From: Burkholderia plantarii
Lineage (GTDB): Bacteria > Pseudomonadota > Gammaproteobacteria > Burkholderiales > Burkholderiaceae
DNA length: 64,000 bases
Direction of reading: 5' to 3'
NCBI RefSeq assembly: GCF_001411805.1
Contig: NZ_CP007212.1
Span: 1,860,001 to 1,924,000 of the forward strand
This document shows, one piece after another, positions 1 through 64,000 of the stretch; the first letter of the stretch is position 1; the number at the start of each line of letters is the position of its first letter. The position numbers were made by a program, and so were the translations under genes. Under the pieces are notes generated by a model. The model worked only from the letters and a program-made list of their open reading frames with translations. It had not been told where the DNA came from and ran no database searches.

Positions 1-1137
1 CGAGACGGGGCAGGCGAATCCCTCCAGGCTCAGCGGCGCGTTGCCGCCGGACCCGCTCTGGCCTTGCGCCGGCTTGCAGTAATAGAGCTGGCTGCCCGCC
101 TTGAACGTGATGTCGATCAGCGACGTCGGCCACAGCTGGCCGCCCAGGCACTGGTTGAACACGTCGCCGATCGACAGGCTCTTGTCGACCTTGACGCTGG
201 CCACGCGGGGGATGCCGTCCTGCAGGTAGAGATAGCCGGTCAACTGGGCCGAACCGACCGTCACCGTGCCCTGCACCTGGAAGTTCTTCTGCTTGTCGTT
301 GTCACCGTATCTGGCGTAGACCCCGAACACCAGGTTCGAGAACGCGATGCCGCGCATCGCGCCGTCGAACAGCGAGGGCACCCTGAGGTCGACCTGCGCC
401 GCCAGCAGGCAGGCCGTCACGGTTTTCTGCTCGCCGTCGACGATCAGGGCGCCCGAGAACGCGTAGTTGCGGTCGAACAGCGTGACCGTGATGGTCCCGC
501 TCACGCTCAGGTGCGTGGCCGTGGTGAACCGGTAGCCGACCTGGATCTGCTCGAAACCGAACAGGTCGAACAGCTTGAAGTTCGGCAGGGTGGCGCTGTA
601 GGTGGCCTGCTTGACGGCCGTACCGGCCGCGGTGCCGCTCGCCAGCACCGCCGACAGCGACAGCACGTCCCCGGAGCCGGCCGGCGTTTGATAGCCGATC
701 TGCAGCAGGCTGCCGAACAGATTGAGGTTGCTGAGCCGGACCGTGAGCCAGAAGCCGCAGGTGTCCTTCATGACCGTGGTGGCGTCGGCCACGGTGTTCG
801 GCACGGGCGTCCGGGGAAACAGGCTGGACAGCGTGGTCGTGCCTGAGGGCGCGTCCTTGCCGAAATAGCTGAAGGTGAAAAAGCCCGCGTCCTGCACCAG
901 GATTTTCCCCGGCGGCAATTGCGTATTGAAAGCGTCGTTCAGGAGTTGTAAAACATCGAGGCCGCCGGCGGCGGGTGACGCCAGATCGACGTAAATCAGG
1001 CTGTATTGACGCGACAAATCCAGTTGGCACTGGCTCTGGCTATTGAATTTGCCGCCGAAAATTTCCGACCACGCAAACCGGGCCGAGATGCGGATGTCCA
1101 TGGGCGAAACGTTCTCTCGCACTAAATATGCTGCCAT
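1..1137 (-). CDS. Unrecognised protein, C-terminal end outside the window
   Basis: The reverse strand is open without a stop from the ATG at 1137 to the window edge, giving at least 379 residues. I do not recognise the family. There is no clear signal peptide. The sequence is rich in beta-prone, aromatic and Ser/Thr/Gly segments (for example FFTFSYFGKD, IQVGYRFTTATHL, LVFGVYARYGDND) and has few cysteines. It reads like a large beta-structured protein rather than an enzyme with a catalytic motif. The start is uncertain: an in-frame ATG at 1101 has a GAGAG stretch upstream, while the one at 1137 has no good ribosome site. The gene lies 46 bp downstream of the 109-residue gene on the same strand, so the two are probably co-transcribed from the promoter near 1600. 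Confidence 0.7.
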   Translation of the reverse strand, partial: MAAYLVRENVSPMDIRISARFAWSEIFGGKFNSQSQCQLDLSRQYSLIYVDLASPAAGGLDVLQLLNDAFNTQLPPGKILVQDAGFFTFSYFGKDAPSGTTTLSSLFPRTPVPNTVADATTVMKDTCGFWLTVRLSNLNLFGSLLQIGYQTPAGSGDVLSLSAVLASGTAAGTAVKQATYSATLPNFKLFDLFGFEQIQVGYRFTTATHLSVSGTITVTLFDRNYAFSGALIVDGEQKTVTACLLAAQVDLRVPSLFDGAMRGIAFSNLVFGVYARYGDNDKQKNFQVQGTVTVGSAQLTGYLYLQDGIPRVASVKVDKSLSIGDVFNQCLGGQLWPTSLIDITFKAGSQLYYCKPAQGQSGSGGNAPLSLEGFACPVS

Positions 1138-1183
1138 GCGGCGAGGTGACGAACGTCACTTCGCCCCCGGACTCCAATACCGC

Positions 1184-1513
1184 TCAGCCGCTGAAAACGT
1201 GCTTGCTCGGGTCGTAGGTCCCTTCCGATACGACGACGTTGAGGTTCTGCACGATATCGTTATTGATGGCTTCCTTGATCACGTCCATCGGCGGCGAAAC
1301 CGCGACGTACACCTGGTTGCTGCCGCCCACCGCCACTTCCAGCAGCGTCGTCGGCGTGGCGGGCGACTCACCTTCCTTCGGCGCGGCCGACGAAGTGACG
1401 TTGAACAGGAACGGCGCGGCGCCGGTCGGCGTGCTGGTCGGGATATTCAGGGAGGCGGTGTAGATTTTGCTGTCGATATTGAAGACGGCATTGACGGTAG
1501 CGCTGATTCCCAT
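1184..1513 (-). CDS. Small unrecognised protein, first gene of a two-gene unit
   Basis: A 109-residue protein with a well-placed ribosome site (GGAG eight bases before the ATG). It has no signal peptide and no cysteine, and is rich in Ser, Thr, Val and Pro. The pattern of short hydrophobic strands (IYTASLNIP, TTLLEVAVGG, NQVYVAVSPP) suggests a small beta-rich domain. I do not recognise a family. It lies 46 bp before the larger unrecognised gene and probably shares its transcript. A good sigma-70 promoter lies about 80 bp upstream (1595-1623). The cluster sits beside a DNA stretch visibly richer in A+T than the rest of the window, which may indicate recent acquisition; that is inference. Confidence 0.75.
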   Translation of the reverse strand: MGISATVNAVFNIDSKIYTASLNIPTSTPTGAAPFLFNVTSSAAPKEGESPATPTTLLEVAVGGSNQVYVAVSPPMDVIKEAINNDIVQNLNVVVSEGTYDPSKHVFSG

Positions 1514-1594
1514 TTGACAACTCCATTCTGCGTTGGCTGGCGATTCCGGATGTGCCGGAGATAATCCTGGGCACCGGGCAGGTAAGGCGTCGCA

Positions 1595-1623
1595 ACTATA
1601 GCGTTAAAGATTTTACAAAACAA
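1595..1623 (-). promoter_or_regulatory. Sigma-70 promoter for the 1184-1513 gene
   Basis: On the minus strand TTGTTT (1618-1623) and TATAGT (1595-1600) are separated by exactly 17 bp. The element lies in an AT-rich stretch and faces the small gene starting at 1513. Confidence 0.6.
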
Positions 1624-2025
1624 TCTCGATTCGACGCCAAACGTTTCACGATAGGTGGCTGTCATTTATTAAGCGGAAAAAACATTTGCGTGCCTCCCGG
1701 CACGGCCTGAAATACCGCGCACGAATGCCCGATTTTCAACAGGAGGCGAATCAGGAGTTTTCCGGATATCGATGGGGATAGTGAAAATCCGGCTAGCACG
1801 AAAATCCTGAATTTTTCAATCTTGATCAGGAAAATGGAAATCCCGGCGGCGGGAGCATGGCGATTCACGCATGTTCGGCCGTGGCCTGGCACGGCGGCGG
1901 CACCGGATGAACAGGCGTGCGTCCGTCGGGGCGCGCAAGGCGGGATGAAGGGTGGATGAGGTCAGGCGAGGGCGGGTGAATTTACCGCCGCGGAGCGTGC
2001 GTCGGCACGTTTGCATGCGCTCTTT
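1624..2025. other. Gene-free stretch between divergent units
   Basis: No convincing gene is seen here. About 1560-1850 is clearly poorer in G+C than the surroundings. Short open frames in this stretch lack Burkholderia-like codon use and ribosome sites. A TGGCACG-like element near 1887 is judged a chance GC-rich match. Confidence 0.5.
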
Positions 2026-2055
2026 TTGCACTTGGCGGTGCGAGCCCGGTAAAAT
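2026..2055 (+). promoter_or_regulatory. Sigma-70 promoter for bamC
   Basis: TTGCAC (2026-2031) and TAAAAT (2050-2055) are separated by 18 bp, about 55 bp before the bamC start. The geometry is good for a housekeeping promoter. Confidence 0.55.
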
Positions 2056-2111
2056 GCAATGTTGATCCACGGAAAAGTACCCGTGGCCACTCGCGGAAGG
2101 ATTCCCTGAAC

Positions 2112-3320
2112 ATGTCTGATCTTCGTCTTACCAAGCGGTTCGCGGTTGTGCTGGCAGTCGGTACGTTCGTGGCAGGGTGCAGCTCGCCGTCGCCCACGAA
2201 AATCGATTACAAGAGCGATTCCAAAACCAAGGAGGTATCGCTCGCGGTTCCGCCGAACATGATGGACGAGACGGCCGATCAGCGTTCGCTGCCGCCGCAG
2301 GGCGGTGAAACGTCGCTGTCGAGTCTGCAACAGACCCAGCAGGTCGCGCCGACCACCGATACGGTCGTGCCGCCGACGCAGGGCATGCATCTGCAGCGCG
2401 AAGGCACGGAGAGCTGGCTCGTCATCGACGGCCAGACGCCAGCCGAAGTCTGGCCGCAGGTGCGCCGCTTCTGGCAGGAGCAGGGCTTCCTGCTCGTCAT
2501 CGATCAGCGCGACAAGGGCGTGATGGAGACCGACTGGAACGAAACGCATCCGTCGATCAACCAGGGCCTGATTCGCGGCGTGATCTCGAAGGCGATGGGC
2601 AATTCCTACGTGACGGCCGAGCGCAACAAGTACCGCACGCGTCTCGACACCGCGCCGAACGGCGGCACCTACGTGTTCATCAGCCAGAAGGGGATGCGCG
2701 AGGCGCTGACCGGGCCGAACAACGATTCGAGCAAGTGGGAAACGCGGCCGAACGATCCGGCGCTCGAAACCGAATACCTGAAGCGCCTGATGGTCGTGCT
2801 CGGTCAGAACGATTCGCGCAAGGTTGCCGGTGGCGCCGCAGCGACCGACGCGGCATCGGTGCCGGCCGCGCCGGCAGCGACGCCGGCCGGTGGCAACGCG
2901 GCCGCCGCCGCGATCGCGGCGCAGAACGCCGCCAACGCGGGCTCGCAAGGCCCGCGCCGGTCCAGCGAAGCGGGCGACGTGCCGCCCGAAGTCACGCTCG
3001 GCGAGCCGTATGACCGCTCGTGGCTGCGCGTGGGGCTCGCGCTCGATCGCGCGAACTTCACGGTCGACGATCGCGATCGCTCGAAGGGGCTCTACTACGT
3101 CCGCTACGTCGATCCGAAGGATCTGAGCTCGGCCGAGCAGGGTTTCTGGAGCCAGCTGTTCCACGGCAAGAAGGAAAAGACCGCGAAGCAGTATCTCGTC
3201 AACGTGAAGGCGCTGACGCAGGACCAGACGCGCGTCGCCGTGGTCGACGCGAGCGGCAACATCGACGGGTCCGGTCCGGCTCGCCAGATCATGGGGCTGC
3301 TCGTCGACCAGCTGCGCTAA
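2112..3320 (+). CDS. bamC: Outer membrane assembly lipoprotein BamC
   Basis: A 402-residue lipoprotein of the BAM complex, which folds beta-barrel proteins into the outer membrane. The N-terminus is a lipoprotein signal with lipobox VAGC, so Cys23 would be acylated. It is followed by the unstructured N-terminal stretch that in this family contacts BamD (around residues 25-75). Two helix-grip domains follow (about 85-220 and 290-400), separated by an Ala/Gly-rich linker near 230-290. The assignment rests on the NlpB/DUF799-like pattern, including the GTYVFISQKG segment and the C-terminal DASGNIDGSG stretch. It appears monocistronic: its own promoter lies upstream and a strong terminator follows 25 bp after the stop. 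In other Burkholderia the gene is, as I recall, usually preceded by dapA; here the upstream neighbours are unrecognised genes. Confidence 0.93.
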   Translation: MSDLRLTKRFAVVLAVGTFVAGCSSPSPTKIDYKSDSKTKEVSLAVPPNMMDETADQRSLPPQGGETSLSSLQQTQQVAPTTDTVVPPTQGMHLQREGTESWLVIDGQTPAEVWPQVRRFWQEQGFLLVIDQRDKGVMETDWNETHPSINQGLIRGVISKAMGNSYVTAERNKYRTRLDTAPNGGTYVFISQKGMREALTGPNNDSSKWETRPNDPALETEYLKRLMVVLGQNDSRKVAGGAAATDAASVPAAPAATPAGGNAAAAAIAAQNAANAGSQGPRRSSEAGDVPPEVTLGEPYDRSWLRVGLALDRANFTVDDRDRSKGLYYVRYVDPKDLSSAEQGFWSQLFHGKKEKTAKQYLVNVKALTQDQTRVAVVDASGNIDGSGPARQIMGLLVDQLR

Positions 3321-3345
3321 TCTTCCGGCTTTCCCCGCAGTCGCC

Positions 3346-3370
3346 AAGCCCGCCGTCCGGCGGGCTTTTT
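3346..3370 (+). terminator. Rho-independent terminator of bamC
   Basis: A 7-bp GC stem (GCCCGCC at 3348-3354 with GGCGGGC at 3359-3365), a 4-base loop and a run of five T. Confidence 0.85.
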
Positions 3371-3395
3371 CATTTGTGTCACGGAAATGAATGCG

Positions 3396-3420
3396 CGTTA
3401 CGTAACGTTACCCGGGTAAC
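3396..3420. promoter_or_regulatory. Two abutting palindromes, probable activator binding site
   Basis: A perfect 12-bp palindrome CGTTACGTAACG (3396-3407) is followed, sharing one base, by a perfect 14-bp palindrome GTTACCCGGGTAAC (3407-3420). Both are built on the half-site GTTAC. The same CGTTACG/CGTAACG half-sites occur in only one other intergenic region of the window (41450-41495), again upstream of a sigma-54-type promoter. The centre lies about 120 bp upstream of the inferred start of the 3501-3517 promoter, a usual distance for a sigma-54 enhancer site. Confidence 0.6.
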
Positions 3421-3500
3421 GCGCGGGCCGCGCGGGCGTGTGCTGCCGGGTGCATGATTGTTAACTCAAATAAATCAAAGACTTACCGGAGAATTTTTCG

Positions 3501-3517
3501 CTGGCACGGAAGCTGCT
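3501..3517 (+). promoter_or_regulatory. Sigma-54 promoter
   Basis: The sequence CTGGCACGGAAGCTGCT has a perfect -24 element (TGGCACG), exactly 10 bp between the GG and GC dinucleotides, and a -12 element CTGC, one base off the TTGC consensus. The predicted start is near 3528. No comparable sigma-70 promoter was found in the AT-rich stretch 3455-3500. Confidence 0.65.
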
Positions 3518-3527
3518 GATAGGGATA

Positions 3528-3740
3528 CCGAACGATGTTGCCCGGCGCGGCGCGCGTGACGCCACAGGCCTGTCACCGCCGATGCCGACGCTACCGGTCA
3601 CCGCTTTGCGCGGCGCGGACGATTCCGCGCCCGACCCGCCTGATGGCCCGTGCCGCGCATGGGCCTCGATGGCCCCGTCGCCTATCCTCGTAGGGCGACG
3701 GTTTTGCCCGCGCTTCGAAGGAAGCGCGGGCAATTTTTTT
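3528..3740 (+). ncRNA. Candidate small RNA, about 210 nt
   Basis: A stretch lying between a sigma-54 promoter and a strong terminator, with no convincing gene. The last 70 bases form two consecutive stems: CCGTCGCC (3675-3682) with GGCGACGG (3694-3701), then the 13-bp terminator stem. A 52-codon open frame from 3535 has no ribosome site and Arg-rich composition, so I do not call it a protein. I do not recognise 6S RNA, RNase P RNA or tmRNA signatures. An alternative is a regulated leader of the monooxygenase gene at 3819, but the terminator lies 79 bp before that start. The transcript is inferred from promoter plus terminator only. Confidence 0.5.
3704..3740 (+). terminator. Strong rho-independent terminator of the candidate small RNA
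   Basis: A 13-bp perfect stem (3704-3716 with 3721-3733), a GAAG tetraloop and seven T (3734-3740). It is one of the strongest terminators in the window, yet no protein gene ends just upstream. Confidence 0.85.
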
Positions 3741-3818
3741 GTGGATCGCCAGGCTCGCGGCCAGCTTGGCCGGATTCGTGTACGCTGCCCGTTTCCGAAT
3801 CAGGTCAGGAGCCGAAAC

Positions 3819-4109
3819 ATGTCAGAAGTCGCCGTCGTCGCCACGATCATCGCCAAGCCGGGCATGGAGGACAAGCTGTTCGAGCAGCTCGGGACGATCA
3901 TCGGGCCGACCCGGGTCGAGCAGGGGGCGCTGCAATACGACCTGCACCGTGATCGTGACGATCTGCGGCGTTTCGTGTTCTTCGAGCGTTGGGAGAGTGA
4001 CGCGGCGCTGGTCGCGCACGGGCAGGCGGCCCATATGCGCGCCTACAAGCAGAATGCCGCCGAGTGGATCGAAAGCGCGGAAGTCCGCGTGATGCATCGG
4101 GTGGCCTGA
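3819..4109 (+). CDS. Antibiotic biosynthesis monooxygenase (ABM) domain protein
   Basis: A 96-residue single-domain protein of the ABM/YgiN type, a dimeric ferredoxin-like fold used by quinol monooxygenases and related small oxygenases. The family pattern is clear: VVATIIAKPGMEDKLFEQL at the start, the central QYDLHRD and FFERWESDAAL segments, and the HMRAYKQ helix. The ATG at 3819 is chosen because AGGAG lies seven bases upstream; an upstream in-frame extension would run through the small-RNA terminator. The substrate cannot be read from sequence. The gene is monocistronic and convergent with the small gene at 4203-4460. Confidence 0.85.
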   Translation: MSEVAVVATIIAKPGMEDKLFEQLGTIIGPTRVEQGALQYDLHRDRDDLRRFVFFERWESDAALVAHGQAAHMRAYKQNAAEWIESAEVRVMHRVA

Positions 4110-4167
4110 GGCGGCATGAAGTGGTGGCATGGGCGCGGCGTCTGCCGGAAAGCCGCGTCCGTGCGAC

Positions 4168-4187
4168 GGGCAGCATCCGGGCTGCCC
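4168..4187. terminator. Hairpin between convergent genes
   Basis: A 7-bp stem GGGCAGC/GCTGCCC with a 6-base loop lies between the stop codons of two convergent genes. There is no T run, so any termination role is uncertain. Confidence 0.3.
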
Positions 4188-4202
4188 GCGCTGCCTTCGC
4201 CG

Positions 4203-4460
4203 TCAGTGCGCGGCGTTCGGCACGTCGAGGATCAGGATGATGGTCCAGTCGGCGTCGCCGTCATGGTGATACTGCCGCTCCACCACGATGAACGGCTGCT
4301 GCTTGCCTTGCGGGCCGAGGAACAGCACGTCGCCTTCCATCGGCAGGCACTCGATCGGGGGCAGGGCAAGAAACGCATCGTCGGAGCCGCGCGGCATCAA
4401 TTGCTTGATCTTGCGCGTCGCCTCTTCGGTCCATTCGATGTCCAGCTGGATATTGCTCAT
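4203..4460 (-). CDS. Small conserved-looking cytoplasmic protein, unknown role
   Basis: An 85-residue acidic protein with a strong ribosome site (GGAGG five bases before the ATG) and Burkholderia-like codon use. It has no signal peptide or membrane segment. The sequence looks like a small mixed alpha/beta domain (EWTEEATRKIKQLMPRG, then GDVLFLGPQGKQQPFIVVERQYHHDG). I do not recognise a family. It stands alone, convergent with the ABM gene and followed on its other side by the terminator of the small periplasmic gene at 4615. Confidence 0.75.
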   Translation of the reverse strand: MSNIQLDIEWTEEATRKIKQLMPRGSDDAFLALPPIECLPMEGDVLFLGPQGKQQPFIVVERQYHHDGDADWTIILILDVPNAAH

Positions 4461-4543
4461 TCTGTCCTCCGCACCACGGTGCGCACGGTTGGAAAAGTCG
4501 GGTGCGCGACTTTAGCACAGCGCGCGGTATCTGCCGAACCATG

Positions 4544-4576
4544 AAAAAAGCCGAACCCGGCGGCACCGGATTCGGC
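4544..4576 (-). terminator. Rho-independent terminator of the 4615-4875 gene
   Basis: Read on the minus strand, GCCGAA-T-CCGG pairs with CCGG-G-TTCGGC, and six T follow (the A run at 4544-4549). Confidence 0.75.
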
Positions 4577-4614
4577 CTGCGACGGTCACGCGGACCGCTG
4601 ACTGCGGATGGCGC

Positions 4615-4875
4615 TTACTGGCTGGCGGCTTCCGGAGCCGCCGCCTTCTTCGCCTTGTGCGTCTTCTTCATCGTGTGATGGTGATGATGGGCCGGCTGTT
4701 GCATTTCGGCGGATTGCTGGGCCTCCCGCTGCTGCTGCAGAGCTTGAGCCCGTTGCTCGATTTCCGCAATCTTGGCCGGATCGGTGATCGTCGTGATCGT
4801 CGTGCTTTCTTGCGCATAAGCCGCGCCGGTCAGAGCCGACATCGAAACCAGAATAGCCAGGGACATTTTCTTCAT
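4615..4875 (-). CDS. Small periplasmic protein with a histidine patch and Lys/Ala tail
   Basis: An 86-residue protein with a standard signal peptide (MKKMSLAILV...GAAYA, cleavage before QES). The mature part has a Glu/Gln-rich helix (residues about 35-60), a run of five histidines near residue 67 and a Lys/Ala tail. The start at 4875 is preceded by GGAGGT six bases upstream; longer frames run through that ribosome site. The histidine run could bind metal, but that is a guess from composition. It has its own terminator and no operon partner. I do not recognise a named family. Confidence 0.75.
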   Translation of the reverse strand: MKKMSLAILVSMSALTGAAYAQESTTITTITDPAKIAEIEQRAQALQQQREAQQSAEMQQPAHHHHHTMKKTHKAKKAAAPEAASQ

Positions 4876-5130
4876 TGCTCTACCTCCGCTAAGTGGTGAT
4901 GGACCCGAGTTTGCCGAAGAGTCCGGCACAGCAACCGAGTGAGCCGAGTGTAGCAAAAGTGACGGATCGATGCACTTCCGGCTCGGGGCGCGGCGCCGGC
5001 GTCTTGCCCGCGCGACAGCGGCGGTGCCGACATCGCGGCGCCATCTGCGTGTGCGTGCGGCTGCGCGGCACGGCCCCGGATTGCCCGCGGGACGCCCCGC
5101 AGGCGCGTCGCGGCGGCGCGCCGCGTCGTC

Positions 5131-5847
5131 TCAGAACCAGCCCAGCCGGCGATATGCGTAGAATTGAACGATTCCGGCGATTTCGTGCAGGGCGCGCGAC
5201 GCCACGACGACGTTCGTCCAGCGCGGCCACCAGCCGCGGATCGCCCGATGCCGGTTCGCGAATACCGGCTGGGGCGTCACGCCGAATCTCGCGAAATCGA
5301 GCAGCGCGCGCCGCATCTGATACGAAGACGTCACGAGAATCGTCTCATCGTAATGTTCGGCGAGTAGGATGGGTGCCGTGTACTTCGCATTTTCGTAGGT
5401 GGTGCGGCTGCGCCGTTCGAGGACCAGATCGCGCACGGGCACGCCGCGCGCGAGCAGCAGCGGGGCATACAGATCGGCTTCGGTCGTGCCGTGCCGGTGC
5501 GGATCGCCGCCCGTCACGATCACGGTGCAGCGTGCCAGGGTTCGTTCGCAGACCGAATGGAGTTCGGCCGCGCGGGCGATGCGGGCCAGCCCGTCGTCGG
5601 GCGGCACGAGCAGGCCGTCGCGGCGCTCGATTCCGGCGCCGAGCACGACGATCGCGGTGTGCCCCGCGAAGATCGGCGGCTCGGCGGGCGTCACGCCGGA
5701 CTCGGCGAGCGCGACGAGCGGAGCGGTCAGCCAGCCGGTGGCGAGCCCCGCCAGCAGCGCGAAGCCGAGCATGAGGAGGGCGGTGCGGCGGGTACGCCAG
5801 ATGGCGGCGGCTGCGAAGAGCAGCACAAATGAATCGAACAGAATCAA
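5131..5847 (-). CDS. YdcF/ElyC/SanA-family (DUF218) membrane-anchored protein
   Basis: About 238 residues with two hydrophobic segments near the N-terminus (about 4-15 and 22-48) and then a DUF218 domain facing the periplasm. The family signature is seen in TAIVVLGAG near residue 63, VIVTGGDPHRHG near 108 and the SRTTYENAKYTAP motif near 145. E. coli relatives (ElyC, SanA, YdcF) act in envelope or peptidoglycan integrity. The first available start is a TTG at 5847 with no ribosome site and a stop 15 bp upstream, so the true start may be a downstream GTG or ATG. It is monocistronic; the flanking 200 bp upstream hold no gene. Confidence 0.8.
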   Translation of the reverse strand: MILFDSFVLLFAAAAIWRTRRTALLMLGFALLAGLATGWLTAPLVALAESGVTPAEPPIFAGHTAIVVLGAGIERRDGLLVPPDDGLARIARAAELHSVCERTLARCTVIVTGGDPHRHGTTEADLYAPLLLARGVPVRDLVLERRSRTTYENAKYTAPILLAEHYDETILVTSSYQMRRALLDFARFGVTPQPVFANRHRAIRGWWPRWTNVVVASRALHEIAGIVQFYAYRRLGWF

Positions 5848-6050
5848 TTTGAATGGGGTAAGTTAACTTTTTGCTCGGTTGTGTCCGATCCGGACCGAAT
5901 CGCTGCGAAATGTAGCGTAACGGGGACGGATGAGAAAGGCGCAGGGGGAGGATAGGTAATGCCCACCTGTCGTTGCATGACGGTGCCGGCGGGCGGAGAC
6001 CCGGTCGGCGAGACCGCCTGCAGATCGCTGTACTTTGAGAAAGAGTCCAG

Positions 6051-6368
6051 ATGGCCACGTATTCCAACGAAGCAGTGCTCGATGCCCTCCGGCGGGTGCA
6101 GTACCGGCAGGTCCCTTGGGCGCGGCGCCCGAACGTCTTCGAATACCTTCGCAACCTCGGACTGATGGACACGGTGCGCCAAAAGACGGTGGCACCGGCC
6201 CCGGGCTTTCATGCCCCGGTCGATATCGCGGTGCTGACCGAATCGGGGCGCGCCGAGTTCGCGCGGCTCGAACGTGCCGAACGCCTGCCCACCTGGATCG
6301 ACCGCCGCATCGACGACTACGCGCTCAGCGAAGCCGGTGCCGTGTCGATCCTCGAGAGCCGTCTCTAG
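6051..6368 (+). CDS. Small unknown protein, 105 residues
   Basis: A soluble, basic protein with no signal peptide, preceded by a purine-rich GAGAAAGAG ribosome site. The N-terminal half looks helical with many aromatic and Arg residues (LRRVQYRQVPWARRPNVFEYLRNL shape), then an acidic helix and a C-terminal YALSEAGAVSILESRL segment. The overall look could be a small winged-helix-like or adaptor domain, but I cannot assign a family. It stands alone, divergent from the YdcF-like gene. Confidence 0.7.
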   Translation: MATYSNEAVLDALRRVQYRQVPWARRPNVFEYLRNLGLMDTVRQKTVAPAPGFHAPVDIAVLTESGRAEFARLERAERLPTWIDRRIDDYALSEAGAVSILESRL

Positions 6369-6384
6369 CGCGGAGCGTGCGGGC

Positions 6385-6416
6385 AAAAAAAGCGCCCGTA
6401 TCGGGAGATACGGGCG
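6385..6416 (-). terminator. Rho-independent terminator facing left
   Basis: A 10-bp stem CGCCCGTATC/GATACGGGCG (6393-6402 with 6407-6416) with a GGGA loop. On the minus strand seven T follow (A run 6385-6391). It ends the 6536-6796 gene and may also serve the convergent 6051 gene. Confidence 0.8.
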
Positions 6417-6535
6417 ATACCGGGTACATTTCGCTGTTGCCAGGACGGTTCACATGGCTCTGATGTGACTGCCGACGTGGTGCGCAGTTCCCGGCCTCGA
6501 TGAATTTCGCGACCGGTTGCGACGGGGGCGGCGGC

Positions 6536-6796
6536 TCATTGGCGCGGCGCAAAGCCCGGCGGCCGCGCCGGTAGCGGCGCGTTGCGTCCACGGGCATTGC
6601 TCGCGATATCGCCGCGCAGGTCACCGCGGGGGACGATGTTCGGCGGGGCGGCGGGCGGTGCCGACGGTGCATGAGCGTGCCCTGCCTGCCCGCGATGAGC
6701 GGATGGCGGCCCGACGCGCCGGTCCGCCTGCGCAGGCTGGGCGAGCGCCAATGCAAGCATCAGGCTCGTCGCCGCGAGCAGCGTGTTGCTTTGCAT
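6536..6796 (-). CDS. Small exported Pro/Ala-rich protein
   Basis: An 86-residue protein with a signal peptide (hydrophobic core LLAATSLMLALALA, cleavage after AQA). The mature part is short, disordered and rich in Pro, Ala, Arg and His. The start at 6796 is chosen because GGGAG lies eight bases upstream. There are no recognisable domains. Similar small Pro-rich exported proteins are common in Burkholderia and usually uncharacterised. It is monocistronic, followed by the leftward terminator at 6385-6416. Confidence 0.6.
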   Translation of the reverse strand: MQSNTLLAATSLMLALALAQPAQADRRVGPPSAHRGQAGHAHAPSAPPAAPPNIVPRGDLRGDIASNARGRNAPLPARPPGFAPRQ

Positions 6797-6964
6797 GGTT
6801 CGGGCTCCCTGAGGCCGTCGATGCGGCCCGTTCATCTATCCGAACGATAGGGGCGGGAGCGCGAGCACGCTGTAAGCAATGGTTAGGAGATGTTTCGCGG
6901 TCGCGGCCGGATCAAGGCGAGCCGCGAATCGCGCACCGGCGCGCGGCATCTCGCCGGCCCGGGG

Positions 6965-6995
6965 CGGTTGCGGGCGCAGGCGTCACCCGCAACCG
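6965..6995 (-). terminator. Hairpin after the DUF4096 gene
   Basis: A 10-bp perfect stem CGGTTGCGGG/CCCGCAACCG with an 11-base loop just beyond the stop of the 7004-7405 gene. No T run, so a weak terminator or an RNA-end stabiliser. Confidence 0.4.
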
Positions 6996-7003
6996 GCCTG
7001 ACA

Positions 7004-7405
7004 TCACGCCATCTTGACAGGCGCGCGCCAGGATTCCGGATTGGTCCAGAACGCGCCGCGCAGGCGGTCGCGGCTCGGCGGCGCGGGCGGCTTCACCGCG
7101 CTGGCGCCGATCCGGCCGCGCAGCGAGATCTGGCGGCCGCTCGTGCCGAGGCGCTTGACGACTTCGGCGAGCGTACCGTCGGCCTGCCATTCGTCGAAGC
7201 GCCGGCGGCACGTCGGCGGCGACGGATAGCGGCCCGGAAGTTTCGACCAGCCTTCGCCCGTCGACAATACCCACAGAACGGCGTTCACGACCGAACGTGC
7301 TTCCACGCGGGGACGACCACGGCGCTCACTGCGAGCCGGTTCCGCGCAGAACAGTCCTTCGACCAGCGCCCATTCGTTATCCTTCAAATCGTCGAACAGC
7401 ATCAT
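7004..7405 (-). CDS. Orphan DUF4096 (IS5-type transposase N-terminal) protein
   Basis: A 133-residue protein. Its first 90 residues match the DNA-binding N-terminal domain of IS5/IS427-type transposases (NEWALVEGLF, RGRPRVEARSVVNAVLW, GEGWSKLPGRYPSPPTCRRRF). The catalytic DDE part is absent; instead there is a short Pro/Arg tail. It has an intact frame, a good ribosome site (GAGGTGAGGAC before the ATG), Burkholderia-like codon use, and no inverted repeats or target duplication around it. That argues against a recent insertion-sequence remnant and for a domesticated DNA-binding protein. A near-consensus sigma-54 promoter (7548-7563) faces it. A homologous orphan with a different tail lies at 34761-35192. 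Confidence 0.75.
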   Translation of the reverse strand: MMLFDDLKDNEWALVEGLFCAEPARSERRGRPRVEARSVVNAVLWVLSTGEGWSKLPGRYPSPPTCRRRFDEWQADGTLAEVVKRLGTSGRQISLRGRIGASAVKPPAPPSRDRLRGAFWTNPESWRAPVKMA

Positions 7406-7801
7406 GTCCTCACCTCAGCGAAGCTAACTCCGGTGCGCTGCCCCGCGCCGCGCACTCTTCAAGCACCCGATCCGCACCGGGTGCCGGGTGGGGGTACCGG
7501 TTCGCTCCGTTTGTCCGGAGGTTACCGCGACCCTGTACGCGACTTAATGCATGAAGCGTGCCACGTTGACGGCAATCCCCGTGAAAGCCGCTTCGCACCG
7601 GGCCGACGGCCAAGTCAGCTAGGGGCGTATAAGACGCCAAAATGCCCCTGCGGCAAATCGGGACAATCACCAATCTTGTGCAATCGAGCCCGTGCGGCGT
7701 GCGTGGGGGCACTTGCTGCACCGCACCGATTCATCGCGAACGGGATGGGGACACAAGCCCTACAATCGCGCATCGAAGCGTGAGATTGATGAGGGCATCC
7801 A
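7406..7801. other. Gene-free stretch between the DUF4096 and LysR genes
   Basis: It holds the leftward sigma-54 promoter at 7548-7563, a small inverted repeat GGCGT-ATAAG-ACGCC near 7627-7641 at the distance expected of an enhancer site, and probably the LysR promoter close to 7762 (TACAAT). No protein gene is seen. Confidence 0.5.
7548..7563 (-). promoter_or_regulatory. Sigma-54 promoter facing the DUF4096 gene
   Basis: On the minus strand TGGCACGCTTCATGCA has a perfect TGGCACG -24 element, 10 bp between GG and GC, and ATGCA against the TTGCA consensus. The predicted start is near 7537, giving a 130-nt leader before the ATG at 7405. Confidence 0.5.
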
Positions 7802-8704
7802 ATGAATATCACCCTGCGCCAGCTGAGGGTGTTCATCGAGGTCGCGCGCCTGCGCAGCTTCAGCCGGGCCGGTGACGAGATCGGGCTCACGCAGTCCGCG
7901 GTCAGCCGCTGCGTGCGCGAACTCGAGGGCGAGATCGGCCTGAAGCTGATCGATCGCACCACGCGCGACGTGCAACTGACCGATGCGGGATCGAATCTGG
8001 TCGCGAGCGTCTCGCGGCTGCTCGGCGACCTGGACGACGCGCTGCGCGAGATTCGCGAGATCGGGGAGCAGCGGCGCGGGCGCGTGCTGGTCGCCGCCAG
8101 CCCGACCGTCGCCTGCCGGCTGATGCCGCGCGTGGTCGCGGCGGCCGAGCGGCAGTTTCCGTTCGTCACGCTCGGGCTGCGCGACGACGTGCAGAGCGAC
8201 GTGCTGCGCAAGGTCAAGTCGGGCGAGGTCGATTTCGGCGTCGTGATCGGGCCGCTCGTGGCCACCGACCTGGTCTGCGAGCCGCTCATGACCGACTCGT
8301 TCTGCCTGATCGCGCGCGCCGATCATGCGCTCGCCGCGCTCGACAGCGTGTCGTGGAGTGCGCTCGACGGCGAGCGCCTCGTGCTGCTCGACTACGCGTC
8401 GGGCAGCCGGCCGCTGATCGACGCGGCCCTGGCGCTGCATCGGGTCGGTGCTGCGGTCGTACAGGAACTCGGCCATTCGGCGACCGTGTTCGGGCTGGTC
8501 GAGGCCGGCGTGGGCGTCAGCGTGCTGCCGTGGCTGTCGTTGCCGCTGCCGGCCGGCTCGTCGCTGGTGGCGCGGCCGCTGATGCCGCGCGCGGAACGCA
8601 CGGTCGAGCTGATCCGGCGCCGCGACCGCTCGCTGTCGCCGGCGGCCGAGGCGATCTGGGGGCTCGTGCATGGCATGCCGGCGCGCGCCGAGGATCTCGA
8701 CTGA
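7802..8704 (+). CDS. LysR-family transcriptional regulator
   Basis: A 300-residue regulator with the usual LysR layout: an N-terminal winged helix-turn-helix (about residues 4-62, with RLRSFSRAGDEIGLTQSAVSR) and a substrate-binding-like effector domain from about residue 90. The family's usual length is 290-310. The ribosome site is GAGGG seven bases before the ATG. It is followed, 108 bp later on the same strand, by an aminotransferase that it may regulate. The two are not divergent, which is the more usual LysR arrangement. The effector cannot be read from sequence. Confidence 0.9.
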   Translation: MNITLRQLRVFIEVARLRSFSRAGDEIGLTQSAVSRCVRELEGEIGLKLIDRTTRDVQLTDAGSNLVASVSRLLGDLDDALREIREIGEQRRGRVLVAASPTVACRLMPRVVAAAERQFPFVTLGLRDDVQSDVLRKVKSGEVDFGVVIGPLVATDLVCEPLMTDSFCLIARADHALAALDSVSWSALDGERLVLLDYASGSRPLIDAALALHRVGAAVVQELGHSATVFGLVEAGVGVSVLPWLSLPLPAGSSLVARPLMPRAERTVELIRRRDRSLSPAAEAIWGLVHGMPARAEDLD

Positions 8705-8812
8705 CGCCGCCCGCCCGCGCGCGCAGGATCGGCGGCGCCCGGATTGTTTCCCGGCTCCGCGTGGCCGCCGGGGCCGCTACACTGGCGGGGATCGATCAAC
8801 CAGGAGAGAGGT

Positions 8813-10012
8813 TTGAACCTTATCGGCAACGAGATGGAGCGGGGATCCGGTTCGTGGGGCCCGCGTGCGAGCGTCGAATCGCTTCGGCCGTCGCTGATCC
8901 GCGAGGTCGCGAACGCCGGCTTCGGCGTGGACGGCGTGCTGCCGTTCTGGTTCGGGGAATCGGATCGCGTCACGCCGGCGTTCATCCGCGAGGCGGCCGG
9001 CACGGCGCTCGCGGACGGCGACACGTTCTATACGCACAATCTCGGGGCGGCCGCGCTGCGCGAGACGCTGGCCGCCTACGTCACGGCGCGCCACGGCGCG
9101 ACCCAGGCTACCCAGATCGCGGTCACGAGCGCCGGCGTCAGCGCGCTGATGCTGGCGGCGCAGCTGCTGGTCGGCGCCGGCGACCGGGTGGTCGCGGTCA
9201 CGCCGCTGTGGCCCAACCTCGTCGAGATCCCGAAGATCCTCGGTGCCCAAGTGGAGTGCGTGGCGCTCGACTACGGCGAGGCGGGCTGGCGGCTCGATCT
9301 CGAGCGCCTGCTGGCGGCGCTCACGCCCGACACGCGGATGCTGTTCGTCAATTCGCCGAACAACCCGACCGGCTGGACCCTGTCGCGGGCCGAGCAGGCG
9401 GCGGTACTCGCGCATTGCCGGCGGCACGGCATCTGGATCGTCGCAGACGAAGTCTACGAACGGCTCGCGTTCGGCGCCGACGGGGCGTCGTCGTTCCTCG
9501 ACCTGGCGTCGCGCGACGAGCGCGTGATCGTCGTCAATTCGTTTTCGAAGGCCTGGGCGATGACGGGCTGGCGGCTCGGCTGGCTGGTTGCCCCGGAGCG
9601 GGTCATGGACGGGCTCTCGAAGCTCGTCGAATACAACACCTCGTGCGCGCCGGGCTTCGTGCAGGCGGCCGGCATCGCCGCGGTGCGCGACGGCGAGCCG
9701 TTCGTGGCCGAGTTCGTCGGCGCGCTGCGCACGGCCCGCGATCACCTGGTGGCAGCGCTCAACACGCTGCCGGACGTGTCCGTCGAGGCGCCGGACGGGG
9801 CGATGTACCTGTTCCTGCGGCTGCCGGGCGCGCACGACAGCCTTGCGTTCTGCAAGCGGCTGGTGCGCGAGGCGGGCATCGGCCTGGCGCCGGGGCGCGC
9901 TTTCGGCGACGAGGGCGAGGGTTTCGTCCGCTGGTGTTACGCCTGCGACACCGCGCGGCTCGACATCGGTGTGGAACGTTTGCAGGCATTCCTGCACCGA
10001 AGCGGCGTCTGA
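8813..10012 (+). CDS. PLP-dependent class I/II aminotransferase
   Basis: A 399-residue fold-type I aminotransferase. Visible family motifs are NSPNNPTGW (around residue 180), DEVYERLAF (around 213) and the PLP-lysine motif NSFSKAWAMTGWRLGW (Lys near residue 247). I chose the TTG at 8813 because AGGAG lies six bases upstream; the next ATG (8834) would be too far from it, and upstream extensions have no ribosome site. The sequence resembles the aspartate/tyrosine/aromatic group, but the substrate is not certain. It sits 108 bp downstream of the LysR gene, so the two may form a small catabolic or biosynthetic unit. Confidence 0.88.
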   Translation: MNLIGNEMERGSGSWGPRASVESLRPSLIREVANAGFGVDGVLPFWFGESDRVTPAFIREAAGTALADGDTFYTHNLGAAALRETLAAYVTARHGATQATQIAVTSAGVSALMLAAQLLVGAGDRVVAVTPLWPNLVEIPKILGAQVECVALDYGEAGWRLDLERLLAALTPDTRMLFVNSPNNPTGWTLSRAEQAAVLAHCRRHGIWIVADEVYERLAFGADGASSFLDLASRDERVIVVNSFSKAWAMTGWRLGWLVAPERVMDGLSKLVEYNTSCAPGFVQAAGIAAVRDGEPFVAEFVGALRTARDHLVAALNTLPDVSVEAPDGAMYLFLRLPGAHDSLAFCKRLVREAGIGLAPGRAFGDEGEGFVRWCYACDTARLDIGVERLQAFLHRSGV

Positions 10013-10069
10013 AGCTGGCAGCCGCGTCAGCCGGGCCGCGTGCGATCTCGATCGAAGCGGTCCGGCAGC

Positions 10070-10098
10070 TTTACGCCTCGTTCGAATTTGCGTAATAT
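10070..10098 (+). promoter_or_regulatory. Candidate sigma-70 promoter for scpB-rluB
   Basis: TTTACG (10070-10075) and TAATAT (10093-10098) are 17 bp apart in the 285-bp gap before scpB. This would give a leader of about 190 nt. A 24-codon frame in the leader (10201-10275) lacks a ribosome site and is not called. Confidence 0.4.
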
Positions 10099-10297
10099 GG
10101 CGCTCAGTCACGCGATTCGATCAAGGTTTCGCGCTGTTCCGTCCGGTCAGGGTCAGGCTTCGAGCAGGTTTCGCCACCCCCGGTTCGTGCTCCCATCAAT
10201 ATGACCGATCAGAATCGGGCGAGCGCGTCTTCCGTTCCTATTCGTCTGTTTCGTATTTTGATCCGGTTCGTTTGACCAGAGGGTCTGGCCTAGCTGC

Positions 10298-11338
10298 ATG
10301 AATACCCAAGAGGCGAAGATCGTCCTCGAGACTGCTTTGATCTGTGCGCAGGAGCCGCTCAAGCTGAGCGATCTGCGCAAGCTCTTTGCCGACGGCGTGT
10401 CGGCGGACACAGTCCGAACGTTGCTCGAAGAATTGAAAGAGGCGTGGTCCGGCCGCGGTGTCGAACTCGTCGCGCTGGCCACGGGCTGGCGCTTTCAGAG
10501 CAAGCCGGCGATGCGCGTTCATCTGGATCGATTGCATCCGGAAAAACCGCCGAAATATTCGCGCGCGGTACTCGAAACGCTGGCGATCATCGCGTATCGC
10601 CAGCCGGTCACGCGTGGTGACATCGAGGAAATTCGCGGCGTGACGGTGAATACCCAGGTCGTCAAGCAACTCGAGGATCGCAGCTGGATCGAGGTGATCG
10701 GCCATCGCGACGTGCCGGGGCGCCCGGCGCTCTATGCGACCACGAAACAGTTTCTCGACGATCTCGGGCTGAAGGCGCTCGACGATCTGCCGGCGCTCGA
10801 AGAGCCCGCCGCGCATCTCGAGGCGAGCCTGCTGGCGCAGGCATCGATGGAATTCGCTGACGGCGTGTCCGGCGCCGACCCGGTCGTGCCGGCCGGGGAA
10901 CGCCCGGACGACGACGCGGCCTTGGTCGCGCCAGCCGGCGACCCGATGCAGCCTTCGGACGCGGTGCCGGCGGATGCCGCCGCCCCGGCGAACGAGGCGG
11001 AAATCGACCAATCGGTGAGCGAAGTGGACGCGGCTCAAGAGGCCGACGGCCATTTCCCCGGCAACGCCGATTCGATCGACGACGCAACGGAACCCGCGTC
11101 GCCCGATCCGGTCGAGAAGGAAACACCAGGCCGCGCGCCCGATGCCGACGAGGCGGCGCGCGATCACGAGGCGGGAGCCAGCTGCGCAACGGTGCAGTCC
11201 GGGCAGCACGAGGCCGATGTGGCTGAGGCGGTCCCGGCGCACGACGACGTGCATGGCGAAGCCGCCAAATCCCTGGGCGACACGACGTCCGGCGAGGAAT
11301 CGCCGGATCGGGATGCGCCCGCGCAGCGCCGCGCTTGA
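10298..11338 (+). CDS. scpB: Segregation and condensation protein B (ScpB)
   Basis: ScpB dimers join ScpA and SMC in the condensin complex that organises replicated chromosomes. Residues about 5-165 hold the two winged-helix domains of the family ([17 protein letters not shown] at the start, [29 protein letters not shown] in the second). Typical ScpB proteins end near 180-200 residues. This one is 346 long because of a C-terminal tail from about residue 190, very rich in Ala, Asp, Glu and Pro and predicted to be disordered. No scpA lies beside it. rluB follows 61 bp later, so the pair is likely one transcript. Confidence 0.93.
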
Positions 11339-11399
11339 CGCGGCCAGATGAGATTGCCGCGCCCGCGACGGGCGCGAGACCTGACATTTCGAGGTTGTT

Positions 11400-13151
11400 T
11401 TGACAGATACCCACGACACTGATTCGTCCGAATCCGCGCACGCCGTGCAGGCATCGCGCGCCGACGGCGCCCCCGAGCAGTCCGCGCAGGACGCGGGCGG
11501 CGACGAGCGCCCGCGCCGCGGCCTGCGCCGCGGTCCGCGCAGCCTCATCGCACGCCGTCGCGCGGCGGCCAAATCGAAGACGGCCGAGCCGTCGGAGGGT
11601 GCGGAAGTCGCGCCGGCCGACGTGGCCGATGCCGATGCGCCGGCCGCGGCGCCGGCACCGCGCGCCGCGCGCAGCAAGGACGGCGCGCCAAAGGCGCCGC
11701 GCAAGCCGGCCGCGAAACGCGAAGGCGTCGCCCCCCGTGGTGGCGCGCAGGCCAGGCGCGGCGCGGCCGCGGGCGCAACCGCCGCGGCGCCGTCGGCCGA
11801 GGGTGTCGGTGGTGGCGCCGGGCAGGAAGACATCTTCTCCTATGTGACTTCGCCGGCGTTCGACGCGGACAACGCGTCGGCCGGCGGCGGCGTGCGTGCG
11901 CCGATGCTGCGTCGTGGCCGCCAACCCCAAAAGCGCGTGCTCGCGCCGGAAGACGATGCGCCGAAGCTGCACAAGGTGCTCGCTGAGGCCGGCATGGGCT
12001 CGCGGCGCGAGATGGAGGAGCTGATCGTCGCCGGCCGCGTGTCGGTGAACGGCGAGCCGGCGCATATCGGCCAGCGGATCCTGCCGACCGACCAGGTGCG
12101 GATCAACGGCAAGCCGGTCAAGCGCAAGCTGCAGAACAAGCCGCCGCGCGTGCTGCTCTACCACAAGCCGACCGGCGAAATCGTCAGCCACGCCGATCCG
12201 GAAGGCCGCGCCTCGGTGTTCGACCGCCTGCCGCCGATGAAGACGGCGAAATGGCTCGCGGTCGGCCGGCTCGACTTCAACACCGAAGGTCTGCTGATGC
12301 TGACCACCTCGGGCGATCTCGCGAACCGTTTCATGCATCCGCGCTACAGCGTCGAGCGTGAATACGCGGTGCGCGTGGTCGGCGAACTGAACGAAGCCTC
12401 GCGCCAGAAGCTGCTGCACGGCGTGGAGCTCGACGACGGCCCGGCCAACTTCCTGCGTATCCGCGACGGCGGCGGTGAAGGCACTAACCACTGGTATCAC
12501 GTGGCGCTGGCCGAAGGCCGCAATCGCGAAGTGCGCCGCATGTTCGAAGCGGTCGGCCTGATGGTGAGCCGGCTGATTCGCACGCGCCACGGTTCGATCC
12601 CGTTGCCGCGCGGCCTGAAGCGCGGCCGCTGGGAAGAGCTCGACGAGACGCAGGTGCGCAAGCTGATGTCCACTGTCGGCCTCAAGGTCGCGGCCGAAGA
12701 GAAGGGCGGCAAGCGCGGGGCCGCCACGGCCGAGCGCAAGCAGCCGGACCCGATGCAGACCTCGATGGGTTTCCTCAATCGCGAGCCGGTGCTGACCACG
12801 CACGGCCAGCTCGACCAGCCGCGTCGCGGCGGCGGCCGGCGCGGCGCGCAGGGCGGCGGTTTCGGTGCCGGACTTGGCGGCGGTTATGCCGGCGGCGCGT
12901 CGGGCGGCGGCTATGGTGGCAATGGCGGCAACGGCAACGCGAGCGGCAACCGCCGCAACGGTGGCGGCGACGTCGACGGCAATCGTCTGTCCTATGGCGC
13001 CAACGGCAACAAGCGCGGCAGCGGCGGCAAGGGTCCGCGCAGCGGCGGCGGTGGCGGCAACGGGAACGGCAACCGGGCCGACGGCGGCGGCAACGCACGT
13101 GGTGGCGCGCGCCCGCAGCAGGCCCGCAACAATCGCTCGCGCGGTCGCTGA
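11400..13151 (+). CDS. rluB: 23S rRNA pseudouridine synthase RluB with long low-complexity tails
   Basis: The enzyme makes pseudouridine at 2605 of 23S rRNA. The core is an S4 RNA-binding domain ([20 protein letters not shown], about residues 190-235) followed by the RsuA/RluB catalytic domain with the [11 protein letters not shown] motif near residue 290, whose Asp is catalytic. The start is a TTG with GAGG five bases upstream. At 583 residues it is twice the size of E. coli RluB. The first 185 residues are an Arg/Ala/Glu-rich disordered stretch, and the last 120 are a Gly/Asn-rich tail with RG and GGN repeats. Such tails usually bind RNA loosely; that role is inferred. It follows scpB. Confidence 0.92.
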
Positions 13152-13236
13152 TCTCCCGGCGCCGTACCGCGCGCGCAAACGCGCGGCAAAATCAGGCGAA
13201 ATCGGCTGTTCCGGCCGATTTCGCGGGGGCGATACT

Positions 13237-13264
13237 TTGCGTTTGAGTTAAAAAACGCTATAAT
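13237..13264 (+). promoter_or_regulatory. Strong sigma-70 promoter of the rimP-nusA-infB operon
   Basis: TTGCGT (13237-13242), a 16-bp AT-rich spacer and a perfect TATAAT (13259-13264). The start is expected near 13271. Confidence 0.75.
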
Positions 13265-13270
13265 CGCCGA

Positions 13271-13351
13271 GTCGCTGGTCGTACAGGTTCCTTGTGCGGC
13301 TCAGGTGCGACCACCGGAGTAAGAAGATGGGCGTTTCGCCCATTTTTTTTT
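13271..13351 (+). promoter_or_regulatory. rimP-operon leader RNA with a built-in terminator (attenuator)
   Basis: Starting about seven bases after the TATAAT box, the leader folds into a stem GGTCGTAC (13277-13284) with GTGCGACC (13305-13312). It then forms an intrinsic terminator: ATGGGCG (13327-13333), a TTT loop, CGCCCAT (13337-13343) and an unbroken run of nine T. The terminator lies before, not after, the operon. Read-through must therefore be controlled if rimP, nusA and infB are to be made. NusA itself promotes pausing and termination, so feedback is plausible. A rimP-leader RNA family has been described in other bacteria; I cannot tell whether this belongs to it. Confidence 0.65.
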
Positions 13352-13453
13352 GCTAAAACGGCTGGGCATCTCGGGTAGCGCTTCCTGCGCCAGCAAAGGC
13401 GCGCGTCTGCGGGTGAATCGCGAACGGCGGGCGCGAACATCCGAGAGGACACA

Positions 13454-13915
13454 GTGCAACTGACGGAATTGATAGAAACCACGGTCACCGGGCTCGGCTA
13501 CGAGCTGGTCGATCTCGAGCGCACCGGGCGCGGCATGCTCTGCGTCTACATCGACCAGCCAGCGGGCATCTCGATCGACGACTGCGAAAAAGTCACGCGT
13601 CAGCTGCAGCACGTATTGACGGTCGAAAACATCGATTACGAACGGCTCGAAGTGTCGTCCCCGGGCCTCGACCGACCGCTGAAGAAGCTGGCCGACTTCG
13701 AACGGTTCGCCGGGAGCGAAATCTCCGTCACCCTGAAAAAGCCGCTGGAAGGCCGCAAGACCTACCGGGGCATCCTGCATGCGCCGAACGGCGAAACGAT
13801 CGGTTTGGAATTCGAGATGAAGAAGGGCGAGGCGGCCATGCTGGACTTCACGCTGGCCGACATCGACAAAGCCCGTCTGATTCCGCAAGTTGACTTTAGG
13901 AGCCGCAAACAATGA
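13454..13915 (+). CDS. rimP: Ribosome maturation factor RimP
   Basis: RimP helps assemble the 30S subunit. The 153-residue length is normal. The N-terminal alpha/beta domain ([18 protein letters not shown], then the conserved [11 protein letters not shown] motif near residue 71) is followed by an SH3-like C-terminal domain. The start is a GTG preceded by GAGAGGA. The stop overlaps the nusA start (ATGA), so translation is coupled. It is the first gene of the classical rimP-nusA-infB operon. Confidence 0.95.
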
Positions 13916-15387
13916 GTCGCGAAGTGTTGATGCTGGTGGATGCGCTGGCGCGCGAGAAGAACGTCGACAAGGATGTCGTGCTGGGTGCGCTCGAAGCGGC
14001 ACTTGCGTCGGCCTCCAAGAAGCTGTTCGACGAAGGCGCCGAAATCCGCGTCCAGATCGATCGCGAGAGCGGCGAACACGAGACGTTCCGGCGCTGGCTC
14101 GTGGTGCCGGACGAAGCAGGGCTCCAGGAACCGGATCGCGAGATCCTGCTGTTTGAAGCGCGCGAGCAGAAGCCGGAAATCGATGTCGGCGACTATATCG
14201 AGGAATCGGTGCCGTCGATCGAGTTCGGCCGGATCGGCGCGCAGGCGGCCAAGCAGGTGATTCTGCAGAAGGTTCGCGATGCCGAGCGCGAGCAGATCCT
14301 GAACGACTACCTCGAGCGCGGCGAGAAGATCATGACCGGCTCGGTCAAGCGTCTCGACAAGGGCAACTTCATCGTCGAATCGGGCCGCGTCGAGGCGCTG
14401 CTGCGCCGCGACCAGCTGATCCCGAAGGAAAACCTGCGCGTCAGCGACCGCGTGCGTGCCTATATCGCGAAGGTCGATCGCACCGCGCGCGGCCCGCAGA
14501 TCGAGCTGTCGCGCACGGCCCCGGAATTCCTGATGAAGCTGTTCGAGATGGAAGTGCCGGAAATCGAGCAGGGTCTGCTGGAAATCAAGGCGGCAGCACG
14601 CGATCCCGGCGTTCGTGCGAAGATCGGCGTGGTCGCCTACGACAAGCGGATCGATCCGATCGGCACCTGCGTCGGCATTCGCGGCTCGCGCGTGCAGGCG
14701 GTGCGCAATGAGCTTGGTGGCGAAAACATCGACATCGTGCTATGGTCGGAGGATCCCGCTCAGTTCGTGATCGGCGCGCTCGCGCCGGCTGCCGTGCAGT
14801 CGATCGTCGTCGATGAGGAAAAGCATTCGATGGACGTCGTCGTGGACGAGAACGAACTGGCCGTCGCGATCGGCCGGAGCGGTCAGAACGTGCGCCTCGC
14901 GAGCGAACTGACCGGCTGGCAGATCAACATCATGACGCCGGACGAATCCGCGCTGAAGCAGAACGAAGAACGCGATCGTTTGCGCGGCCTGTTCATGGCG
15001 CGCCTCGATGTCGACGAAGAGGTGGCCGACATCCTGATCGACGAAGGCTTCACGAGCCTCGAGGAAATCGCTTACGTACCGCTGAACGAAATGCTCGAGA
15101 TCGAGGCGTTCGACGAGGAAACCGTTCACGAGTTGCGCAACCGCGCGCGCGATGCGTTGTTGACGATGGCGATCGCCAACGAAGAAAAGGTGGAGAATGC
15201 TGCGCTCGATCTGAAGAGCCTGGACGGCATGACGTCTGAGCTGTTGGCGAAGCTGGCGGAAAACGGCGTGCAGACGCGCGACGATCTCGCCGAGCTGGCC
15301 GTCGACGAACTGGTCGACATGACCGGAGTGGAAGAGGAAGCCGCGAAAGCGCTGATCATGAAAGCACGTGAACACTGGTTCCAGTGA
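13912..15387 (+). CDS. nusA: Transcription termination/antitermination factor NusA
   Basis: NusA binds RNA polymerase and modulates pausing, termination and antitermination. At 491 residues it is the full proteobacterial form. Domains in order are an N-terminal polymerase-binding domain (1-125), S1 (about 135-200), KH1 and KH2 (about 205-345, with the [14 protein letters not shown] and [13 protein letters not shown] motifs), and two C-terminal acidic helical repeats (about 365-491) that in E. coli contact the alpha subunit. It overlaps rimP by four bases and has AGGAG upstream. Control by the leader terminator at 13327-13351 is likely. Confidence 0.97.
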
Positions 15388-15480
15388 GAAATGACCATGG
15401 CGCACTGATATTTGGCGGCCGGAAGGCCGCATGACCCGATGCTAACCGCAAGGAATCGGTCCTTGCACTAAGAGGAATGA

Positions 15481-18447
<2,967 letters not shown>

Positions 18448-18469
18448 TGCCGGCGTGAAGGCTCTCAAG

Positions 18470-18504
18470 GGCGGGACCGGCGCGAGGCCGGTCCCGCCTT
18501 TTTT
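18470..18504 (+). terminator. Strong terminator between infB and rbfA
   Basis: An 11-bp stem GGCGGGACCGG/CCGGTCCCGCC, a 7-base loop and six T (18499-18504). It should lower rbfA-truB expression relative to infB unless those genes have their own promoter or rely on read-through. Confidence 0.85.
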
Positions 18505-18560
18505 CATGGCGCCGGCCGCTCGCGCGGCCGGTCGTCCAAGAACGGAAAGACGGATTCACC

Positions 18561-18929
18561 ATGACGAAGAAACGCAGTTCTCCCAATCGCAACGTCCAGA
18601 TCGCCGACCAGATCCAGCGCGATCTGTCCGAGCTCATCATGCGCGAAGTGAAGGATCCCCGTATCGGGATCGTCACGATCCAGAGCGTCGAGCTGACGCC
18701 CGACTACGCGCATGCGAAGGTCTATTTCACGGCGCTGACGGGCGACCCCCTGCAGACGCAGGAAGCACTCAACCACGCGTCGGGCCACCTGCACAACCTG
18801 CTGTTCAAGCGCCTGCACATCCATACGGTGCCGACGCTGCATTTCCATTACGACAAGACGATCGAGAAAGCCGTCGAGATGTCGCGTCTGATCGAACAGG
18901 CGAATTCGACGCGCGCGAAGGACGACTGA
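18561..18929 (+). CDS. rbfA: 30S ribosome-binding factor RbfA
   Basis: RbfA is a KH-like cold-shock assembly factor acting on 16S rRNA during 30S maturation. The 122-residue length is normal, and the family hallmarks [18 protein letters not shown] start, [11 protein letters not shown] and the [14 protein letters not shown] segment are present. It lies 113 bp after infB, beyond the terminator, and 37 bp before truB, in the usual infB-rbfA-truB order. Confidence 0.96.
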
Positions 18930-18966
18930 TCCACGCCGCCGATTTCCGCCGATTTCCGATTTCGCC

Positions 18967-19923
18967 ATGACGACTGCTCCTCAACGCTCCCAGCAACCAC
19001 GCGTGCCGCGCCGCATGCTCGACGGCGTGCTGCTGCTCGACAAGCCCGTCGGGCTGTCGAGCAACGACGCGCTGATCCGCGCCAAGCGCCTCTATCTCGC
19101 GAAGAAGGCCGGCCACACCGGCACGCTCGATCCGCTCGCCTCCGGCCTGCTGCCGCTCTGCTTCGGCGAGGCCACCAAGTTCTCGCAGGATCTGCTCGAA
19201 GCCGACAAGACCTATGAAGCGACGATGCGGCTCGGCATCCGCACGACCACCGGCGACGCCGAGGGCGAGGCGGTCGAGACGCGCGAGGTGCAGGTCCGGC
19301 GCACCGCCGTCGAGGCCGTGCTGCCGCGCTTTCTCGGCGAGATCGTGCAGGTGCCGCCGATGTATTCGGCGCTCAAGCGCGACGGCAAACCGCTCTACGA
19401 ATACGCGCGCGCCGGGCAGACCGTCGAGCGCGAGGGCCGCAACGTGACGATCCACGCGCTCGAACTGCTCGCGTGCGAACTGCCCGACGTGACGTTCCGC
19501 GTGACCTGCAGCAAGGGCACCTACGTGCGCACGCTCGCCGAGGATATCGGCGAGGCGCTCGGCTGCGGCGCGCATCTGGTGGCGCTGCGGCGCACCGGCG
19601 TCGGCGCGCTGACCCTCGAGCACGCGGTCACGCTCGACGCGCTGTCGGATGCCGAAGCCGCCGAACGCGACGGCTGGCTGCAGCCCGTCGATGCGCTGCT
19701 GTCGACGTTTCCGCCGGTGCGGCTCGACGCCGACGAAGCGAAGCGGTTCCGGCACGGCCAGCGGCTGCGGCTCGCCGCGGCGCCCGAGACCGGCGCCGAT
19801 GACGAAGCGGGCGCGCGGGTGCGCGTGTACGACGAGGCCGGGCAACTGCTCGGCGTGGCGCGCCTGCTCGATGGCGTGCTGGCACCGGAGCGGCTCGTCG
19901 TCAGCGGCGAGGCGGCCGGCTGA
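18967..19923 (+). CDS. truB: tRNA pseudouridine-55 synthase TruB
   Basis: It makes pseudouridine 55 in the T-loop of tRNAs. The 318-residue protein has the TruB motif KKAGHTGTLDPLASGLLPLC, with catalytic Asp55, and the family's C-terminal PUA-like region (about 245-315). It is the last gene of the cluster, 37 bp after rbfA, and is followed by a strong terminator facing the convergent efflux operon. Confidence 0.96.
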   Translation: MTTAPQRSQQPRVPRRMLDGVLLLDKPVGLSSNDALIRAKRLYLAKKAGHTGTLDPLASGLLPLCFGEATKFSQDLLEADKTYEATMRLGIRTTTGDAEGEAVETREVQVRRTAVEAVLPRFLGEIVQVPPMYSALKRDGKPLYEYARAGQTVEREGRNVTIHALELLACELPDVTFRVTCSKGTYVRTLAEDIGEALGCGAHLVALRRTGVGALTLEHAVTLDALSDAEAAERDGWLQPVDALLSTFPPVRLDADEAKRFRHGQRLRLAAAPETGADDEAGARVRVYDEAGQLLGVARLLDGVLAPERLVVSGEAAG

Positions 19924-19982
19924 CGGCACACGGCACACGACGCACCGCGATACGCCGCGCGTTGCCGAAGTCCCGCCACATG

Positions 19983-20021
19983 GCACGACGCCCGGTCGTG
20001 ATGACCGGGCGTCGTGCTTTT
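19983..20021. terminator. Bidirectional terminator between truB and the efflux operon
   Basis: A 15-bp perfect stem (19983-19997 with 20003-20017), a 5-base loop and four T on the plus strand. Confidence 0.8.
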
Positions 20022-20039
20022 CAGGAGAGGGCGATGATT

Positions 20040-21602
20040 TCAATGCGCGGCCGATGCCGCCGCGCTCGAATCGCCGCCGCCCGTGCGTTCGGGCTTGGTG
20101 ATCCAGATCAGGCCGATCAGCACCACGAAGATCACGGCCGACACGTAGAACAGGTCGTTGACGCCGAGCTGCGCGGCCTGCTGCGTGGCCATCTGGTTGA
20201 TGAGCCCGTTGGCCTGCTGCTCGGAGAGCCCGAGGCTGCCCATCTGCGCGACCGCCTGGTTGTAGATCGGGTTGTAGACGTTGGTCGCCTCGACGATCTG
20301 CGCGTGATGGAAGTTGTTGCGATGATCCCACGCGGTCTGGAAGATCGAGGTTCCGATGCCGCCGAACATGATCCGCACGAAGTTCGACAGGCCCGAGGCG
20401 GCCGGAATCCGGTGGCCGGGCAGGCCCGACAGCGTGATGGAGACGAGCGGGATGAAGAAGCCCGCCATCGCGATGCCCTGCACGAAAGTCGGCAGCATCA
20501 GCGACCACTGGTCGACGCCGGTGGTGTAGCGCGAGCGCATCCAGAAGCACAGCGCGAAGGTCAGGAACGCGGCGGTGGCGATGTAGCGCGGATCGGTGCG
20601 CGGCAGGTACTTGCCGGTCAGCGGCGAGAGCAGGATCGCGAAGAAGCCGACCGGCGCCATCACGAGCCCGGCGTCGGTCGCCGTGTAGCCGATCTGCGTC
20701 TGCAGCCACAGCGGCAGCAGCACGAGGTTGCCGAAGTAGAGCCCGTAGCCGACCGACAGCGCGATCGTGCCGCCGCTGAAATTGCGCATCGCGAACAGCG
20801 ACAGGTCCACCACCGGGTGTTCGGCCGTCAGCTCCCAGATCACGAAGAACGCGAACGCGATCACGGCGGTCAGCGCGAGCACCACGATCGTGGTCGAGGA
20901 GAACCAGTCGAGATCCTTGCCCTTGTCGAGCATGACCTGCAGCGAGCCGACCCAGATCACCAGCAGCGCGAGGCCGACGCCGTCGATCGGCGCCTTGCGC
21001 TTGGTCGATTCGCGGTTGCGGTAGATCATCCAGGTGACGATCGCGGCGACGATCCCGACCGGAATGTTCACGTAGAAGATCCACGGCCACGAGTAGTTGT
21101 CGGAGATCCAGCCGCCGAGAATCGGCCCGGCCACCGGCGCGATCAGCGTGGTCATGGCCCACAGCGCGAGCGCCATCGATGCGCGCGCGCGCGGATAGCT
21201 CGACAGCAGCAGCGACTGCGAGAGCGGGATCATCGGCCCGGCCACGGCGCCCTGGACCACGCGCGCCACCAGCAGGAACGGCAGCGTCGGCGCGAGCCCG
21301 CAGAGCCACGACGAGATCACGAACAGGATGATCGAGGCGAAGAACAGGCGGACCTGGCCGATCCGGTCGGTCAGCCAGCCGGTCAGCGGCACCGAGATCG
21401 CGTTGGCGACCGCGAACGAGGTGATCACCCAGGTGCCCTGATCCGACGACACGCCGAGATCGCCCGAGATGGTCGGGATCGCGACGTTGGCGATCGAGGT
21501 GTCGAGCACGTTCATGAACACCGCGAGCGACACGGCGATGGTGCCGAGCAGCAGCTGCCCACCCTCCAGCGGGGGGTAGGTGACGGGTTGGGACTTGGCC
21601 AT
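20040..21602 (-). CDS. EmrB/QacA-type (DHA2) MFS drug exporter
   Basis: The inner-membrane pump of a tripartite efflux system. The 520-residue protein shows the 14-helix DHA2 pattern. Motif D1 is LDTSIANVAIPTI near residue 33, motif A is GWLTDRIGQVRLF near 74, and the antiporter motif C is APVAGPILGGWI near 153. A Gln-rich loop near 455-475 precedes the last helix, as is usual for EmrB. It lies 18 bp after the EmrA-like adaptor gene in the order marR-OMF-adaptor-pump, all on the minus strand. The likely role is proton-driven export of hydrophobic toxicants; the substrate is unknown. Confidence 0.92.
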   Translation of the reverse strand: MAKSQPVTYPPLEGGQLLLGTIAVSLAVFMNVLDTSIANVAIPTISGDLGVSSDQGTWVITSFAVANAISVPLTGWLTDRIGQVRLFFASIILFVISSWLCGLAPTLPFLLVARVVQGAVAGPMIPLSQSLLLSSYPRARASMALALWAMTTLIAPVAGPILGGWISDNYSWPWIFYVNIPVGIVAAIVTWMIYRNRESTKRKAPIDGVGLALLVIWVGSLQVMLDKGKDLDWFSSTTIVVLALTAVIAFAFFVIWELTAEHPVVDLSLFAMRNFSGGTIALSVGYGLYFGNLVLLPLWLQTQIGYTATDAGLVMAPVGFFAILLSPLTGKYLPRTDPRYIATAAFLTFALCFWMRSRYTTGVDQWSLMLPTFVQGIAMAGFFIPLVSITLSGLPGHRIPAASGLSNFVRIMFGGIGTSIFQTAWDHRNNFHHAQIVEATNVYNPIYNQAVAQMGSLGLSEQQANGLINQMATQQAAQLGVNDLFYVSAVIFVVLIGLIWITKPERTGGGDSSAAASAAH

Positions 21603-21620
21603 GGGCGTTCGGTTCCGGGC

Positions 21621-22838
21621 TTACATCCGCTTCGGCGTGGCGCCGGCGGCGGGCTTCGTGGCGGCCGGCGCGGCGCCGCCGGCGTTCTCCGCGATGATCC
21701 GGGCGATCTCGGCATTGGCATCGTCGCCGTACTTCGCGAACACGTCGGTCTGGTAGACCGTGTTCGGCACGTTGCCGAGTTGGCCGCCGCGGTCGTCCTT
21801 GATGTCGACGTCGACCTGCATCGACAGACCGATGCGCAGCGGATGCTGCTGCAATTGCTGCGGATCGAGCGCGATGCGCACCGGCAGGCGCTGCACCACC
21901 TTGATCCAGTTGCCGGTGGCGTTCTGCGCCGGCAGCAGCGAGAACGCCGAGCCGGTGCCGGCCGAGAAGCCCACCACCTTGCCCTGGTACTTGACCGACG
22001 AGCCGTAGACGTCGGCCGTCAGCTCGACCGGCTGGCCGATCCGCATGTGCGTGAGCTGCACTTCCTTGAAGTTCGCGTCGACCCACACGCCGTTGAGCGG
22101 CACCACCGACATCAGCGGATTGCCCGGCGCGACGCGCTGGCCGACCTGCACCGAGCGCTTCGCCACGTAGCCGGTGACGGGCGCGGGCAGCGTGTTGCGC
22201 GCGTTGGCCAGGTAGGCGTCGCGTACTTTCGCGGCCGCGGCCAGCACGTTCGGATGGTCGGCGACGGTGGTGTTGGCGGTCAGCGCGCGGTTCGAGGCGA
22301 GTTGCTGCTGCGCGGCGTCGACCGACGCCTGCGCGGCCTTCACGGCGTCGCGCGCGTGCGAGATCTCTTCCTGCGAGACCGCGCCCGTCTGCGCCACGGC
22401 CAGGCGCCGGCGCAGGTCGTCCCGCGCCTTCGACAGGTCGGTTTCGCGCAGCGCGACCTGCGCGCGATACTGGTCGTCGTTGACGAACAGGCCGCGCACC
22501 TTGCGCACGGTCTGCGCGAGATTGGCCTCGGCCTGTTGCAGCGCGACGCGCGCGTCGGCCGGATCGAGCACGACGAGCGGGGCGCCCGCCGTGACGGTCT
22601 GCGTGTCGTCGGCGTTGACCGCGATCACCGTGCCTGTCACCTGCGGCGTGATTTGCACCACGTTGCCGTTAACATAGGCGTCGTCGGTGGTTTCGTGGAA
22701 GCGCGCGACGAGGAAGTAATAGATGCCGTAGGCGATCGCGGCGAGCACGATGATCACGATCAGGATCGTCATCATCCGCTTGCGTTTCGTGTTGTTCGGC
22801 CGTGCGGTGCCGGCCGTGTTCTGTTGAGCGTCGCTCAT
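21621..22838 (-). CDS. EmrA/HlyD-type membrane fusion protein
   Basis: The periplasmic adaptor linking the MFS pump to the outer-membrane channel. It has 405 residues, one N-terminal membrane segment (about 23-43), then the half-lipoyl motif around TTDDAYVNGNVVQITPQV (near 51). A long Ala/Gln-rich coiled-coil hairpin (about 100-200) and a second lipoyl half with the barrel domain follow (VKRSVQVGQRV-like region and VDANFKEVQL). The C-terminal Ala/Pro tail is variable. It lies between the channel and pump genes. Confidence 0.92.
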   Translation of the reverse strand: MSDAQQNTAGTARPNNTKRKRMMTILIVIIVLAAIAYGIYYFLVARFHETTDDAYVNGNVVQITPQVTGTVIAVNADDTQTVTAGAPLVVLDPADARVALQQAEANLAQTVRKVRGLFVNDDQYRAQVALRETDLSKARDDLRRRLAVAQTGAVSQEEISHARDAVKAAQASVDAAQQQLASNRALTANTTVADHPNVLAAAAKVRDAYLANARNTLPAPVTGYVAKRSVQVGQRVAPGNPLMSVVPLNGVWVDANFKEVQLTHMRIGQPVELTADVYGSSVKYQGKVVGFSAGTGSAFSLLPAQNATGNWIKVVQRLPVRIALDPQQLQQHPLRIGLSMQVDVDIKDDRGGQLGNVPNTVYQTDVFAKYGDDANAEIARIIAENAGGAAPAATKPAAGATPKRM

Positions 22839-22902
22839 GGCGAGTTTCTCCGTCGATTCTTGTGTGTGGTGCGAGTGATACGGGTGGTGTCGGGCCAGGG
22901 CT

Positions 22903-24459
22903 TCAGTTGGCGGCCTGCTGCTGCGTTGCCGATGCCGGCGCGGCTGACGCGGCCGCCTGCGCTGCCGGGCCGGCGGCCGCGAGCGGCGTGCCGGCCGCGT
23001 CGAAGCCGCCGCCGAGCGCGCTGATCAGGCCGATCTGCAGGTCGCGGCGGCGCATCACGAGGCTCGTTACCGACTGCTCGGCGTCGAGCCGGCCGTTGTC
23101 GGCGCTCAGCACCTGCAACTGCGGCGAGAGGCCGGCCTTGTAGCGGATCACGGCAAGCTCGTAGGCGCGCGTCGCGGCGTCGAGCGCGCGTTGCGCGTCG
23201 CCCATCTGCCGGTCGATCGCGCGGATCGACGAAACCTGCGTGGCGACGTCGTTGAGCGCGCCGATCAGCGTCTGGTTGTAATTCGCCACGCTCAGGTCGT
23301 AGTCCGCGTAGGCGCCCTTCAACTGCGCGCGCAATGCGCCGCCATAGAAGATCGGCAGGTGAATGGCCGGGCCGAACTGGGCCTGGCGGCTCGCGAACTT
23401 CAGGAACTGGCCCCAGCCGAACGCATCGAAGCCGAAGCCGGCCGCGAGGTTCACGTCGGGGAAGAACTCGGTCTTGGTTTCCTTCACGTCGTGCGCCGCC
23501 GCCTCGACCTGCCAGCGCGCGGCGACCAGATCGGCCCGGCGCGATACCAGGTCGGCCGGGATGTTGTCGGGCAGCGCGATCGCGCCGCCCGGGTTCAGCA
23601 CCGGCGTGTCGATCTTCAGGCCGCGATCGGGGCCCTTGCCGAGCAGCGCGGCGAGTTGGTAGCGCACCGTGGTGATCCGGCCGTCGAGATCGGACAGCGT
23701 CGATTCGCTGGTGGCGACGTTGCCGCGCGCGGTCTGCCGCTCGACGTTGGTGTCGAGCCCGGCGCCGACGCGGCCCTCGGTGATCTTGCCGACCGTCTCG
23801 CGGTTGGTGATCTCGTGGCGTGCGATCTCACGCAACGCGTAAAGCTGGGCGAGCTGGTTGTAGGCGCGCGCGATCGACACCGCAAGCGTGATGCGTGCCT
23901 GCTGGTATTCGGCCTGCGCGGCCTTCTGCTGCGATACCGCCGCCTTCAGCTTCTCGCGATTCTTGCCCCAGAGGTCGAGTTCCCACGACGCGCTCGCCAG
24001 CACGTTGTTCTCGCTGAACCAGTTGCCGCCGTAGGGCGGCGGATAAAGGCCGTTGCCCGAATACAGCTCGCGGGTCCACGAGTAGCTGCCTTCGATCTTC
24101 GGGAATAGCGTCGCGCGCGACGATTCGATGTACGAAGACGCCTTCGCGAGCCGTGCCTGCGCCTGCGCGATGGTCGGGTTGCCGTCCACGGCCTCGTCGA
24201 TCAGGCGCGGCAGCTGCGGGTCGCCGAACTGGTTGGCCCAGTCGAGCGCCGGCCAGTGGCCGCCCTCGGCCGGCAGGCTTTGCGCGCTGTCGAACTGCGA
24301 GGCCGGCGCGACTTGCTTGTCGCTGTGGATGCCGGCGTAGTTCGCGCAGCCGGCCAACGCCAGCGCCAGCGCGGCCCCGGCGAGGGGGCCGGCGGCGCGT
24401 GCCGGCCACAAGCCCTTGCGCGGCACGTTTGCCGCCGCCCGTGACTCGAAAGTGGACAT
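22903..24459 (-). CDS. NodT-family outer-membrane efflux lipoprotein (TolC-like)
   Basis: The outer-membrane exit channel of the efflux system. It has 518 residues with a lipoprotein signal ending in LAGC (Cys38) and two outer-membrane efflux repeats (about 90-275 and 300-490), the second ending in the typical GLSPQLQVLSAD motif. The ATG at 24459 has AAGGA about ten bases upstream; longer in-frame extensions would run back through marR and are rejected. A short Ala/Gln tail follows the last helix. Confidence 0.92.
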   Translation of the reverse strand: MSTFESRAAANVPRKGLWPARAAGPLAGAALALALAGCANYAGIHSDKQVAPASQFDSAQSLPAEGGHWPALDWANQFGDPQLPRLIDEAVDGNPTIAQAQARLAKASSYIESSRATLFPKIEGSYSWTRELYSGNGLYPPPYGGNWFSENNVLASASWELDLWGKNREKLKAAVSQQKAAQAEYQQARITLAVSIARAYNQLAQLYALREIARHEITNRETVGKITEGRVGAGLDTNVERQTARGNVATSESTLSDLDGRITTVRYQLAALLGKGPDRGLKIDTPVLNPGGAIALPDNIPADLVSRRADLVAARWQVEAAAHDVKETKTEFFPDVNLAAGFGFDAFGWGQFLKFASRQAQFGPAIHLPIFYGGALRAQLKGAYADYDLSVANYNQTLIGALNDVATQVSSIRAIDRQMGDAQRALDAATRAYELAVIRYKAGLSPQLQVLSADNGRLDAEQSVTSLVMRRRDLQIGLISALGGGFDAAGTPLAAAGPAAQAAASAAPASATQQQAAN

Positions 24460-24509
24460 TGCAAGGATTTCCTTATGTCGATGCATCGGATGATGATTGC
24501 CGTGACGTG

Positions 24510-25016
24510 TTACGAGGCGGTGGTGCCGCCGCCGGTGTTGCCCTCGCCGCAGTAGTTGCTGAGGATGCGGCGCAGCATGCTTTTCAGGAAACCGACTTCC
24601 TCGGGCGTGAAGCCGTCGAGGAGGCGGTCGAGCACGCTGATGAAGATCTCCGGCATCCGTTCCGCGAGTTCGCGGCCCTCGTCGGTCAGTTCGAGGCGCA
24701 CCACGCGCCGGTCCTCGTGGCTGCGCACGCGCGACAGCAGCCCGCGCTTCTCGACGCGGTCGAGCAGGCGCGTCACGGCGCTCGCGTCGATCGCATATTC
24801 GCGCGCCAGCTCGGCCGCCGTCGAGCATTTGCCGACCGCGAGCATGAACAGCATGCTGGCCTGGGTGCCGGTGATCCCCAGCTCCGTCTGGGTGCGCTGC
24901 GTGACGAGGTTCGTCATCAGCGAGCGCACGCGCGAGAGCAGGTAGCCGACGCTGTCGTTGATCGGATACGCGGACACGGACGGGCCGGCCGGCGAGGGCG
25001 TGGAAGGATCCGGCAT
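24510..25016 (-). CDS. MarR-family repressor of the efflux operon
   Basis: A 168-residue winged-helix regulator with the MarR pattern: AAELAREYAIDASAVTRLLDRVEKRGLL (recognition region, about 67-95) and then the DRRVVRLELTDEG wing (about 100-113). It is the first gene of the minus-strand operon marR-channel-adaptor-pump, 50 bp before the channel gene. An inverted repeat overlapping its own promoter is the likely operator, so autorepression released by a small ligand is expected from the family. Confidence 0.92.
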   Translation of the reverse strand: MPDPSTPSPAGPSVSAYPINDSVGYLLSRVRSLMTNLVTQRTQTELGITGTQASMLFMLAVGKCSTAAELAREYAIDASAVTRLLDRVEKRGLLSRVRSHEDRRVVRLELTDEGRELAERMPEIFISVLDRLLDGFTPEEVGFLKSMLRRILSNYCGEGNTGGGTTAS

Positions 25017-25033
25017 ATTCTCTGATTCTGCAA

Positions 25034-25078
25034 TAGTTGACTAGGCAGCAGTATAGGCGTGATTGTTTGCCGCGACAA
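25034..25078 (-). promoter_or_regulatory. Promoter and probable operator of the marR-efflux operon
   Basis: On the minus strand TTGTCG (25073-25078) and TATACT (25050-25055) are exactly 17 bp apart. Just downstream, at the expected start of transcription, lies the inverted repeat TAGTTGACTA (25034-25043; TAGT and ACTA arms), a good site for MarR. Confidence 0.65.
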
Positions 25079-25298
25079 ATATGATTGACGGGCGCGACGG
25101 CGGCAATCGGGAGCGATACCGAGACCCGGCCGCAGGGCTTGCGGCGCAGGGCGCGAAGCCGGCAGGCAAGCCCGGGAAAGCGGCCGCCGAGGCTGCAAAA
25201 AAGATGCGAAACGGGTGGGGCCGGACCATGTCGGCTTGGCGTTCGCGCGACACTCGGTGTGCGGTGCAGCGAAGCGGTCCGCCCGCGACATCCTGGCA

Positions 25299-25307
25299 TG
25301 CTATAAT
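25299..25307 (+). promoter_or_regulatory. Extended -10 promoter of typA
   Basis: A perfect TATAAT (25302-25307) preceded by TG at -14/-15 (TGCTATAAT). The -35 region is weak, as is usual for extended -10 promoters. The start is expected near 25314. Confidence 0.6.
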
Positions 25308-25344
25308 CGTAGGCTTTCCAGGACATGCAATTTTAGTCAAGCAG

Positions 25345-25378
25345 CGCGCGTGAGGGGTAATCAGCCACGCGCGTTTTT
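25345..25378 (+). promoter_or_regulatory. Terminator inside the typA leader (attenuator)
   Basis: CGCGCGTG (25345-25352) pairs perfectly with CACGCGCG (25366-25373) and is followed by five T. The element lies between the typA promoter and its start codon, about 35 bp before the ATG. It can therefore only act on typA's own leader. It could also mark the end of a short RNA starting at the promoter. Confidence 0.55.
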
Positions 25379-25414
25379 GCGTGTCCGATCATCAGGTTTC
25401 GATTTCAGGTTTCT

Positions 25415-27235
<1,821 letters not shown>

Positions 27236-27264
27236 TCGGCGCCGCTGCCGCGACGTCTCGCGTC

Positions 27265-27288
27265 AAGCCGCCCTCGGGCGGCTTTTTT
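27265..27288 (+). terminator. Rho-independent terminator of typA
   Basis: AAGCCGCC pairs with GGCGGCTT around a CTCG loop and is followed by a T run. Confidence 0.85.
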
Positions 27289-27446
27289 GCTTCTGGCGGC
27301 ATTGCTGCGAGTAAAACACTGTTGCGTGGGCTGGGGAAATCGAGGCTTTTTGCCGCGAAAACCAGGGTAGACGGGCTTTCGGGGTGCGACATTGTGACCT
27401 TCAGTGGTGCGTATTGTGATATGCTGCGCGCACGCAAGTTTTAGGT

Positions 27447-27550
27447 CCTTCCAAGCAAGACTTGATTCGCGCAATCCGCTAAACGGTCAGGCCGTGTCGC
27501 GGAAGGTTGAGTAACCCGCTATTTCTCGAGAAGCTCGAAGAAAGGTGAGC
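27447..27550 (+). promoter_or_regulatory. Structured sucA leader, probable sucA RNA motif
   Basis: The 110 bases before sucA hold a long-range pairing CCTTCC (27447-27452) with GGAAGG (27501-27506) that closes a domain containing the small hairpin ACGG-TCAGG-CCGT. Next comes a hairpin TTTCTCGAG/CTCGAAGAAA, whose 3' arm covers the start of the ribosome site AGAAAGG. A sucA RNA motif, conserved in Burkholderiales and always upstream of sucA, has been described as a possible metabolite-sensing element. Position and a ribosome-site-masking hairpin fit, but I have not checked against the published consensus. A promoter probably lies near 27392-27425 (TTGTGA, then GATATGCT). Confidence 0.6.
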
Positions 27551-27555
27551 GTAAA

Positions 27556-30423
27556 ATGTCAGATGTAATGAAGCAGTTCCAGCTGAACTCCTATCTGTTC
27601 GGCGGCAATGCTTCGTATGTAGAAGAACTGTACGAAGCCTACCTGGACAATCCGGCATCGGTGCCGGACAACTGGCGCGAGTATTTCGACGCGCTGCAGA
27701 ATGTGCCGGCGACGGACGGTTCGAATGCGAACGATGTTGCCCACAATCCGATCGTCGAATCGTTCGCCCAGCGTGCGAAGGCCAACGCCTTCATTCCGCG
27801 TGAAAGCAGCGGCGGCAATCTCGCCACCGCCCGCAAGCAGGTCCACGTCCAGTCCCTGATCAGCGCGTATCGGTTCCTCGGCTCGCAATGGGCCAATCTC
27901 GATCCCCTGAAGCGCCGCGAACGTCCCGCGATCCCCGAACTCGAACCCGCGTTCTACGACTTCTCCGAGGCCGACCTCGACCAGACGTTCAGCGCGAGCA
28001 ACCTGTATTTCGGTTTCGAGCAGGCTTCGCTGCGTGACATCGTCAAATCGCTGCGCGACACGTACTGCGGCACGATCGGCGTCGAGTACATGTACATCGG
28101 CGATCCGGAGCAGAAGCGCTGGTGGCAGGAGCGTCTCGAATCGACGCGCGCCACGCCGAACTTCAGCGCGGACAAGAAGAAGCACGTGCTGAACCGCCTG
28201 ACGGCCGCCGAAGGCCTCGAGCGCTACCTGCACACCAAGTACGTCGGCCAGAAGCGCTTCTCGCTCGAAGGCGGCGAGAGCTTCATCGCGGCGATGGACG
28301 AAGTGGTCCAGCACTCGGGCTCGAAGGGCGTGCAGGAGATCGTGATCGGCATGGCCCACCGCGGCCGCCTGAACGTGCTCGTGAACACGCTCGGCAAGAT
28401 GCCGGCGGATCTGTTCGCCGAATTCGAAGGCAAGCACGTCGACGACCTGCCGGCCGGCGACGTCAAGTATCACAAGGGTTTCTCGTCGGACATCGCGACC
28501 GAGGGCGGTCCGGTCCACCTGTCGCTGGCGTTCAACCCGTCGCACCTGGAAATCGTCAACCCGGTGGTCGAGGGCTCGGCGAAGGCGCGAATGGACCGTC
28601 GCGGCGACGCGGACGGCCTGCAGGTGCTGCCGGTGCAGATCCACGGCGACGCGGCCTTCGCTGGCCAGGGCGTCGTGATGGAAACGCTGAACCTCGCGCA
28701 GACGCGCGGCTACGGCACGCACGGCACGCTGCACATCGTCATCAACAACCAGATCGGTTTCACGACGTCGGACCCGCGCGATGCGCGCTCGACGCTGTAC
28801 TGCACCGACGTGGTCAAGATGATCGAGGCGCCGGTGCTGCACGTGAACGGCGACGATCCGGAAGCGGTGGTCCTCGCGGTGCAGATCGCGATCGACTATC
28901 GCATGCAGTTCCACAAGGATGTCGTGATCGACATCGTCTGCTTCCGCAAGCTCGGCCACAACGAGCAGGACACGCCGGCCGTCACGCAGCCGTTGATGTA
29001 CAAGAAGATCGCGCAGCACCCGGGCACCCGTGCGCTGTACGCCGAGAAGCTGGTGCAGCAGGGCGTGATCACCGCCGAGCAGGGCGACGAGTTCGTCAAG
29101 GCCTACCGCAAGGCGATGGACGACGGCCACCACACGGTCGATCCGGTGCTCTCGAACTACAAGAGCAAGTACGCGGTCGACTGGGTGCCGTTCCTGAACC
29201 GCAAGTGGACCGACGCGGCCGACACGGCCGTGCCGCTCGCCGAACTGAAGCGCATCGGCGAACGCATCACGACGGTGCCGGAGAACTTCAAGGTCCACCC
29301 GCTCGTCGAGCGCGTGATCAACGACCGCCGCAAGATGGCGCAGGGCGACCAGCCGCTGGACTGGGGCATGGGCGAGCACCTCGCGTTCGCCTCGCTGGTC
29401 TCGTCCGGCTACGCCGTGCGCCTGACCGGCCAGGATTCGGGCCGCGGCACGTTCACGCACCGCCACGCGGTGCTGCACGACCAGAACCGCGAGCGCTGGA
29501 ACGACGGCACCTACGTGCCGCTGCAGAACGTCTCGGAAGGCCAGGCGAACTTCACGGTGATCGACTCGGTGCTGTCGGAAGAAGCGGTGCTCGGCTTCGA
29601 GTACGGCTACTCGACCGCGGAACCGAACACGCTGGTGCTGTGGGAAGCGCAGTTCGGCGACTTCGTGAACGGCGCGCAGGTCGTGATCGACCAGTTCATC
29701 TCGTCGGGCGAAGTGAAGTGGGGCCGCGTCTCGGGCCTGACGATGCTGCTGCCGCACGGCTACGAAGGCCAGGGTCCGGAGCACTCGTCGACGCGTATCG
29801 AGCGTTTCCTGCAACTGTGCGCGGATCACAACATGCAGGTGGTCCAGCCGACCACGCCGGCGCAGATCTTCCACCTGCTGCGCCGCCAGATGATCCGCCT
29901 GTTCCGCAAGCCGCTGATCGTGGCGACGCCGAAGTCGCTGCTGCGTCACAAGGAAGCCGTGTCGGACCTGTCCGAACTGGCGAAGGGCTCGTTCCTGCCG
30001 GTGATCGGCGAGGTCGACGAGACGATCGACGCGAAGAAGGTCAAGCGCGTGATCGCCTGCTCGGGGCGCGTCTATTACGACATCGTCGCGCACCGCCGCG
30101 AAGCCAAGGCGCACGACGTCGCGATCGTCCGGATCGAGCAGCTCTATCCGTTCGCGCACAAGCAGTTCGAAGCGGAAATGAAGAAGTACGACAACGCGAC
30201 CGAAGTGGTCTGGGTGCAGGATGAGCCGCAGAATCAGGGTCCGTGGTTCTACATCGAACACCACCTGAAGGAAGGCATGAAGGAAGGGCAGAAGCTCGCG
30301 TACAGCGGCCGCCCGGCTTCGGCTTCGCCGGCGGTCGGTTATTACGCGAAGCACTACGAGCAGCAGAAGGCCCTGATCGAAGGGGCATTCGGCCGCCTGA
30401 AGAGCGCGTCGATCGCAAAATAA
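27556..30423 (+). CDS. sucA: 2-oxoglutarate dehydrogenase E1 component
   Basis: The thiamine-diphosphate decarboxylase of the 2-oxoglutarate dehydrogenase complex in the citric acid cycle. It has 955 residues, normal for E1o. The N-terminal SYLFGGNASYVEELYEAYL segment binds E2 in relatives. The ThDP-binding region includes GMAHRGRLNVL (near 270) and the GDDPEAV and CFRKLGHNEQD stretch (about 433-475). The transketolase-like pyrimidine domain starts near 610. It is the first gene of sucA-sucB-lpd, with translation likely modulated by the leader structure. Confidence 0.97.
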   Translation: MSDVMKQFQLNSYLFGGNASYVEELYEAYLDNPASVPDNWREYFDALQNVPATDGSNANDVAHNPIVESFAQRAKANAFIPRESSGGNLATARKQVHVQSLISAYRFLGSQWANLDPLKRRERPAIPELEPAFYDFSEADLDQTFSASNLYFGFEQASLRDIVKSLRDTYCGTIGVEYMYIGDPEQKRWWQERLESTRATPNFSADKKKHVLNRLTAAEGLERYLHTKYVGQKRFSLEGGESFIAAMDEVVQHSGSKGVQEIVIGMAHRGRLNVLVNTLGKMPADLFAEFEGKHVDDLPAGDVKYHKGFSSDIATEGGPVHLSLAFNPSHLEIVNPVVEGSAKARMDRRGDADGLQVLPVQIHGDAAFAGQGVVMETLNLAQTRGYGTHGTLHIVINNQIGFTTSDPRDARSTLYCTDVVKMIEAPVLHVNGDDPEAVVLAVQIAIDYRMQFHKDVVIDIVCFRKLGHNEQDTPAVTQPLMYKKIAQHPGTRALYAEKLVQQGVITAEQGDEFVKAYRKAMDDGHHTVDPVLSNYKSKYAVDWVPFLNRKWTDAADTAVPLAELKRIGERITTVPENFKVHPLVERVINDRRKMAQGDQPLDWGMGEHLAFASLVSSGYAVRLTGQDSGRGTFTHRHAVLHDQNRERWNDGTYVPLQNVSEGQANFTVIDSVLSEEAVLGFEYGYSTAEPNTLVLWEAQFGDFVNGAQVVIDQFISSGEVKWGRVSGLTMLLPHGYEGQGPEHSSTRIERFLQLCADHNMQVVQPTTPAQIFHLLRRQMIRLFRKPLIVATPKSLLRHKEAVSDLSELAKGSFLPVIGEVDETIDAKKVKRVIACSGRVYYDIVAHRREAKAHDVAIVRIEQLYPFAHKQFEAEMKKYDNATEVVWVQDEPQNQGPWFYIEHHLKEGMKEGQKLAYSGRPASASPAVGYYAKHYEQQKALIEGAFGRLKSASIAK

Positions 30424-30546
30424 TCGGACGTCACGGCCCGGTGCGCGCGGCAAGCGCGCCCGGGCCGTCTCCGCACGCGCAAAGCAGGCGTGCGCCCGTC
30501 CGCAGGATCCCGACATTACCCAGATCAAGCATCCAGGAATCAAGTC

Positions 30547-31824
30547 ATGGCTATCGTTGAAGTCAAAGTCCCCCAGCTTTCCGAATCGGTGTCGGAAGCG
30601 ACCATGCTGCAATGGAAGAAGAAGCCCGGTGAAGCCGTCGCGCAGGACGAAATCCTGATCGAACTCGAAACCGACAAGGTCGTGCTCGAAGTGCCGGCGC
30701 CGGCCGCCGGCGTGCTTTCCCAAGTGCTGCAGAACGACGGCGACACCGTCGTGGCCGATCAGGTGATCGCCACCATCGATACCGAAGCGAAGGCAGGTGC
30801 CGTCGCCGCGGCCGCCGGCGAAGCCGAAGTGCAACCGGCTCCGGCGCCCGTCGCCGCGGCGCCGGCACCGGCCGCGCAGCCGGCTGCCGCAGCGGGTTCG
30901 AGCAACGCCGCTTCGCCGGCCGCCTCGAAGCTGCTGGCCGAGAAGGGCGTGGACGCGAGCCAGGTCGCCGGCACGGGCCGCGACGGCCGCATCACCAAGG
31001 GTGACGCGCTGGCCGCGAACGCCGCGCCGGCCAAGGCCGCTGCCGCCCCGGCCGCCGCCGCGCCGAAGAAGGCCGCGCTGCCGGACGTGAAGGTGCCGGC
31101 CTCGGCCTCCAACTGGCTGAACGACCGTCCGGAGCAGCGCGTGCCGATGTCGCGCCTGCGCGCGCGGATCGCCGAGCGTCTGCTCGAATCGCAGCAGACC
31201 AACGCGATCCTGACGACGTTCAATGAAGTGAACATGCAGCCGGTCATGGACCTGCGCACGAAGTACAAGGACAAGTTCGAGAAGGAACACGGCGTGAAGC
31301 TCGGCTTCATGTCGTTCTTCGTCAAGGCGGCGGTCCACGCGCTGAAGAAGTTCCCGCTCGTGAACGCGTCGATCGACGGCAACGACATCGTCTACCACGG
31401 CTACTTCGACATCGGTATCGCGGTCGGTTCGCCGCGCGGCCTGGTGGTGCCGATTCTGCGCAACGCCGACCAGCTGAGCCTGGCCGACATCGAGAAAAAG
31501 ATCGCCGAGTTCGGTCAGAAGGCCAAGGACGGCAAGCTGTCGATCGAGGAAATGACGGGCGGTACGTTCTCGATCTCGAACGGCGGCGTGTTCGGCTCGA
31601 TGCTGTCGACCCCGATCATCAACCCGCCGCAGTCGGCGATCCTCGGCGTCCACGCGACCAAGGAGCGCCCGGTGGTCGAGAACGGCCAGATCGTGATCCG
31701 TCCGATCAACTACCTCGCGCTGTCGTATGACCACCGGATCATCGACGGCCGCGAAGCGGTGCTGTCGCTGGTCGCGATGAAGGATGCGCTGGAAGATCCG
31801 GCACGCCTGCTGCTCGACCTGTAA
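30547..31824 (+). CDS. sucB: Dihydrolipoyl succinyltransferase E2 component
   Basis: The E2 core of the 2-oxoglutarate dehydrogenase complex. It has 425 residues: one lipoyl domain (1-75, with lipoylated Lys in the ETDKVVLEV motif near 43), an Ala/Pro linker, and the E3/E1-binding domain (about 120-155, [19 protein letters not shown]). A second linker and the catalytic domain (about 200-425) follow, with the active-site motif [11 protein letters not shown] near residue 398. The ATG at 30547, with AGGA upstream, is preferred over an upstream frame. It lies 123 bp after sucA. Confidence 0.97.
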
Positions 31825-31912
31825 GCCTGCGTTGCTCCCGTATTGAATCGCTCCGGGCGCGCGGCACACGCGTTGCGTGTGGCCGCGCGCCGGGCAACAG
31901 AGAAGGATAGTC

Positions 31913-33343
31913 ATGTCCAAGGAATTTGACGTCGTCGTGATCGGCGCCGGCCCCGGCGGCTACGTGGCCGCGATTCGCGCAGCCCAGCTCGGCAACACGG
32001 TTGCCGTGGTCGAGAAGTGGAAGAACCCGGCCGGCGCGCTGAAGCTCGGCGGCACCTGCCTGAACGTCGGCTGCATCCCGTCGAAGGCGCTGCTCGCTTC
32101 GTCGGAAGAGTTCGAAAAGGCGTCGCATCACCTGGCCGACCACGGCATTTCGGTCGGCGACGTGAAGATGGATAACGCGAAGATGCTGTCCCGCAAGGAC
32201 GCCATCGTCGAGAAGATGACGGGCGGGATCGAGTTCCTGTTCAAGAAGAACAAGATCACCTGGCTCAAGGGCCATGGCAAGTTCACCGGCAAGACCGACG
32301 CCGGCGTGCAGATCGAAGTCAGCGGCGAGGGCGAGACGGAAGTGGTCACGGCGAAGAACGTGATCATCGCCACGGGCTCGAAGGCGCGCCACCTGCCGAA
32401 CGTGCCGGTCGACAACAGGATCGTCGCCGACAACGAAGGCGCGCTGAACTTCGACACGGTGCCGAACAAGCTCGCCGTGATCGGCGCCGGCGTGATCGGC
32501 CTCGAACTCGGTTCGGTGTGGCGCCGCCTCGGCGCCGACGTGACGGTGCTCGAAGCGATGCCGGCGTTCCTCGCCGCCGCCGACGAGGCGATCGCCAAGG
32601 AAGCCGCGAAGCTGTTCAAGAAGCAGGGCCTCGACATCAACCTCGGCGTGACCATCGGCGAAGTGAAGGCGAGCGACGCCGGCGTGTCGATCGCTTACAC
32701 CGACAAGGACGGCAACGCCAAGACGCTCGAGGCGGACCGCCTGATCGTGTCGGTCGGCCGCGTGCCGAACACCGACAACCTCGGCCTCGAGGCGATCGGC
32801 CTGAAGGCCAACGAGCGCGGCTTCATCGACGTGGACGACCACTGCCGCACGGCGCTGCCGAACGTCTACGCGATCGGCGACGTGGTGCGCGGCCCGATGC
32901 TCGCGCACAAGGCGGAAGACGAAGGCGTGCTGGTGGCCGAAGTGATCGACGGCCAGAAGCCGCACATCGACTACAACTGCATTCCGTGGGTGATCTACAC
33001 CTCGCCGGAAATCGCCTGGGTCGGCAAGACCGAGCAGGCGCTGAAGGCCGAGGGTCGCGAGATCAAGACCGGCAAGTTCCCGTTCTCGATCAACGGCCGC
33101 GCGCTCGGCATGAACGCGCCGGACGGCTTCGTGAAGATGATCGCCGACGCCAAGACCGACGAAGTGCTGGGCGTTCACATCATCTCGGCGAACGCGTCGG
33201 ACCTGATCGCCGAAGCGGTGGTCGCGATGGAATTCAAGGCGGCGTCGGAAGACATCGCCCGCATCTGCCACGCGCACCCGTCGCTGTCGGAAGTCATGCG
33301 CGAAGCCGCGCTCGCGACCGACAAGCGTTCGATCAACAGCTGA
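31913..33343 (+). CDS. lpdA: Dihydrolipoyl dehydrogenase E3 component
   Basis: The FAD enzyme that reoxidises lipoyl groups. The 476-residue protein has the N-terminal FAD motif [10 protein letters not shown], the redox disulphide motif [16 protein letters not shown] (near residues 45-60), the NAD motif [13 protein letters not shown] (near 185) and the C-terminal HAHPSLSE with the catalytic His-Glu pair. There is no N-terminal lipoyl domain, unlike some E3 proteins of pyruvate dehydrogenase operons. AGAAGGA precedes the chosen ATG. It is the last gene of the operon and is followed by a terminator. Confidence 0.97.
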
Positions 33344-33411
33344 TCGACGCGGCCCCGAGGGCCGCCTGGGCGCCGCGCCGGTTCGCCGGCCGGCGTCGCC
33401 GTTTGATGCCG

Positions 33412-33449
33412 AAGGCGGGCGGGAATTTTCCGCTCGCCTTTGTTTTTTT
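33412..33449 (+). terminator. Rho-independent terminator of the sucA-sucB-lpd operon
   Basis: An 11-bp stem (33412-33422 with 33430-33440, one G-U pair) and a following T-rich run up to 33449, just before the zapE start. Confidence 0.8.
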
Positions 33450-33458
33450 CCGGTTTGC

Positions 33459-34559
33459 ATGATGAACGTCACCGAATACTACGAGCGCGAACTGGGCTCG
33501 CGCGGCTACCAGGCCGATACCGCGCAGCGCACCGCGATCACGCGACTGCAGCAGTGCTTCGACGAGTGGGTCGCCTACAAGGCGCGGCGCTCGAACGCGT
33601 TCAAGAAGCTCGTCATCCGGCCGGAACTGCCGAAGGGCGTCTACATGTGGGGCGGCGTCGGCCGCGGCAAGAGCTTCCTGATGGACAGCTTCTTCGCGGT
33701 GGTGCCGGTGCAGCGCAAGACGCGCCTGCATTTTCACGAATTCATGCGCGAGGTGCATCGCGAACTCGAGGAGCTGAAAGGGCAGGCCGATCCGCTCGAC
33801 GAACTCGCGCGCCGCATCGCCAGGCGCTACCGGCTGATCTGCTTCGACGAATTCCACGTCTCGGACATCGCCGACGCGATGATCCTCTACCGCCTGCTCG
33901 ACCGGCTGTTCACCAACGGCGTGCAGTTCGTGATGACCTCGAACTACGATCCGGACCTGCTCTATCCGGACGGCCTGCACCGCGACCGGATGTTGCCCGC
34001 GATCGCGCTGATCAAGCAGAAGCTCGACGTGATGAACGTCGACGCCGGCGTCGACTACCGCCAGCGCACGCTGACGCAGGTGAAGATGTATCACACGCCG
34101 CTCGGCGCCGAGGCCGATCGCGCGCTGCGCAGCGCGTTCGCGAAGCTCGCGGCGGTGCCCGACGAGAGCCCGATCCTGCACATCGAGAAGCGCGAGCTGA
34201 AGGCGCTGCGCAAGGCCGACGGCGTGGTCTGGTTCGATTTCGCCACGCTGTGCGGCGGGCCGCGTTCGCAGAACGATTATCTCGAACTGGCCTCGCGCTT
34301 CCACGCGATCGTGCTGTCCGGGGTGCCGCAGATGTCGCCGCGGATGGCCTCCGAGGCGCGCCGCTTCACCTGGCTGATCGACGTGCTGTACGACCACAAG
34401 GTGAAGCTGCTGATGTCGGCGGCGGTGCCGGCCGAGGACCTGTACGTGGAAGGGCCGATGGCCAACGAGTTCAGCCGGACCGTGTCGCGCATCGTCGAGA
34501 TGCAGTCTCAGGAATATCTTGAGACACCGCGACGCATTGTCGATACCTCGCTGACCTGA
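33459..34559 (+). CDS. zapE: Cell division ATPase ZapE (AFG1-like)
   Basis: A Z-ring-associated ATPase of the AFG1 family. It has 366 residues with Walker A GGVGRGKSFLMD near 66, Walker B LICFDEFHVSD near 128 and the C-terminal GGPRSQNDYLELA segment typical of the family. Two tandem ATG codons (33459 and 33462) are possible starts; the ribosome site is poor because the upstream terminator lies only 10 bp away. Initiation therefore probably depends on read-through or a promoter within the lpd end. It is monocistronic; a small ATCCCGC/GCGGGAT hairpin at 34624-34641 may end it. Confidence 0.93.
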   Translation: MMNVTEYYERELGSRGYQADTAQRTAITRLQQCFDEWVAYKARRSNAFKKLVIRPELPKGVYMWGGVGRGKSFLMDSFFAVVPVQRKTRLHFHEFMREVHRELEELKGQADPLDELARRIARRYRLICFDEFHVSDIADAMILYRLLDRLFTNGVQFVMTSNYDPDLLYPDGLHRDRMLPAIALIKQKLDVMNVDAGVDYRQRTLTQVKMYHTPLGAEADRALRSAFAKLAAVPDESPILHIEKRELKALRKADGVVWFDFATLCGGPRSQNDYLELASRFHAIVLSGVPQMSPRMASEARRFTWLIDVLYDHKVKLLMSAAVPAEDLYVEGPMANEFSRTVSRIVEMQSQEYLETPRRIVDTSLT

Positions 34560-34760
34560 TTGATTCGTCGCGCCGCGGGCCGCGCTTCCGGGCGCGCGCA
34601 GGGGCGGGGCGAATCGCGCCTGAATCCCGCGCCTGCGGGATCGTACTATTTCGATTTTGCCGAGCGACTCCGCTTTACTCAAGCATTCTCGGAATCGTTC
34701 AATATCCAGCGCGAAAGCCGCCCGATATCGTGTGTCATGTTCCTGTAAATGGAGAGATAC

Positions 34761-35192
34761 ATGACACCATATCGAGACATCACCGATGGCGAATGGCAGC
34801 GCGTTGCCAGCTTGCTGCCGGAATTGCGGCCGCGCAAGGAACTGCGTGGGCGGCCGCTGGCCGATGCCCGCAGCGTGCTGAATGGCGTGCTGTGGGTCAT
34901 TTTCAGCGGCGCGTCATGGTCGGCCATTCCGCGCCGCTATCCGGCGTATCAAACCTGCCATCGCCGCTTCATGATCTGGTACGAGTCGGGCACGCTGCGC
35001 GCCGTGCTCAGTGAGCTGTTCGGCCCGGCCAGCGACGATCTCTACGAGACCATGACGATCCGCATGCGCAAGCACGTGCATTCCCATGCGGCGGAGTTGC
35101 GCCATGCGGTGCAGCCGAACCGGATCCGTCTGTCGCGCATCGATCCGGCCTTCACGCCCGAGCCGCACCTGCCGCCGCGTTCCGCGGCATGA
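34761..35192 (+). CDS. Orphan DUF4096 (IS5-type transposase N-terminal) protein
   Basis: A 143-residue protein whose first 88 residues are homologous to the 7004-7405 protein and to IS5/IS427 transposase N-termini (TDGEWQRVASLLP, LRGRPLADARSVLNGVLW, WSAIPRRYPAYQTCHRRF). The DDE catalytic domain is missing, and the tail (residues 90-143, His/Arg-rich) differs from that of the other copy. The ATG at 34761 is chosen because GGAG lies six bases upstream; the ATG at 34749 has none. No terminal inverted repeats were seen. It is probably a domesticated DNA-binding protein. Confidence 0.75.
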   Translation: MTPYRDITDGEWQRVASLLPELRPRKELRGRPLADARSVLNGVLWVIFSGASWSAIPRRYPAYQTCHRRFMIWYESGTLRAVLSELFGPASDDLYETMTIRMRKHVHSHAAELRHAVQPNRIRLSRIDPAFTPEPHLPPRSAA

Positions 35193-35196
35193 AGCC

Positions 35197-35227
35197 GGAC
35201 GCGGGCGGCGGCGCACCGCCCGCGTCC
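35197..35227. terminator. Hairpin after the DUF4096 gene
   Basis: A 12-bp stem GGACGCGGGCGG/CCGCCCGCGTCC with a 7-base loop. There is no T run. It lies between convergent genes. Confidence 0.4.
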
Positions 35228-35325
35228 GCTCGCCCTGGCGGGCCGTCCGGGGCCTTGCTTCGCGCCGTGTCTCTCGTTTTGCCCGCCTGCAGCCGCAGGC
35301 GGCACTACCCTCCAGCGCGATACGC

Positions 35326-35787
35326 TTATTGCTGGCGGACCCAGGTCTGCGACCGGCCGAGCAGCGACACGCCGATATAGCCGCGCACGATCAGCTTCTG
35401 GCCGCCGTCCTCGAGCGTCATCTTGCAGCGGTACACCTTGCCGTTTTCCGGGTCGAGGATGTTGCCGCCATCCCAGTGATCACCATCGGCCTTCATGGCC
35501 TTGATGATCGTCATGCCCTTGATCAGCTGATCCTTCCGTTCGTCGGTGCAGGCGGTGCAGCGGCGCTCGGGCGTGTCGTTGTCGCCGAGGCCCTGCTTGA
35601 CGACGCCCGACAGTTCACCGTTGCCGTCCTGGGAAATCTGCACGAGCGCCTTCGGCTTGCCGGTGTGGTCGTCGATGGTCTGCCAGGTGCCGATCGGGCT
35701 GTCGGCCTGGGCGAAGGCGCCCAGCGCGGACATCAGCAAGGTGCCGCCGACGGCGAGCCGGCGCAGGCGGGAATTGAAGCGGGTCAT
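35326..35787 (-). CDS. DUF2147 periplasmic protein
   Basis: A 153-residue exported protein. Its signal peptide ends at AFAQA, and the DUF2147 domain follows (SPIGTWQTIDDHTGKPKALVQI, then the ERRCTACTDERKDQ cysteine pair and the C-terminal LIVRGYIGVSLLGRSQTW). The domain is a small lipocalin-like or beta-barrel fold seen in many Proteobacteria, with no fixed function. The start at 35787 is set by AAGGAGG upstream. It is monocistronic and lies downstream of the TpsB operon on the same strand, 168 bp after it. Confidence 0.85.
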   Translation of the reverse strand: MTRFNSRLRRLAVGGTLLMSALGAFAQADSPIGTWQTIDDHTGKPKALVQISQDGNGELSGVVKQGLGDNDTPERRCTACTDERKDQLIKGMTIIKAMKADGDHWDGGNILDPENGKVYRCKMTLEDGGQKLIVRGYIGVSLLGRSQTWVRQQ

Positions 35788-35955
35788 TGTCTTCCTCCTT
35801 GAATGCATCGTCTTTTTGTGCAAATTCTCATGCGGATACCCGGCCTCGCAAGGCGCCGGAAACCGTCATCGAGAATACGTGAAAGCCGTCGCCGCGTTTG
35901 ATAGAGGTGCCTCTAATCGAGGTGGGCGCCCGCGGCGCGCGGACGCCCGCCGGGG

Positions 35956-37638
35956 TCAGTTCAACTGATAGGAGAACGATGCATTGACGCGCGGGCTGCG
36001 CGAGGCGCTTTCGATCGGCGCGTCGCCGATCGGCTTCGCGACCGAGACGTCGATGTTGTAGTGCTGGCCGTCCGACACGCGCACGCCGAGGCCGACCGAC
36101 GACAGCCGGTTCGGCAGCGGCGTGCCGGCATGCAGGTAGACGCGCGCCATGTCGTAGGCGATGTAAGGCGTGATCGACTTCAGATAGGCGAAGCCGAGCG
36201 CGAACGAGCGGTTGATCTCGGCGGACATGCCCCAGCCCGAATCGCCCGAGGTTTCGCCGGGCTCGTAGCCGAGCGCGAAGCGCTGCGCGCCGAACGCGAT
36301 CTGCTCGGTGGTGGGCAGCGAGACCGGGCTGAACTGGCCCGTCAGCTGCAGCGTCGTGCCGATCTTGAACGGCCACTGGTTGGTTTGCACGAGCGTCGCG
36401 CCGGTGCGCACGAAGGTGATCGAGGCCGGGTTGGTCTGCGTCGAGTTGGGGATGTTGGTGTCGACCGACTTCGACGCGCCGAGGATGTCGAACGCCTTCG
36501 CGACGTTGAAGCTGACCTTGGTGACCGAGGTCGGCCGCACGTTGGTGAAATCCATCTGCGCCTGCAGCACGCGCACCTGCGAGCGCAGACCGATGAACTG
36601 GCCGCCGATCTGGTTCTGGTACTGGTCCTCGCTGTGCGAGGCGTAGCCGGACACCGTCGCGAGCAGGCTGCGCTGGTTGTTCAGCAGGATCGGGTACGAC
36701 GCGGAGACGCCGAGCTTGTCGTTGACCACGGTGCGCTTCACGTAGGACGGCAGCCCCGGGTTGTCACTCGGGTTGCCGCGATAATGGCTCGCGTCGACGC
36801 GTGCCGTGAGGCCGTTGCTGCCGATCGGCACCGAGCCGCTCGCGGCCACGTAGGTCACGTTGTTCGGGCCTTTCGGCGCGAGCGCCGACAGGCTCAACTG
36901 CTCGCCGAGCGAGGTCAGCCCGCTTTCGGTCACGGTGAACAGCCCCTGCACGCCGGGGTTGCTGGTGGCGATGCCGCTGCTCACGTTGATCGGCTTGCGC
37001 TTGACGTCGAGCGACAGGGTGGTCGCGCCGTCGGTGTTCTGCGGTGGCGGCACGTTGGCCTTCACGGTGATGCCGGGCAGCAGGCCGAAGGTGTTGACGT
37101 AGCGCTCGAACGTGGCGCGCCGCAGCGGCCGGTCGGCGGTGATGTGCGCGGCCACCGCGCGCAGCTTCGATTCCATCGCGCCGGGGTTGCCGGTGATCTG
37201 CACGTCGGACACGAAGCCCTCGACCACCGTGATCCTGACCACGCCGTCCTCGAAGGTCTGCGCCGGCACGAACGCGAACGACAGCGCATAGCCCTTGTCC
37301 TGGTAGAGCTTGGTCACGCCGTTCGCGGTTTCGATCAGTTGTCCTATCGTGATGTCCTTGCCGACGAGCGGCGTGAAGCGCGCCGACACTTCCTCGAACG
37401 GAATCGACTTGACGCCTTCGATGCGGATCGTGGCGGGGGTGAGGTGGCGGGCGAGCAGCTGTTGCACCTGCTGCGCCTGCGGTTCGACCTGGACCGTGAC
37501 GGTCGAGCGCTGGGGCGGGTTGACCGGCGGCAGCGATTCGAGCGGGTTGCCGGCGGGGCGGGTCTGCGCCTGGGCGGGAACGGCGGCTGTAGCGGCGAGC
37601 GCGCACAGCAACGTCCAAACCTGTTTCTGGGTTCGCAT
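35956..37638 (-). CDS. TpsB/ShlB-FhaC-HecB-type outer-membrane transporter
   Basis: A 560-residue outer-membrane protein of the two-partner secretion type. It has a signal peptide (cleavage near residue 24), a linker, and two POTRA domains (about 70-145 and 150-215, with GYALSFAFVPAQTFEDGVV and VVEGFVSDVQITG). A 16-strand barrel (about 220-560) ends in an aromatic-poor FSYQLN. The L6 region reads ALGYEPGE followed by SGDSGW, where canonical members have VRGY/F: the signature Arg is replaced by Leu. No filamentous-haemagglutinin-type partner is nearby. It is instead the last gene of an operon with two collagen-like lipoproteins, 134 bp after the second, separated by stable hairpins. Those lipoproteins are the only obvious cargo candidates; that is inference. 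Confidence 0.88.
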   Translation of the reverse strand: MRTQKQVWTLLCALAATAAVPAQAQTRPAGNPLESLPPVNPPQRSTVTVQVEPQAQQVQQLLARHLTPATIRIEGVKSIPFEEVSARFTPLVGKDITIGQLIETANGVTKLYQDKGYALSFAFVPAQTFEDGVVRITVVEGFVSDVQITGNPGAMESKLRAVAAHITADRPLRRATFERYVNTFGLLPGITVKANVPPPQNTDGATTLSLDVKRKPINVSSGIATSNPGVQGLFTVTESGLTSLGEQLSLSALAPKGPNNVTYVAASGSVPIGSNGLTARVDASHYRGNPSDNPGLPSYVKRTVVNDKLGVSASYPILLNNQRSLLATVSGYASHSEDQYQNQIGGQFIGLRSQVRVLQAQMDFTNVRPTSVTKVSFNVAKAFDILGASKSVDTNIPNSTQTNPASITFVRTGATLVQTNQWPFKIGTTLQLTGQFSPVSLPTTEQIAFGAQRFALGYEPGETSGDSGWGMSAEINRSFALGFAYLKSITPYIAYDMARVYLHAGTPLPNRLSSVGLGVRVSDGQHYNIDVSVAKPIGDAPIESASRSPRVNASFSYQLN

Positions 37639-37685
37639 TGTCGGTGAGTCCTCGTAGGCCTGCTGCTTTTAGTTTTCGACTGCGA

Positions 37686-37762
37686 ACGGACGGCATCGCG
37701 ATCGATGTCGTCCGTCCCGTGCAACCTGTGATGACCGTCCGTGCCTCCCGCCGGCACGGACG
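37686..37762 (-). other. Two intercistronic hairpins before the tpsB-like gene
   Basis: Stem 1 (37686-37715) pairs ACGGACG with CGTCCGT and extends inward by CATCG/CGATG. Stem 2 (37736-37762) is a 10-bp perfect stem CGTCCGTGCC/GGCACGGACG. Neither has a T run, so they more likely tune mRNA decay or partial termination between lipoprotein and transporter. Confidence 0.5.
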
Positions 37763-37772
37763 CTTACCGCCA

Positions 37773-39137
37773 TTACTTCCCGACGCTGCCCAGCGTGCCC
37801 AGCAATCCGGTGACCGGTGCGAGCAGGCCCGTCGAGCTGCCGGTGCCCGAGTTCGCCGTCGAGGTGACCGAGCTGACCAGCGAGGTGACGGGCGAGAGCA
37901 GCGAGCCCGCTCCCGAGCCGGACGTCGTCCCGCCCGCGGCACCGCCGAGCGTGCCGGTGACAGTATTGAGCAAACCGGTGGCGGGCGCGAGCGGATTCGT
38001 CCCGCCTGTGCCGGTGGCGCCACTGGTGGCCGAACCGAGCGCGCCCGTGACGGTCGAGACGAGCCCCGTGACCGGCGCGAGCGGGCCGCTTGCGCCGCCG
38101 GCGGCGCCGCCGAGCGAGCCCGTCAGCGAACCGATCAGGCCGGTGAGCGGGTTGCTCGCGCCGCTGCCCGACGACGAGCCGTTGGCGACCGTCACGGTCG
38201 AGCTGCCGACCAGGCTCGTGATCAGGCCGGCCACCGGCTGCGCGCCGTTCGGGCCGGATGCGTCGACCAGGCCGCCCGCGTTGGTGACGGTGTTGCCGAG
38301 CGAGGTCACGAGCTTGCCCGCGTCGCCGACCAGCGGTTGCGACGAGGTGCTGCCGATCTGCGTGCCGGCCGAGGCGACCGCGCCGCCCAGCTGCTGCAGC
38401 AGGCCCGAGACCGGCGCGCCGAGCCCGCTGGCCGAGCCGACTGTCTGGGTGGTCTGGCCGACCGTCGTGACGATCGGCGTGATGGCCGAGCTGAGCGGCT
38501 GCGTGACGGCCTGGACCTGGCTCGACGACAGCACGTTGCCGAGCGTCATGCCGCCGGCTTCCACGCCGTTGGCGGCGGTGTTCAGCAGCGTGCCGACCGG
38601 CGTGGTGATCGGCGCCAGCGCCGAGAGCTGGCCGGTGCCGAGCGAATTGACGGTCTGGCCGAGGCCGGCGACCGTGGTGCCGGCCGCGCTGACCACGCCG
38701 CCGAGCCCGGCGACGGTGGTGCCGACCGGATCGGACGTGGTGCCGGTCTGGCCGAGGCCGCTGCTGAGCGCGTTGGCGGCCGCGTTGACGACCGTGCCGA
38801 CGCTCGACACGGTGCTGCCGAGGCCTTGCGTGACGCCGCTGCCGACGCCGGGGATCGTTACCGAGCCGACGGTGTTGCCGAGATCGGTGGCGGTCTGCCC
38901 GGCGGTGGTCAGCACGCCGGTGGTGCCGCTGCTCGACGACGAGCTGGTGGTGCCGCTGGTGCCGGTCGTTTGCGGGACATTGCCGCCGCCGCTGGTGCCG
39001 GCCTGCGTCGTCATATCGCTGCCGCCGCAGGCGGCCAGCGCGGACAGGGTGGCTGCCGCCGCCACGGTCAGCGTGAGCCGCCACGCACGCAACGCCGGCG
39101 AGGATGACGGGGACGAGATCGATTGAATCGGTTTCAT
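37773..39137 (-). CDS. Repeat-rich lipoprotein (collagen-like protein family), shorter paralogue
   Basis: A 454-residue lipoprotein. The signal ends in the lipobox LAAC (Cys37) followed by GGS, so outer-membrane sorting is expected. After a Ser/Thr/Gly linker (40-80) come weakly repeated segments of alternating Gly and Val/Leu (GLGGVVSAAGTTVAGLGQTV type). In the C-terminal third there are units of the form LAPVTGLVSTVTGALG. The composition is almost free of charged and aromatic residues. It is clearly paralogous to the 39181-41244 protein, sharing order and motifs such as GLGAPV near the middle, but lacks the long GTS run. It lies 43 bp downstream of that gene with AGGAG before the ATG. Confidence 0.8.
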   Translation of the reverse strand: MKPIQSISSPSSSPALRAWRLTLTVAAAATLSALAACGGSDMTTQAGTSGGGNVPQTTGTSGTTSSSSSSGTTGVLTTAGQTATDLGNTVGSVTIPGVGSGVTQGLGSTVSSVGTVVNAAANALSSGLGQTGTTSDPVGTTVAGLGGVVSAAGTTVAGLGQTVNSLGTGQLSALAPITTPVGTLLNTAANGVEAGGMTLGNVLSSSQVQAVTQPLSSAITPIVTTVGQTTQTVGSASGLGAPVSGLLQQLGGAVASAGTQIGSTSSQPLVGDAGKLVTSLGNTVTNAGGLVDASGPNGAQPVAGLITSLVGSSTVTVANGSSSGSGASNPLTGLIGSLTGSLGGAAGGASGPLAPVTGLVSTVTGALGSATSGATGTGGTNPLAPATGLLNTVTGTLGGAAGGTTSGSGAGSLLSPVTSLVSSVTSTANSGTGSSTGLLAPVTGLLGTLGSVGK

Positions 39138-39180
39138 GATGGGTCTCCTGACGCTATTTGGTCTGACTGACAAAACACCG

Positions 39181-41244
39181 TTACTTCTTGCCGCCGCCGA
39201 GCAGCCCGCCGACCAGCGAGGTCACGGGTGCCAGCAGGCCGCCCGAACCGCTCGCCGCGGCGCCGTTGCTCGACCCGCTCAGGCCGGTCGCGACCGTGGT
39301 CGCGCCGGACGTGGCGCCGCTGGTGGCCCCCGCCGCCGCGCCGCCCGCCGCGCCCGCCACGCCGCTCAGCAGGCCGGTGACCGGCGCCAGCAGGCCGCCG
39401 GCGCTGCCGCCCGCCGCGCCGCCGCCCGCCACGCCGCCGAGCGCGCCGGTGACCGACGAGACGAGGCCCGTGACCGGCGCCAGCGCGCCGCCGCCGGTGG
39501 TGCCGCCGGCCGCGCCGAGCGCGCCGGTGACCGACGAGACGAGACCCGTGACCGGCGCCAGCGCGCCGCCGCCGGTGGTGCCGCCGGCCGCGCCGAGCGC
39601 GCCGGTGACCGACGAGACGAGACCCGTGACCGGCGCCAGCGCGCCGCCGCCGGTGGTGCCGCCGGCCGCGCCGAGCGCGCCGGTGACCGACGAGACGAGA
39701 CCCGTGACCGGCGCCAGCGCGCCGCCGCCGGTGGTGCCGCCGGCCGCGCCGAGCGCGCCGGTGACCGACGAGACGAGACCCGTGACCGGCGCCAGGAGGC
39801 CGCCCGCGGCGCCGCCAGTGGCCCCGCCCGTGGCGCCGCCGAGCGCGCCGGTGACGGACGAGACGAGACCCGTGACCGGTGCCAGCAGACCGCTCGCGCC
39901 GCCGCCGGTGGCCCCGCCAGTGGCGCCGCCGAGCGCGCCGGTGACGGACGAGACGAGGCCCGTGACCGGTGCCAGCAGGCCGCTCGCGCCGCCGCCGGCG
40001 GTGGTGCCGCCCAGGCTGCCGAGCGTGCCGGTGACATTGGAGACGAGGCCCGTGATCGGGGCGAGCGGGCCGCTGCCGCCGCTGGTGCCGCCGAGACCGC
40101 CGAGCGTGTTGGTCAGGCCGCCCACCAGCGAGGTGACCGGGGCCAGCGGGTTGCCGCCGCTGCCGCCCGTGAGCAGGCCGCCGAGCGAGGCGACCGTGTT
40201 GCCGGTGGCCGACACCGTCGAGCCGAGGCCCGCGGTGACCGGGTTGCCGCCGCCCGTCGAGGCGATCAGCGAGCCGGCCTGATTCAGGCCGCCGCCGATC
40301 GTGCCGAGCAGCGTGTTGACCGGCGCGCCCAGGCCGGTGACGTTGCCGACCGTCTGCGTGGTGTTCGCGACCACCGAGGTGATCGGCGTGATCGCCGAGC
40401 TGACGGTCTGGGTGATCTGCTGCACGGGGCCGGTGCTCAGCACGTTGCCGAGCGTCGTGCCGCCGTTGGCCACCGTGCTGCCGAGCGTCGAGACCAGGCC
40501 GCCGACCGTCGAGGTGACCGGGGCGAGCGGCGAAAGCGGGCCGCTGCCGAGGCTCGTCACGAGGTTGCCGGTGCCGGTCACGGCGTTGCCGAGTTGCGAC
40601 ACCACGTTGCCGGTCGAGCCGAGCGTGGTGCCGAGCGGGTTGGAGGTGGCGCCGAGCTGGCCGAGGCCGCCCGCGAGGCCATTGCCGAGCGCGCTGACCG
40701 CGCCGCCGACGCTGCCCACCACGCTGCCGAGCGCCTGGGTCGGCGCGCTGCCGAGACCGGGCACCGACTGGCTGCCGATCACGGTGCCGAGGCCCGACAC
40801 GGTGGTACCGACGCTCGACACGACGTTGCTGGTGCTGGCGACCACGCTGCCCACCGCGTTGCTCGAACTCGTGCCGCTGGTGCCCGAGGTACCGCTGGTG
40901 CCGGATGTGCCGCTGGTGCCCGACGTGCCGCTGGTGCCCGAGGTACCACTGGTACCGGACGTGCCGCTGGTGCCCGAGGTACCGCTGGTACCGGACGTGC
41001 CGCTGGTGCCCGAGGTACCGCTGGTGCCGGACGTGCCGCTGGTGCCCGAGGTACCGCTGGTGCCCGAACTCGTGCCTTGCGGCGTGTTCGTGCCGGACGT
41101 GCCGGAAGAACCCGAACTGGAGCCGCCGGTGCCCTGGCTAAGCGAGCCGGAGCCGCCGCAGGCGGAGAGGGAAAGCATGGCTGCCACGGTGGCGGCGATC
41201 AGCGTCGTCCGGAGCATGCCTTGGGCAATCGGTTGGGTATCCAT
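39181..41244 (-). CDS. Collagen-like repeat lipoprotein, larger paralogue
   Basis: A 687-residue lipoprotein: lipobox LSAC (Cys29) followed by GGS, then a Ser/Gly linker and about 20 uninterrupted Gly-Thr-Ser triplets (residues about 58-124). Such Gly-X-Y runs without proline are known in Burkholderia collagen-like (Bucl) proteins. The middle part matches the 37773-39137 paralogue. The C-terminal third is built of APVTGLVSSVTGALG units, four of them near-identical 26-residue repeats. The start at 41244 has GAGGA upstream; a longer frame would begin inside the promoter. It is the first gene of the operon lipoprotein-lipoprotein-TpsB, behind a sigma-54 promoter. Likely a surface-exposed structural or adhesive protein, by inference. 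Confidence 0.82.
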   Translation of the reverse strand: MDTQPIAQGMLRTTLIAATVAAMLSLSACGGSGSLSQGTGGSSSGSSGTSGTNTPQGTSSGTSGTSGTSGTSGTSGTSGTSGTSGTSGTSGTSGTSGTSGTSGTSGTSGTSGTSGTSGTSGTSGTSSSNAVGSVVASTSNVVSSVGTTVSGLGTVIGSQSVPGLGSAPTQALGSVVGSVGGAVSALGNGLAGGLGQLGATSNPLGTTLGSTGNVVSQLGNAVTGTGNLVTSLGSGPLSPLAPVTSTVGGLVSTLGSTVANGGTTLGNVLSTGPVQQITQTVSSAITPITSVVANTTQTVGNVTGLGAPVNTLLGTIGGGLNQAGSLIASTGGGNPVTAGLGSTVSATGNTVASLGGLLTGGSGGNPLAPVTSLVGGLTNTLGGLGGTSGGSGPLAPITGLVSNVTGTLGSLGGTTAGGGASGLLAPVTGLVSSVTGALGGATGGATGGGASGLLAPVTGLVSSVTGALGGATGGATGGAAGGLLAPVTGLVSSVTGALGAAGGTTGGGALAPVTGLVSSVTGALGAAGGTTGGGALAPVTGLVSSVTGALGAAGGTTGGGALAPVTGLVSSVTGALGAAGGTTGGGALAPVTGLVSSVTGALGGVAGGGAAGGSAGGLLAPVTGLLSGVAGAAGGAAAGATSGATSGATTVATGLSGSSNGAAASGSGGLLAPVTSLVGGLLGGGKK
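39451..39762 (-). repeat. Four near-identical 78-bp tandem repeats
   Basis: Units begin at 39451, 39529, 39607 and 39685; they differ by about one base. Each encodes 26 residues (APVTGLVSSVTGALG plus a Gly/Thr spacer). Degenerate copies extend on both sides (about 39363-40100). The unit length keeps the frame, so copy-number change would alter only protein length. Confidence 0.9.
40872..41070 (-). repeat. Gly-Thr-Ser triplet repeat DNA
   Basis: A 9-bp-based repeat with a higher-order period of 18 bp encodes about 20 consecutive GTS triplets of the larger collagen-like lipoprotein. Confidence 0.88.
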
Positions 41245-41294
41245 GTCGTCCTCGCAGTGGTGTTGTGTGGTCTGTGTTACCGCGAGCAACACTC

Positions 41295-41310
41295 TGCAAC
41301 ACTCATGCCA
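41295..41310 (-). promoter_or_regulatory. Sigma-54 promoter of the collagen-like/TpsB operon
   Basis: On the minus strand TGGCATGAGTGTTGCA has a -24 element one base off consensus, exactly 10 bp between GG and GC, and a perfect TTGCA -12 element. The predicted start is near 41284, 40 nt before the ATG at 41244. Repeats resembling enhancer sites lie 165-210 bp upstream. Confidence 0.7.
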
Positions 41311-41449
41311 CGCGATTCGAACGGCACGCCGCGACCGCGGTACGACAATTCGCGCCGGCCGCAAAGCCTTGCGCCGTCTCGGTTTAACGATGGTTGAAAA
41401 CGATTCTCACGCAGATTGAAATGCCGAAGCGCGGGGCGATATTCGAGGG

Positions 41450-41495
41450 ACGTAACGTAACGTCACAGGATTTCCGTTACGCACGTCGCGTAACG
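41450..41495. promoter_or_regulatory. Cluster of CGTTACG/CGTAACG repeats, probable enhancer site
   Basis: A tandem CGTAACGTAACG (41451-41462) is followed by an inverted repeat of 8-bp arms, CGTTACGC (41475-41482) and GCGTAACG (41488-41495), with a 5-bp spacer. The half-sites are the same as at 3396-3420. The position is 165-210 bp upstream of the inferred start of the minus-strand sigma-54 promoter. Confidence 0.6.
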
Positions 41496-41895
41496 TGGGC
41501 GGCATGAAAACGGTTCACTCGAACGATTGTTTTACTGATGGATTAGACAGGTAGATCTAACCTATCGTTAGCCCTTATGGGGGTCCCACCGAAAGATAGT
41601 GAAAATGAGGCCGCGCGCCGAGCTGTCGCTCAGGAAATGCATAAAAAAAGTTGAAAAGAAAAGCTGTTCGGCTTTAAGATTTGTCGGTGCGTGTTCCTGC
41701 CGCACCACAAACCCGAAGTGGAGGTGCCTATCGAAACGATTGCAAGATTGTTAAATGGCATCGAAATAGGTAAGAGCTCCTGAAAAAACGAGCTATAAAG
41801 AAATGGCCGGAGCCGGACGTCGAAGCCGGTGACGGTTGGACGGCCAATATGCCAGGCGCATCAGGCCCACGAAACTCAAGGCACGAGGGATTACC
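41496..41895. other. Gene-free stretch upstream of flp
   Basis: AT-rich, with no protein gene. It holds a CTAAC-CTATC-GTTAG inverted repeat (about 41559-41573), a candidate sigma-70 promoter at 41651-41680, and a leader of about 200 nt with a GGTGCG/CGCACC hairpin (41686-41706). A weak sigma-54-like TGGCA element at 41756 lacks the invariant GC at -12. Confidence 0.5.
41651..41680 (+). promoter_or_regulatory. Candidate sigma-70 promoter of the flp-tad operon
   Basis: TTGAAA (41651-41656) and TAAGAT (41675-41680) are 18 bp apart, just after an A-rich stretch. Confidence 0.4.
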
Positions 41896-42090
41896 ATGAA
41901 CACACTCATCAATCGCTTCCTCCGGGAAGAAGACGGGGTTACCGCTGTCGAATACGGCCTCATCGCGGGCCTGATGGCAGTGGCACTCGTCACGGCCGTC
42001 GGCGTCCTGTCGGGCGGCATTACCAACGCATTCAGCTATATCGCCAACAAGCTCACCGGGCTGGGCGCCGCCGGCGGCTCGGGCAGCTAA
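41896..42090 (+). CDS. flp: Flp-family type IVb pilin
   Basis: The major subunit of the Flp/Tad pilus. At 64 residues it has the short class IVb pilin form: a charged leader MNTLINRFLREEDG, cleavage after that Gly, then the hallmark Glu-Tyr pair in VTAVEYGLIAGLMAVALV, which forms the hydrophobic assembly helix, and a Gly-rich tail. GAGGGA precedes the ATG. It is the first gene of the locus, separated from tadV by a hairpin that may favour high pilin expression. Confidence 0.96.
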   Translation: MNTLINRFLREEDGVTAVEYGLIAGLMAVALVTAVGVLSGGITNAFSYIANKLTGLGAAGGSGS

Positions 42091-42118
42091 TCCGATCCTG
42101 TTTTTCCGCATGAGGATG

Positions 42119-42144
42119 CGCGGGTCGCCGTTTCGGCGCCCGCG
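42119..42144 (+). terminator. Hairpin between flp and tadV, possible partial terminator
   Basis: CGCGGG-T-CGCCG pairs with CGGCG-CCCGCG around a TTT loop (11 bp, one bulge), with TT after it. It could reduce read-through from the abundant pilin transcript into tadV. Confidence 0.5.
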
Positions 42145-42173
42145 TTCGTCATGCCTGCCCTTCGGGAATCTGA

Positions 42174-42674
42174 ATGATTCTGCTTTTGAGCGTCGGGGTG
42201 TTCCTGGCCTGGGTAGTGATGGTTGCGGTGGGCGATATTCGTTTTCGGCGTATTCCCAATTCCTTGGTAGTGGCAGGCCTGATCTGCGGATTTGTATCGA
42301 CAATGGCTCGATATAACCCGTTTGATATAACACTGGCCGAGGCAATAATCGGTGCGGCGATCGGTTTCGTCGGATTGTTTCCGTTTTTCGCATGGCGCCT
42401 GATGGGTGCCGCCGATGTGAAGGTATTTACTGTGCTCGGGCTATGGTGCGGATTCCGGGGTTTGTTCTGGTGCTGGATTGTCGCGAGTCTGGCGGCGCTG
42501 ATTCATGTGCTCGGCTTGATGTACTGGACCCGCACGCCAATCGGGGCATTGTGGCAACGAGGTTCGCCGGCATTGGCGCTCGGCGCGCGCCGTGGTTCGC
42601 CTTACGCGGCGTTTCTCGTAATACCGGCGGCCGGGTGGCTGATATATCTGATCGTTACGGGGAATCTGCGATGA
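42174..42674 (+). CDS. tadV: Prepilin peptidase TadV/CpaA (A24 family)
   Basis: The aspartate protease that cleaves the Flp prepilin leader in the inner membrane. It has 166 residues and about five membrane helices. The two catalytic aspartates are in GDIRFRRIPN (Asp21) and GAADVK (near residue 80). The second motif is normally GxGD; here the third position is Ala. There is no N-terminal methyltransferase domain, as is usual for TadV. Its stop overlaps the start of the tadE-like gene (ATGA). Confidence 0.93.
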   Translation: MILLLSVGVFLAWVVMVAVGDIRFRRIPNSLVVAGLICGFVSTMARYNPFDITLAEAIIGAAIGFVGLFPFFAWRLMGAADVKVFTVLGLWCGFRGLFWCWIVASLAALIHVLGLMYWTRTPIGALWQRGSPALALGARRGSPYAAFLVIPAAGWLIYLIVTGNLR

Positions 42675-43141
42675 AGCCATTACTTCACGCCCCGCCGCGC
42701 CGTAGTGAGCGCGGCTCGATGTCGGTCGAATTCGCCCTGATCTTGCCGGCGTTCTTCATGGTGCTCTACGCGGTCATTACCTACGGGCTGATCTTCGCCG
42801 CGCAGCAGAACCTGACGCTCGCCGCCACCGAGGGCGCGCGCGCCGCGCTGAATTACCAGATCAGCTCGACGCCGCAGGCGGCGCTGACCGCGCGCGCCAC
42901 CGCCGCCTGCACGGCCGCGACCAACCTGACCGGCTGGCTGACCGGCGTGCGCTGCGCGTCGACGCCGGCCGGCAACTGCAGCTACGACGCGTCGATGTAC
43001 TGCATCAAGGTCACGCTCACGTATCCCTACAGGACCAGTCCGCTGATCGCGCCGCTGCCGCTCGTCGGCATGCTGCTGCCGGTGCCGGATTCGCTGACGG
43101 GGACGGCCACGGTGCAGATCAGCCCCGTCAACATCATCTAG
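42671..43141 (+). CDS. tadE: TadE-like pseudopilin
   Basis: A minor pseudopilin of the Tad machine. It has 156 residues: a basic leader, the TadE-type motif RGSMSVEFALILPAFFMVLYAVITYG (residues about 15-40) with cleavage before the Glu-Phe-containing helix, and then a periplasmic part with three cysteines. The start overlaps tadV by four bases; an upstream extension in the same frame runs through tadV and is rejected. In some Tad loci TadE and TadF are both present; here I see only this one plus TadG. Confidence 0.9.
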   Translation: MKPLLHAPPRRSERGSMSVEFALILPAFFMVLYAVITYGLIFAAQQNLTLAATEGARAALNYQISSTPQAALTARATAACTAATNLTGWLTGVRCASTPAGNCSYDASMYCIKVTLTYPYRTSPLIAPLPLVGMLLPVPDSLTGTATVQISPVNII

Positions 43142-43328
43142 GAGGCCTGGTTCGCGGTACGACGCGCCGCGACGAGGCGGCGCGCGCAATGGCAAAACCG
43201 GCGGCAAGGGCGGTGACAGCAGGCGCAGTGACAGCAGTGGCGGCGGCGGGCGGAACCGGACTGGCCGGATACCGGCAAGGCAGGCGCGGAATGCCCGATT
43301 TCATGAATCGCAGGTTTGCAGAACAACC
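43142..43328. other. Gap before cpaB
   Basis: No gene. It holds a GCCGG-ATA-CCGGC inverted repeat at 43264-43276 that overlaps a weak sigma-54-like spacing (TGGCCG, 10 bp between GG and GC). A separate promoter for the machine genes is possible but not convincing. Confidence 0.35.
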
Positions 43329-44255
43329 ATGGCCAACAATCTGACGAAGATCCTCGCGGTGGCGCTGATCGTGATCGCGCTGTTGCTCGGCGTGTACGCC
43401 TGGGTGCTGGGCAGCCGGTCGTCGTCCGCGCCGGTCGTGTCGGGGCAGCCGGTGGCGCAGGCCCGGCAGGTGCCGGTCGTCGTGGCCGTCCAGCCGCTGA
43501 AGGCGGGCGTGCCGATCGTGGCCAGCAGCCTGAAGGTCCAGCAGGTCGCGGCACGGCCCGACGGCGCGTTCGTCGATCCGGTGCAGATCATCGGCCGGGT
43601 GCCGAGCGCCGACATCCCGGAGCAGGCCGCGGTGGTCGAGAGTTCGCTGTCCTCGGGCATGGCGGACCTGGTCGAGCCGGGCGAGCGCGCGATCGCGGTC
43701 AAGGTCGACGAGAACAACGCGGTCGGCAACCGTGTGCGCCCCGGCAACTTCGTCGACGTGTTCGTCAACCTGAAGCGCGACGCCGCGGGCGGGATTCCCG
43801 GCACCAATTCGAGCGGGCCGGAGATTCCGAAGACGCAGGCCAAGCTGCTGCTCTCGAAGATCCGCGTGCTGGCGTTCGGCGACGCGACCACCGCGCGCGA
43901 CCAGTCGGGCGGCGCCGCGGGCGGCGTGCGCACCGCCGTGCTGGCGGTGCCGACCGCGCAGATCGACGCGCTGACGCTGGCCGAGGCAAGCGGCAACCTG
44001 ACGCTCGCGCTGCGCAGCCCGCGCGACGAGGAGGTCGCGACGCAGACCGTCGCGATGCGGGTGGGCACGGCCGCCGATCCGTCGGCGCGCGCGGCGCAGG
44101 GGCTGTCGCTTTCCGAGCTGTCGCGCGGCGTGGCGGATGCCCCGGCTGCCGCCGTGCCGCGCCGGGCGGCGCCGGCCCGCGTGGTGGCGCGCAGTCCGGA
44201 CGGCGGCAGCATCGAAGTGATACGGGGTGGGCGCGCCGAGTCGGTCGCCTATTGA
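43329..44255 (+). CDS. cpaB: Flp pilus assembly protein CpaB/RcpC
   Basis: A periplasmic protein associated with the Tad secretin. It has 308 residues with one N-terminal membrane anchor (about 8-28). A SAF/beta-clip domain follows (about 45-115, VPVVVAVQPLKAGVPIVASSL), then the RcpC-type domain (about 120-250, ERAIAVKVDENNAVGNRVRPGNFVDVFV). The C-terminal 60 residues are Ala/Arg-rich and probably unstructured. It precedes the secretin gene by 66 bp. Confidence 0.94.
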   Translation: MANNLTKILAVALIVIALLLGVYAWVLGSRSSSAPVVSGQPVAQARQVPVVVAVQPLKAGVPIVASSLKVQQVAARPDGAFVDPVQIIGRVPSADIPEQAAVVESSLSSGMADLVEPGERAIAVKVDENNAVGNRVRPGNFVDVFVNLKRDAAGGIPGTNSSGPEIPKTQAKLLLSKIRVLAFGDATTARDQSGGAAGGVRTAVLAVPTAQIDALTLAEASGNLTLALRSPRDEEVATQTVAMRVGTAADPSARAAQGLSLSELSRGVADAPAAAVPRRAAPARVVARSPDGGSIEVIRGGRAESVAY

Positions 44256-44321
44256 AACGAGCACGGCAGCAGGCAGTCTTGCAACCGATACGGAGAGGTC
44301 CGGCTGCGGATCTCCGACACA

Positions 44322-45749
44322 ATGAAAAAGAAACTGATTGCATTGGCCATGGCAACGAGCGCAGTGATGGTGTCGTCCGTGGCAAACGCAGCCGGCCCGG
44401 ACGCGGGCGTCGACCTGGCGGTCGGCGCGCAGCGGCAGATCGCGACCGGACGCAGCCTGCAGCGCGTCGCGATCGGCGATCCCGCGGTGGCCGACGTGCT
44501 GGTCGTCAAGGGAAATGGCGGCGGTGTGCTGTTGATCGGCAAGAGTGCCGGGACCACGAACGTGATGCTCTGGGAACGAGGTCGTAGCGAACCGGATGTC
44601 TATCCGGTGCATGTGACGAGCGGTGCGGCCAGGGCGCTGCTCGGCGCCGACACGCCGCGCGTGGACACCTACGGCGACACCACCGTGATCGCCGGCTCGG
44701 CGACGACGCTGGAGGCGCACCAGCGCGCGGTGGACGTGGCCAACGCGGCGGCCGCCGCGCGCGCGGCCGCGCAGGCCGGCGGCGCGGGCGCGAACGGCAA
44801 GGCTGGCGCCGGCGCCGCGGGCGGTGCCGGCGGAGGCGGGGTGGGCAGCGGCGCCGCGTCGTCGGTGGTCGACGCCTCGACCATCAGCGGCCGCAACGTG
44901 GTGCAGGTCGATGTGCGGGTGGTCGAGTTCAGCCGTTCGGCGGTCAAGCAGGCCGGCCTGAACTTCTTCAAGAGCAGCAACGGCTTCGCGTTCGGTTCGT
45001 TCGCGCCGAGCTCGCTGAGCTCGCTCGGATCGAGCGCGACCTCGGGGCTGGCGGTAACGGCCGCGCAGCCGATCGCCTCGGCGTTCAACCTGGTGGTGGG
45101 CTCGGCCTCGCGCGGCATCACCGGCAACCTGTCGATCCTCGAACAGAACAACCTGGCGCGGATCCTCGCGCAGCCGACGCTGGTCGCGCTGTCCGGGCAG
45201 AGCGCGAACTTCCTGGCGGGCGGAGAGATCCCGGTGCCGGTGCCGCAGGCGCTCGGCACCGTCTCGATCGAATGGAAGCCCTACGGCATCGGTCTCACGG
45301 TCGCGCCCACCGTGCTCGGCCCGAACCGCATCGCGCTGAAGGTCGCGCCCGAGGCGAGCCAGCTCGATTTCGTCAACGCCATCACGATCAACGGCGTGAC
45401 GGTGCCGGCGCTCACCACGCGCCGCGCCGACACCACGGTCGAGCTCGGCGACGGCGAGAGCTACGTGATCGGCGGGCTGGTCGATCGCGAAACCACGTCG
45501 AACCTGAGCAAGGTGCCGTTTCTCGGCGATCTGCCGATCATCGGCGCGTTTTTCAAGAGTCTGAGCTACCAGCAGAACGACAAGGAACTCGTGATCATCG
45601 TGACGCCGCATCTGGTGTCGCCGATCGCGGCCGGCACGACGCTGCCGTCGGCGCCGGGCGAGCTGTCCGAGCAGCGCGACGGACCGGTCTGGCGTTCGTT
45701 CCTCGGCGGCATGCTGGTGCCGGACGCGGCCCCGGGGTTCTCGAAATGA
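44322..45749 (+). CDS. cpaC: Tad pilus secretin CpaC/RcpA
   Basis: The outer-membrane pore through which the Flp pilus exits. It has 475 residues with a signal peptide ending at ANA and the N-terminal pilus-related domain (about 30-100, RSLQRVAIGDPAVADVLVV). An unusual Gly/Ala-rich insert follows (about 145-185), then the N1-like domain and the secretin core (about 250-450) with VPVPQ and VPFLGDLPIIGAFFKS. The core ends in KELVIIVTPHLV, the classical secretin signature. Confidence 0.95.
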   Translation: MKKKLIALAMATSAVMVSSVANAAGPDAGVDLAVGAQRQIATGRSLQRVAIGDPAVADVLVVKGNGGGVLLIGKSAGTTNVMLWERGRSEPDVYPVHVTSGAARALLGADTPRVDTYGDTTVIAGSATTLEAHQRAVDVANAAAAARAAAQAGGAGANGKAGAGAAGGAGGGGVGSGAASSVVDASTISGRNVVQVDVRVVEFSRSAVKQAGLNFFKSSNGFAFGSFAPSSLSSLGSSATSGLAVTAAQPIASAFNLVVGSASRGITGNLSILEQNNLARILAQPTLVALSGQSANFLAGGEIPVPVPQALGTVSIEWKPYGIGLTVAPTVLGPNRIALKVAPEASQLDFVNAITINGVTVPALTTRRADTTVELGDGESYVIGGLVDRETTSNLSKVPFLGDLPIIGAFFKSLSYQQNDKELVIIVTPHLVSPIAAGTTLPSAPGELSEQRDGPVWRSFLGGMLVPDAAPGFSK

Positions 45750-45824
45750 GCGCGCCGGCGCAACGGAGCGCGCACGGGCGGCCCTGGCCGGCCCGCGCGC
45801 GCGGCACAACGGGGAGTGTTCAAC

Positions 45825-47072
45825 ATGAACGCGAGAACTCAATCATTGGCTGAGCCCGCCGTCACCGATCATTTCATCTGCGCCTCGCCGCGTGCCGAAC
45901 GCGTGCGCTGGCTCGCGCAGACGCTCCTCTCGACCGGCGCGGTCGAGGCCTCGCCGCTCGACCCGGCGGTGCTGGTGCAGCGTATCGGCGGGCTCAATCC
46001 AGCCCTGGTGTTCATCGACTTCGCGGGCGAGCAGGCGGGCGCGAGCGCGGCGGTGTCGGCGGTGCGCATCGCCTATCCGGGCCTGCCGGTGATCGCGCTG
46101 GGCACGCTCACCGAGCCCGAGAGCGCGCTCTCGGCGCTGCGCGCGGGGGTGCGCGACTTCGTCGATTTCTCGGCGCCGGCCGAGGAGGCGCTGCGCATCA
46201 CGCGCGGCCTGCTCGACAACCTCGGCGAGCCGACCAGCCGCCACGGCAAGGTGCTCGCGCTGCTCGGCGCGCGCGCCGGAATGGGCGTGAGCACGCTCGC
46301 CGCGAACCTGTCGGTGCTGCTGCAGCGCAAGGTGGCCGCGCAAAGCCGCCGTACCGCGCTGATCGATCTCGGCCTGCCGGCCGGCGACAGCGCGCTGTTC
46401 CTCAACACGCGCTGCGAGCTGCATTTCGTGGAGGCGGTGCGCAACCTGCGCCGCTTCGATCGCACCTTCGTGAACACCGCGTTCGCGCATCATGCGAGCG
46501 GCGTGGCGCTGACCACGCTGCCGCCGAACCTGGCCGACCTGCGCGAGGTGTCGGCGGCGGCCTGCGCGGGCCTGTTCAACCGGCTGCGTGCGTTCGTCGA
46601 CCAGCAACTCGTCGACCTGGGCGGCTTCACGAACCGCGAGTTCATCGCCCAGATCGTCGCGCTCGGCGACGAGACCTGGCTGGTCTGCGACCAGGGCGTG
46701 GCCTCGGTGGTGTCGGCCGTCGAGCTGCTCGACGACCTGCGCGAGAAGGGTGTGAACCTCGCGCGCGTGCGGCTCGTGGTCAACCAGTACGACGCGGCGA
46801 TCGGCCTGCTGCCCGCGCAGATCGCCGAGCGGCTCGAACTGCCGCTTGCCGCGACGCTGCCGGCGCGGCGCGTGCCGATCGGCCACGCGGCGAACCAGGG
46901 CCGCCTGATCGTCGAGGCGGCCGAGCGCGATCCCTACGTGAAGGCGCTCGAGGCACTGGTCGAGCGGCTCACGGCGGCCGCCCCGCCCGATCCGGCGCTG
47001 CCGTCGCAGGCCGCCGGCAGCGGCCTGTCGGCGCTCAAGCGGTTCATCCATTCCTCCACGAAGCGATCGTAA
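45825..47072 (+). CDS. tadZ: Tad pilus localisation protein TadZ/CpaE
   Basis: A MinD/ParA-like protein that places the Tad machine at the pole. It has 415 residues: an N-terminal receiver-like domain (about 20-130) without a clear phosphorylation site, then the atypical ATPase domain (from about 140) with GARAGMGVSTLAANLS in place of the usual lysine-containing Walker A, as is known for TadZ. The ATG at 45825 is chosen because GGGGAG lies eight bases upstream; the GTG at 45816 overlaps that site. tadA follows three bases later. Confidence 0.92.
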   Translation: MNARTQSLAEPAVTDHFICASPRAERVRWLAQTLLSTGAVEASPLDPAVLVQRIGGLNPALVFIDFAGEQAGASAAVSAVRIAYPGLPVIALGTLTEPESALSALRAGVRDFVDFSAPAEEALRITRGLLDNLGEPTSRHGKVLALLGARAGMGVSTLAANLSVLLQRKVAAQSRRTALIDLGLPAGDSALFLNTRCELHFVEAVRNLRRFDRTFVNTAFAHHASGVALTTLPPNLADLREVSAAACAGLFNRLRAFVDQQLVDLGGFTNREFIAQIVALGDETWLVCDQGVASVVSAVELLDDLREKGVNLARVRLVVNQYDAAIGLLPAQIAERLELPLAATLPARRVPIGHAANQGRLIVEAAERDPYVKALEALVERLTAAAPPDPALPSQAAGSGLSALKRFIHSSTKRS

Positions 47073-47075
47073 GCG

Positions 47076-48422
47076 ATGGCACACGACGACATCCAATTCG
47101 CCGACGGCGCCGCGCCGTTCTCGCAGTCGCAGCAGTTCCACGACATCAAGGACGCCGCGCACGAGCATCTGCTGAACCGCATCGAGGAGCTCGGTTCGGA
47201 GTTCGGGCGCTGGTCGCGGCAGGCGATCAACCAGTTCGTCGATCTGGAGATCGACAGCTTCGTGCGGCTGCGCCGGATTCCGCTCAACGAGAGCGAGGTG
47301 CGCGAGATCGCCGAGGCGCTGACCAAGGAGCTGGCCGGCTTCGGGCCGATCGAGGACCTGCTCGGCGATCCGCTGGTGGAGGACATCCTGATCAACGGCT
47401 ACAACGACATCTACGTGTCGCGCCGCGGGATTCTCGCCAAGCTGCCGATCCGCTTCACCGACAACGCGCACCTGCTGCGCATCGTGCGGCGGATCCTGGC
47501 GCCGGTCGGGCGCCGGCTCGACGAATCGAACCCGATGGTCGACGCGCGGCTGCCCGACGGCGGGCGCGTGAACGTCGTGATCGAGCCGCTCTCGCTCGAC
47601 GGGCCGGTGGTGTCGATCCGCAAGTTCCGCAAGGACCCGCTGAAGCCGTCGGACCTGCTCGAGAACAGCACCTACAACGACGAGATCAGCACGCTGCTGG
47701 AGGCCGCCGTGGAGGCGCGCTGCAACATCCTGGTGTCGGGCGGCACGAGTTCGGGCAAGACCTCGCTGCTCAACGCGCTGGCGTTCCACGTGCCCGAGAA
47801 CGAACGCGTGGTGACCATCGAGGACACCGCCGAGCTGTCGCTGAACCATCCGCACGTGGTGCGGCTCGAAAGCCGCCCGGGCGGCTTCGACGGCACCGGC
47901 GTGGTGACCATCCGCGACCTGCTGCGCAACACGCTGCGGATGCGCCCGGACCGCATCATCGTCGGCGAAGTGCGCGGCGGCGAGGTGCTGGAAATGCTGC
48001 AGGCGATGAACACCGGCCACGACGGCTCGATGGGCACGATCCACGCGAGCTCGCCGCGCGAATGCCTGTACCGGCTGGAGATGCTGGCCGGCTTCGCCGG
48101 CTTCCAGGGCACCGAGTCGAGCCTGCGCCGCCAGATCTCGAACGCGATCGACTTCATCGTGCAGATCGGGCGGCTCTCCAACGGGCGCCGCCGGATCCTG
48201 TCGATCACCGAGGTGACCGGCATGTCGGACAACATCGTCGCGACCCAGGAGCTCTATCGCTACGACGCGCGCGTGACGCCCGAGGGCGAGGAGATCGATC
48301 ACTGGGAGTCGCTCGGCATCCATCCGCATTCGCCGAAGCTCGCGCGCTTTCGCAGCGTGCTGATCGGCAACCTCGGCGGCGGCATGGACGGCTTCGGCCG
48401 CGGCGGAGGCTTCAATGTCTAG
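47076..48422 (+). CDS. tadA: Tad pilus assembly ATPase TadA/CpaF
   Basis: The hexameric secretion ATPase that drives Flp pilus assembly. It has 448 residues with Walker A GGTSSGKTS (near 222), the Asp box VVTIEDTAEL (near 246), Walker B RIIVGEVRGGEV (near 290) and the His box STGHDGSMGTIHA-like region (near 310). The C-terminal Gly-rich tail overlaps tadB by eight bases. The four bases between it and tadZ indicate translational coupling. Confidence 0.97.
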   Translation: MAHDDIQFADGAAPFSQSQQFHDIKDAAHEHLLNRIEELGSEFGRWSRQAINQFVDLEIDSFVRLRRIPLNESEVREIAEALTKELAGFGPIEDLLGDPLVEDILINGYNDIYVSRRGILAKLPIRFTDNAHLLRIVRRILAPVGRRLDESNPMVDARLPDGGRVNVVIEPLSLDGPVVSIRKFRKDPLKPSDLLENSTYNDEISTLLEAAVEARCNILVSGGTSSGKTSLLNALAFHVPENERVVTIEDTAELSLNHPHVVRLESRPGGFDGTGVVTIRDLLRNTLRMRPDRIIVGEVRGGEVLEMLQAMNTGHDGSMGTIHASSPRECLYRLEMLAGFAGFQGTESSLRRQISNAIDFIVQIGRLSNGRRRILSITEVTGMSDNIVATQELYRYDARVTPEGEEIDHWESLGIHPHSPKLARFRSVLIGNLGGGMDGFGRGGGFNV

Positions 48423-49431
48423 CGGCGTGCTGTGGGCGCTGTCGTTCGCGCTGCTGCTGGCCGCGGCCGGCGTGATGCTGTGGCGCGGCAGCCAGTTGCG
48501 CGAGCAGAGCGCGCACACGCGGCGCTTCTTCGACAGCCGCCTGGAGGCGGGCGCGAAGGTGGCCGTGCCGGCCGCTACGGCCGGCGGTGCCGGTAGCGCG
48601 CCCACGCGCCAGAAGGCTGCGGCCGCGAGGCCGCCCGCCGGGCAGGCGGCCCGGCCGACGACGGCCGCCGCGGGCCTCGCGGCGTGGCGCGCCAGGGCCC
48701 AGGCGTGGTGGCTCGGCATCAGCGATCGAGCCGGCCTCGAGGAGGTCCGGGGCCTGCTCTACGTGCTGGCCGGGCTGGTGCTGCTGGCGATGCTGGTGGC
48801 CGGCGCGCGCGGCGGCTGGGTGGCGGCCGGCGCGGCGCTGCTCGGCGGCGCCGCGCTGGTCTGCCTGTGGGTGCTGCGGCGAATTTCGGCACGGCGCCTG
48901 AAGATCGTCCGGCAGCTGCCGTCGTTTCTCGACGGCGTGGTGCGGCTCGTGACGCTCGGCAACAGCGTGCCGGCCGCGTTTCAGGGCGCGCTCGGCACCA
49001 CCGAGATGCCGCTGCGCCGCTGCCTCGACCAGGTGTCGAGGATGCTGCGCACCGGCGTGGAGATCGATCGCGCGATGCTGCATATCGCCAGGGAATACCG
49101 CGTCCGCGAGTTCGAGCTGGTGGGCTCGGTGTTGCGCCTGTCGGTCAAGTACGGCGGGCGCGCCGACGTGATGCTGGAACGCATGGCGACCTTCATGCGC
49201 GATCTGGAGCAGGCCGAGCGCGAACTGCACGCGATGTCGGCGGAGACGCGCCTGTCGGCATGGGTGCTCGGCCTGCTGCCGATCGCGGTCGGCAGCTTCG
49301 TGGTGTCGACCAATCCGCAGTATTTCACGGCGATGTGGATCAACGAGTCCGGCCGCCTCGTGCTGTACGTGGCGTTCGGCCTGCAGATGCTCGGCGGCTA
49401 TCTGCTGTACCGGATGGCGCGGCTCAGGTAG
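48415..49431 (+). CDS. tadB: Tad inner-membrane platform protein TadB
   Basis: A GspF-like membrane protein that, with TadC, forms the assembly platform. It has 338 residues: an N-terminal helix, an Ala/Pro-rich linker, two helices (about 118-160) and the T2SF/GspF domain (about 168-300, LPSFLDGVVRLVTLGNSVPAAF). C-terminal helices follow. It overlaps tadA by eight bases and is followed 10 bp later by tadC. Confidence 0.94.
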   Translation: MSSGVLWALSFALLLAAAGVMLWRGSQLREQSAHTRRFFDSRLEAGAKVAVPAATAGGAGSAPTRQKAAAARPPAGQAARPTTAAAGLAAWRARAQAWWLGISDRAGLEEVRGLLYVLAGLVLLAMLVAGARGGWVAAGAALLGGAALVCLWVLRRISARRLKIVRQLPSFLDGVVRLVTLGNSVPAAFQGALGTTEMPLRRCLDQVSRMLRTGVEIDRAMLHIAREYRVREFELVGSVLRLSVKYGGRADVMLERMATFMRDLEQAERELHAMSAETRLSAWVLGLLPIAVGSFVVSTNPQYFTAMWINESGRLVLYVAFGLQMLGGYLLYRMARLR

Positions 49432-49441
49432 GGGAGGCGTA

Positions 49442-50434
49442 ATGGAGGCACATCACCTGGGCGCGATGGCGCTGGGCTTGGGGGCGATCGGCGTGCTGCT
49501 GCTGGCCGGCGTGGCGATCGTGCGCGCCTTGCTCCTGCAGCGCAGCGAACGCACGCTCGCGACCGCGCTCGACCAGCGTCTGGCGGCGAGCCGCGCCGCG
49601 GCCGCGCGCGCCGGGCAGGCGCAGGCCGCCGAGCTCAAGCCGGCCGGGGCGCGGCAGGCCGGCTTCGCGGCGTGGCGCGCGCAGGCCGAGCGGATCGGCA
49701 TGCGCTGGCTCGACACCAGCCTCGGCAAGCAACTGGTGGCCGACGAGGATCGCCAGCTGCTCGAGCAGTGCGGCTACGTGGAGGCGCGCTCGCGCGGCCT
49801 GTTCCTGGTGGCGCGGCTGGCCTGCGCGATCGGGCTGCCGCTCGCGATCCTGCCGTTCATCGCGCATGGCGGGGCCGGCAAATGGCTGTTCGGGCTGTTC
49901 CTCGCGCTCGCGGCCGGCTTCATGCTCCCGAAGATCTACGTGCGCCGCCGCGCGGCGGCGCGCCGCGAGAGCGTGGCCGACGAGATGCCGCTGTTCGTCG
50001 ACATGCTGCGCCTGCTGCAGGGCGTCGGCCTGTCGCTCGACCAGAGCATGCAGGTGATCACGCACGACTTCACCACCATGCTGCCGGTGCTGTCGTGGGA
50101 ACTGGGCGTCGCGCAGCGGCAGTTCGCGGCGGGGCGCACGCGCGAGCAGTCGCTCGCGCGCCTGACCAGCAGCTTCGACAACGAGGACCTGCGCTCGATC
50201 GTGCGGCTGCTGATCCAGGTTGACAAGCACGGCGGCGCGGTGCAGGAGCCGCTGCGGCTGTTCGGCGACCGGCTGCGCGACGGGCGCCGCGCCACCCTGC
50301 GCGAGCGGATCGGCCGGCTGACCGTGAAGATGACCGGCGTGATGATCGTCACGCTGCTGCCGGCGCTGCTGATCGTGACGGCCGGGCCGGGGATCATGAC
50401 CGTGGTGTTCGCGCTCGCGAACATGAAGCGCTGA
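49442..50434 (+). CDS. tadC: Tad inner-membrane platform protein TadC
   Basis: The second GspF-like platform protein. It has 330 residues with an N-terminal helix (about 12-30), a pair of helices around 120-160, the T2SF domain (about 180-305, DEMPLFVDMLRLLQGVGLSLDQSMQVI) and a final helix. GGGAGG lies just before the ATG. The order tadA-tadB-tadC is canonical. Confidence 0.94.
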   Translation: MEAHHLGAMALGLGAIGVLLLAGVAIVRALLLQRSERTLATALDQRLAASRAAAARAGQAQAAELKPAGARQAGFAAWRAQAERIGMRWLDTSLGKQLVADEDRQLLEQCGYVEARSRGLFLVARLACAIGLPLAILPFIAHGGAGKWLFGLFLALAAGFMLPKIYVRRRAAARRESVADEMPLFVDMLRLLQGVGLSLDQSMQVITHDFTTMLPVLSWELGVAQRQFAAGRTREQSLARLTSSFDNEDLRSIVRLLIQVDKHGGAVQEPLRLFGDRLRDGRRATLRERIGRLTVKMTGVMIVTLLPALLIVTAGPGIMTVVFALANMKR

Positions 50435-50468
50435 CGGCGGGCGACACCATGAAGAGGAGCGCAGCGAG

Positions 50469-51323
50469 ATGAAACGATCGAAGGGACGCACCGTGCTGGC
50501 CGGCGTGCTCGTCGCCGGGCTGGCGAGCGGCTGCTCGCTGTTCAAGGATGCGAACTACGGGGTCGGCGCGCAGGCCGAGCGGGCCGCGATGATCCAGGCC
50601 GCGGCCGACAAGGTCGACCCGCCCGACACGCCGGGCATGTATCTGGGCCTGATCGACCGCATGCAGCAGCAGGGGCTCTATTACGCCTCGCTCGCGCACA
50701 TCGACGAATACGAGAAGCAGTACGGCGCGACGCCCGATACCCGGCTGCTGCGTGCCGACGCGCTGCGCGCGACCTCGCAGCTCGATGCCGGCGAGCAGGC
50801 CTACACGCAGCTGCTGAACACGCCGCTGGCCGCGCGCGGCTATCGCGGCATCGGCTTGATCGCGGGCGCGCGCGGCGACTTCACGCGCGCCGCCAGGCTG
50901 CTGGAACAGGCCACGCTGCTCGCGCCGACCGACGCCGCGGCGCTCTCGGATCTCGCCTACGCGCGGATGCGGGCCGGCGATCCGGGCGGCGCGCGCGTGC
51001 CGCTGATGAAGGCCGCCGAGCTCGATCACCGCAACCCGCGGATCATGAGCAACGTCGCGCTGTTCCTGATGGCGAGCGGGCATCCGGAGGATGCGCAGGG
51101 CCTGATGGACCAGCAGCGCCTGACGCCGCAGGTGCGCGCCGAGATTCGCGACGACGCGGCCCGGGTCACGGCCGCGCAGCGCATGCGCCAGCTGACCGTG
51201 GTGCCGCCGGGGCCGGCCGACGCGTCGCGGCCGGCCGGCCCCGGCCCCGGCGCCGCGCCGATCGCGAGCAATGAAGGCTTCGACCTGGCCGCGCCGCTGT
51301 TGCAGCGCTTCTCGCAAAAATGA
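50469..51323 (+). CDS. tadD: Tad TPR lipoprotein TadD
   Basis: A TPR lipoprotein needed for Tad pilus biogenesis, comparable to pilotins. It has 284 residues with lipobox ASGC (Cys22) and three to four TPR-like helical repeats (about 95-220, ARGYRGIGLIAGARGDFTRAARLLEQA, then DAAALSDLAYARM). A Pro/Ala tail follows. The stop overlaps the start of the DUF3613 gene (ATGA). Confidence 0.92.
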   Translation: MKRSKGRTVLAGVLVAGLASGCSLFKDANYGVGAQAERAAMIQAAADKVDPPDTPGMYLGLIDRMQQQGLYYASLAHIDEYEKQYGATPDTRLLRADALRATSQLDAGEQAYTQLLNTPLAARGYRGIGLIAGARGDFTRAARLLEQATLLAPTDAAALSDLAYARMRAGDPGGARVPLMKAAELDHRNPRIMSNVALFLMASGHPEDAQGLMDQQRLTPQVRAEIRDDAARVTAAQRMRQLTVVPPGPADASRPAGPGPGAAPIASNEGFDLAAPLLQRFSQK

Positions 51324-51955
51324 CCCACGACACAGAGCCGACGATGCGACATTCCCAATCCTGGCGGCCGCGCCCGCCCGTTCGTCCTGCCGCGTGGGTG
51401 GTGCTGGCTGCCCTGGTCGGTCCGGTGCCGGCCGGATTCGCCCAGCAGGCCGCGGACCCGGCGCTCGCGCAGTTGCAGCAGCAGTTGCAGCCGATCTCGG
51501 GCGCGCAGCTGCAGGCGCCGGCCGAGCAGCAGGTGCAGCAGGTGCAGCAGGTGCAGCAGGTGCAGCAGGTGCAGCAGGTGCAGGCGGCGCCGCAGCCGCT
51601 GCCGGTGGTCCGGCCGCTTTCGCCGGCACGAGCGCAGGCACAAGCTGCAGCGCCGGCTGCGGAGGCGCCGCCGCAGGCTGCCGTTGCGCCGCCGCGGCCG
51701 GTGGCCGTGGCACAGCCGCCGCTGGCCATGCCCCGTCCGTCGGTGGTCGGCCCGGCGACGACGGCCTGGCTCGACCTCCAGCGCAGCAACCGCGCGGCGT
51801 CCCCCGAGGCGCATCCGTTCGAAGGCGCGGCGGCATCGTCCGCGTATCAGCGCTACCTGCAGTCGTTTGCCAAGCCGATTCCGACCTGGTTCACGTCGGT
51901 CCAGCGTTCGTCGGGCGGCGGTTCGTCCGGCGGAGGCGATCTGCAGTCGCAATAA
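51320..51955 (+). CDS. DUF3613 exported protein with a VQQ repeat
   Basis: A 211-residue exported protein, translationally coupled to tadD. It has a basic N-terminus, a hydrophobic signal segment (about 22-42), a Gln-rich stretch with Val-Gln-Gln repeats (about 72-88) and a long Pro/Ala linker. The C-terminal DUF3613 domain (about 145-190, TTAWLDLQRSNRAASPEAHPFEG) follows, and the protein ends in a Ser/Gly tail. DUF3613 proteins are found in Tad-type loci of related bacteria as far as I know; their role is unknown. Position points to a periplasmic or outer-membrane accessory of the pilus. Confidence 0.8.
   Translation: MTHDTEPTMRHSQSWRPRPPVRPAAWVVLAALVGPVPAGFAQQAADPALAQLQQQLQPISGAQLQAPAEQQVQQVQQVQQVQQVQQVQAAPQPLPVVRPLSPARAQAQAAAPAAEAPPQAAVAPPRPVAVAQPPLAMPRPSVVGPATTAWLDLQRSNRAASPEAHPFEGAAASSAYQRYLQSFAKPIPTWFTSVQRSSGGGSSGGGDLQSQ
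51533..51583 (+). repeat. 9-bp tandem repeat (GTGCAGCAG)
   Basis: Five perfect copies of GTGCAGCAG from 51533 to 51577 and a partial sixth. It encodes Val-Gln-Gln repeats. Slippage would change length by three residues without breaking the frame. Confidence 0.9.
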
Positions 51956-51969
51956 CCGTCGAGGCGATC

Positions 51970-53835
51970 ATGAAACCCGTCCAGACGCGCCGCCCGCGCC
52001 AGCCGATCCACGCCGGCGCGATCGTCGGGCGCCGCCGCGAGCGCGGCGCGTTCGCGATGATGACGATCATCTTCATGACGGTCATGATCGCGATCCTCGG
52101 CATGCTCGACATCGGCAACGTGTTCTTCCAGCGCCGCGACCTCCAGCGCATCGCCGACATGGCCGCGCTCGCCGGCGTGCAGCGGCTCGACACCACCTGC
52201 ACGCAGGCGCCCGTCAGCGCGCGCCAGAGCGCGACCAGCAACGGCCTCAACGCGAGCGCCGGCGACACCATCTCGATCGGCTGCGGCCGCTGGGACCCGA
52301 CCGTCAATCCCGCGCCGAGCTATTACGTGCCGGTCCCGAACCCCGGCGCGTCGAGCCCGGCCGTGCAGCTCAACGCGGTGCAGGTGGCGGTGTCGCGCCA
52401 GGTGCCGTACTTCTTCCTCGGGCCGACCCGCACGGTGTACGCGAGGTCGACCTCGCGCGCGACCGCGATCGACGTGTTCTCGGTGGGCGCCACGCTCGCG
52501 CAGCTGAGCGGCACGAGCTGCGCGGGCACGCCGGCCTCGTCGAGCGCGAACCCGGGGCTCGTCAACGGGCTGCTCGGCGCGCTGCTCGGCACCAAGTCGG
52601 GCTTGAACCTGAGCCTCGTGTCGTACCAGGCGCTGGCCTGCACCAGCATCAAGCTCGGCGATCTCGCGCTGGCGGCCCAGGCGGGCACGATCGATCAGCT
52701 GCTGGCCGCGAAGCTGTCGCTGAGCAAGTTCCTGAGCGTGGTGGCGAGCGCGGCGAGCCAGACCAGCGTGGTCAACGCGAACCTGCAGGCGGCCATCGGC
52801 GCGCTGCAGGTGCTCGGCTCGGCCACCGTGAATTCCGCGAACATCAACCTCGGCGGCCCGAACGGCGTGCTCAACGTGGCGCTGGCCGACACCAAGTCGG
52901 CCGCCGACGCCCAGGTCAACCTGCTCGACCTGGTGATGGTGGGTGCCGAGATCGCCAATTCCGGCAACGCCGTGGCGCTCAATATGCCGGCGCTCGCGCT
53001 CGGCGGCCTGACCGGCACGCAGTTGCAGGTGCAGATCATCAGCCCGCCGTCGATCGCCGTCGGCGAGGGCGGCAAGGACGCCAACGGCAACTGGCGCACC
53101 CAGGCCTCGACGGCCGCGGCCGGCGTCTACCTGGTGGTCGACCTCGGCACCCAGACGCTGCCGATCCTGGGGCCGCTGCTGCAATTGGTCGGCGTCAACG
53201 TCGACGTCACGCTGCCGATCTACATCCAGGCCGGCACCGGTACCGCGGTACTCGAATCGACCCGATGCGCGCAGACCCCGCAGGCGAGCACGGCGACCAT
53301 CAAGGCCACGCCGGGCATCGCCAATCTCTGCATCGGCACGCCGCCGCTGAATGCGAAGGGGCTGATCAACCTGTCGTCGTCGTACAGCTGCACGAGTCCC
53401 GCGCAGATCGTCAACGCCAAGCTCACGCTGCTGAACCTCGTCAACGTCGCGCAATTGACGGTGTCGCTCTCGAACATTTCGGTGAAGGTGCAGGGTGCGC
53501 CGGCCACCCACGTGTTCAGCGGCGTGGCAGGGCTCGATGCCAATTACTGGACGGTCAACTCGAATGCGCTCGGCTCGGCGCTGGCCAATGCGCTCGCGCA
53601 GCTGTCGAGCGCCAAGATCACGCCGAACGTGGCGCTGTTCGGCACGTCCGTCGTCAGCGTGCCGGGGAATTTCGTCTCGACCGTGCTCGGCATCCTGACC
53701 AGCGCGCTGGGCCCGCTGCTCAGCTCGCTCGACGCCGTCATCGTTCCGCTGCTGAACCTGCTCGGGGTGCAGGTCGGGGCGGCCACCGTCCATCAGATCT
53801 CGCTGAATTGCGGGGTCGCGCAGACGGTCTACTGA
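51970..53835 (+). CDS. tadG: TadG-like pilus protein
   Basis: A large Tad-associated membrane-anchored protein. It has 621 residues with a basic N-terminus, the TadG/TadE-type hydrophobic segment [29 protein letters not shown] (about 25-53) and the following [16 protein letters not shown] stretch typical of pilus-assembly TadG proteins. A long Ala/Leu/Asn/Val-rich extracytoplasmic region follows. The ATG at 51970 has GAGG upstream; a longer in-frame extension overlaps two other genes and is rejected. It is the last structural gene before the regulator. Confidence 0.88.
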
Positions 53836-53854
53836 ATGCATTGACTGGTATCCG

Positions 53855-55246
53855 ATGAGAAATACACCTGCAATCGAGGGACTCGATCTGTACGTCTGGG
53901 AAGGCAAGGCGGACATCGTCGACCGCGTCGCGCGCTGCATGGCCAGCTTCGACGTCGAGGTGATCCGTGCCGACAACGTCGCGCTGTCGCCCGAGCGGGC
54001 CGCCGCGCGGCCGTCGCTCGCGATCATCAGCATCAGCATGATCGAGAGCGGCGCGGCCTTCCTGTCGGAGTGGCAGGCCAACATCGGCATGCCGGTGGTG
54101 TGGGTCGGCGCCGCGCGCGGCGGTGCGGACGCCGCCTCGTATCCGCCCGAGTACTCTCACATCCTGCCGCTCGACTTCACCTGTGCGGAACTGCGCGGCC
54201 TGGTGACGAAGCTGGTCGCGCAGTTGCGCGCGCACGCCGCGAAGACTTCGGCGCCGGCCATGCTGGTCGCCCATTCCGAGCCGATGCAGGCGCTCCTGCA
54301 GGAGGTGGACACGTTCGCCGACTGCGATACCAACGTGCTGCTGCATGGCGAGACCGGCGTGGGCAAGGAGCGCATCGCCCAGCTGCTGCACGAGAAGCAC
54401 TCGCGCTACCGGCACGGCGAGTTCGTGCCGGTCAACTGCGGCGCGATTCCGGACGGCCTGTTCGAGTCGCTGTTCTTCGGCCACGCGAAGGGCTCGTTCA
54501 CGGGCGCGGTGGTCGCGCACAAGGGCTACTTCGAACAGGCGGCCGGCGGCACGCTGTTCCTCGACGAGGTCGGCGATCTGCCGCTCTACCAGCAGGTGAA
54601 GCTGCTGCGCGTGCTGGAGGACGGCACGGTGTTGCGGGTCGGCGCGAGCGCGCCGCTCAAGGTCGATTTCCGGCTCGTCGCGGCCAGCAACAAGAAGCTG
54701 CCGCAGCTCGTGAAGGAGGGCACGTTCCGCGCCGACCTTTACTATCGGCTTGCGGTGATCGAACTCGGCATCCCGTCGCTGGAGGAGCGCGGTGCCGTCG
54801 ACAAGATCGCGCTGTTCAAGTCGTTCGTCGCCGAGGTGGTGGGCGACGACCGGCTCGGCACGCTGCCGGACCTGCCGTACTGGCTCGCCGACGCGGTGGC
54901 CGACACCTACTTCCCCGGCAACGTGCGCGAGCTGCGCAATCTGGCCGAGCGGGTCGGCGTGACGGTGCGCCAGACCGGGGCCTGGGACGCCGCGCGGCTG
55001 CAGCGGCTGATCTCCCACGCGCGCGCCGTGCAGCCGGTGCCGGCCGAAAGCGCGGCCGAGGTCTACGTCGACCGCAGCAAGTGGGACATGACCGAACGCA
55101 ATCGCGTGATCGCGGCACTTGACGCAAACGGTTGGCGCCGCCAGGATACCGCGCAGCATCTCGGTATCAGTCGCAAGGTCTTGTGGGAAAAGATGCGCAA
55201 GTACCAGATTTTCGACGAAGAGCCCGAGGCGCGCGAAAGTGAGTGA
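53855..55246 (+). CDS. Sigma-54-dependent activator of the Tad locus
   Basis: A bacterial enhancer-binding protein of 463 residues. Residues 1-130 look like a degenerate receiver domain without a usable phospho-acceptor aspartate. The AAA+ domain (about 145-385) has Walker A GETGVGKE (near 166), the sigma-54 contact loop GSFTGA (near 213; consensus GAFTGA) and Walker B LFLDEVGD (near 235). The arginine-finger region FRADLYYRL and the [13 protein letters not shown] motif also lie in it. A Fis-type helix-turn-helix closes the protein (about 410-452, [19 protein letters not shown]). It lies 19 bp after tadG. By architecture it resembles FleQ/VpsR-type activators. It is the only sigma-54 activator in the window and thus the prime candidate to act at the repeat clusters 3396-3420 and 41450-41495. 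Confidence 0.93.
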
Positions 55247-55299
55247 TAATGGCTGGATTGCGGTCAGAAATACAACTAAATCTGTGCAGGAATCTCTAC

Positions 55300-56022
55300 A
55301 TGAGTCATAAACGGGTTTTGGGGCGCACATTTGTTGCAGGTTTGATGATGGCGGGGGGACTTCAGGTTGCATTGGCGCAGGGTCTGGCCGGCAGTGACGA
55401 CGCGGCGGCGCCGGTCGCCGCTTCGGGCGGCGTGGTGAACGCGGCGCCGGCCGCCACCGGTGCGTTGCCGCCGACCACCCCGGCCGCCCAGGTACCGGCG
55501 GGCGGCGCCACGGCGCAGAGCACGATCGACGAGCTTCAGCAACTGATCCAGTCACATTCGCTGACCGAGATGCGCACCGCCTACAACGGCAGCTACGGCG
55601 CGAGCCTGCTGTTCAGCATCCAGAACGCGACTTACTACGTGGCGCTGTTCCAGCAGAAGGCGTTCTGGCGCGTGGTCAAGACCACCAACGAGGCGCGTGC
55701 CGAAGCGGTGTTCCACGACTTCTCGAAGCAGGCCGAATCGCTCGCCGCCTCGGAATTGCAGGCAACGCGGCTCGAGGCCCAGAAGGCGCAGACGGACAAG
55801 CAGATCGCCGTCGTGCAAGAGCGCGCGAACCGCCTGCAGGCCGATCTGCAGGTCGCGCGCGAGCAGCAGGCCGCCGTCAACAATCGCCAGAAGGCCACGC
55901 GCACCGAAGCGGCGGCACTGCAGGCCCAGCGCGATGCGCTGCAGGCCCAGTTGCGCCAGCTGCAGATGCAGGTCCGGTCGTTGCAGCGCCAGGCCGACGC
56001 CGGGCTGCCGGGCGACCGCTAG
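55300..56022 (+). CDS. DUF2968 exported coiled-coil protein
   Basis: A 240-residue exported protein. It has a signal peptide ending at ALAQG, an Ala/Pro/Thr-rich linker (to about 75) and a DUF2968 core (about 80-150, IDELQQLIQSHSLTEMRTAYNGSYGASLLF). A long Gln/Ala/Arg coiled coil follows (about 150-235). I chose the ATG at 55300, with AGGA about ten bases upstream; earlier starts at 55243-55249 overlap the end of the regulator. It lies 53 bp after that gene and closes the Tad locus, so a role in the pilus or its envelope passage is possible. Confidence 0.82.
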   Translation: MSHKRVLGRTFVAGLMMAGGLQVALAQGLAGSDDAAAPVAASGGVVNAAPAATGALPPTTPAAQVPAGGATAQSTIDELQQLIQSHSLTEMRTAYNGSYGASLLFSIQNATYYVALFQQKAFWRVVKTTNEARAEAVFHDFSKQAESLAASELQATRLEAQKAQTDKQIAVVQERANRLQADLQVAREQQAAVNNRQKATRTEAAALQAQRDALQAQLRQLQMQVRSLQRQADAGLPGDR

Positions 56023-56158
56023 GACGGTTCGCGGTGGCATGCGCCGCTCGGGCGGTGCCATGCCGCGGCGCCTGAGCAGGAAAGCTGGCGGGAAGGTGGC
56101 TGCCGGAGATCCTGGCCGGAATCGGACCGGGGCGCGGCGGAGAAACAAAGCGGGGAAA

Positions 56159-56192
56159 CGAAACGGGCAAGCCTTGCAGCTTGCCCGTTTCG
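56159..56192. terminator. Bidirectional terminator between the DUF2968 gene and hfq2
   Basis: A 14-bp perfect stem (56159-56172 with 56179-56192) and a 6-base loop between convergent genes; TTT follows shortly on the plus strand. Confidence 0.7.
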
Positions 56193-56195
56193 CGT

Positions 56196-56771
56196 TTACT
56201 CGTTGTTGCCGCTGGTGGGGCCGAGCGGGCGCCGGCGGCGCGTGACGATCACCGGGCTGTTGCCGGAGCGCTCGGGCGGCGTCGAGACGCCTTCGTGCGA
56301 TTCGCGCGGCGCGTGATAGTCGCGTGAGCTGCTGTATTCGCGCGGCGCGCTGTACTCGCGGGGCTCACGCGGCTCGCGGGGTTCGCGCGGCGTGTAGCCT
56401 TCGCTGCGGCCTTCACCGCGCCCCTCGCCGCGCGATTCGCGCGGGCCGCCGTGCGAGCCGTAGGGGTTGTGACCGCCGCCTTCGCGCGGCGGCCGGCCGC
56501 CGCCATGGCCGCCGCCGCCCGTGCGGGGGCCGCCGCGGCCGCCGCCGCCGGGCCGCGAGCCGCCCATGTCGAGCTGGATCGTGGAGATCGCGCGTTTGTA
56601 GATGCCTTGCAAACCGACGGGCGTGCGCAGCATCACCAGGTACTGATCGAACGACTCGATACAGCCCGTCAGGCGGATGCCGTTGACGAGGTAGATTTCG
56701 ACGCGCTTGCGTTCCTTGCGAGCGGCGTTGATGAAGTCGTTTTGCGGATGGGATTCTGCAGGATTGGCCAT
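56196..56771 (-). CDS. hfq2: Hfq2, RNA chaperone with a long RGG/PRE-rich tail
   Basis: An Sm-fold RNA chaperone. The 191-residue protein has a normal Hfq core in the first 75 residues: [39 protein letters not shown] (Sm1) and YKRAISTI (Sm2; canonical YKHAIS). The remaining 115 residues are a Gly/Arg-rich tail with RGG-like boxes, then PRE repeats and Tyr/Ser/Arg motifs. Burkholderia carry a short Hfq elsewhere and a second, longer Hfq2 of about this size. The start at 56771 gives the natural N-terminus; longer extensions are Arg/Ser-rich without a ribosome site. A -10-like TATAGT lies near 56907-56912 on this strand. Confidence 0.9.
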
Positions 56772-57130
56772 TGAGAAGCGGCTTGAGCCGGCGTCAGATG
56801 AGGGTTTTGCATGGTTGCGCGCCGCGCTGTCCGCGGAGCGCTTGTGCGGGATTCTACCCTGTTCATATGAGATGCGTGCGGGGACGTTTGTGTCCAACCG
56901 TTACCCACTATAGACGTTCGGCGCGCGAAGTGTGATCGGCCGAATGGCCCGGACGGCCCGTGGAGAGCGGATGCGACCCCCGACGAGCGGGTCTGGCACG
57001 GCAGCGGCCGAAGGAAATCGGGCATTTTGTCGCGTTATTGTGCTGGCGCGGACCGGCGGTCAGGGCACCGCTCGCGACGGGGCGCCGAGGCCGGCACGCC
57101 GCCCGACGGCGGCCGGTCCGTGCGCGCCGC
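56772..57130. other. Gene-free stretch between hfq2 and the DUF1571 gene
   Basis: It probably contains the hfq2 promoter (TATAGT near 56907-56912, weak -35) and a short inverted repeat GGAC-GTTTGT-GTCC (56882-56895). No protein gene is seen. Confidence 0.45.
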
Positions 57131-58063
57131 TCAATATTTGTAGTCGGGGTTCTTCGGGTCGAACGTGGTGTCGTCGAAGCTTTTCGGCGTGATCGTCTCG
57201 AACACGATCCGCTCGAAGATCTTGCCGTCGTTGCCGTAGGATTCGACCGTCCGGAAATAGGGATGGCGCAGGTCCAGGCCGAGCGTTTCCTTTTTCGCGT
57301 AGAACTGCGGGCGCCCGGCCGGGGTTTCGTAGGTCAGCGCCACCACGCGCACGCCGTCGATCGTCTTCGCCTCGACACGGGTCGGCTTGCTGACGCCGGC
57401 CGCCGCGTATTTCTTGCCTTCGCTCAGGTATTGCGCCGCCACGAATTCGGTGCCGAGATCGCGGATCGTATGGTTCGACTGCGCGCGCGCGAGCCTGCCG
57501 TCGATCGCGGTCCACAGCGGGAACTTGCCGAGCAGGCCGCCGAGGTGGCCATACATCTCGTCCTTGCGCTTGGTCTCGTCGTAGATCGCCTCCTGGCCTG
57601 CGTGCGGGCCGCCCGGCAGCCATTTCGCGTAGATCCGCAGCGGCTCGCGCGTCATCTTCACGAGCATGTGGTCGGGCTTGTCGGCCCAGCTGTCGCCGAT
57701 CCGTTCCTGGCGTGTCATCGTGAATTCGTACGCGGGATAGCCGTTCGGGCCGGCCGCGATGTAGGCCGGCACCGTCATCGGATCGAGCGCGCTGAACAGG
57801 GCGGTCAGCGTCGCGTCGTCCAGCTTCTCGAGCGTGCCGTCGCGCGCGGCCGCCTTGAGCCACGCGGCCTGCTGCGTGACGTCCTGCTGGACGACGCGCG
57901 CGAGTTCGGGCGGCAGCGCGGCGGCGGGCGCGGGCGCCGTGTCCGCCGCGGTCTGGGCGCGGGCCGGGGGAGCGAACGCGGCCGTGGCGACCACGCTCGC
58001 GGCGGCGATCGTCAACGGCAGCGCGAAGCGGCGCAACGGACGCGGGGTGAAACTCGAACGCAT
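57131..58063 (-). CDS. DUF1571-like exported protein
   Basis: A 310-residue exported protein. The signal peptide (core LPLTIAAASVVATAAFA, cleavage after ARA) and an Ala-rich stretch are followed by a domain whose pattern matches DUF1571. Seen motifs are EFTMTRQERIGD near 130, then REPLRIYAKWLPGGPHAGQEAIYDE near 155 and a C-terminal strand-rich part. The function of the family is unknown. AGGAG lies seven bases before the start at 58063. It follows fadD on the same strand by 32 bp, so co-transcription with fadD is likely. Confidence 0.7.
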   Translation of the reverse strand: MRSSFTPRPLRRFALPLTIAAASVVATAAFAPPARAQTAADTAPAPAAALPPELARVVQQDVTQQAAWLKAAARDGTLEKLDDATLTALFSALDPMTVPAYIAAGPNGYPAYEFTMTRQERIGDSWADKPDHMLVKMTREPLRIYAKWLPGGPHAGQEAIYDETKRKDEMYGHLGGLLGKFPLWTAIDGRLARAQSNHTIRDLGTEFVAAQYLSEGKKYAAAGVSKPTRVEAKTIDGVRVVALTYETPAGRPQFYAKKETLGLDLRHPYFRTVESYGNDGKIFERIVFETITPKSFDDTTFDPKNPDYKY

Positions 58064-58095
58064 GCAACTCTCCTGGAAACGTCGGGGATGCCGGA

Positions 58096-59850
58096 TCACG
58101 GTTGCGCCGGCTGCTTGAGCTTCGCGAGCTCCTCGTCGCGCAGCGCGCGGCGCAGGATCTTGCCGACATTGGTTTGCGGCAGCGCCTCGCGAAACTCCAC
58201 TGCCTTTGGCATCTTGTAGCCCGTCAGGTTCTTGCGGCAGTGCGCGAGCACCTCGTCGACGGTGAGGGCCATGTCGCGTCGCACGACGAAGGCCTTGATC
58301 CGCTCGCCGTGCGCCGTGTCGGGCACGCCGATCGCGGCGGCCTCGCTGATGCCGGGATGCATCACCAGCACTTCCTCGATCTCGTTCGGATACACGTTGA
58401 AACCCGACACCAGGATCATGTCCTTCTTGCGATCGATCAGCCGCACGAAGCCGCGCTCGTCCATCACGCCGATGTCGCCGGTGGCGAGCCAGCCGTCACG
58501 GTCGAGCACCTTGGCGGTCTCGTCGGGGCGCTGCCAGTAGCCGAGCATCACCTGCGGGCCGCGCACGCAGAGTTCGCCGGGCTCGCCGATCGCGGCCCAG
58601 GTGCCGTCCTCGCGCCGGAAACGCACCACGGTGGACGGCGCCGGCAGGCCGATCGAGCCGCTGAAGTCGTGCATGTCGTTCAGGTCGACCGGATTCATCG
58701 TCACGATCGGCGAGCATTCGGTGAGCCCGTAGCCTTCCACCACCGGCTGGCCGGTGACCTCCTTGAAGCGTTCGGCGACCGCGCGCTGCATCGCCATGCC
58801 GCCCGCCATCGCGAGCTTCAGCTTCGAGAAATCGCGGGCGCGGAATTCGGCGTTGTCGAGAAACGCGTTGTAGAGCGTGTTGATGCCGGTGATACCGGTG
58901 AAGGTTTCGTTACGAAGCACCTTCATCATCATCGTCGTGTCGCGCGGGTTCGCGATCAGGATGTTGCGTCCGCCCAGGCCCATGAAGATCAGCGCGTTCA
59001 CGGTCAGCGAATAGATGTGATAGAGCGGCAGCGGCGTGAGCACGGTCTCGATCTCGTCCGACATCTGGTCGGCGATCCAGGCCTTGGCCTGCAGGAGGTT
59101 CGCGATCAGGTTGCCGTGCGTGAGCATCGCGCCCTTCGCCACGCCGGTGGTGCCGCCCGTGTATTGCAGGAACGCCAGATCGGCGCGCGTGAGCGTGACG
59201 GGCGTGGCGCGCGAGCGGGCGCCGGCGGCCAGCGCCGCGCGCAGCCGCACCGCCTGCGGCAGGTGATAGGGCGGCACGAGCTTCTTCACGCGCTTGAGCA
59301 CGAAATTGACGAGCCGGCCCTTCGCGTTGAAGCCCTCGCCGAGCAGGTCGCCGAGCGCGGTCACCACCACGTTGCGCACGGCGGTGCCGGGCAGCGCTTC
59401 CTCGAGCGTGCGCGCGAAGTTCTCGAACACGACGATGGTCTGCGCGCCGCTGTCCTTCAACTGATGCGCGAGTTCGCGCGCGGTATAGAGCGGATTGACG
59501 TTGACCACCACCGCGCCGGCCTTCAGCGTGCCGAACAGCGTGACCGGATACTGGAACGAGTTCGGCAGCATGATCGCGACGCGGTCGCCCGGCTTCACGC
59601 CCAACGAGTGCTGCAGGTAGGCCGCGAACGCTTCGGCCTTGCGCGCGAGCGCGGCGTAGCTCAGGTTCGAGCCGGCGCTGACATAGGCGACGCGCTCGGC
59701 GAAGCGCGTCGCGCATTCGTCGAAGTATTCGACGAGCGAGCCGTACTGCGTGATGTCGATCTCGTGCGGAACGCCGCGCGGATAGGAGGGGAACCAGATG
59801 CCGTCGGTGTTCGGCACCGGCGTGCTGAGCGAAGCAGCGGAGGCGTTCAT
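58096..59850 (-). CDS. fadD: Long-chain fatty acid-CoA ligase FadD
   Basis: It activates long-chain fatty acids to acyl-CoA for beta-oxidation. The 584-residue protein is an ANL-family ligase with the AMP-binding motif YTGGTTGVAKGAML (near 218), the VEGYGLTECSP motif (near 358) and the fatty-acyl-CoA signature DGWLATGDIGVMDERGFVRL (near 457). The C-terminal catalytic Lys lies in NVGKILRRAL (near 567). A TetR-family gene lies 185 bp upstream on the same strand and may regulate it. Confidence 0.94.
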   Translation of the reverse strand: MNASAASLSTPVPNTDGIWFPSYPRGVPHEIDITQYGSLVEYFDECATRFAERVAYVSAGSNLSYAALARKAEAFAAYLQHSLGVKPGDRVAIMLPNSFQYPVTLFGTLKAGAVVVNVNPLYTARELAHQLKDSGAQTIVVFENFARTLEEALPGTAVRNVVVTALGDLLGEGFNAKGRLVNFVLKRVKKLVPPYHLPQAVRLRAALAAGARSRATPVTLTRADLAFLQYTGGTTGVAKGAMLTHGNLIANLLQAKAWIADQMSDEIETVLTPLPLYHIYSLTVNALIFMGLGGRNILIANPRDTTMMMKVLRNETFTGITGINTLYNAFLDNAEFRARDFSKLKLAMAGGMAMQRAVAERFKEVTGQPVVEGYGLTECSPIVTMNPVDLNDMHDFSGSIGLPAPSTVVRFRREDGTWAAIGEPGELCVRGPQVMLGYWQRPDETAKVLDRDGWLATGDIGVMDERGFVRLIDRKKDMILVSGFNVYPNEIEEVLVMHPGISEAAAIGVPDTAHGERIKAFVVRRDMALTVDEVLAHCRKNLTGYKMPKAVEFREALPQTNVGKILRRALRDEELAKLKQPAQP

Positions 59851-60035
59851 CGCGTGTCTCCAGAGTCGTGATGTCAGGCGGCCGAGCGCGTGCGGCCGGC
59901 CGCTCGCATGCGAGCGGCGCCGCCGCGCGCGGCGCGCGGTGTATCGGGTGCAGGGGGCGTGCCGTTCGTGGGTCCGGCGTGCCGGGTGCGTGTGCGGTGC
60001 CTGCGGGTGTCCGTGGTTCGTGCGCGGCGCGCGGC

Positions 60036-60833
60036 TCAGGACGCGTGCCGCGCATGCAGCCGCGTGCCGGCCGAGGCGCCGAACGGTCCCGCCGGCAGCT
60101 CGCCGCCGTTTGGCGGCACGGTGCTGCCGCGCTGCGCGTCGTCGAGCACGGCCGCGAAGATCGACATCTGCCCCGCGTCAGGCATCGGCGCCTTCAGCGC
60201 GGCGACGATCAGCGAGGACAGCCGCGCGATCATCTGCACGTCGTTCATGGTGCGGCCCTGCGAGAAATCGTCGAGCAGGCTGTCGGTCTCGGCGCCCGCG
60301 AGCGCGCCCGACAGCGCGCCGATCGCATAGTGCAGGCGCCAGCCCAGCTCGGAGCGCGGCAGTTGCGGCAGCGCGCGCTGGAACGCGTCGAAGAAGCGGC
60401 CGGCCACGCTCGCGTAGTGCGCGGCCAGGAAGCTGCGTACGAAGGTGGACGGATCGGTATAGGCGCGGCCGATCAGGCGCAGGAACGCGCGGCCGCCGCG
60501 CTGCGGATCACGCGAGGCCTGCAGCGCCGGGATGAACATCGCGCCGAGCACGTGCTCGCAAGTGATGCCTTCGCCGAGCTGCGCCTCGAAGCGGTCGAGG
60601 ATGCGCAGCCGTTCGTCGTTCAGTTGATCGAGGCGGCGCGACAGCATCGCGTGGATCAGCGCTTCCTTGCTGCCGAAATGGTAATTGACCGCCGCGAGAT
60701 TCACCGCGGCGCGCGACGTGATCTGTCGCATCGACATGGCTTCGAAGCCGTGTTCGACGAACAGGTCTTCCGCCGCGTCGAGAATGCGCGCCTTCGTGCC
60801 GCCGGTTTGCCGGCTGGCTTGCCGAACCGCCAT
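60036..60833 (-). CDS. TetR-family regulator upstream of fadD
   Basis: A 265-residue regulator with an N-terminal TetR helix-turn-helix (about 10-60, ARILDAAEDLFVEHGFEAMSMRQITSRAAVNLAAVNYHFGSKEAL as a whole pattern) and a helical ligand domain. Its placement next to fadD and its length suggest a PsrA-type fatty-acid-responsive repressor, but the ligand is inferred. I chose the ATG at 60833 because GGGAGG lies four bases upstream; an in-frame ATG at 60845 is less well supported. A perfect palindrome 22 bp upstream is a likely operator. Confidence 0.88.
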   Translation of the reverse strand: MAVRQASRQTGGTKARILDAAEDLFVEHGFEAMSMRQITSRAAVNLAAVNYHFGSKEALIHAMLSRRLDQLNDERLRILDRFEAQLGEGITCEHVLGAMFIPALQASRDPQRGGRAFLRLIGRAYTDPSTFVRSFLAAHYASVAGRFFDAFQRALPQLPRSELGWRLHYAIGALSGALAGAETDSLLDDFSQGRTMNDVQMIARLSSLIVAALKAPMPDAGQMSIFAAVLDDAQRGSTVPPNGGELPAGPFGASAGTRLHARHAS

Positions 60834-60854
60834 GTCGCCTCCCATGATCGCTGT

Positions 60855-60867
60855 TTCGGTGACCGAA
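60855..60867. promoter_or_regulatory. Palindromic operator upstream of the TetR gene
   Basis: TTCGGT-G-ACCGAA is a perfect 13-bp palindrome with a 1-bp centre, 22 bp before the regulator's start and next to an AT-rich promoter region (60868-60920). Confidence 0.55.
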
Positions 60868-60990
60868 CGAGCGATTCAAATCTGTAATTGAAACAAGCGT
60901 TTTTATTAAGATAAAAAGGCGCGGGGGCGGGCGGCAAGCGTTGTTTGTGGGCGGATTCCTCTAGAGGCGATGTGCGTTGCAGCATCGTTT

Positions 60991-61022
60991 CGCGTGAAGC
61001 GCGGCGTGGCGCGCTTCACGCG
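60991..61022 (-). terminator. Large hairpin after the MFS gene
   Basis: A 13-bp perfect stem CGCGTGAAGCGCG/CGCGCTTCACGCG with a 6-base loop, just beyond the stop of the 61042-62262 gene. No T run, so possibly a weak terminator. Confidence 0.5.
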
Positions 61023-61041
61023 ATGATGCGCTGCGTGCGCG

Positions 61042-62262
61042 CTAGCGGGCCGCGGAGACCTGCGCGGCGCTCTGCGTCATGTCGATGCCGCGCCGTTCGC
61101 GGCTGAACAGGATCAGCGAAGCGATCACCACCGCGACCACGCCGGCCACCAGCGCGAGCGCATGGCCGTAGTCGTTGCCGTTGTTGACGGCCAGTTGCGC
61201 CTGCATCGTCGCGTTGCCCGAGGCGAGCAGGTTGCCGAGCTGGTAGACGAAGCCGGGGAAGGTCGCGCGGATCTCGTCGGGCGAGATCTCGTTCAGGTGG
61301 ACCGGGATCACCCCCCACGCGCCCTGCACCGAGATCTGCATCAGGAACGCGCCGGCGGCCAGCGCCACCGCGCCGGTCGAGAACGCCCACAGCGGCAGCA
61401 CCGGCAGCGCGATCAGCGCGGCGATGAAGATCGCGCGGCGCCGGCCGATCTTTTCGGAAAGCGAACCGAACGCGAGGCCGCCGACGATCGCGCCGATGTT
61501 CAGCACGATCGTGATCCACGACACGGTGTGCGGATCGAAGTGATGTTGTTCGCGCAGGAAGGTCGGATACAGATCCTGCGTGCCGTGCGAGAAGAAGTTG
61601 AATGCCGTCATCAGCACCACCGCGTAGACCGACAGCTTCCAGTTCTGCCGCAGCGTAGCCACCAGGCTCGGCCGCGGGCGCTTCTCCATCTGCTTCCAGG
61701 CCGGCGATTCGGGTACGTGCGAGCGCACGTAGAGCACCAGCAGCGCGGGCAGCACGCCGATCATGAACATCCCGCGCCAGCCGATGTACTGGTAGAGCAC
61801 GCCGAACACCACCGAGGCGAGCAGATAGCCGCTCGGATAGCCGGCCTGCAGCAGCCCCGAGACGATCCCGCGCGACTGGGGCGGCACCGTTTCCATCGTC
61901 AGCGCGGAGCCCACGCCCCATTCGCCGCCCATCGCGATGCCGAACAGCGCGCGCATCACGAGCAGCGCGGCGAGGCTCGGCGCGAAGCCGGAGGCGAGTT
62001 CGAGCAGCGAGTAGATGGCGATGTTGATCATCAGCGTGGGACGGCGGCCGAAGCGGTCGGCGAGCCGGCCGAAGATCAGCGCACCGAGCGGCCGCATGGC
62101 CAGCGTCAGGGTTACCGCGAAGGCGACCGCCGGGATCTTGGTATGGAATTCCGCCGCGATGTCTTTCAGCACGAATACCATCAGAAAGAAGTCGAATGCG
62201 TCGAGGGTCCAGCCTAAATAGGCGGCGATCGTCACGTTTCTCTGTTCCCGGGTCCAGCTCAT
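61042..62262 (-). CDS. MFS metabolite:H+ symporter
   Basis: A 406-residue, 12-helix MFS importer. It has the family motif GRLADRFGRRPTLM (near 66), an Asp pair in LDAFDFFLMVF in helix 1 and the second motif A GSLSEKIGRRRAIF near 270. The pattern is that of the SHS/AAHS group, which import monocarboxylates or sialate. A lactate/pyruvate-type role is possible but not certain. It stands alone, divergent from the ParB-like gene. Confidence 0.85.
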   Translation of the reverse strand: MSWTREQRNVTIAAYLGWTLDAFDFFLMVFVLKDIAAEFHTKIPAVAFAVTLTLAMRPLGALIFGRLADRFGRRPTLMINIAIYSLLELASGFAPSLAALLVMRALFGIAMGGEWGVGSALTMETVPPQSRGIVSGLLQAGYPSGYLLASVVFGVLYQYIGWRGMFMIGVLPALLVLYVRSHVPESPAWKQMEKRPRPSLVATLRQNWKLSVYAVVLMTAFNFFSHGTQDLYPTFLREQHHFDPHTVSWITIVLNIGAIVGGLAFGSLSEKIGRRRAIFIAALIALPVLPLWAFSTGAVALAAGAFLMQISVQGAWGVIPVHLNEISPDEIRATFPGFVYQLGNLLASGNATMQAQLAVNNGNDYGHALALVAGVVAVVIASLILFSRERRGIDMTQSAAQVSAAR

Positions 62263-62586
62263 GGCGGAGGTCTCCTTGGTGGGGTTGGCGCGGAGGGCGG
62301 CGAGGGCCGCCCGGCGGGGCGCACGGCGGATTCAGTGTACGCCGGGGAATTGTTTCCACGTCCGCTTTCCGTTCACGGATCGGGATTAATCCCTAGATAA
62401 AAAACGGTATTGAACGGGAATATGAACAGGCTTGAATTTGTTTTGAAAGAAACGTATCCATATTGAATGAATCTATTTTTGATTCTGTAAATTGTTATCG
62501 CGGCCGGATGGAAGGCGATGCGTGCCGGTTGGCACGACGCGGTCGCGGCGGGTTATCGTGGCGAATCTTTTCATCGGAGCACGACC
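62263..62586. other. Divergent promoter region
   Basis: AT-rich from about 62380 to 62500. It must hold the promoters of both the MFS gene (minus) and the ParB-like gene (plus). No clear operator or gene is seen. Confidence 0.5.
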
Positions 62587-63213
62587 ATGACGCTCGGCCG
62601 CGACGTCCGCCTGATTCCCGCCTCCCTCGAAAGCCTGCGACCGACGCAGATGACCGTCGGCTATCGCGAGGTGAAGGCCAAGCGCAAGCACTGGAAATCG
62701 CTCGGCAAGGCGGCGCGCCGCGACGAGATCGAACTGCACTGGTTTCCGGCCGTGGCCGGCCCGGGCAACGCGCTGTTCATCGTCGATCACCATCATCTCG
62801 GGCTGGCGCTGCTCGAGGAGGGCGTGAGCGAAGTGAAGGTGATGCTGCTGAAGGACCTGTCCTGGCTAGACGACACGATCTTCTGGCGCATGATGGAGCA
62901 CAACCAGTGGGTGCATCCGTTCGGGCCGGACGGCGCGCGCCACGATTACGAGCGCCTGCCCGCCGCGCTGACCGGACTGAGCGACGACCCGTATCGCAGC
63001 CTGGCGGGCGAACTGCGCACGGCCGGCGGCTACGCGAAGGACACCACGCCGTTCAGCGAATTCCTGTGGGCCGACTATCTGCGCACGAAGATCCCGGCCA
63101 GGACCGTGCGCAAGCATTTCTCGACGGCGCTCGACGCGGCGCTCACCCATGCGCATGCACCCGATGCGCGCTATCTGCCCGGCTGGGCCGGCGAGTTCGA
63201 GCCGAGGCCCTGA
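62587..63213 (+). CDS. ParB-like (ParBc_2) domain protein
   Basis: A 208-residue soluble protein matching the putative ParB-like nuclease family: SLRPTQMTVGYREVKAKRKHW near residues 17-37 and FIVDHHHLGLALLEEGV near 65-81, then a helical C-terminal half. There is no helix-turn-helix of true ParB. GGAG lies seven bases before the ATG at 62587. The stop is one base from the start of the SulP gene, so the two are translationally coupled. That pairing of a ParB-like protein and an anion transporter is unexplained. Confidence 0.8.
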   Translation: MTLGRDVRLIPASLESLRPTQMTVGYREVKAKRKHWKSLGKAARRDEIELHWFPAVAGPGNALFIVDHHHLGLALLEEGVSEVKVMLLKDLSWLDDTIFWRMMEHNQWVHPFGPDGARHDYERLPAALTGLSDDPYRSLAGELRTAGGYAKDTTPFSEFLWADYLRTKIPARTVRKHFSTALDAALTHAHAPDARYLPGWAGEFEPRP

Positions 63214-63214
63214 G

Positions 63215-64000
63215 ATGCGCCAGCCGCACCGCGCCGCGATCCGGCCGACGCCCGCGCAACCGGTGCCCGATGCGGCGCCGCGCGACGCTGCCCATTTCTC
63301 GGCGCTCGCCGCGCCCGGGATGCCGCGCGGCGAGCGGAACTGGCGCGACGCGCTGGCCGGCCTGTCGATCGCCGGGCTGCTGATTCCCGAGGCGGTCGCC
63401 TACGCCGGGCTCGCGAACCTGCCGCCGCAGGCCGGCCTGATCGCGCTGCTGGTCGGGCTGGTGGTATACGCGGCGCTCGGCAGCAGCCGCTTTGCGATCG
63501 TCTCGTCGACCTCGTCGTCGGCCGCCGTGCTGGCCGCCACCGTGCTGTCCGAGACCGGCACCATCGCGACGGCACGGCTCGCGCTCGCGGCCGCGCTGGT
63601 GGCCACCACCGGCCTGCTGTTCGTGATCGCCGGCGCCGCGCGGCTCGGCGGCATCTCGGACTTCATCGCGCGACCCGTGCTGCGCGGCTTCACGTTCGGG
63701 CTCGCGTTGACGATCGTGATCAAGCAACTGCCGAAGATCCTCGTGGTCCCCGTGCATCACGGCGATACGCCGCATGTGGTGCTGGACCTGGTGCGTGGCC
63801 TGCCGCGGACGAACCTCGCCAGCGTCGCGCTCGGCGCCGTGGCGCTCGCGATCCTGTTCGCGCTCGGCCGGCGTTCGCGCGCGCCGGCCACGCTGATCGT
63901 GATCGTGCTCGGCATCGCGGCCGGCTACGGGATCGACTGGACGCGTCACGGCATCGCCGTGGTCGGGCATATCGATCTGCAGCATCTCGCGTTCGGGCTG
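63215..64000 (+). CDS. SulP-family anion transporter, C-terminal part outside the window
   Basis: Open to the window edge (at least 262 residues). After a Pro/Ala-rich N-terminus comes the SulP membrane domain. The first helices carry the family pattern GLSIAGLLIPEAVAYAGLANLPPQAGLIA, followed by VYAALGSSRFAIVSSTSSSAA. The Asn/Gly-rich and Pro-containing helix starts are typical. Sulphate or bicarbonate transport is the usual role. The ATG at 63215 follows the ParB-like stop by one base. Confidence 0.9.
   Translation, partial: MRQPHRAAIRPTPAQPVPDAAPRDAAHFSALAAPGMPRGERNWRDALAGLSIAGLLIPEAVAYAGLANLPPQAGLIALLVGLVVYAALGSSRFAIVSSTSSSAAVLAATVLSETGTIATARLALAAALVATTGLLFVIAGAARLGGISDFIARPVLRGFTFGLALTIVIKQLPKILVVPVHHGDTPHVVLDLVRGLPRTNLASVALGAVALAILFALGRRSRAPATLIVIVLGIAAGYGIDWTRHGIAVVGHIDLQHLAFGL

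Follow-up and report, generated by a model that had tools for sequence, protein, structure and literature searches.

The intergenic region between an operon for collagen-like lipoproteins and the divergent flp pilin gene carries a perfect sigma-54 promoter box with a compact array of four CGTWACG sites upstream of it. Both elements and the distance between them are conserved, and the array co-occurs with a gene for the enhancer-binding protein GtrR, whose AAA+ motifs are intact. From these observations we consider it probable that GtrR, together with RpoN, switches on the collagen-like/TpsB operon from the array, in an order that would be pilus first and adhesin second.

Results

Adhesin operon and its promoter region

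The locus was identified in a stretch of DNA of 64 kb, referred to here as the window. The features of the putative operon, of the region upstream of it and of the divergent pilus cluster are the following:

35326..35823, minus strand, small protein predicted to be exported, encoded by the last gene of the putative operon (from translation; start codon uncertain)
35956..37638, minus strand, TpsB-like outer-membrane transporter with POTRA_2 and ShlB domains
37773..39137, minus strand, collagen-like lipoprotein gene 2, Collagen_mid PF15984
39181..41244, minus strand, collagen-like lipoprotein gene 1, 687 aa, Pfam Collagen_mid PF15984, ATG at 41244
41249..41255, minus strand, Shine-Dalgarno region GCGAGGA of collagen-like gene 1
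41295..41310, minus strand, sigma-54 -24/-12 promoter box TGGCATGAGTGTTGCA (TGGCATG-AGTG-TTGCA), perfect consensus match
41451..41495, minus strand, upstream array of four CGTWACG sites, CGTTACG-N7-CGTAACG-N12-CGTTACG overlapping CGTTACG, read towards the operon
41651..41679, plus strand, putative sigma-70-like -35/-10 of flp (genus consensus TTGGAA-N17-TATAGA; here TTGAAA-N17-TTAAGA)
41896..42090, plus strand, flp pilin gene, start of the divergent Tad/Flp cluster carrying gtrR
53855..55246, plus strand, gtrR ortholog, predicted sigma-54 enhancer-binding protein, 463 aa, with Walker A/B, GSFTGA and a Fis-type HTH

Lipoproteins 1 and 2 match Collagen_mid with 238.4 and 221.6 bits, respectively (curated cut-off, 31.1), and the ATG of gene 2 lies 43 bp beyond the stop codon of gene 1. 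The same order of two Collagen_mid lipoproteins, a transporter and a small protein next to a divergent flp has been described for BCAL1524-BCAL1520 beside the Flp cluster BCAL1525-1537 (PMC10224339), and by this gene order the 35326..35823 protein appears to occupy the position of BCAL1520. In J2315, BCAL1524-1520 and BCAL1525-1537 were named as two divergent operons (PMC2753556). This literature differs in scope from the present analysis: in the portions available to us it covers the genes, an effect of CepR and induction by host membranes (PMC10224339, PMC2753556, PMC7970998), and the words "sigma" and "promoter" are absent from the main text of PMC10224339.

The operon box has the -24 GG and the -12 GC at 10-bp spacing, fits TGGCAYRN4TTGCW, and is the sole match without mismatches to this pattern in the window. 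When up to two mismatches were allowed, 15 matches were found in the window against 20.6 expected, so it is the perfect operon box alone that stands out. The 8.08-Mb genome contains 16 perfect boxes, the operon box included, compared with 2 for the reversed control pattern, and the mean count of perfect boxes in 5000 dinucleotide shuffles of the 652-bp intergenic region was 0.0004 per shuffle. The gap between the box and the ATG at 41244 is 50 bp, in agreement with the initial annotation of this DNA, which had placed a box with GG-N10-GC spacing 50-65 bp before the start codon. Judging from the position of the box, transcription of the operon would start at about 41284.

The array is formed by CGTAACG copies at 41451-41457, 41456-41462 and 41489-41495 on the plus strand and at 41475-41481 on the minus strand. 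Four GTWAC within 60 bp were not reproduced in any of 5000 dinucleotide shuffles of the intergenic region. Across the whole window the count of the CGTAACG 7-mer is unexceptional (9 versus 5.9 expected), and the array is unusual through its clustering rather than through its window-wide frequency. It is located about 145-185 bp upstream of the operon box, its GTWAC sites being 146-184 bp from the box start, the range of sigma-54 activator sites being taken as roughly 80-200 bp. Measured from the predicted start the distance is 167-211 bp, which bears out the 165-210 bp originally given for the repeats. A perfect box with four upstream sites confirms the layout proposed at the outset, a sigma-54 promoter with remote repeats. 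The description of 41295..41495 as one element needs a small correction: both components were verified, but they are two separate elements with weakly conserved DNA between them.

Clusters of at least three GTWAC occur at only two places in the window, upstream of the operon and upstream of a candidate small RNA described below, and both are accompanied by a correctly placed box matching 11 of 12 positions (the operon box has T where the consensus used for this score has C). Throughout the genome, CGTWACG-N12-CGTWACG with at most one mismatch was found at five distinct places (reversed control, 10 per strand), namely the operon with no mismatch, the candidate small RNA with one mismatch, and three others. 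Two of these three have no 10/12 box within 400 bp, and the third has a box on the wrong side. Among the eight of the 16 strict boxes of the genome that were examined, a site cluster was present at the operon box only. A Blast comparison of the intergenic DNA with plasmids gave no match.

Conservation within the genus

The box and the array core, CGTAACG-N12-CGTTACG, were found in 65/65 genomes of the genus sample (this one included; loci L009-L073, all with an intergenic match and all inspected). They are 159-175 bp apart, start to start, and the distance is 160 bp in 42 of the 65. All 65 genomes have at least three sites at fixed spacing, and 58 have four. The pattern TGG[CT]A[CT]GN4TTGCA was likewise matched in every genome, in the TGGCA form in 64 and in the TGGTA form in one. 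In the genus alignment, columns that are at least 97% identical account for 75% of the box and 51% of the array; the values are 4% for the gap between box and array, 41% for a block at 41535-41610, and 11% for the DNA from this block to flp. The initial annotation had staked its reading on conservation of the repeats in relatives that keep the operon, and this was found in 65/65 genomes of the genus and in 30/30 loci elsewhere.

The block at 41535-41610, upstream of flp, is strongly conserved and includes the imperfect palindrome GGTTAGA...TCTAATCC. A different regulator of the flp promoter probably binds there.

GtrR and its co-occurrence with the array

Sequence comparison identifies the product of 53855-55246, the proposed activator, as orthologous to B. 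cenocepacia GtrR (BCAL1536), the partner of RpfR. As in BCAL1536, the protein is 463 aa long, with a start that matches the published gtrR forward primer (PMC8174753), and the gene likewise lies within the Flp cluster. GtrR and the gene order together would place the genome in Burkholderia or very close to it. The window protein matches PDB 7vbs/7vbw over its full length; the entry ends like the published reverse primer, and from this C-terminus and the primer 7vbs/7vbw would be GtrR of B. cenocepacia. A close relative of GtrR already has a solved structure. The protein has a Sigma54_activat AAA+ domain with Walker A/B and a GAFTGA-type loop, followed by a C-terminal Fis-type HTH (PF02954 at 412-450). 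It shares the AAA+ domain with this type of loop and the Fis HTH with enhancer-binding proteins of the FleQ/NtrC class, and differs from them in residues 1-137, which have no Pfam match at E 0.001. In 31/31 sequences from seven genera the loop is GSFTGA or GAFTGA and the 12 residues of the recognition helix are invariant. To our knowledge, CGTWACG as a putative site of GtrR would be peculiar to it among enhancer-binding proteins of the FleQ/NtrC class.

Published work presents GtrR (BCAL1536) as an RpfR partner that is active at high BDSF and low c-di-GMP and acts on cepI (PMC12838280, PMC11139211), and GtrR failed to bind the Bcal3178 promoter (PMC8174753). Unlike the present analysis, the available portions of these reports (PMC12838280, PMC11139211, PMC8174753) name no sigma-54 promoter, binding motif or collagen-like target. 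A comparable arrangement in the same genus is that of berA, a biofilm gene switched by the enhancer-binding protein BerB and RpoN, although both activator and target are other than GtrR and the operon (PMC5552954).

Co-occurrence of GtrR and the array was scored in 80 genomes of genera g20 and g10 with a previously unexamined GtrR status and already known core counts. They comprised all 44 remaining g20 genomes and 36 of the 51 remaining g10 genomes, every core-positive one included. The strict array core was found in 24/37 genomes with GtrR and in 0/43 without it (g20, 17/24 versus 0/20; g10, 7/13 versus 0/23). The Fisher p of 2e-11 for this co-occurrence ignores the choice of the g10 genomes and their shared ancestry, and owing to the latter it is no true probability. 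Genomic position was checked for only part of the 24 strict-core matches. Nine of the 13 GtrR-positive genomes without the strict core have a variant array, a box and a collagen-like ORF, the contigs of three end early, and the remaining one has no operon and no cluster. In the first set of genomes, 2/11 lacking GtrR (G324 and G112) had one strict core match somewhere; in G324 the reversed control pattern scored 1 as well. Collagen_mid was found in 0/11 GtrR-lacking genomes versus 6/7 GtrR-positive ones. The co-occurrence with the array supports the predicted role of the 53855-55246 product as the activator, as had been suggested initially. GtrR and the operon were mostly lost together, which supports the tie between them and leaves GtrR not fully separable from a linked factor.

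A linked factor would imply that the sigma-54 promoter and its enhancer array are genuine, that another enhancer-binding protein, e.g., BerB, binds the sites, and that GtrR is a mere neighbor. The joint loss of GtrR and operon fits this explanation too, and there are candidates for such a protein, as 20 enhancer-binding proteins were predicted in B. cenocepacia according to the available part of PMC5295037. Genome G112, which lacks GtrR, keeps two GTWAC sites and an 11/12 box at the candidate small RNA, and the best GtrR match among its activators resembles GtrR in the recognition helix. Against it stand the strict core counts (0/43 without GtrR versus 24/37 with it), the GtrR-lacking genome G149, in which the 3' end of the small RNA remains but sites and box are both missing there, and the invariance of the GtrR helix across seven genera in which the GTWAC motif is constant. 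We consider this explanation unlikely and favor GtrR as the protein that would act at the array. The G112 protein (L238) is a receiver-domain enhancer-binding protein whose recognition helix, ISRKSLWEKMRR, resembles that of GtrR.

The bclACB promoter, a further point of comparison as bclACB is reportedly a target of GtrR, weighs against the favored reading. The 506-bp probe region was found intact in one relative by means of the published primers, and the same region was taken from five more. These six regions (L155-L160) contain no CGTWACG and no box matching at least 9/12 positions, and a single GTWAC is present in one relative. If bclACB is directly targeted, the contact made by GtrR there must differ. 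The bclACB operon has been described as BDSF-controlled (PMC8174753).

The array in other genera

GtrR was searched for in 49 genomes hand-picked from about 400, 38 of which have an ortholog. For all 33 of these that fall outside the genus, in ten other genera, the stretch upstream of gtrR was inspected. A GTWAC cluster with a sigma-54 box was present in 30 of the 33 loci, representing nine other genera, at 11.7-14.3 kb from GtrR and with the box 130-220 bp from the sites. These 30 loci are exactly those with an ORF matching the collagen-like domains of the window; the remaining three have none. In 26 of the 30 loci the cluster was not reproduced in any of 1000 shuffles, and in the other four it appeared in 1-8 of 1000. 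The spacing of the sites is 14-15, 19 and 5 in most loci outside the genus, with tighter clusters in g3, g5, g11 and g24. When the loci were read individually, spacing variants were seen, such as N8 in g20 and flipped sites in g16. A strict three-site pattern with N7 had matched in 6/80 genomes, as if the array were absent outside the genus; this idea was rejected as an artefact of the fixed spacing.

Some boxes outside the genus match at 9-10/12 positions only. Those of g15 (TGGTATN5TTGCA) and the 10/12 matches in g16 and g3 were included on visual inspection or a loose score, at a stage when the sites were already known, and they are therefore weaker evidence. In g11 the collagen-like ORF starts about 340 bp after the box, a gap in which another start or a short gene may intervene. 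Both g24 genomes (L148, L149) have a single cluster between two outward-facing perfect boxes, each of which precedes a collagen-like lipoprotein gene, the two genes forming a divergent pair. In g3 (L150, L151, L153) collagen-like ORFs are likewise found on both strands. Two of the three remaining loci, those of G377 and G172, have neither flp nor a collagen-like ORF in the stretch inspected; the third is that of G070.

Since the array is flanked by both start codons and gtrR belongs to the flp cluster, the sites could serve the divergent flp promoter, instead of or besides the operon. Genome G070 (L152, genus g7) is in line with this possibility: it has GtrR and flp, and a 38-bp segment some 300 bp ahead of flp retains three GTWAC, with no box near the sites and no Collagen_mid gene. 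The presence of these sites without the operon indicates that they are not strictly operon-bound. However, G292, which has flp and GtrR and no collagen-like ORF in the stretch inspected, has no cluster of three. In addition, the g24 boxes that flank the cluster both face collagen-like genes, and flp in the genus has a conserved sigma-70-like promoter and its own conserved block upstream. A function of the array at flp is on these grounds quite improbable. The G070 sites are about 12.5 kb from GtrR and may be a relic or may have a role at flp.

It is hardly credible that the box is fortuitous, with a housekeeping promoter driving the operon and the array binding an ordinary repressor or activator, because, in spite of the 15 other perfect boxes in the genome, this one is kept in 65/65 genomes of the genus and accompanied by equivalents at 30 loci of nine other genera, and 0.0004 boxes are expected per shuffled intergenic region.

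A candidate small RNA with a similar promoter

The second GTWAC cluster of the window belongs to a region located 38 kb from the operon promoter, with these features:

3396..3421, plus strand, second GTWAC array, upstream of the candidate small RNA
3502..3517, plus strand, putative sigma-54 box TGGCACGGAAGCTGCT of the candidate small RNA
3528..3740, plus strand, candidate small RNA of about 210 nt (5' end deduced from the box; terminator and T run taken as marking the 3' end)
3675-3701, plus strand, hairpin of the small RNA
3706-3731, plus strand, terminator stem of the small RNA

The region, flanked by what we take to be a BamC-like gene and an ABM-domain gene, combines a promoter-like box, a conserved and covarying structure and an intrinsic terminator, with the hairpin and terminator within 3667-3740. 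The hairpin region was matched in 65/65 genomes of the genus, and its loop, TATCCTCGTA, shows one change in 1/26 sequences. Sites and box were present in 30/30 of the best 30 of the 65 genus genomes, with boxes matching at 10 or 11/12 positions. In other genera the 3' part was found in g20 (11/11), g10 (5/5 with GtrR), g25 (2/2) and g16 (1/2); it was unmatched in g3, g5, g7, g15 and g24, and g11 gave one weak match in two genomes (E 0.006). Boxes and GTWAC sites lie upstream of it in g20, g10 and g25, with g10 boxes matching at 9-10/12 positions and often one or two sites, and in g16 two sites are found 162-167 bp before a 10/12 box.

Covariation was assessed in an alignment of 26 distinct sequences out of 54 loci. 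In the terminator stem 5/20 pairs are changed on both sides, with 23 cells versus 7.3 in shuffles; one of the five covariation measures, that of further pair types, was no higher than in shuffles. No Rfam 15 family reached its gathering threshold over the candidate small RNA. The ABM-domain gene starts at 3820, and 3528-3740 may for this reason be its leader RNA instead. Elsewhere in the window, Rfam matches were obtained for Bp1_162, a Burkholderia sRNA, at 13252-13350 on the minus strand and for the sucA motif at 27469-27551 on the plus strand.

At its Shine-Dalgarno region the adhesin mRNA is complementary to the loop UCCUCGUA over 8 bp, including one G-U pair, and a pairing of the loop with GCGAGGA at 41249..41255 is offered as speculation. 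The sequence YRCGAGGA is present at the Shine-Dalgarno region of gene 1 in 64/65 genomes of the genus, and T[AG]CGAGGG in 6/11 g20 loci. CGAGGA precedes 2/97 control ORFs of the window, a count not strictly comparable with the former, since the control covered the 25 bases before unverified ORFs and the test the 94 bases after the box. The 65 genomes are not independent, and loops of this kind suit many ribosome sites.

Discussion

The mechanism that we propose is the following. RpoN-polymerase would sit as a closed complex at the -24/-12 box. GtrR, encoded about 12.4 kb away in the Tad/Flp cluster, would bind the CGTWACG array as an oligomer and loop to the box, where ATP hydrolysis would open the promoter. 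Drawing on the published B. cenocepacia work, GtrR would be gated by RpfR in response to BDSF and c-di-GMP. Given that gtrR lies within the pilus cluster, expression of the pilus would also yield the adhesin operon's activator, hence the order of pilus first and adhesin second. The use of RpoN, the binding of GtrR, the looping and the order of expression are all deduced from DNA and protein sequences.

A second promoter of the same build would drive the candidate small RNA. We tentatively put forward, as a possibility of rather low probability and far more doubtful than the mechanism itself, a compact GtrR/RpoN regulon with the operon and the small RNA as its two clear members, perhaps a sigma-54-driven incoherent feed-forward loop that limits adhesin output. 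If this regulon exists as such, the effects of GtrR on promoters without the array would be indirect or would need other contacts.

The initial annotation regarded control of this kind over collagen-like proteins beside a Tad locus as undescribed, and this has to be narrowed. The activator, GtrR, is known, and collagen-like genes beside flp have been published (PMC10224339). The literature searched, part of which was available in excerpt, mentions for this locus neither a sigma-54 promoter nor a GtrR site nor a small RNA, and an earlier description may exist. The main text of the start-site paper PMC4603805, in the form available, does not name these genes.

Other published observations concern both operons. 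In a cepR mutant, one listed gene of BCAL1524-1520 (BCAL1520) and five of BCAL1525-1537 fall (PMC2753556), and after 30 min of contact with host membrane vesicles genes of both operons rise, including BCAL1520, 1523 and 1524 (PMC7970998). A cascade from the pilus cluster through GtrR to the adhesin would fit this joint induction and would explain in broad terms the common response of pilus and collagen-like genes to host-membrane contact. The array would provide a defined DNA site for GtrR, a regulator linked to quorum sensing and c-di-GMP for which no motif was found in the portions of the literature searched. Such a site would link GtrR to adhesins of a class for which the same literature describes no promoter, and it points to a previously unnoticed candidate small RNA that may be under the same kind of switch.
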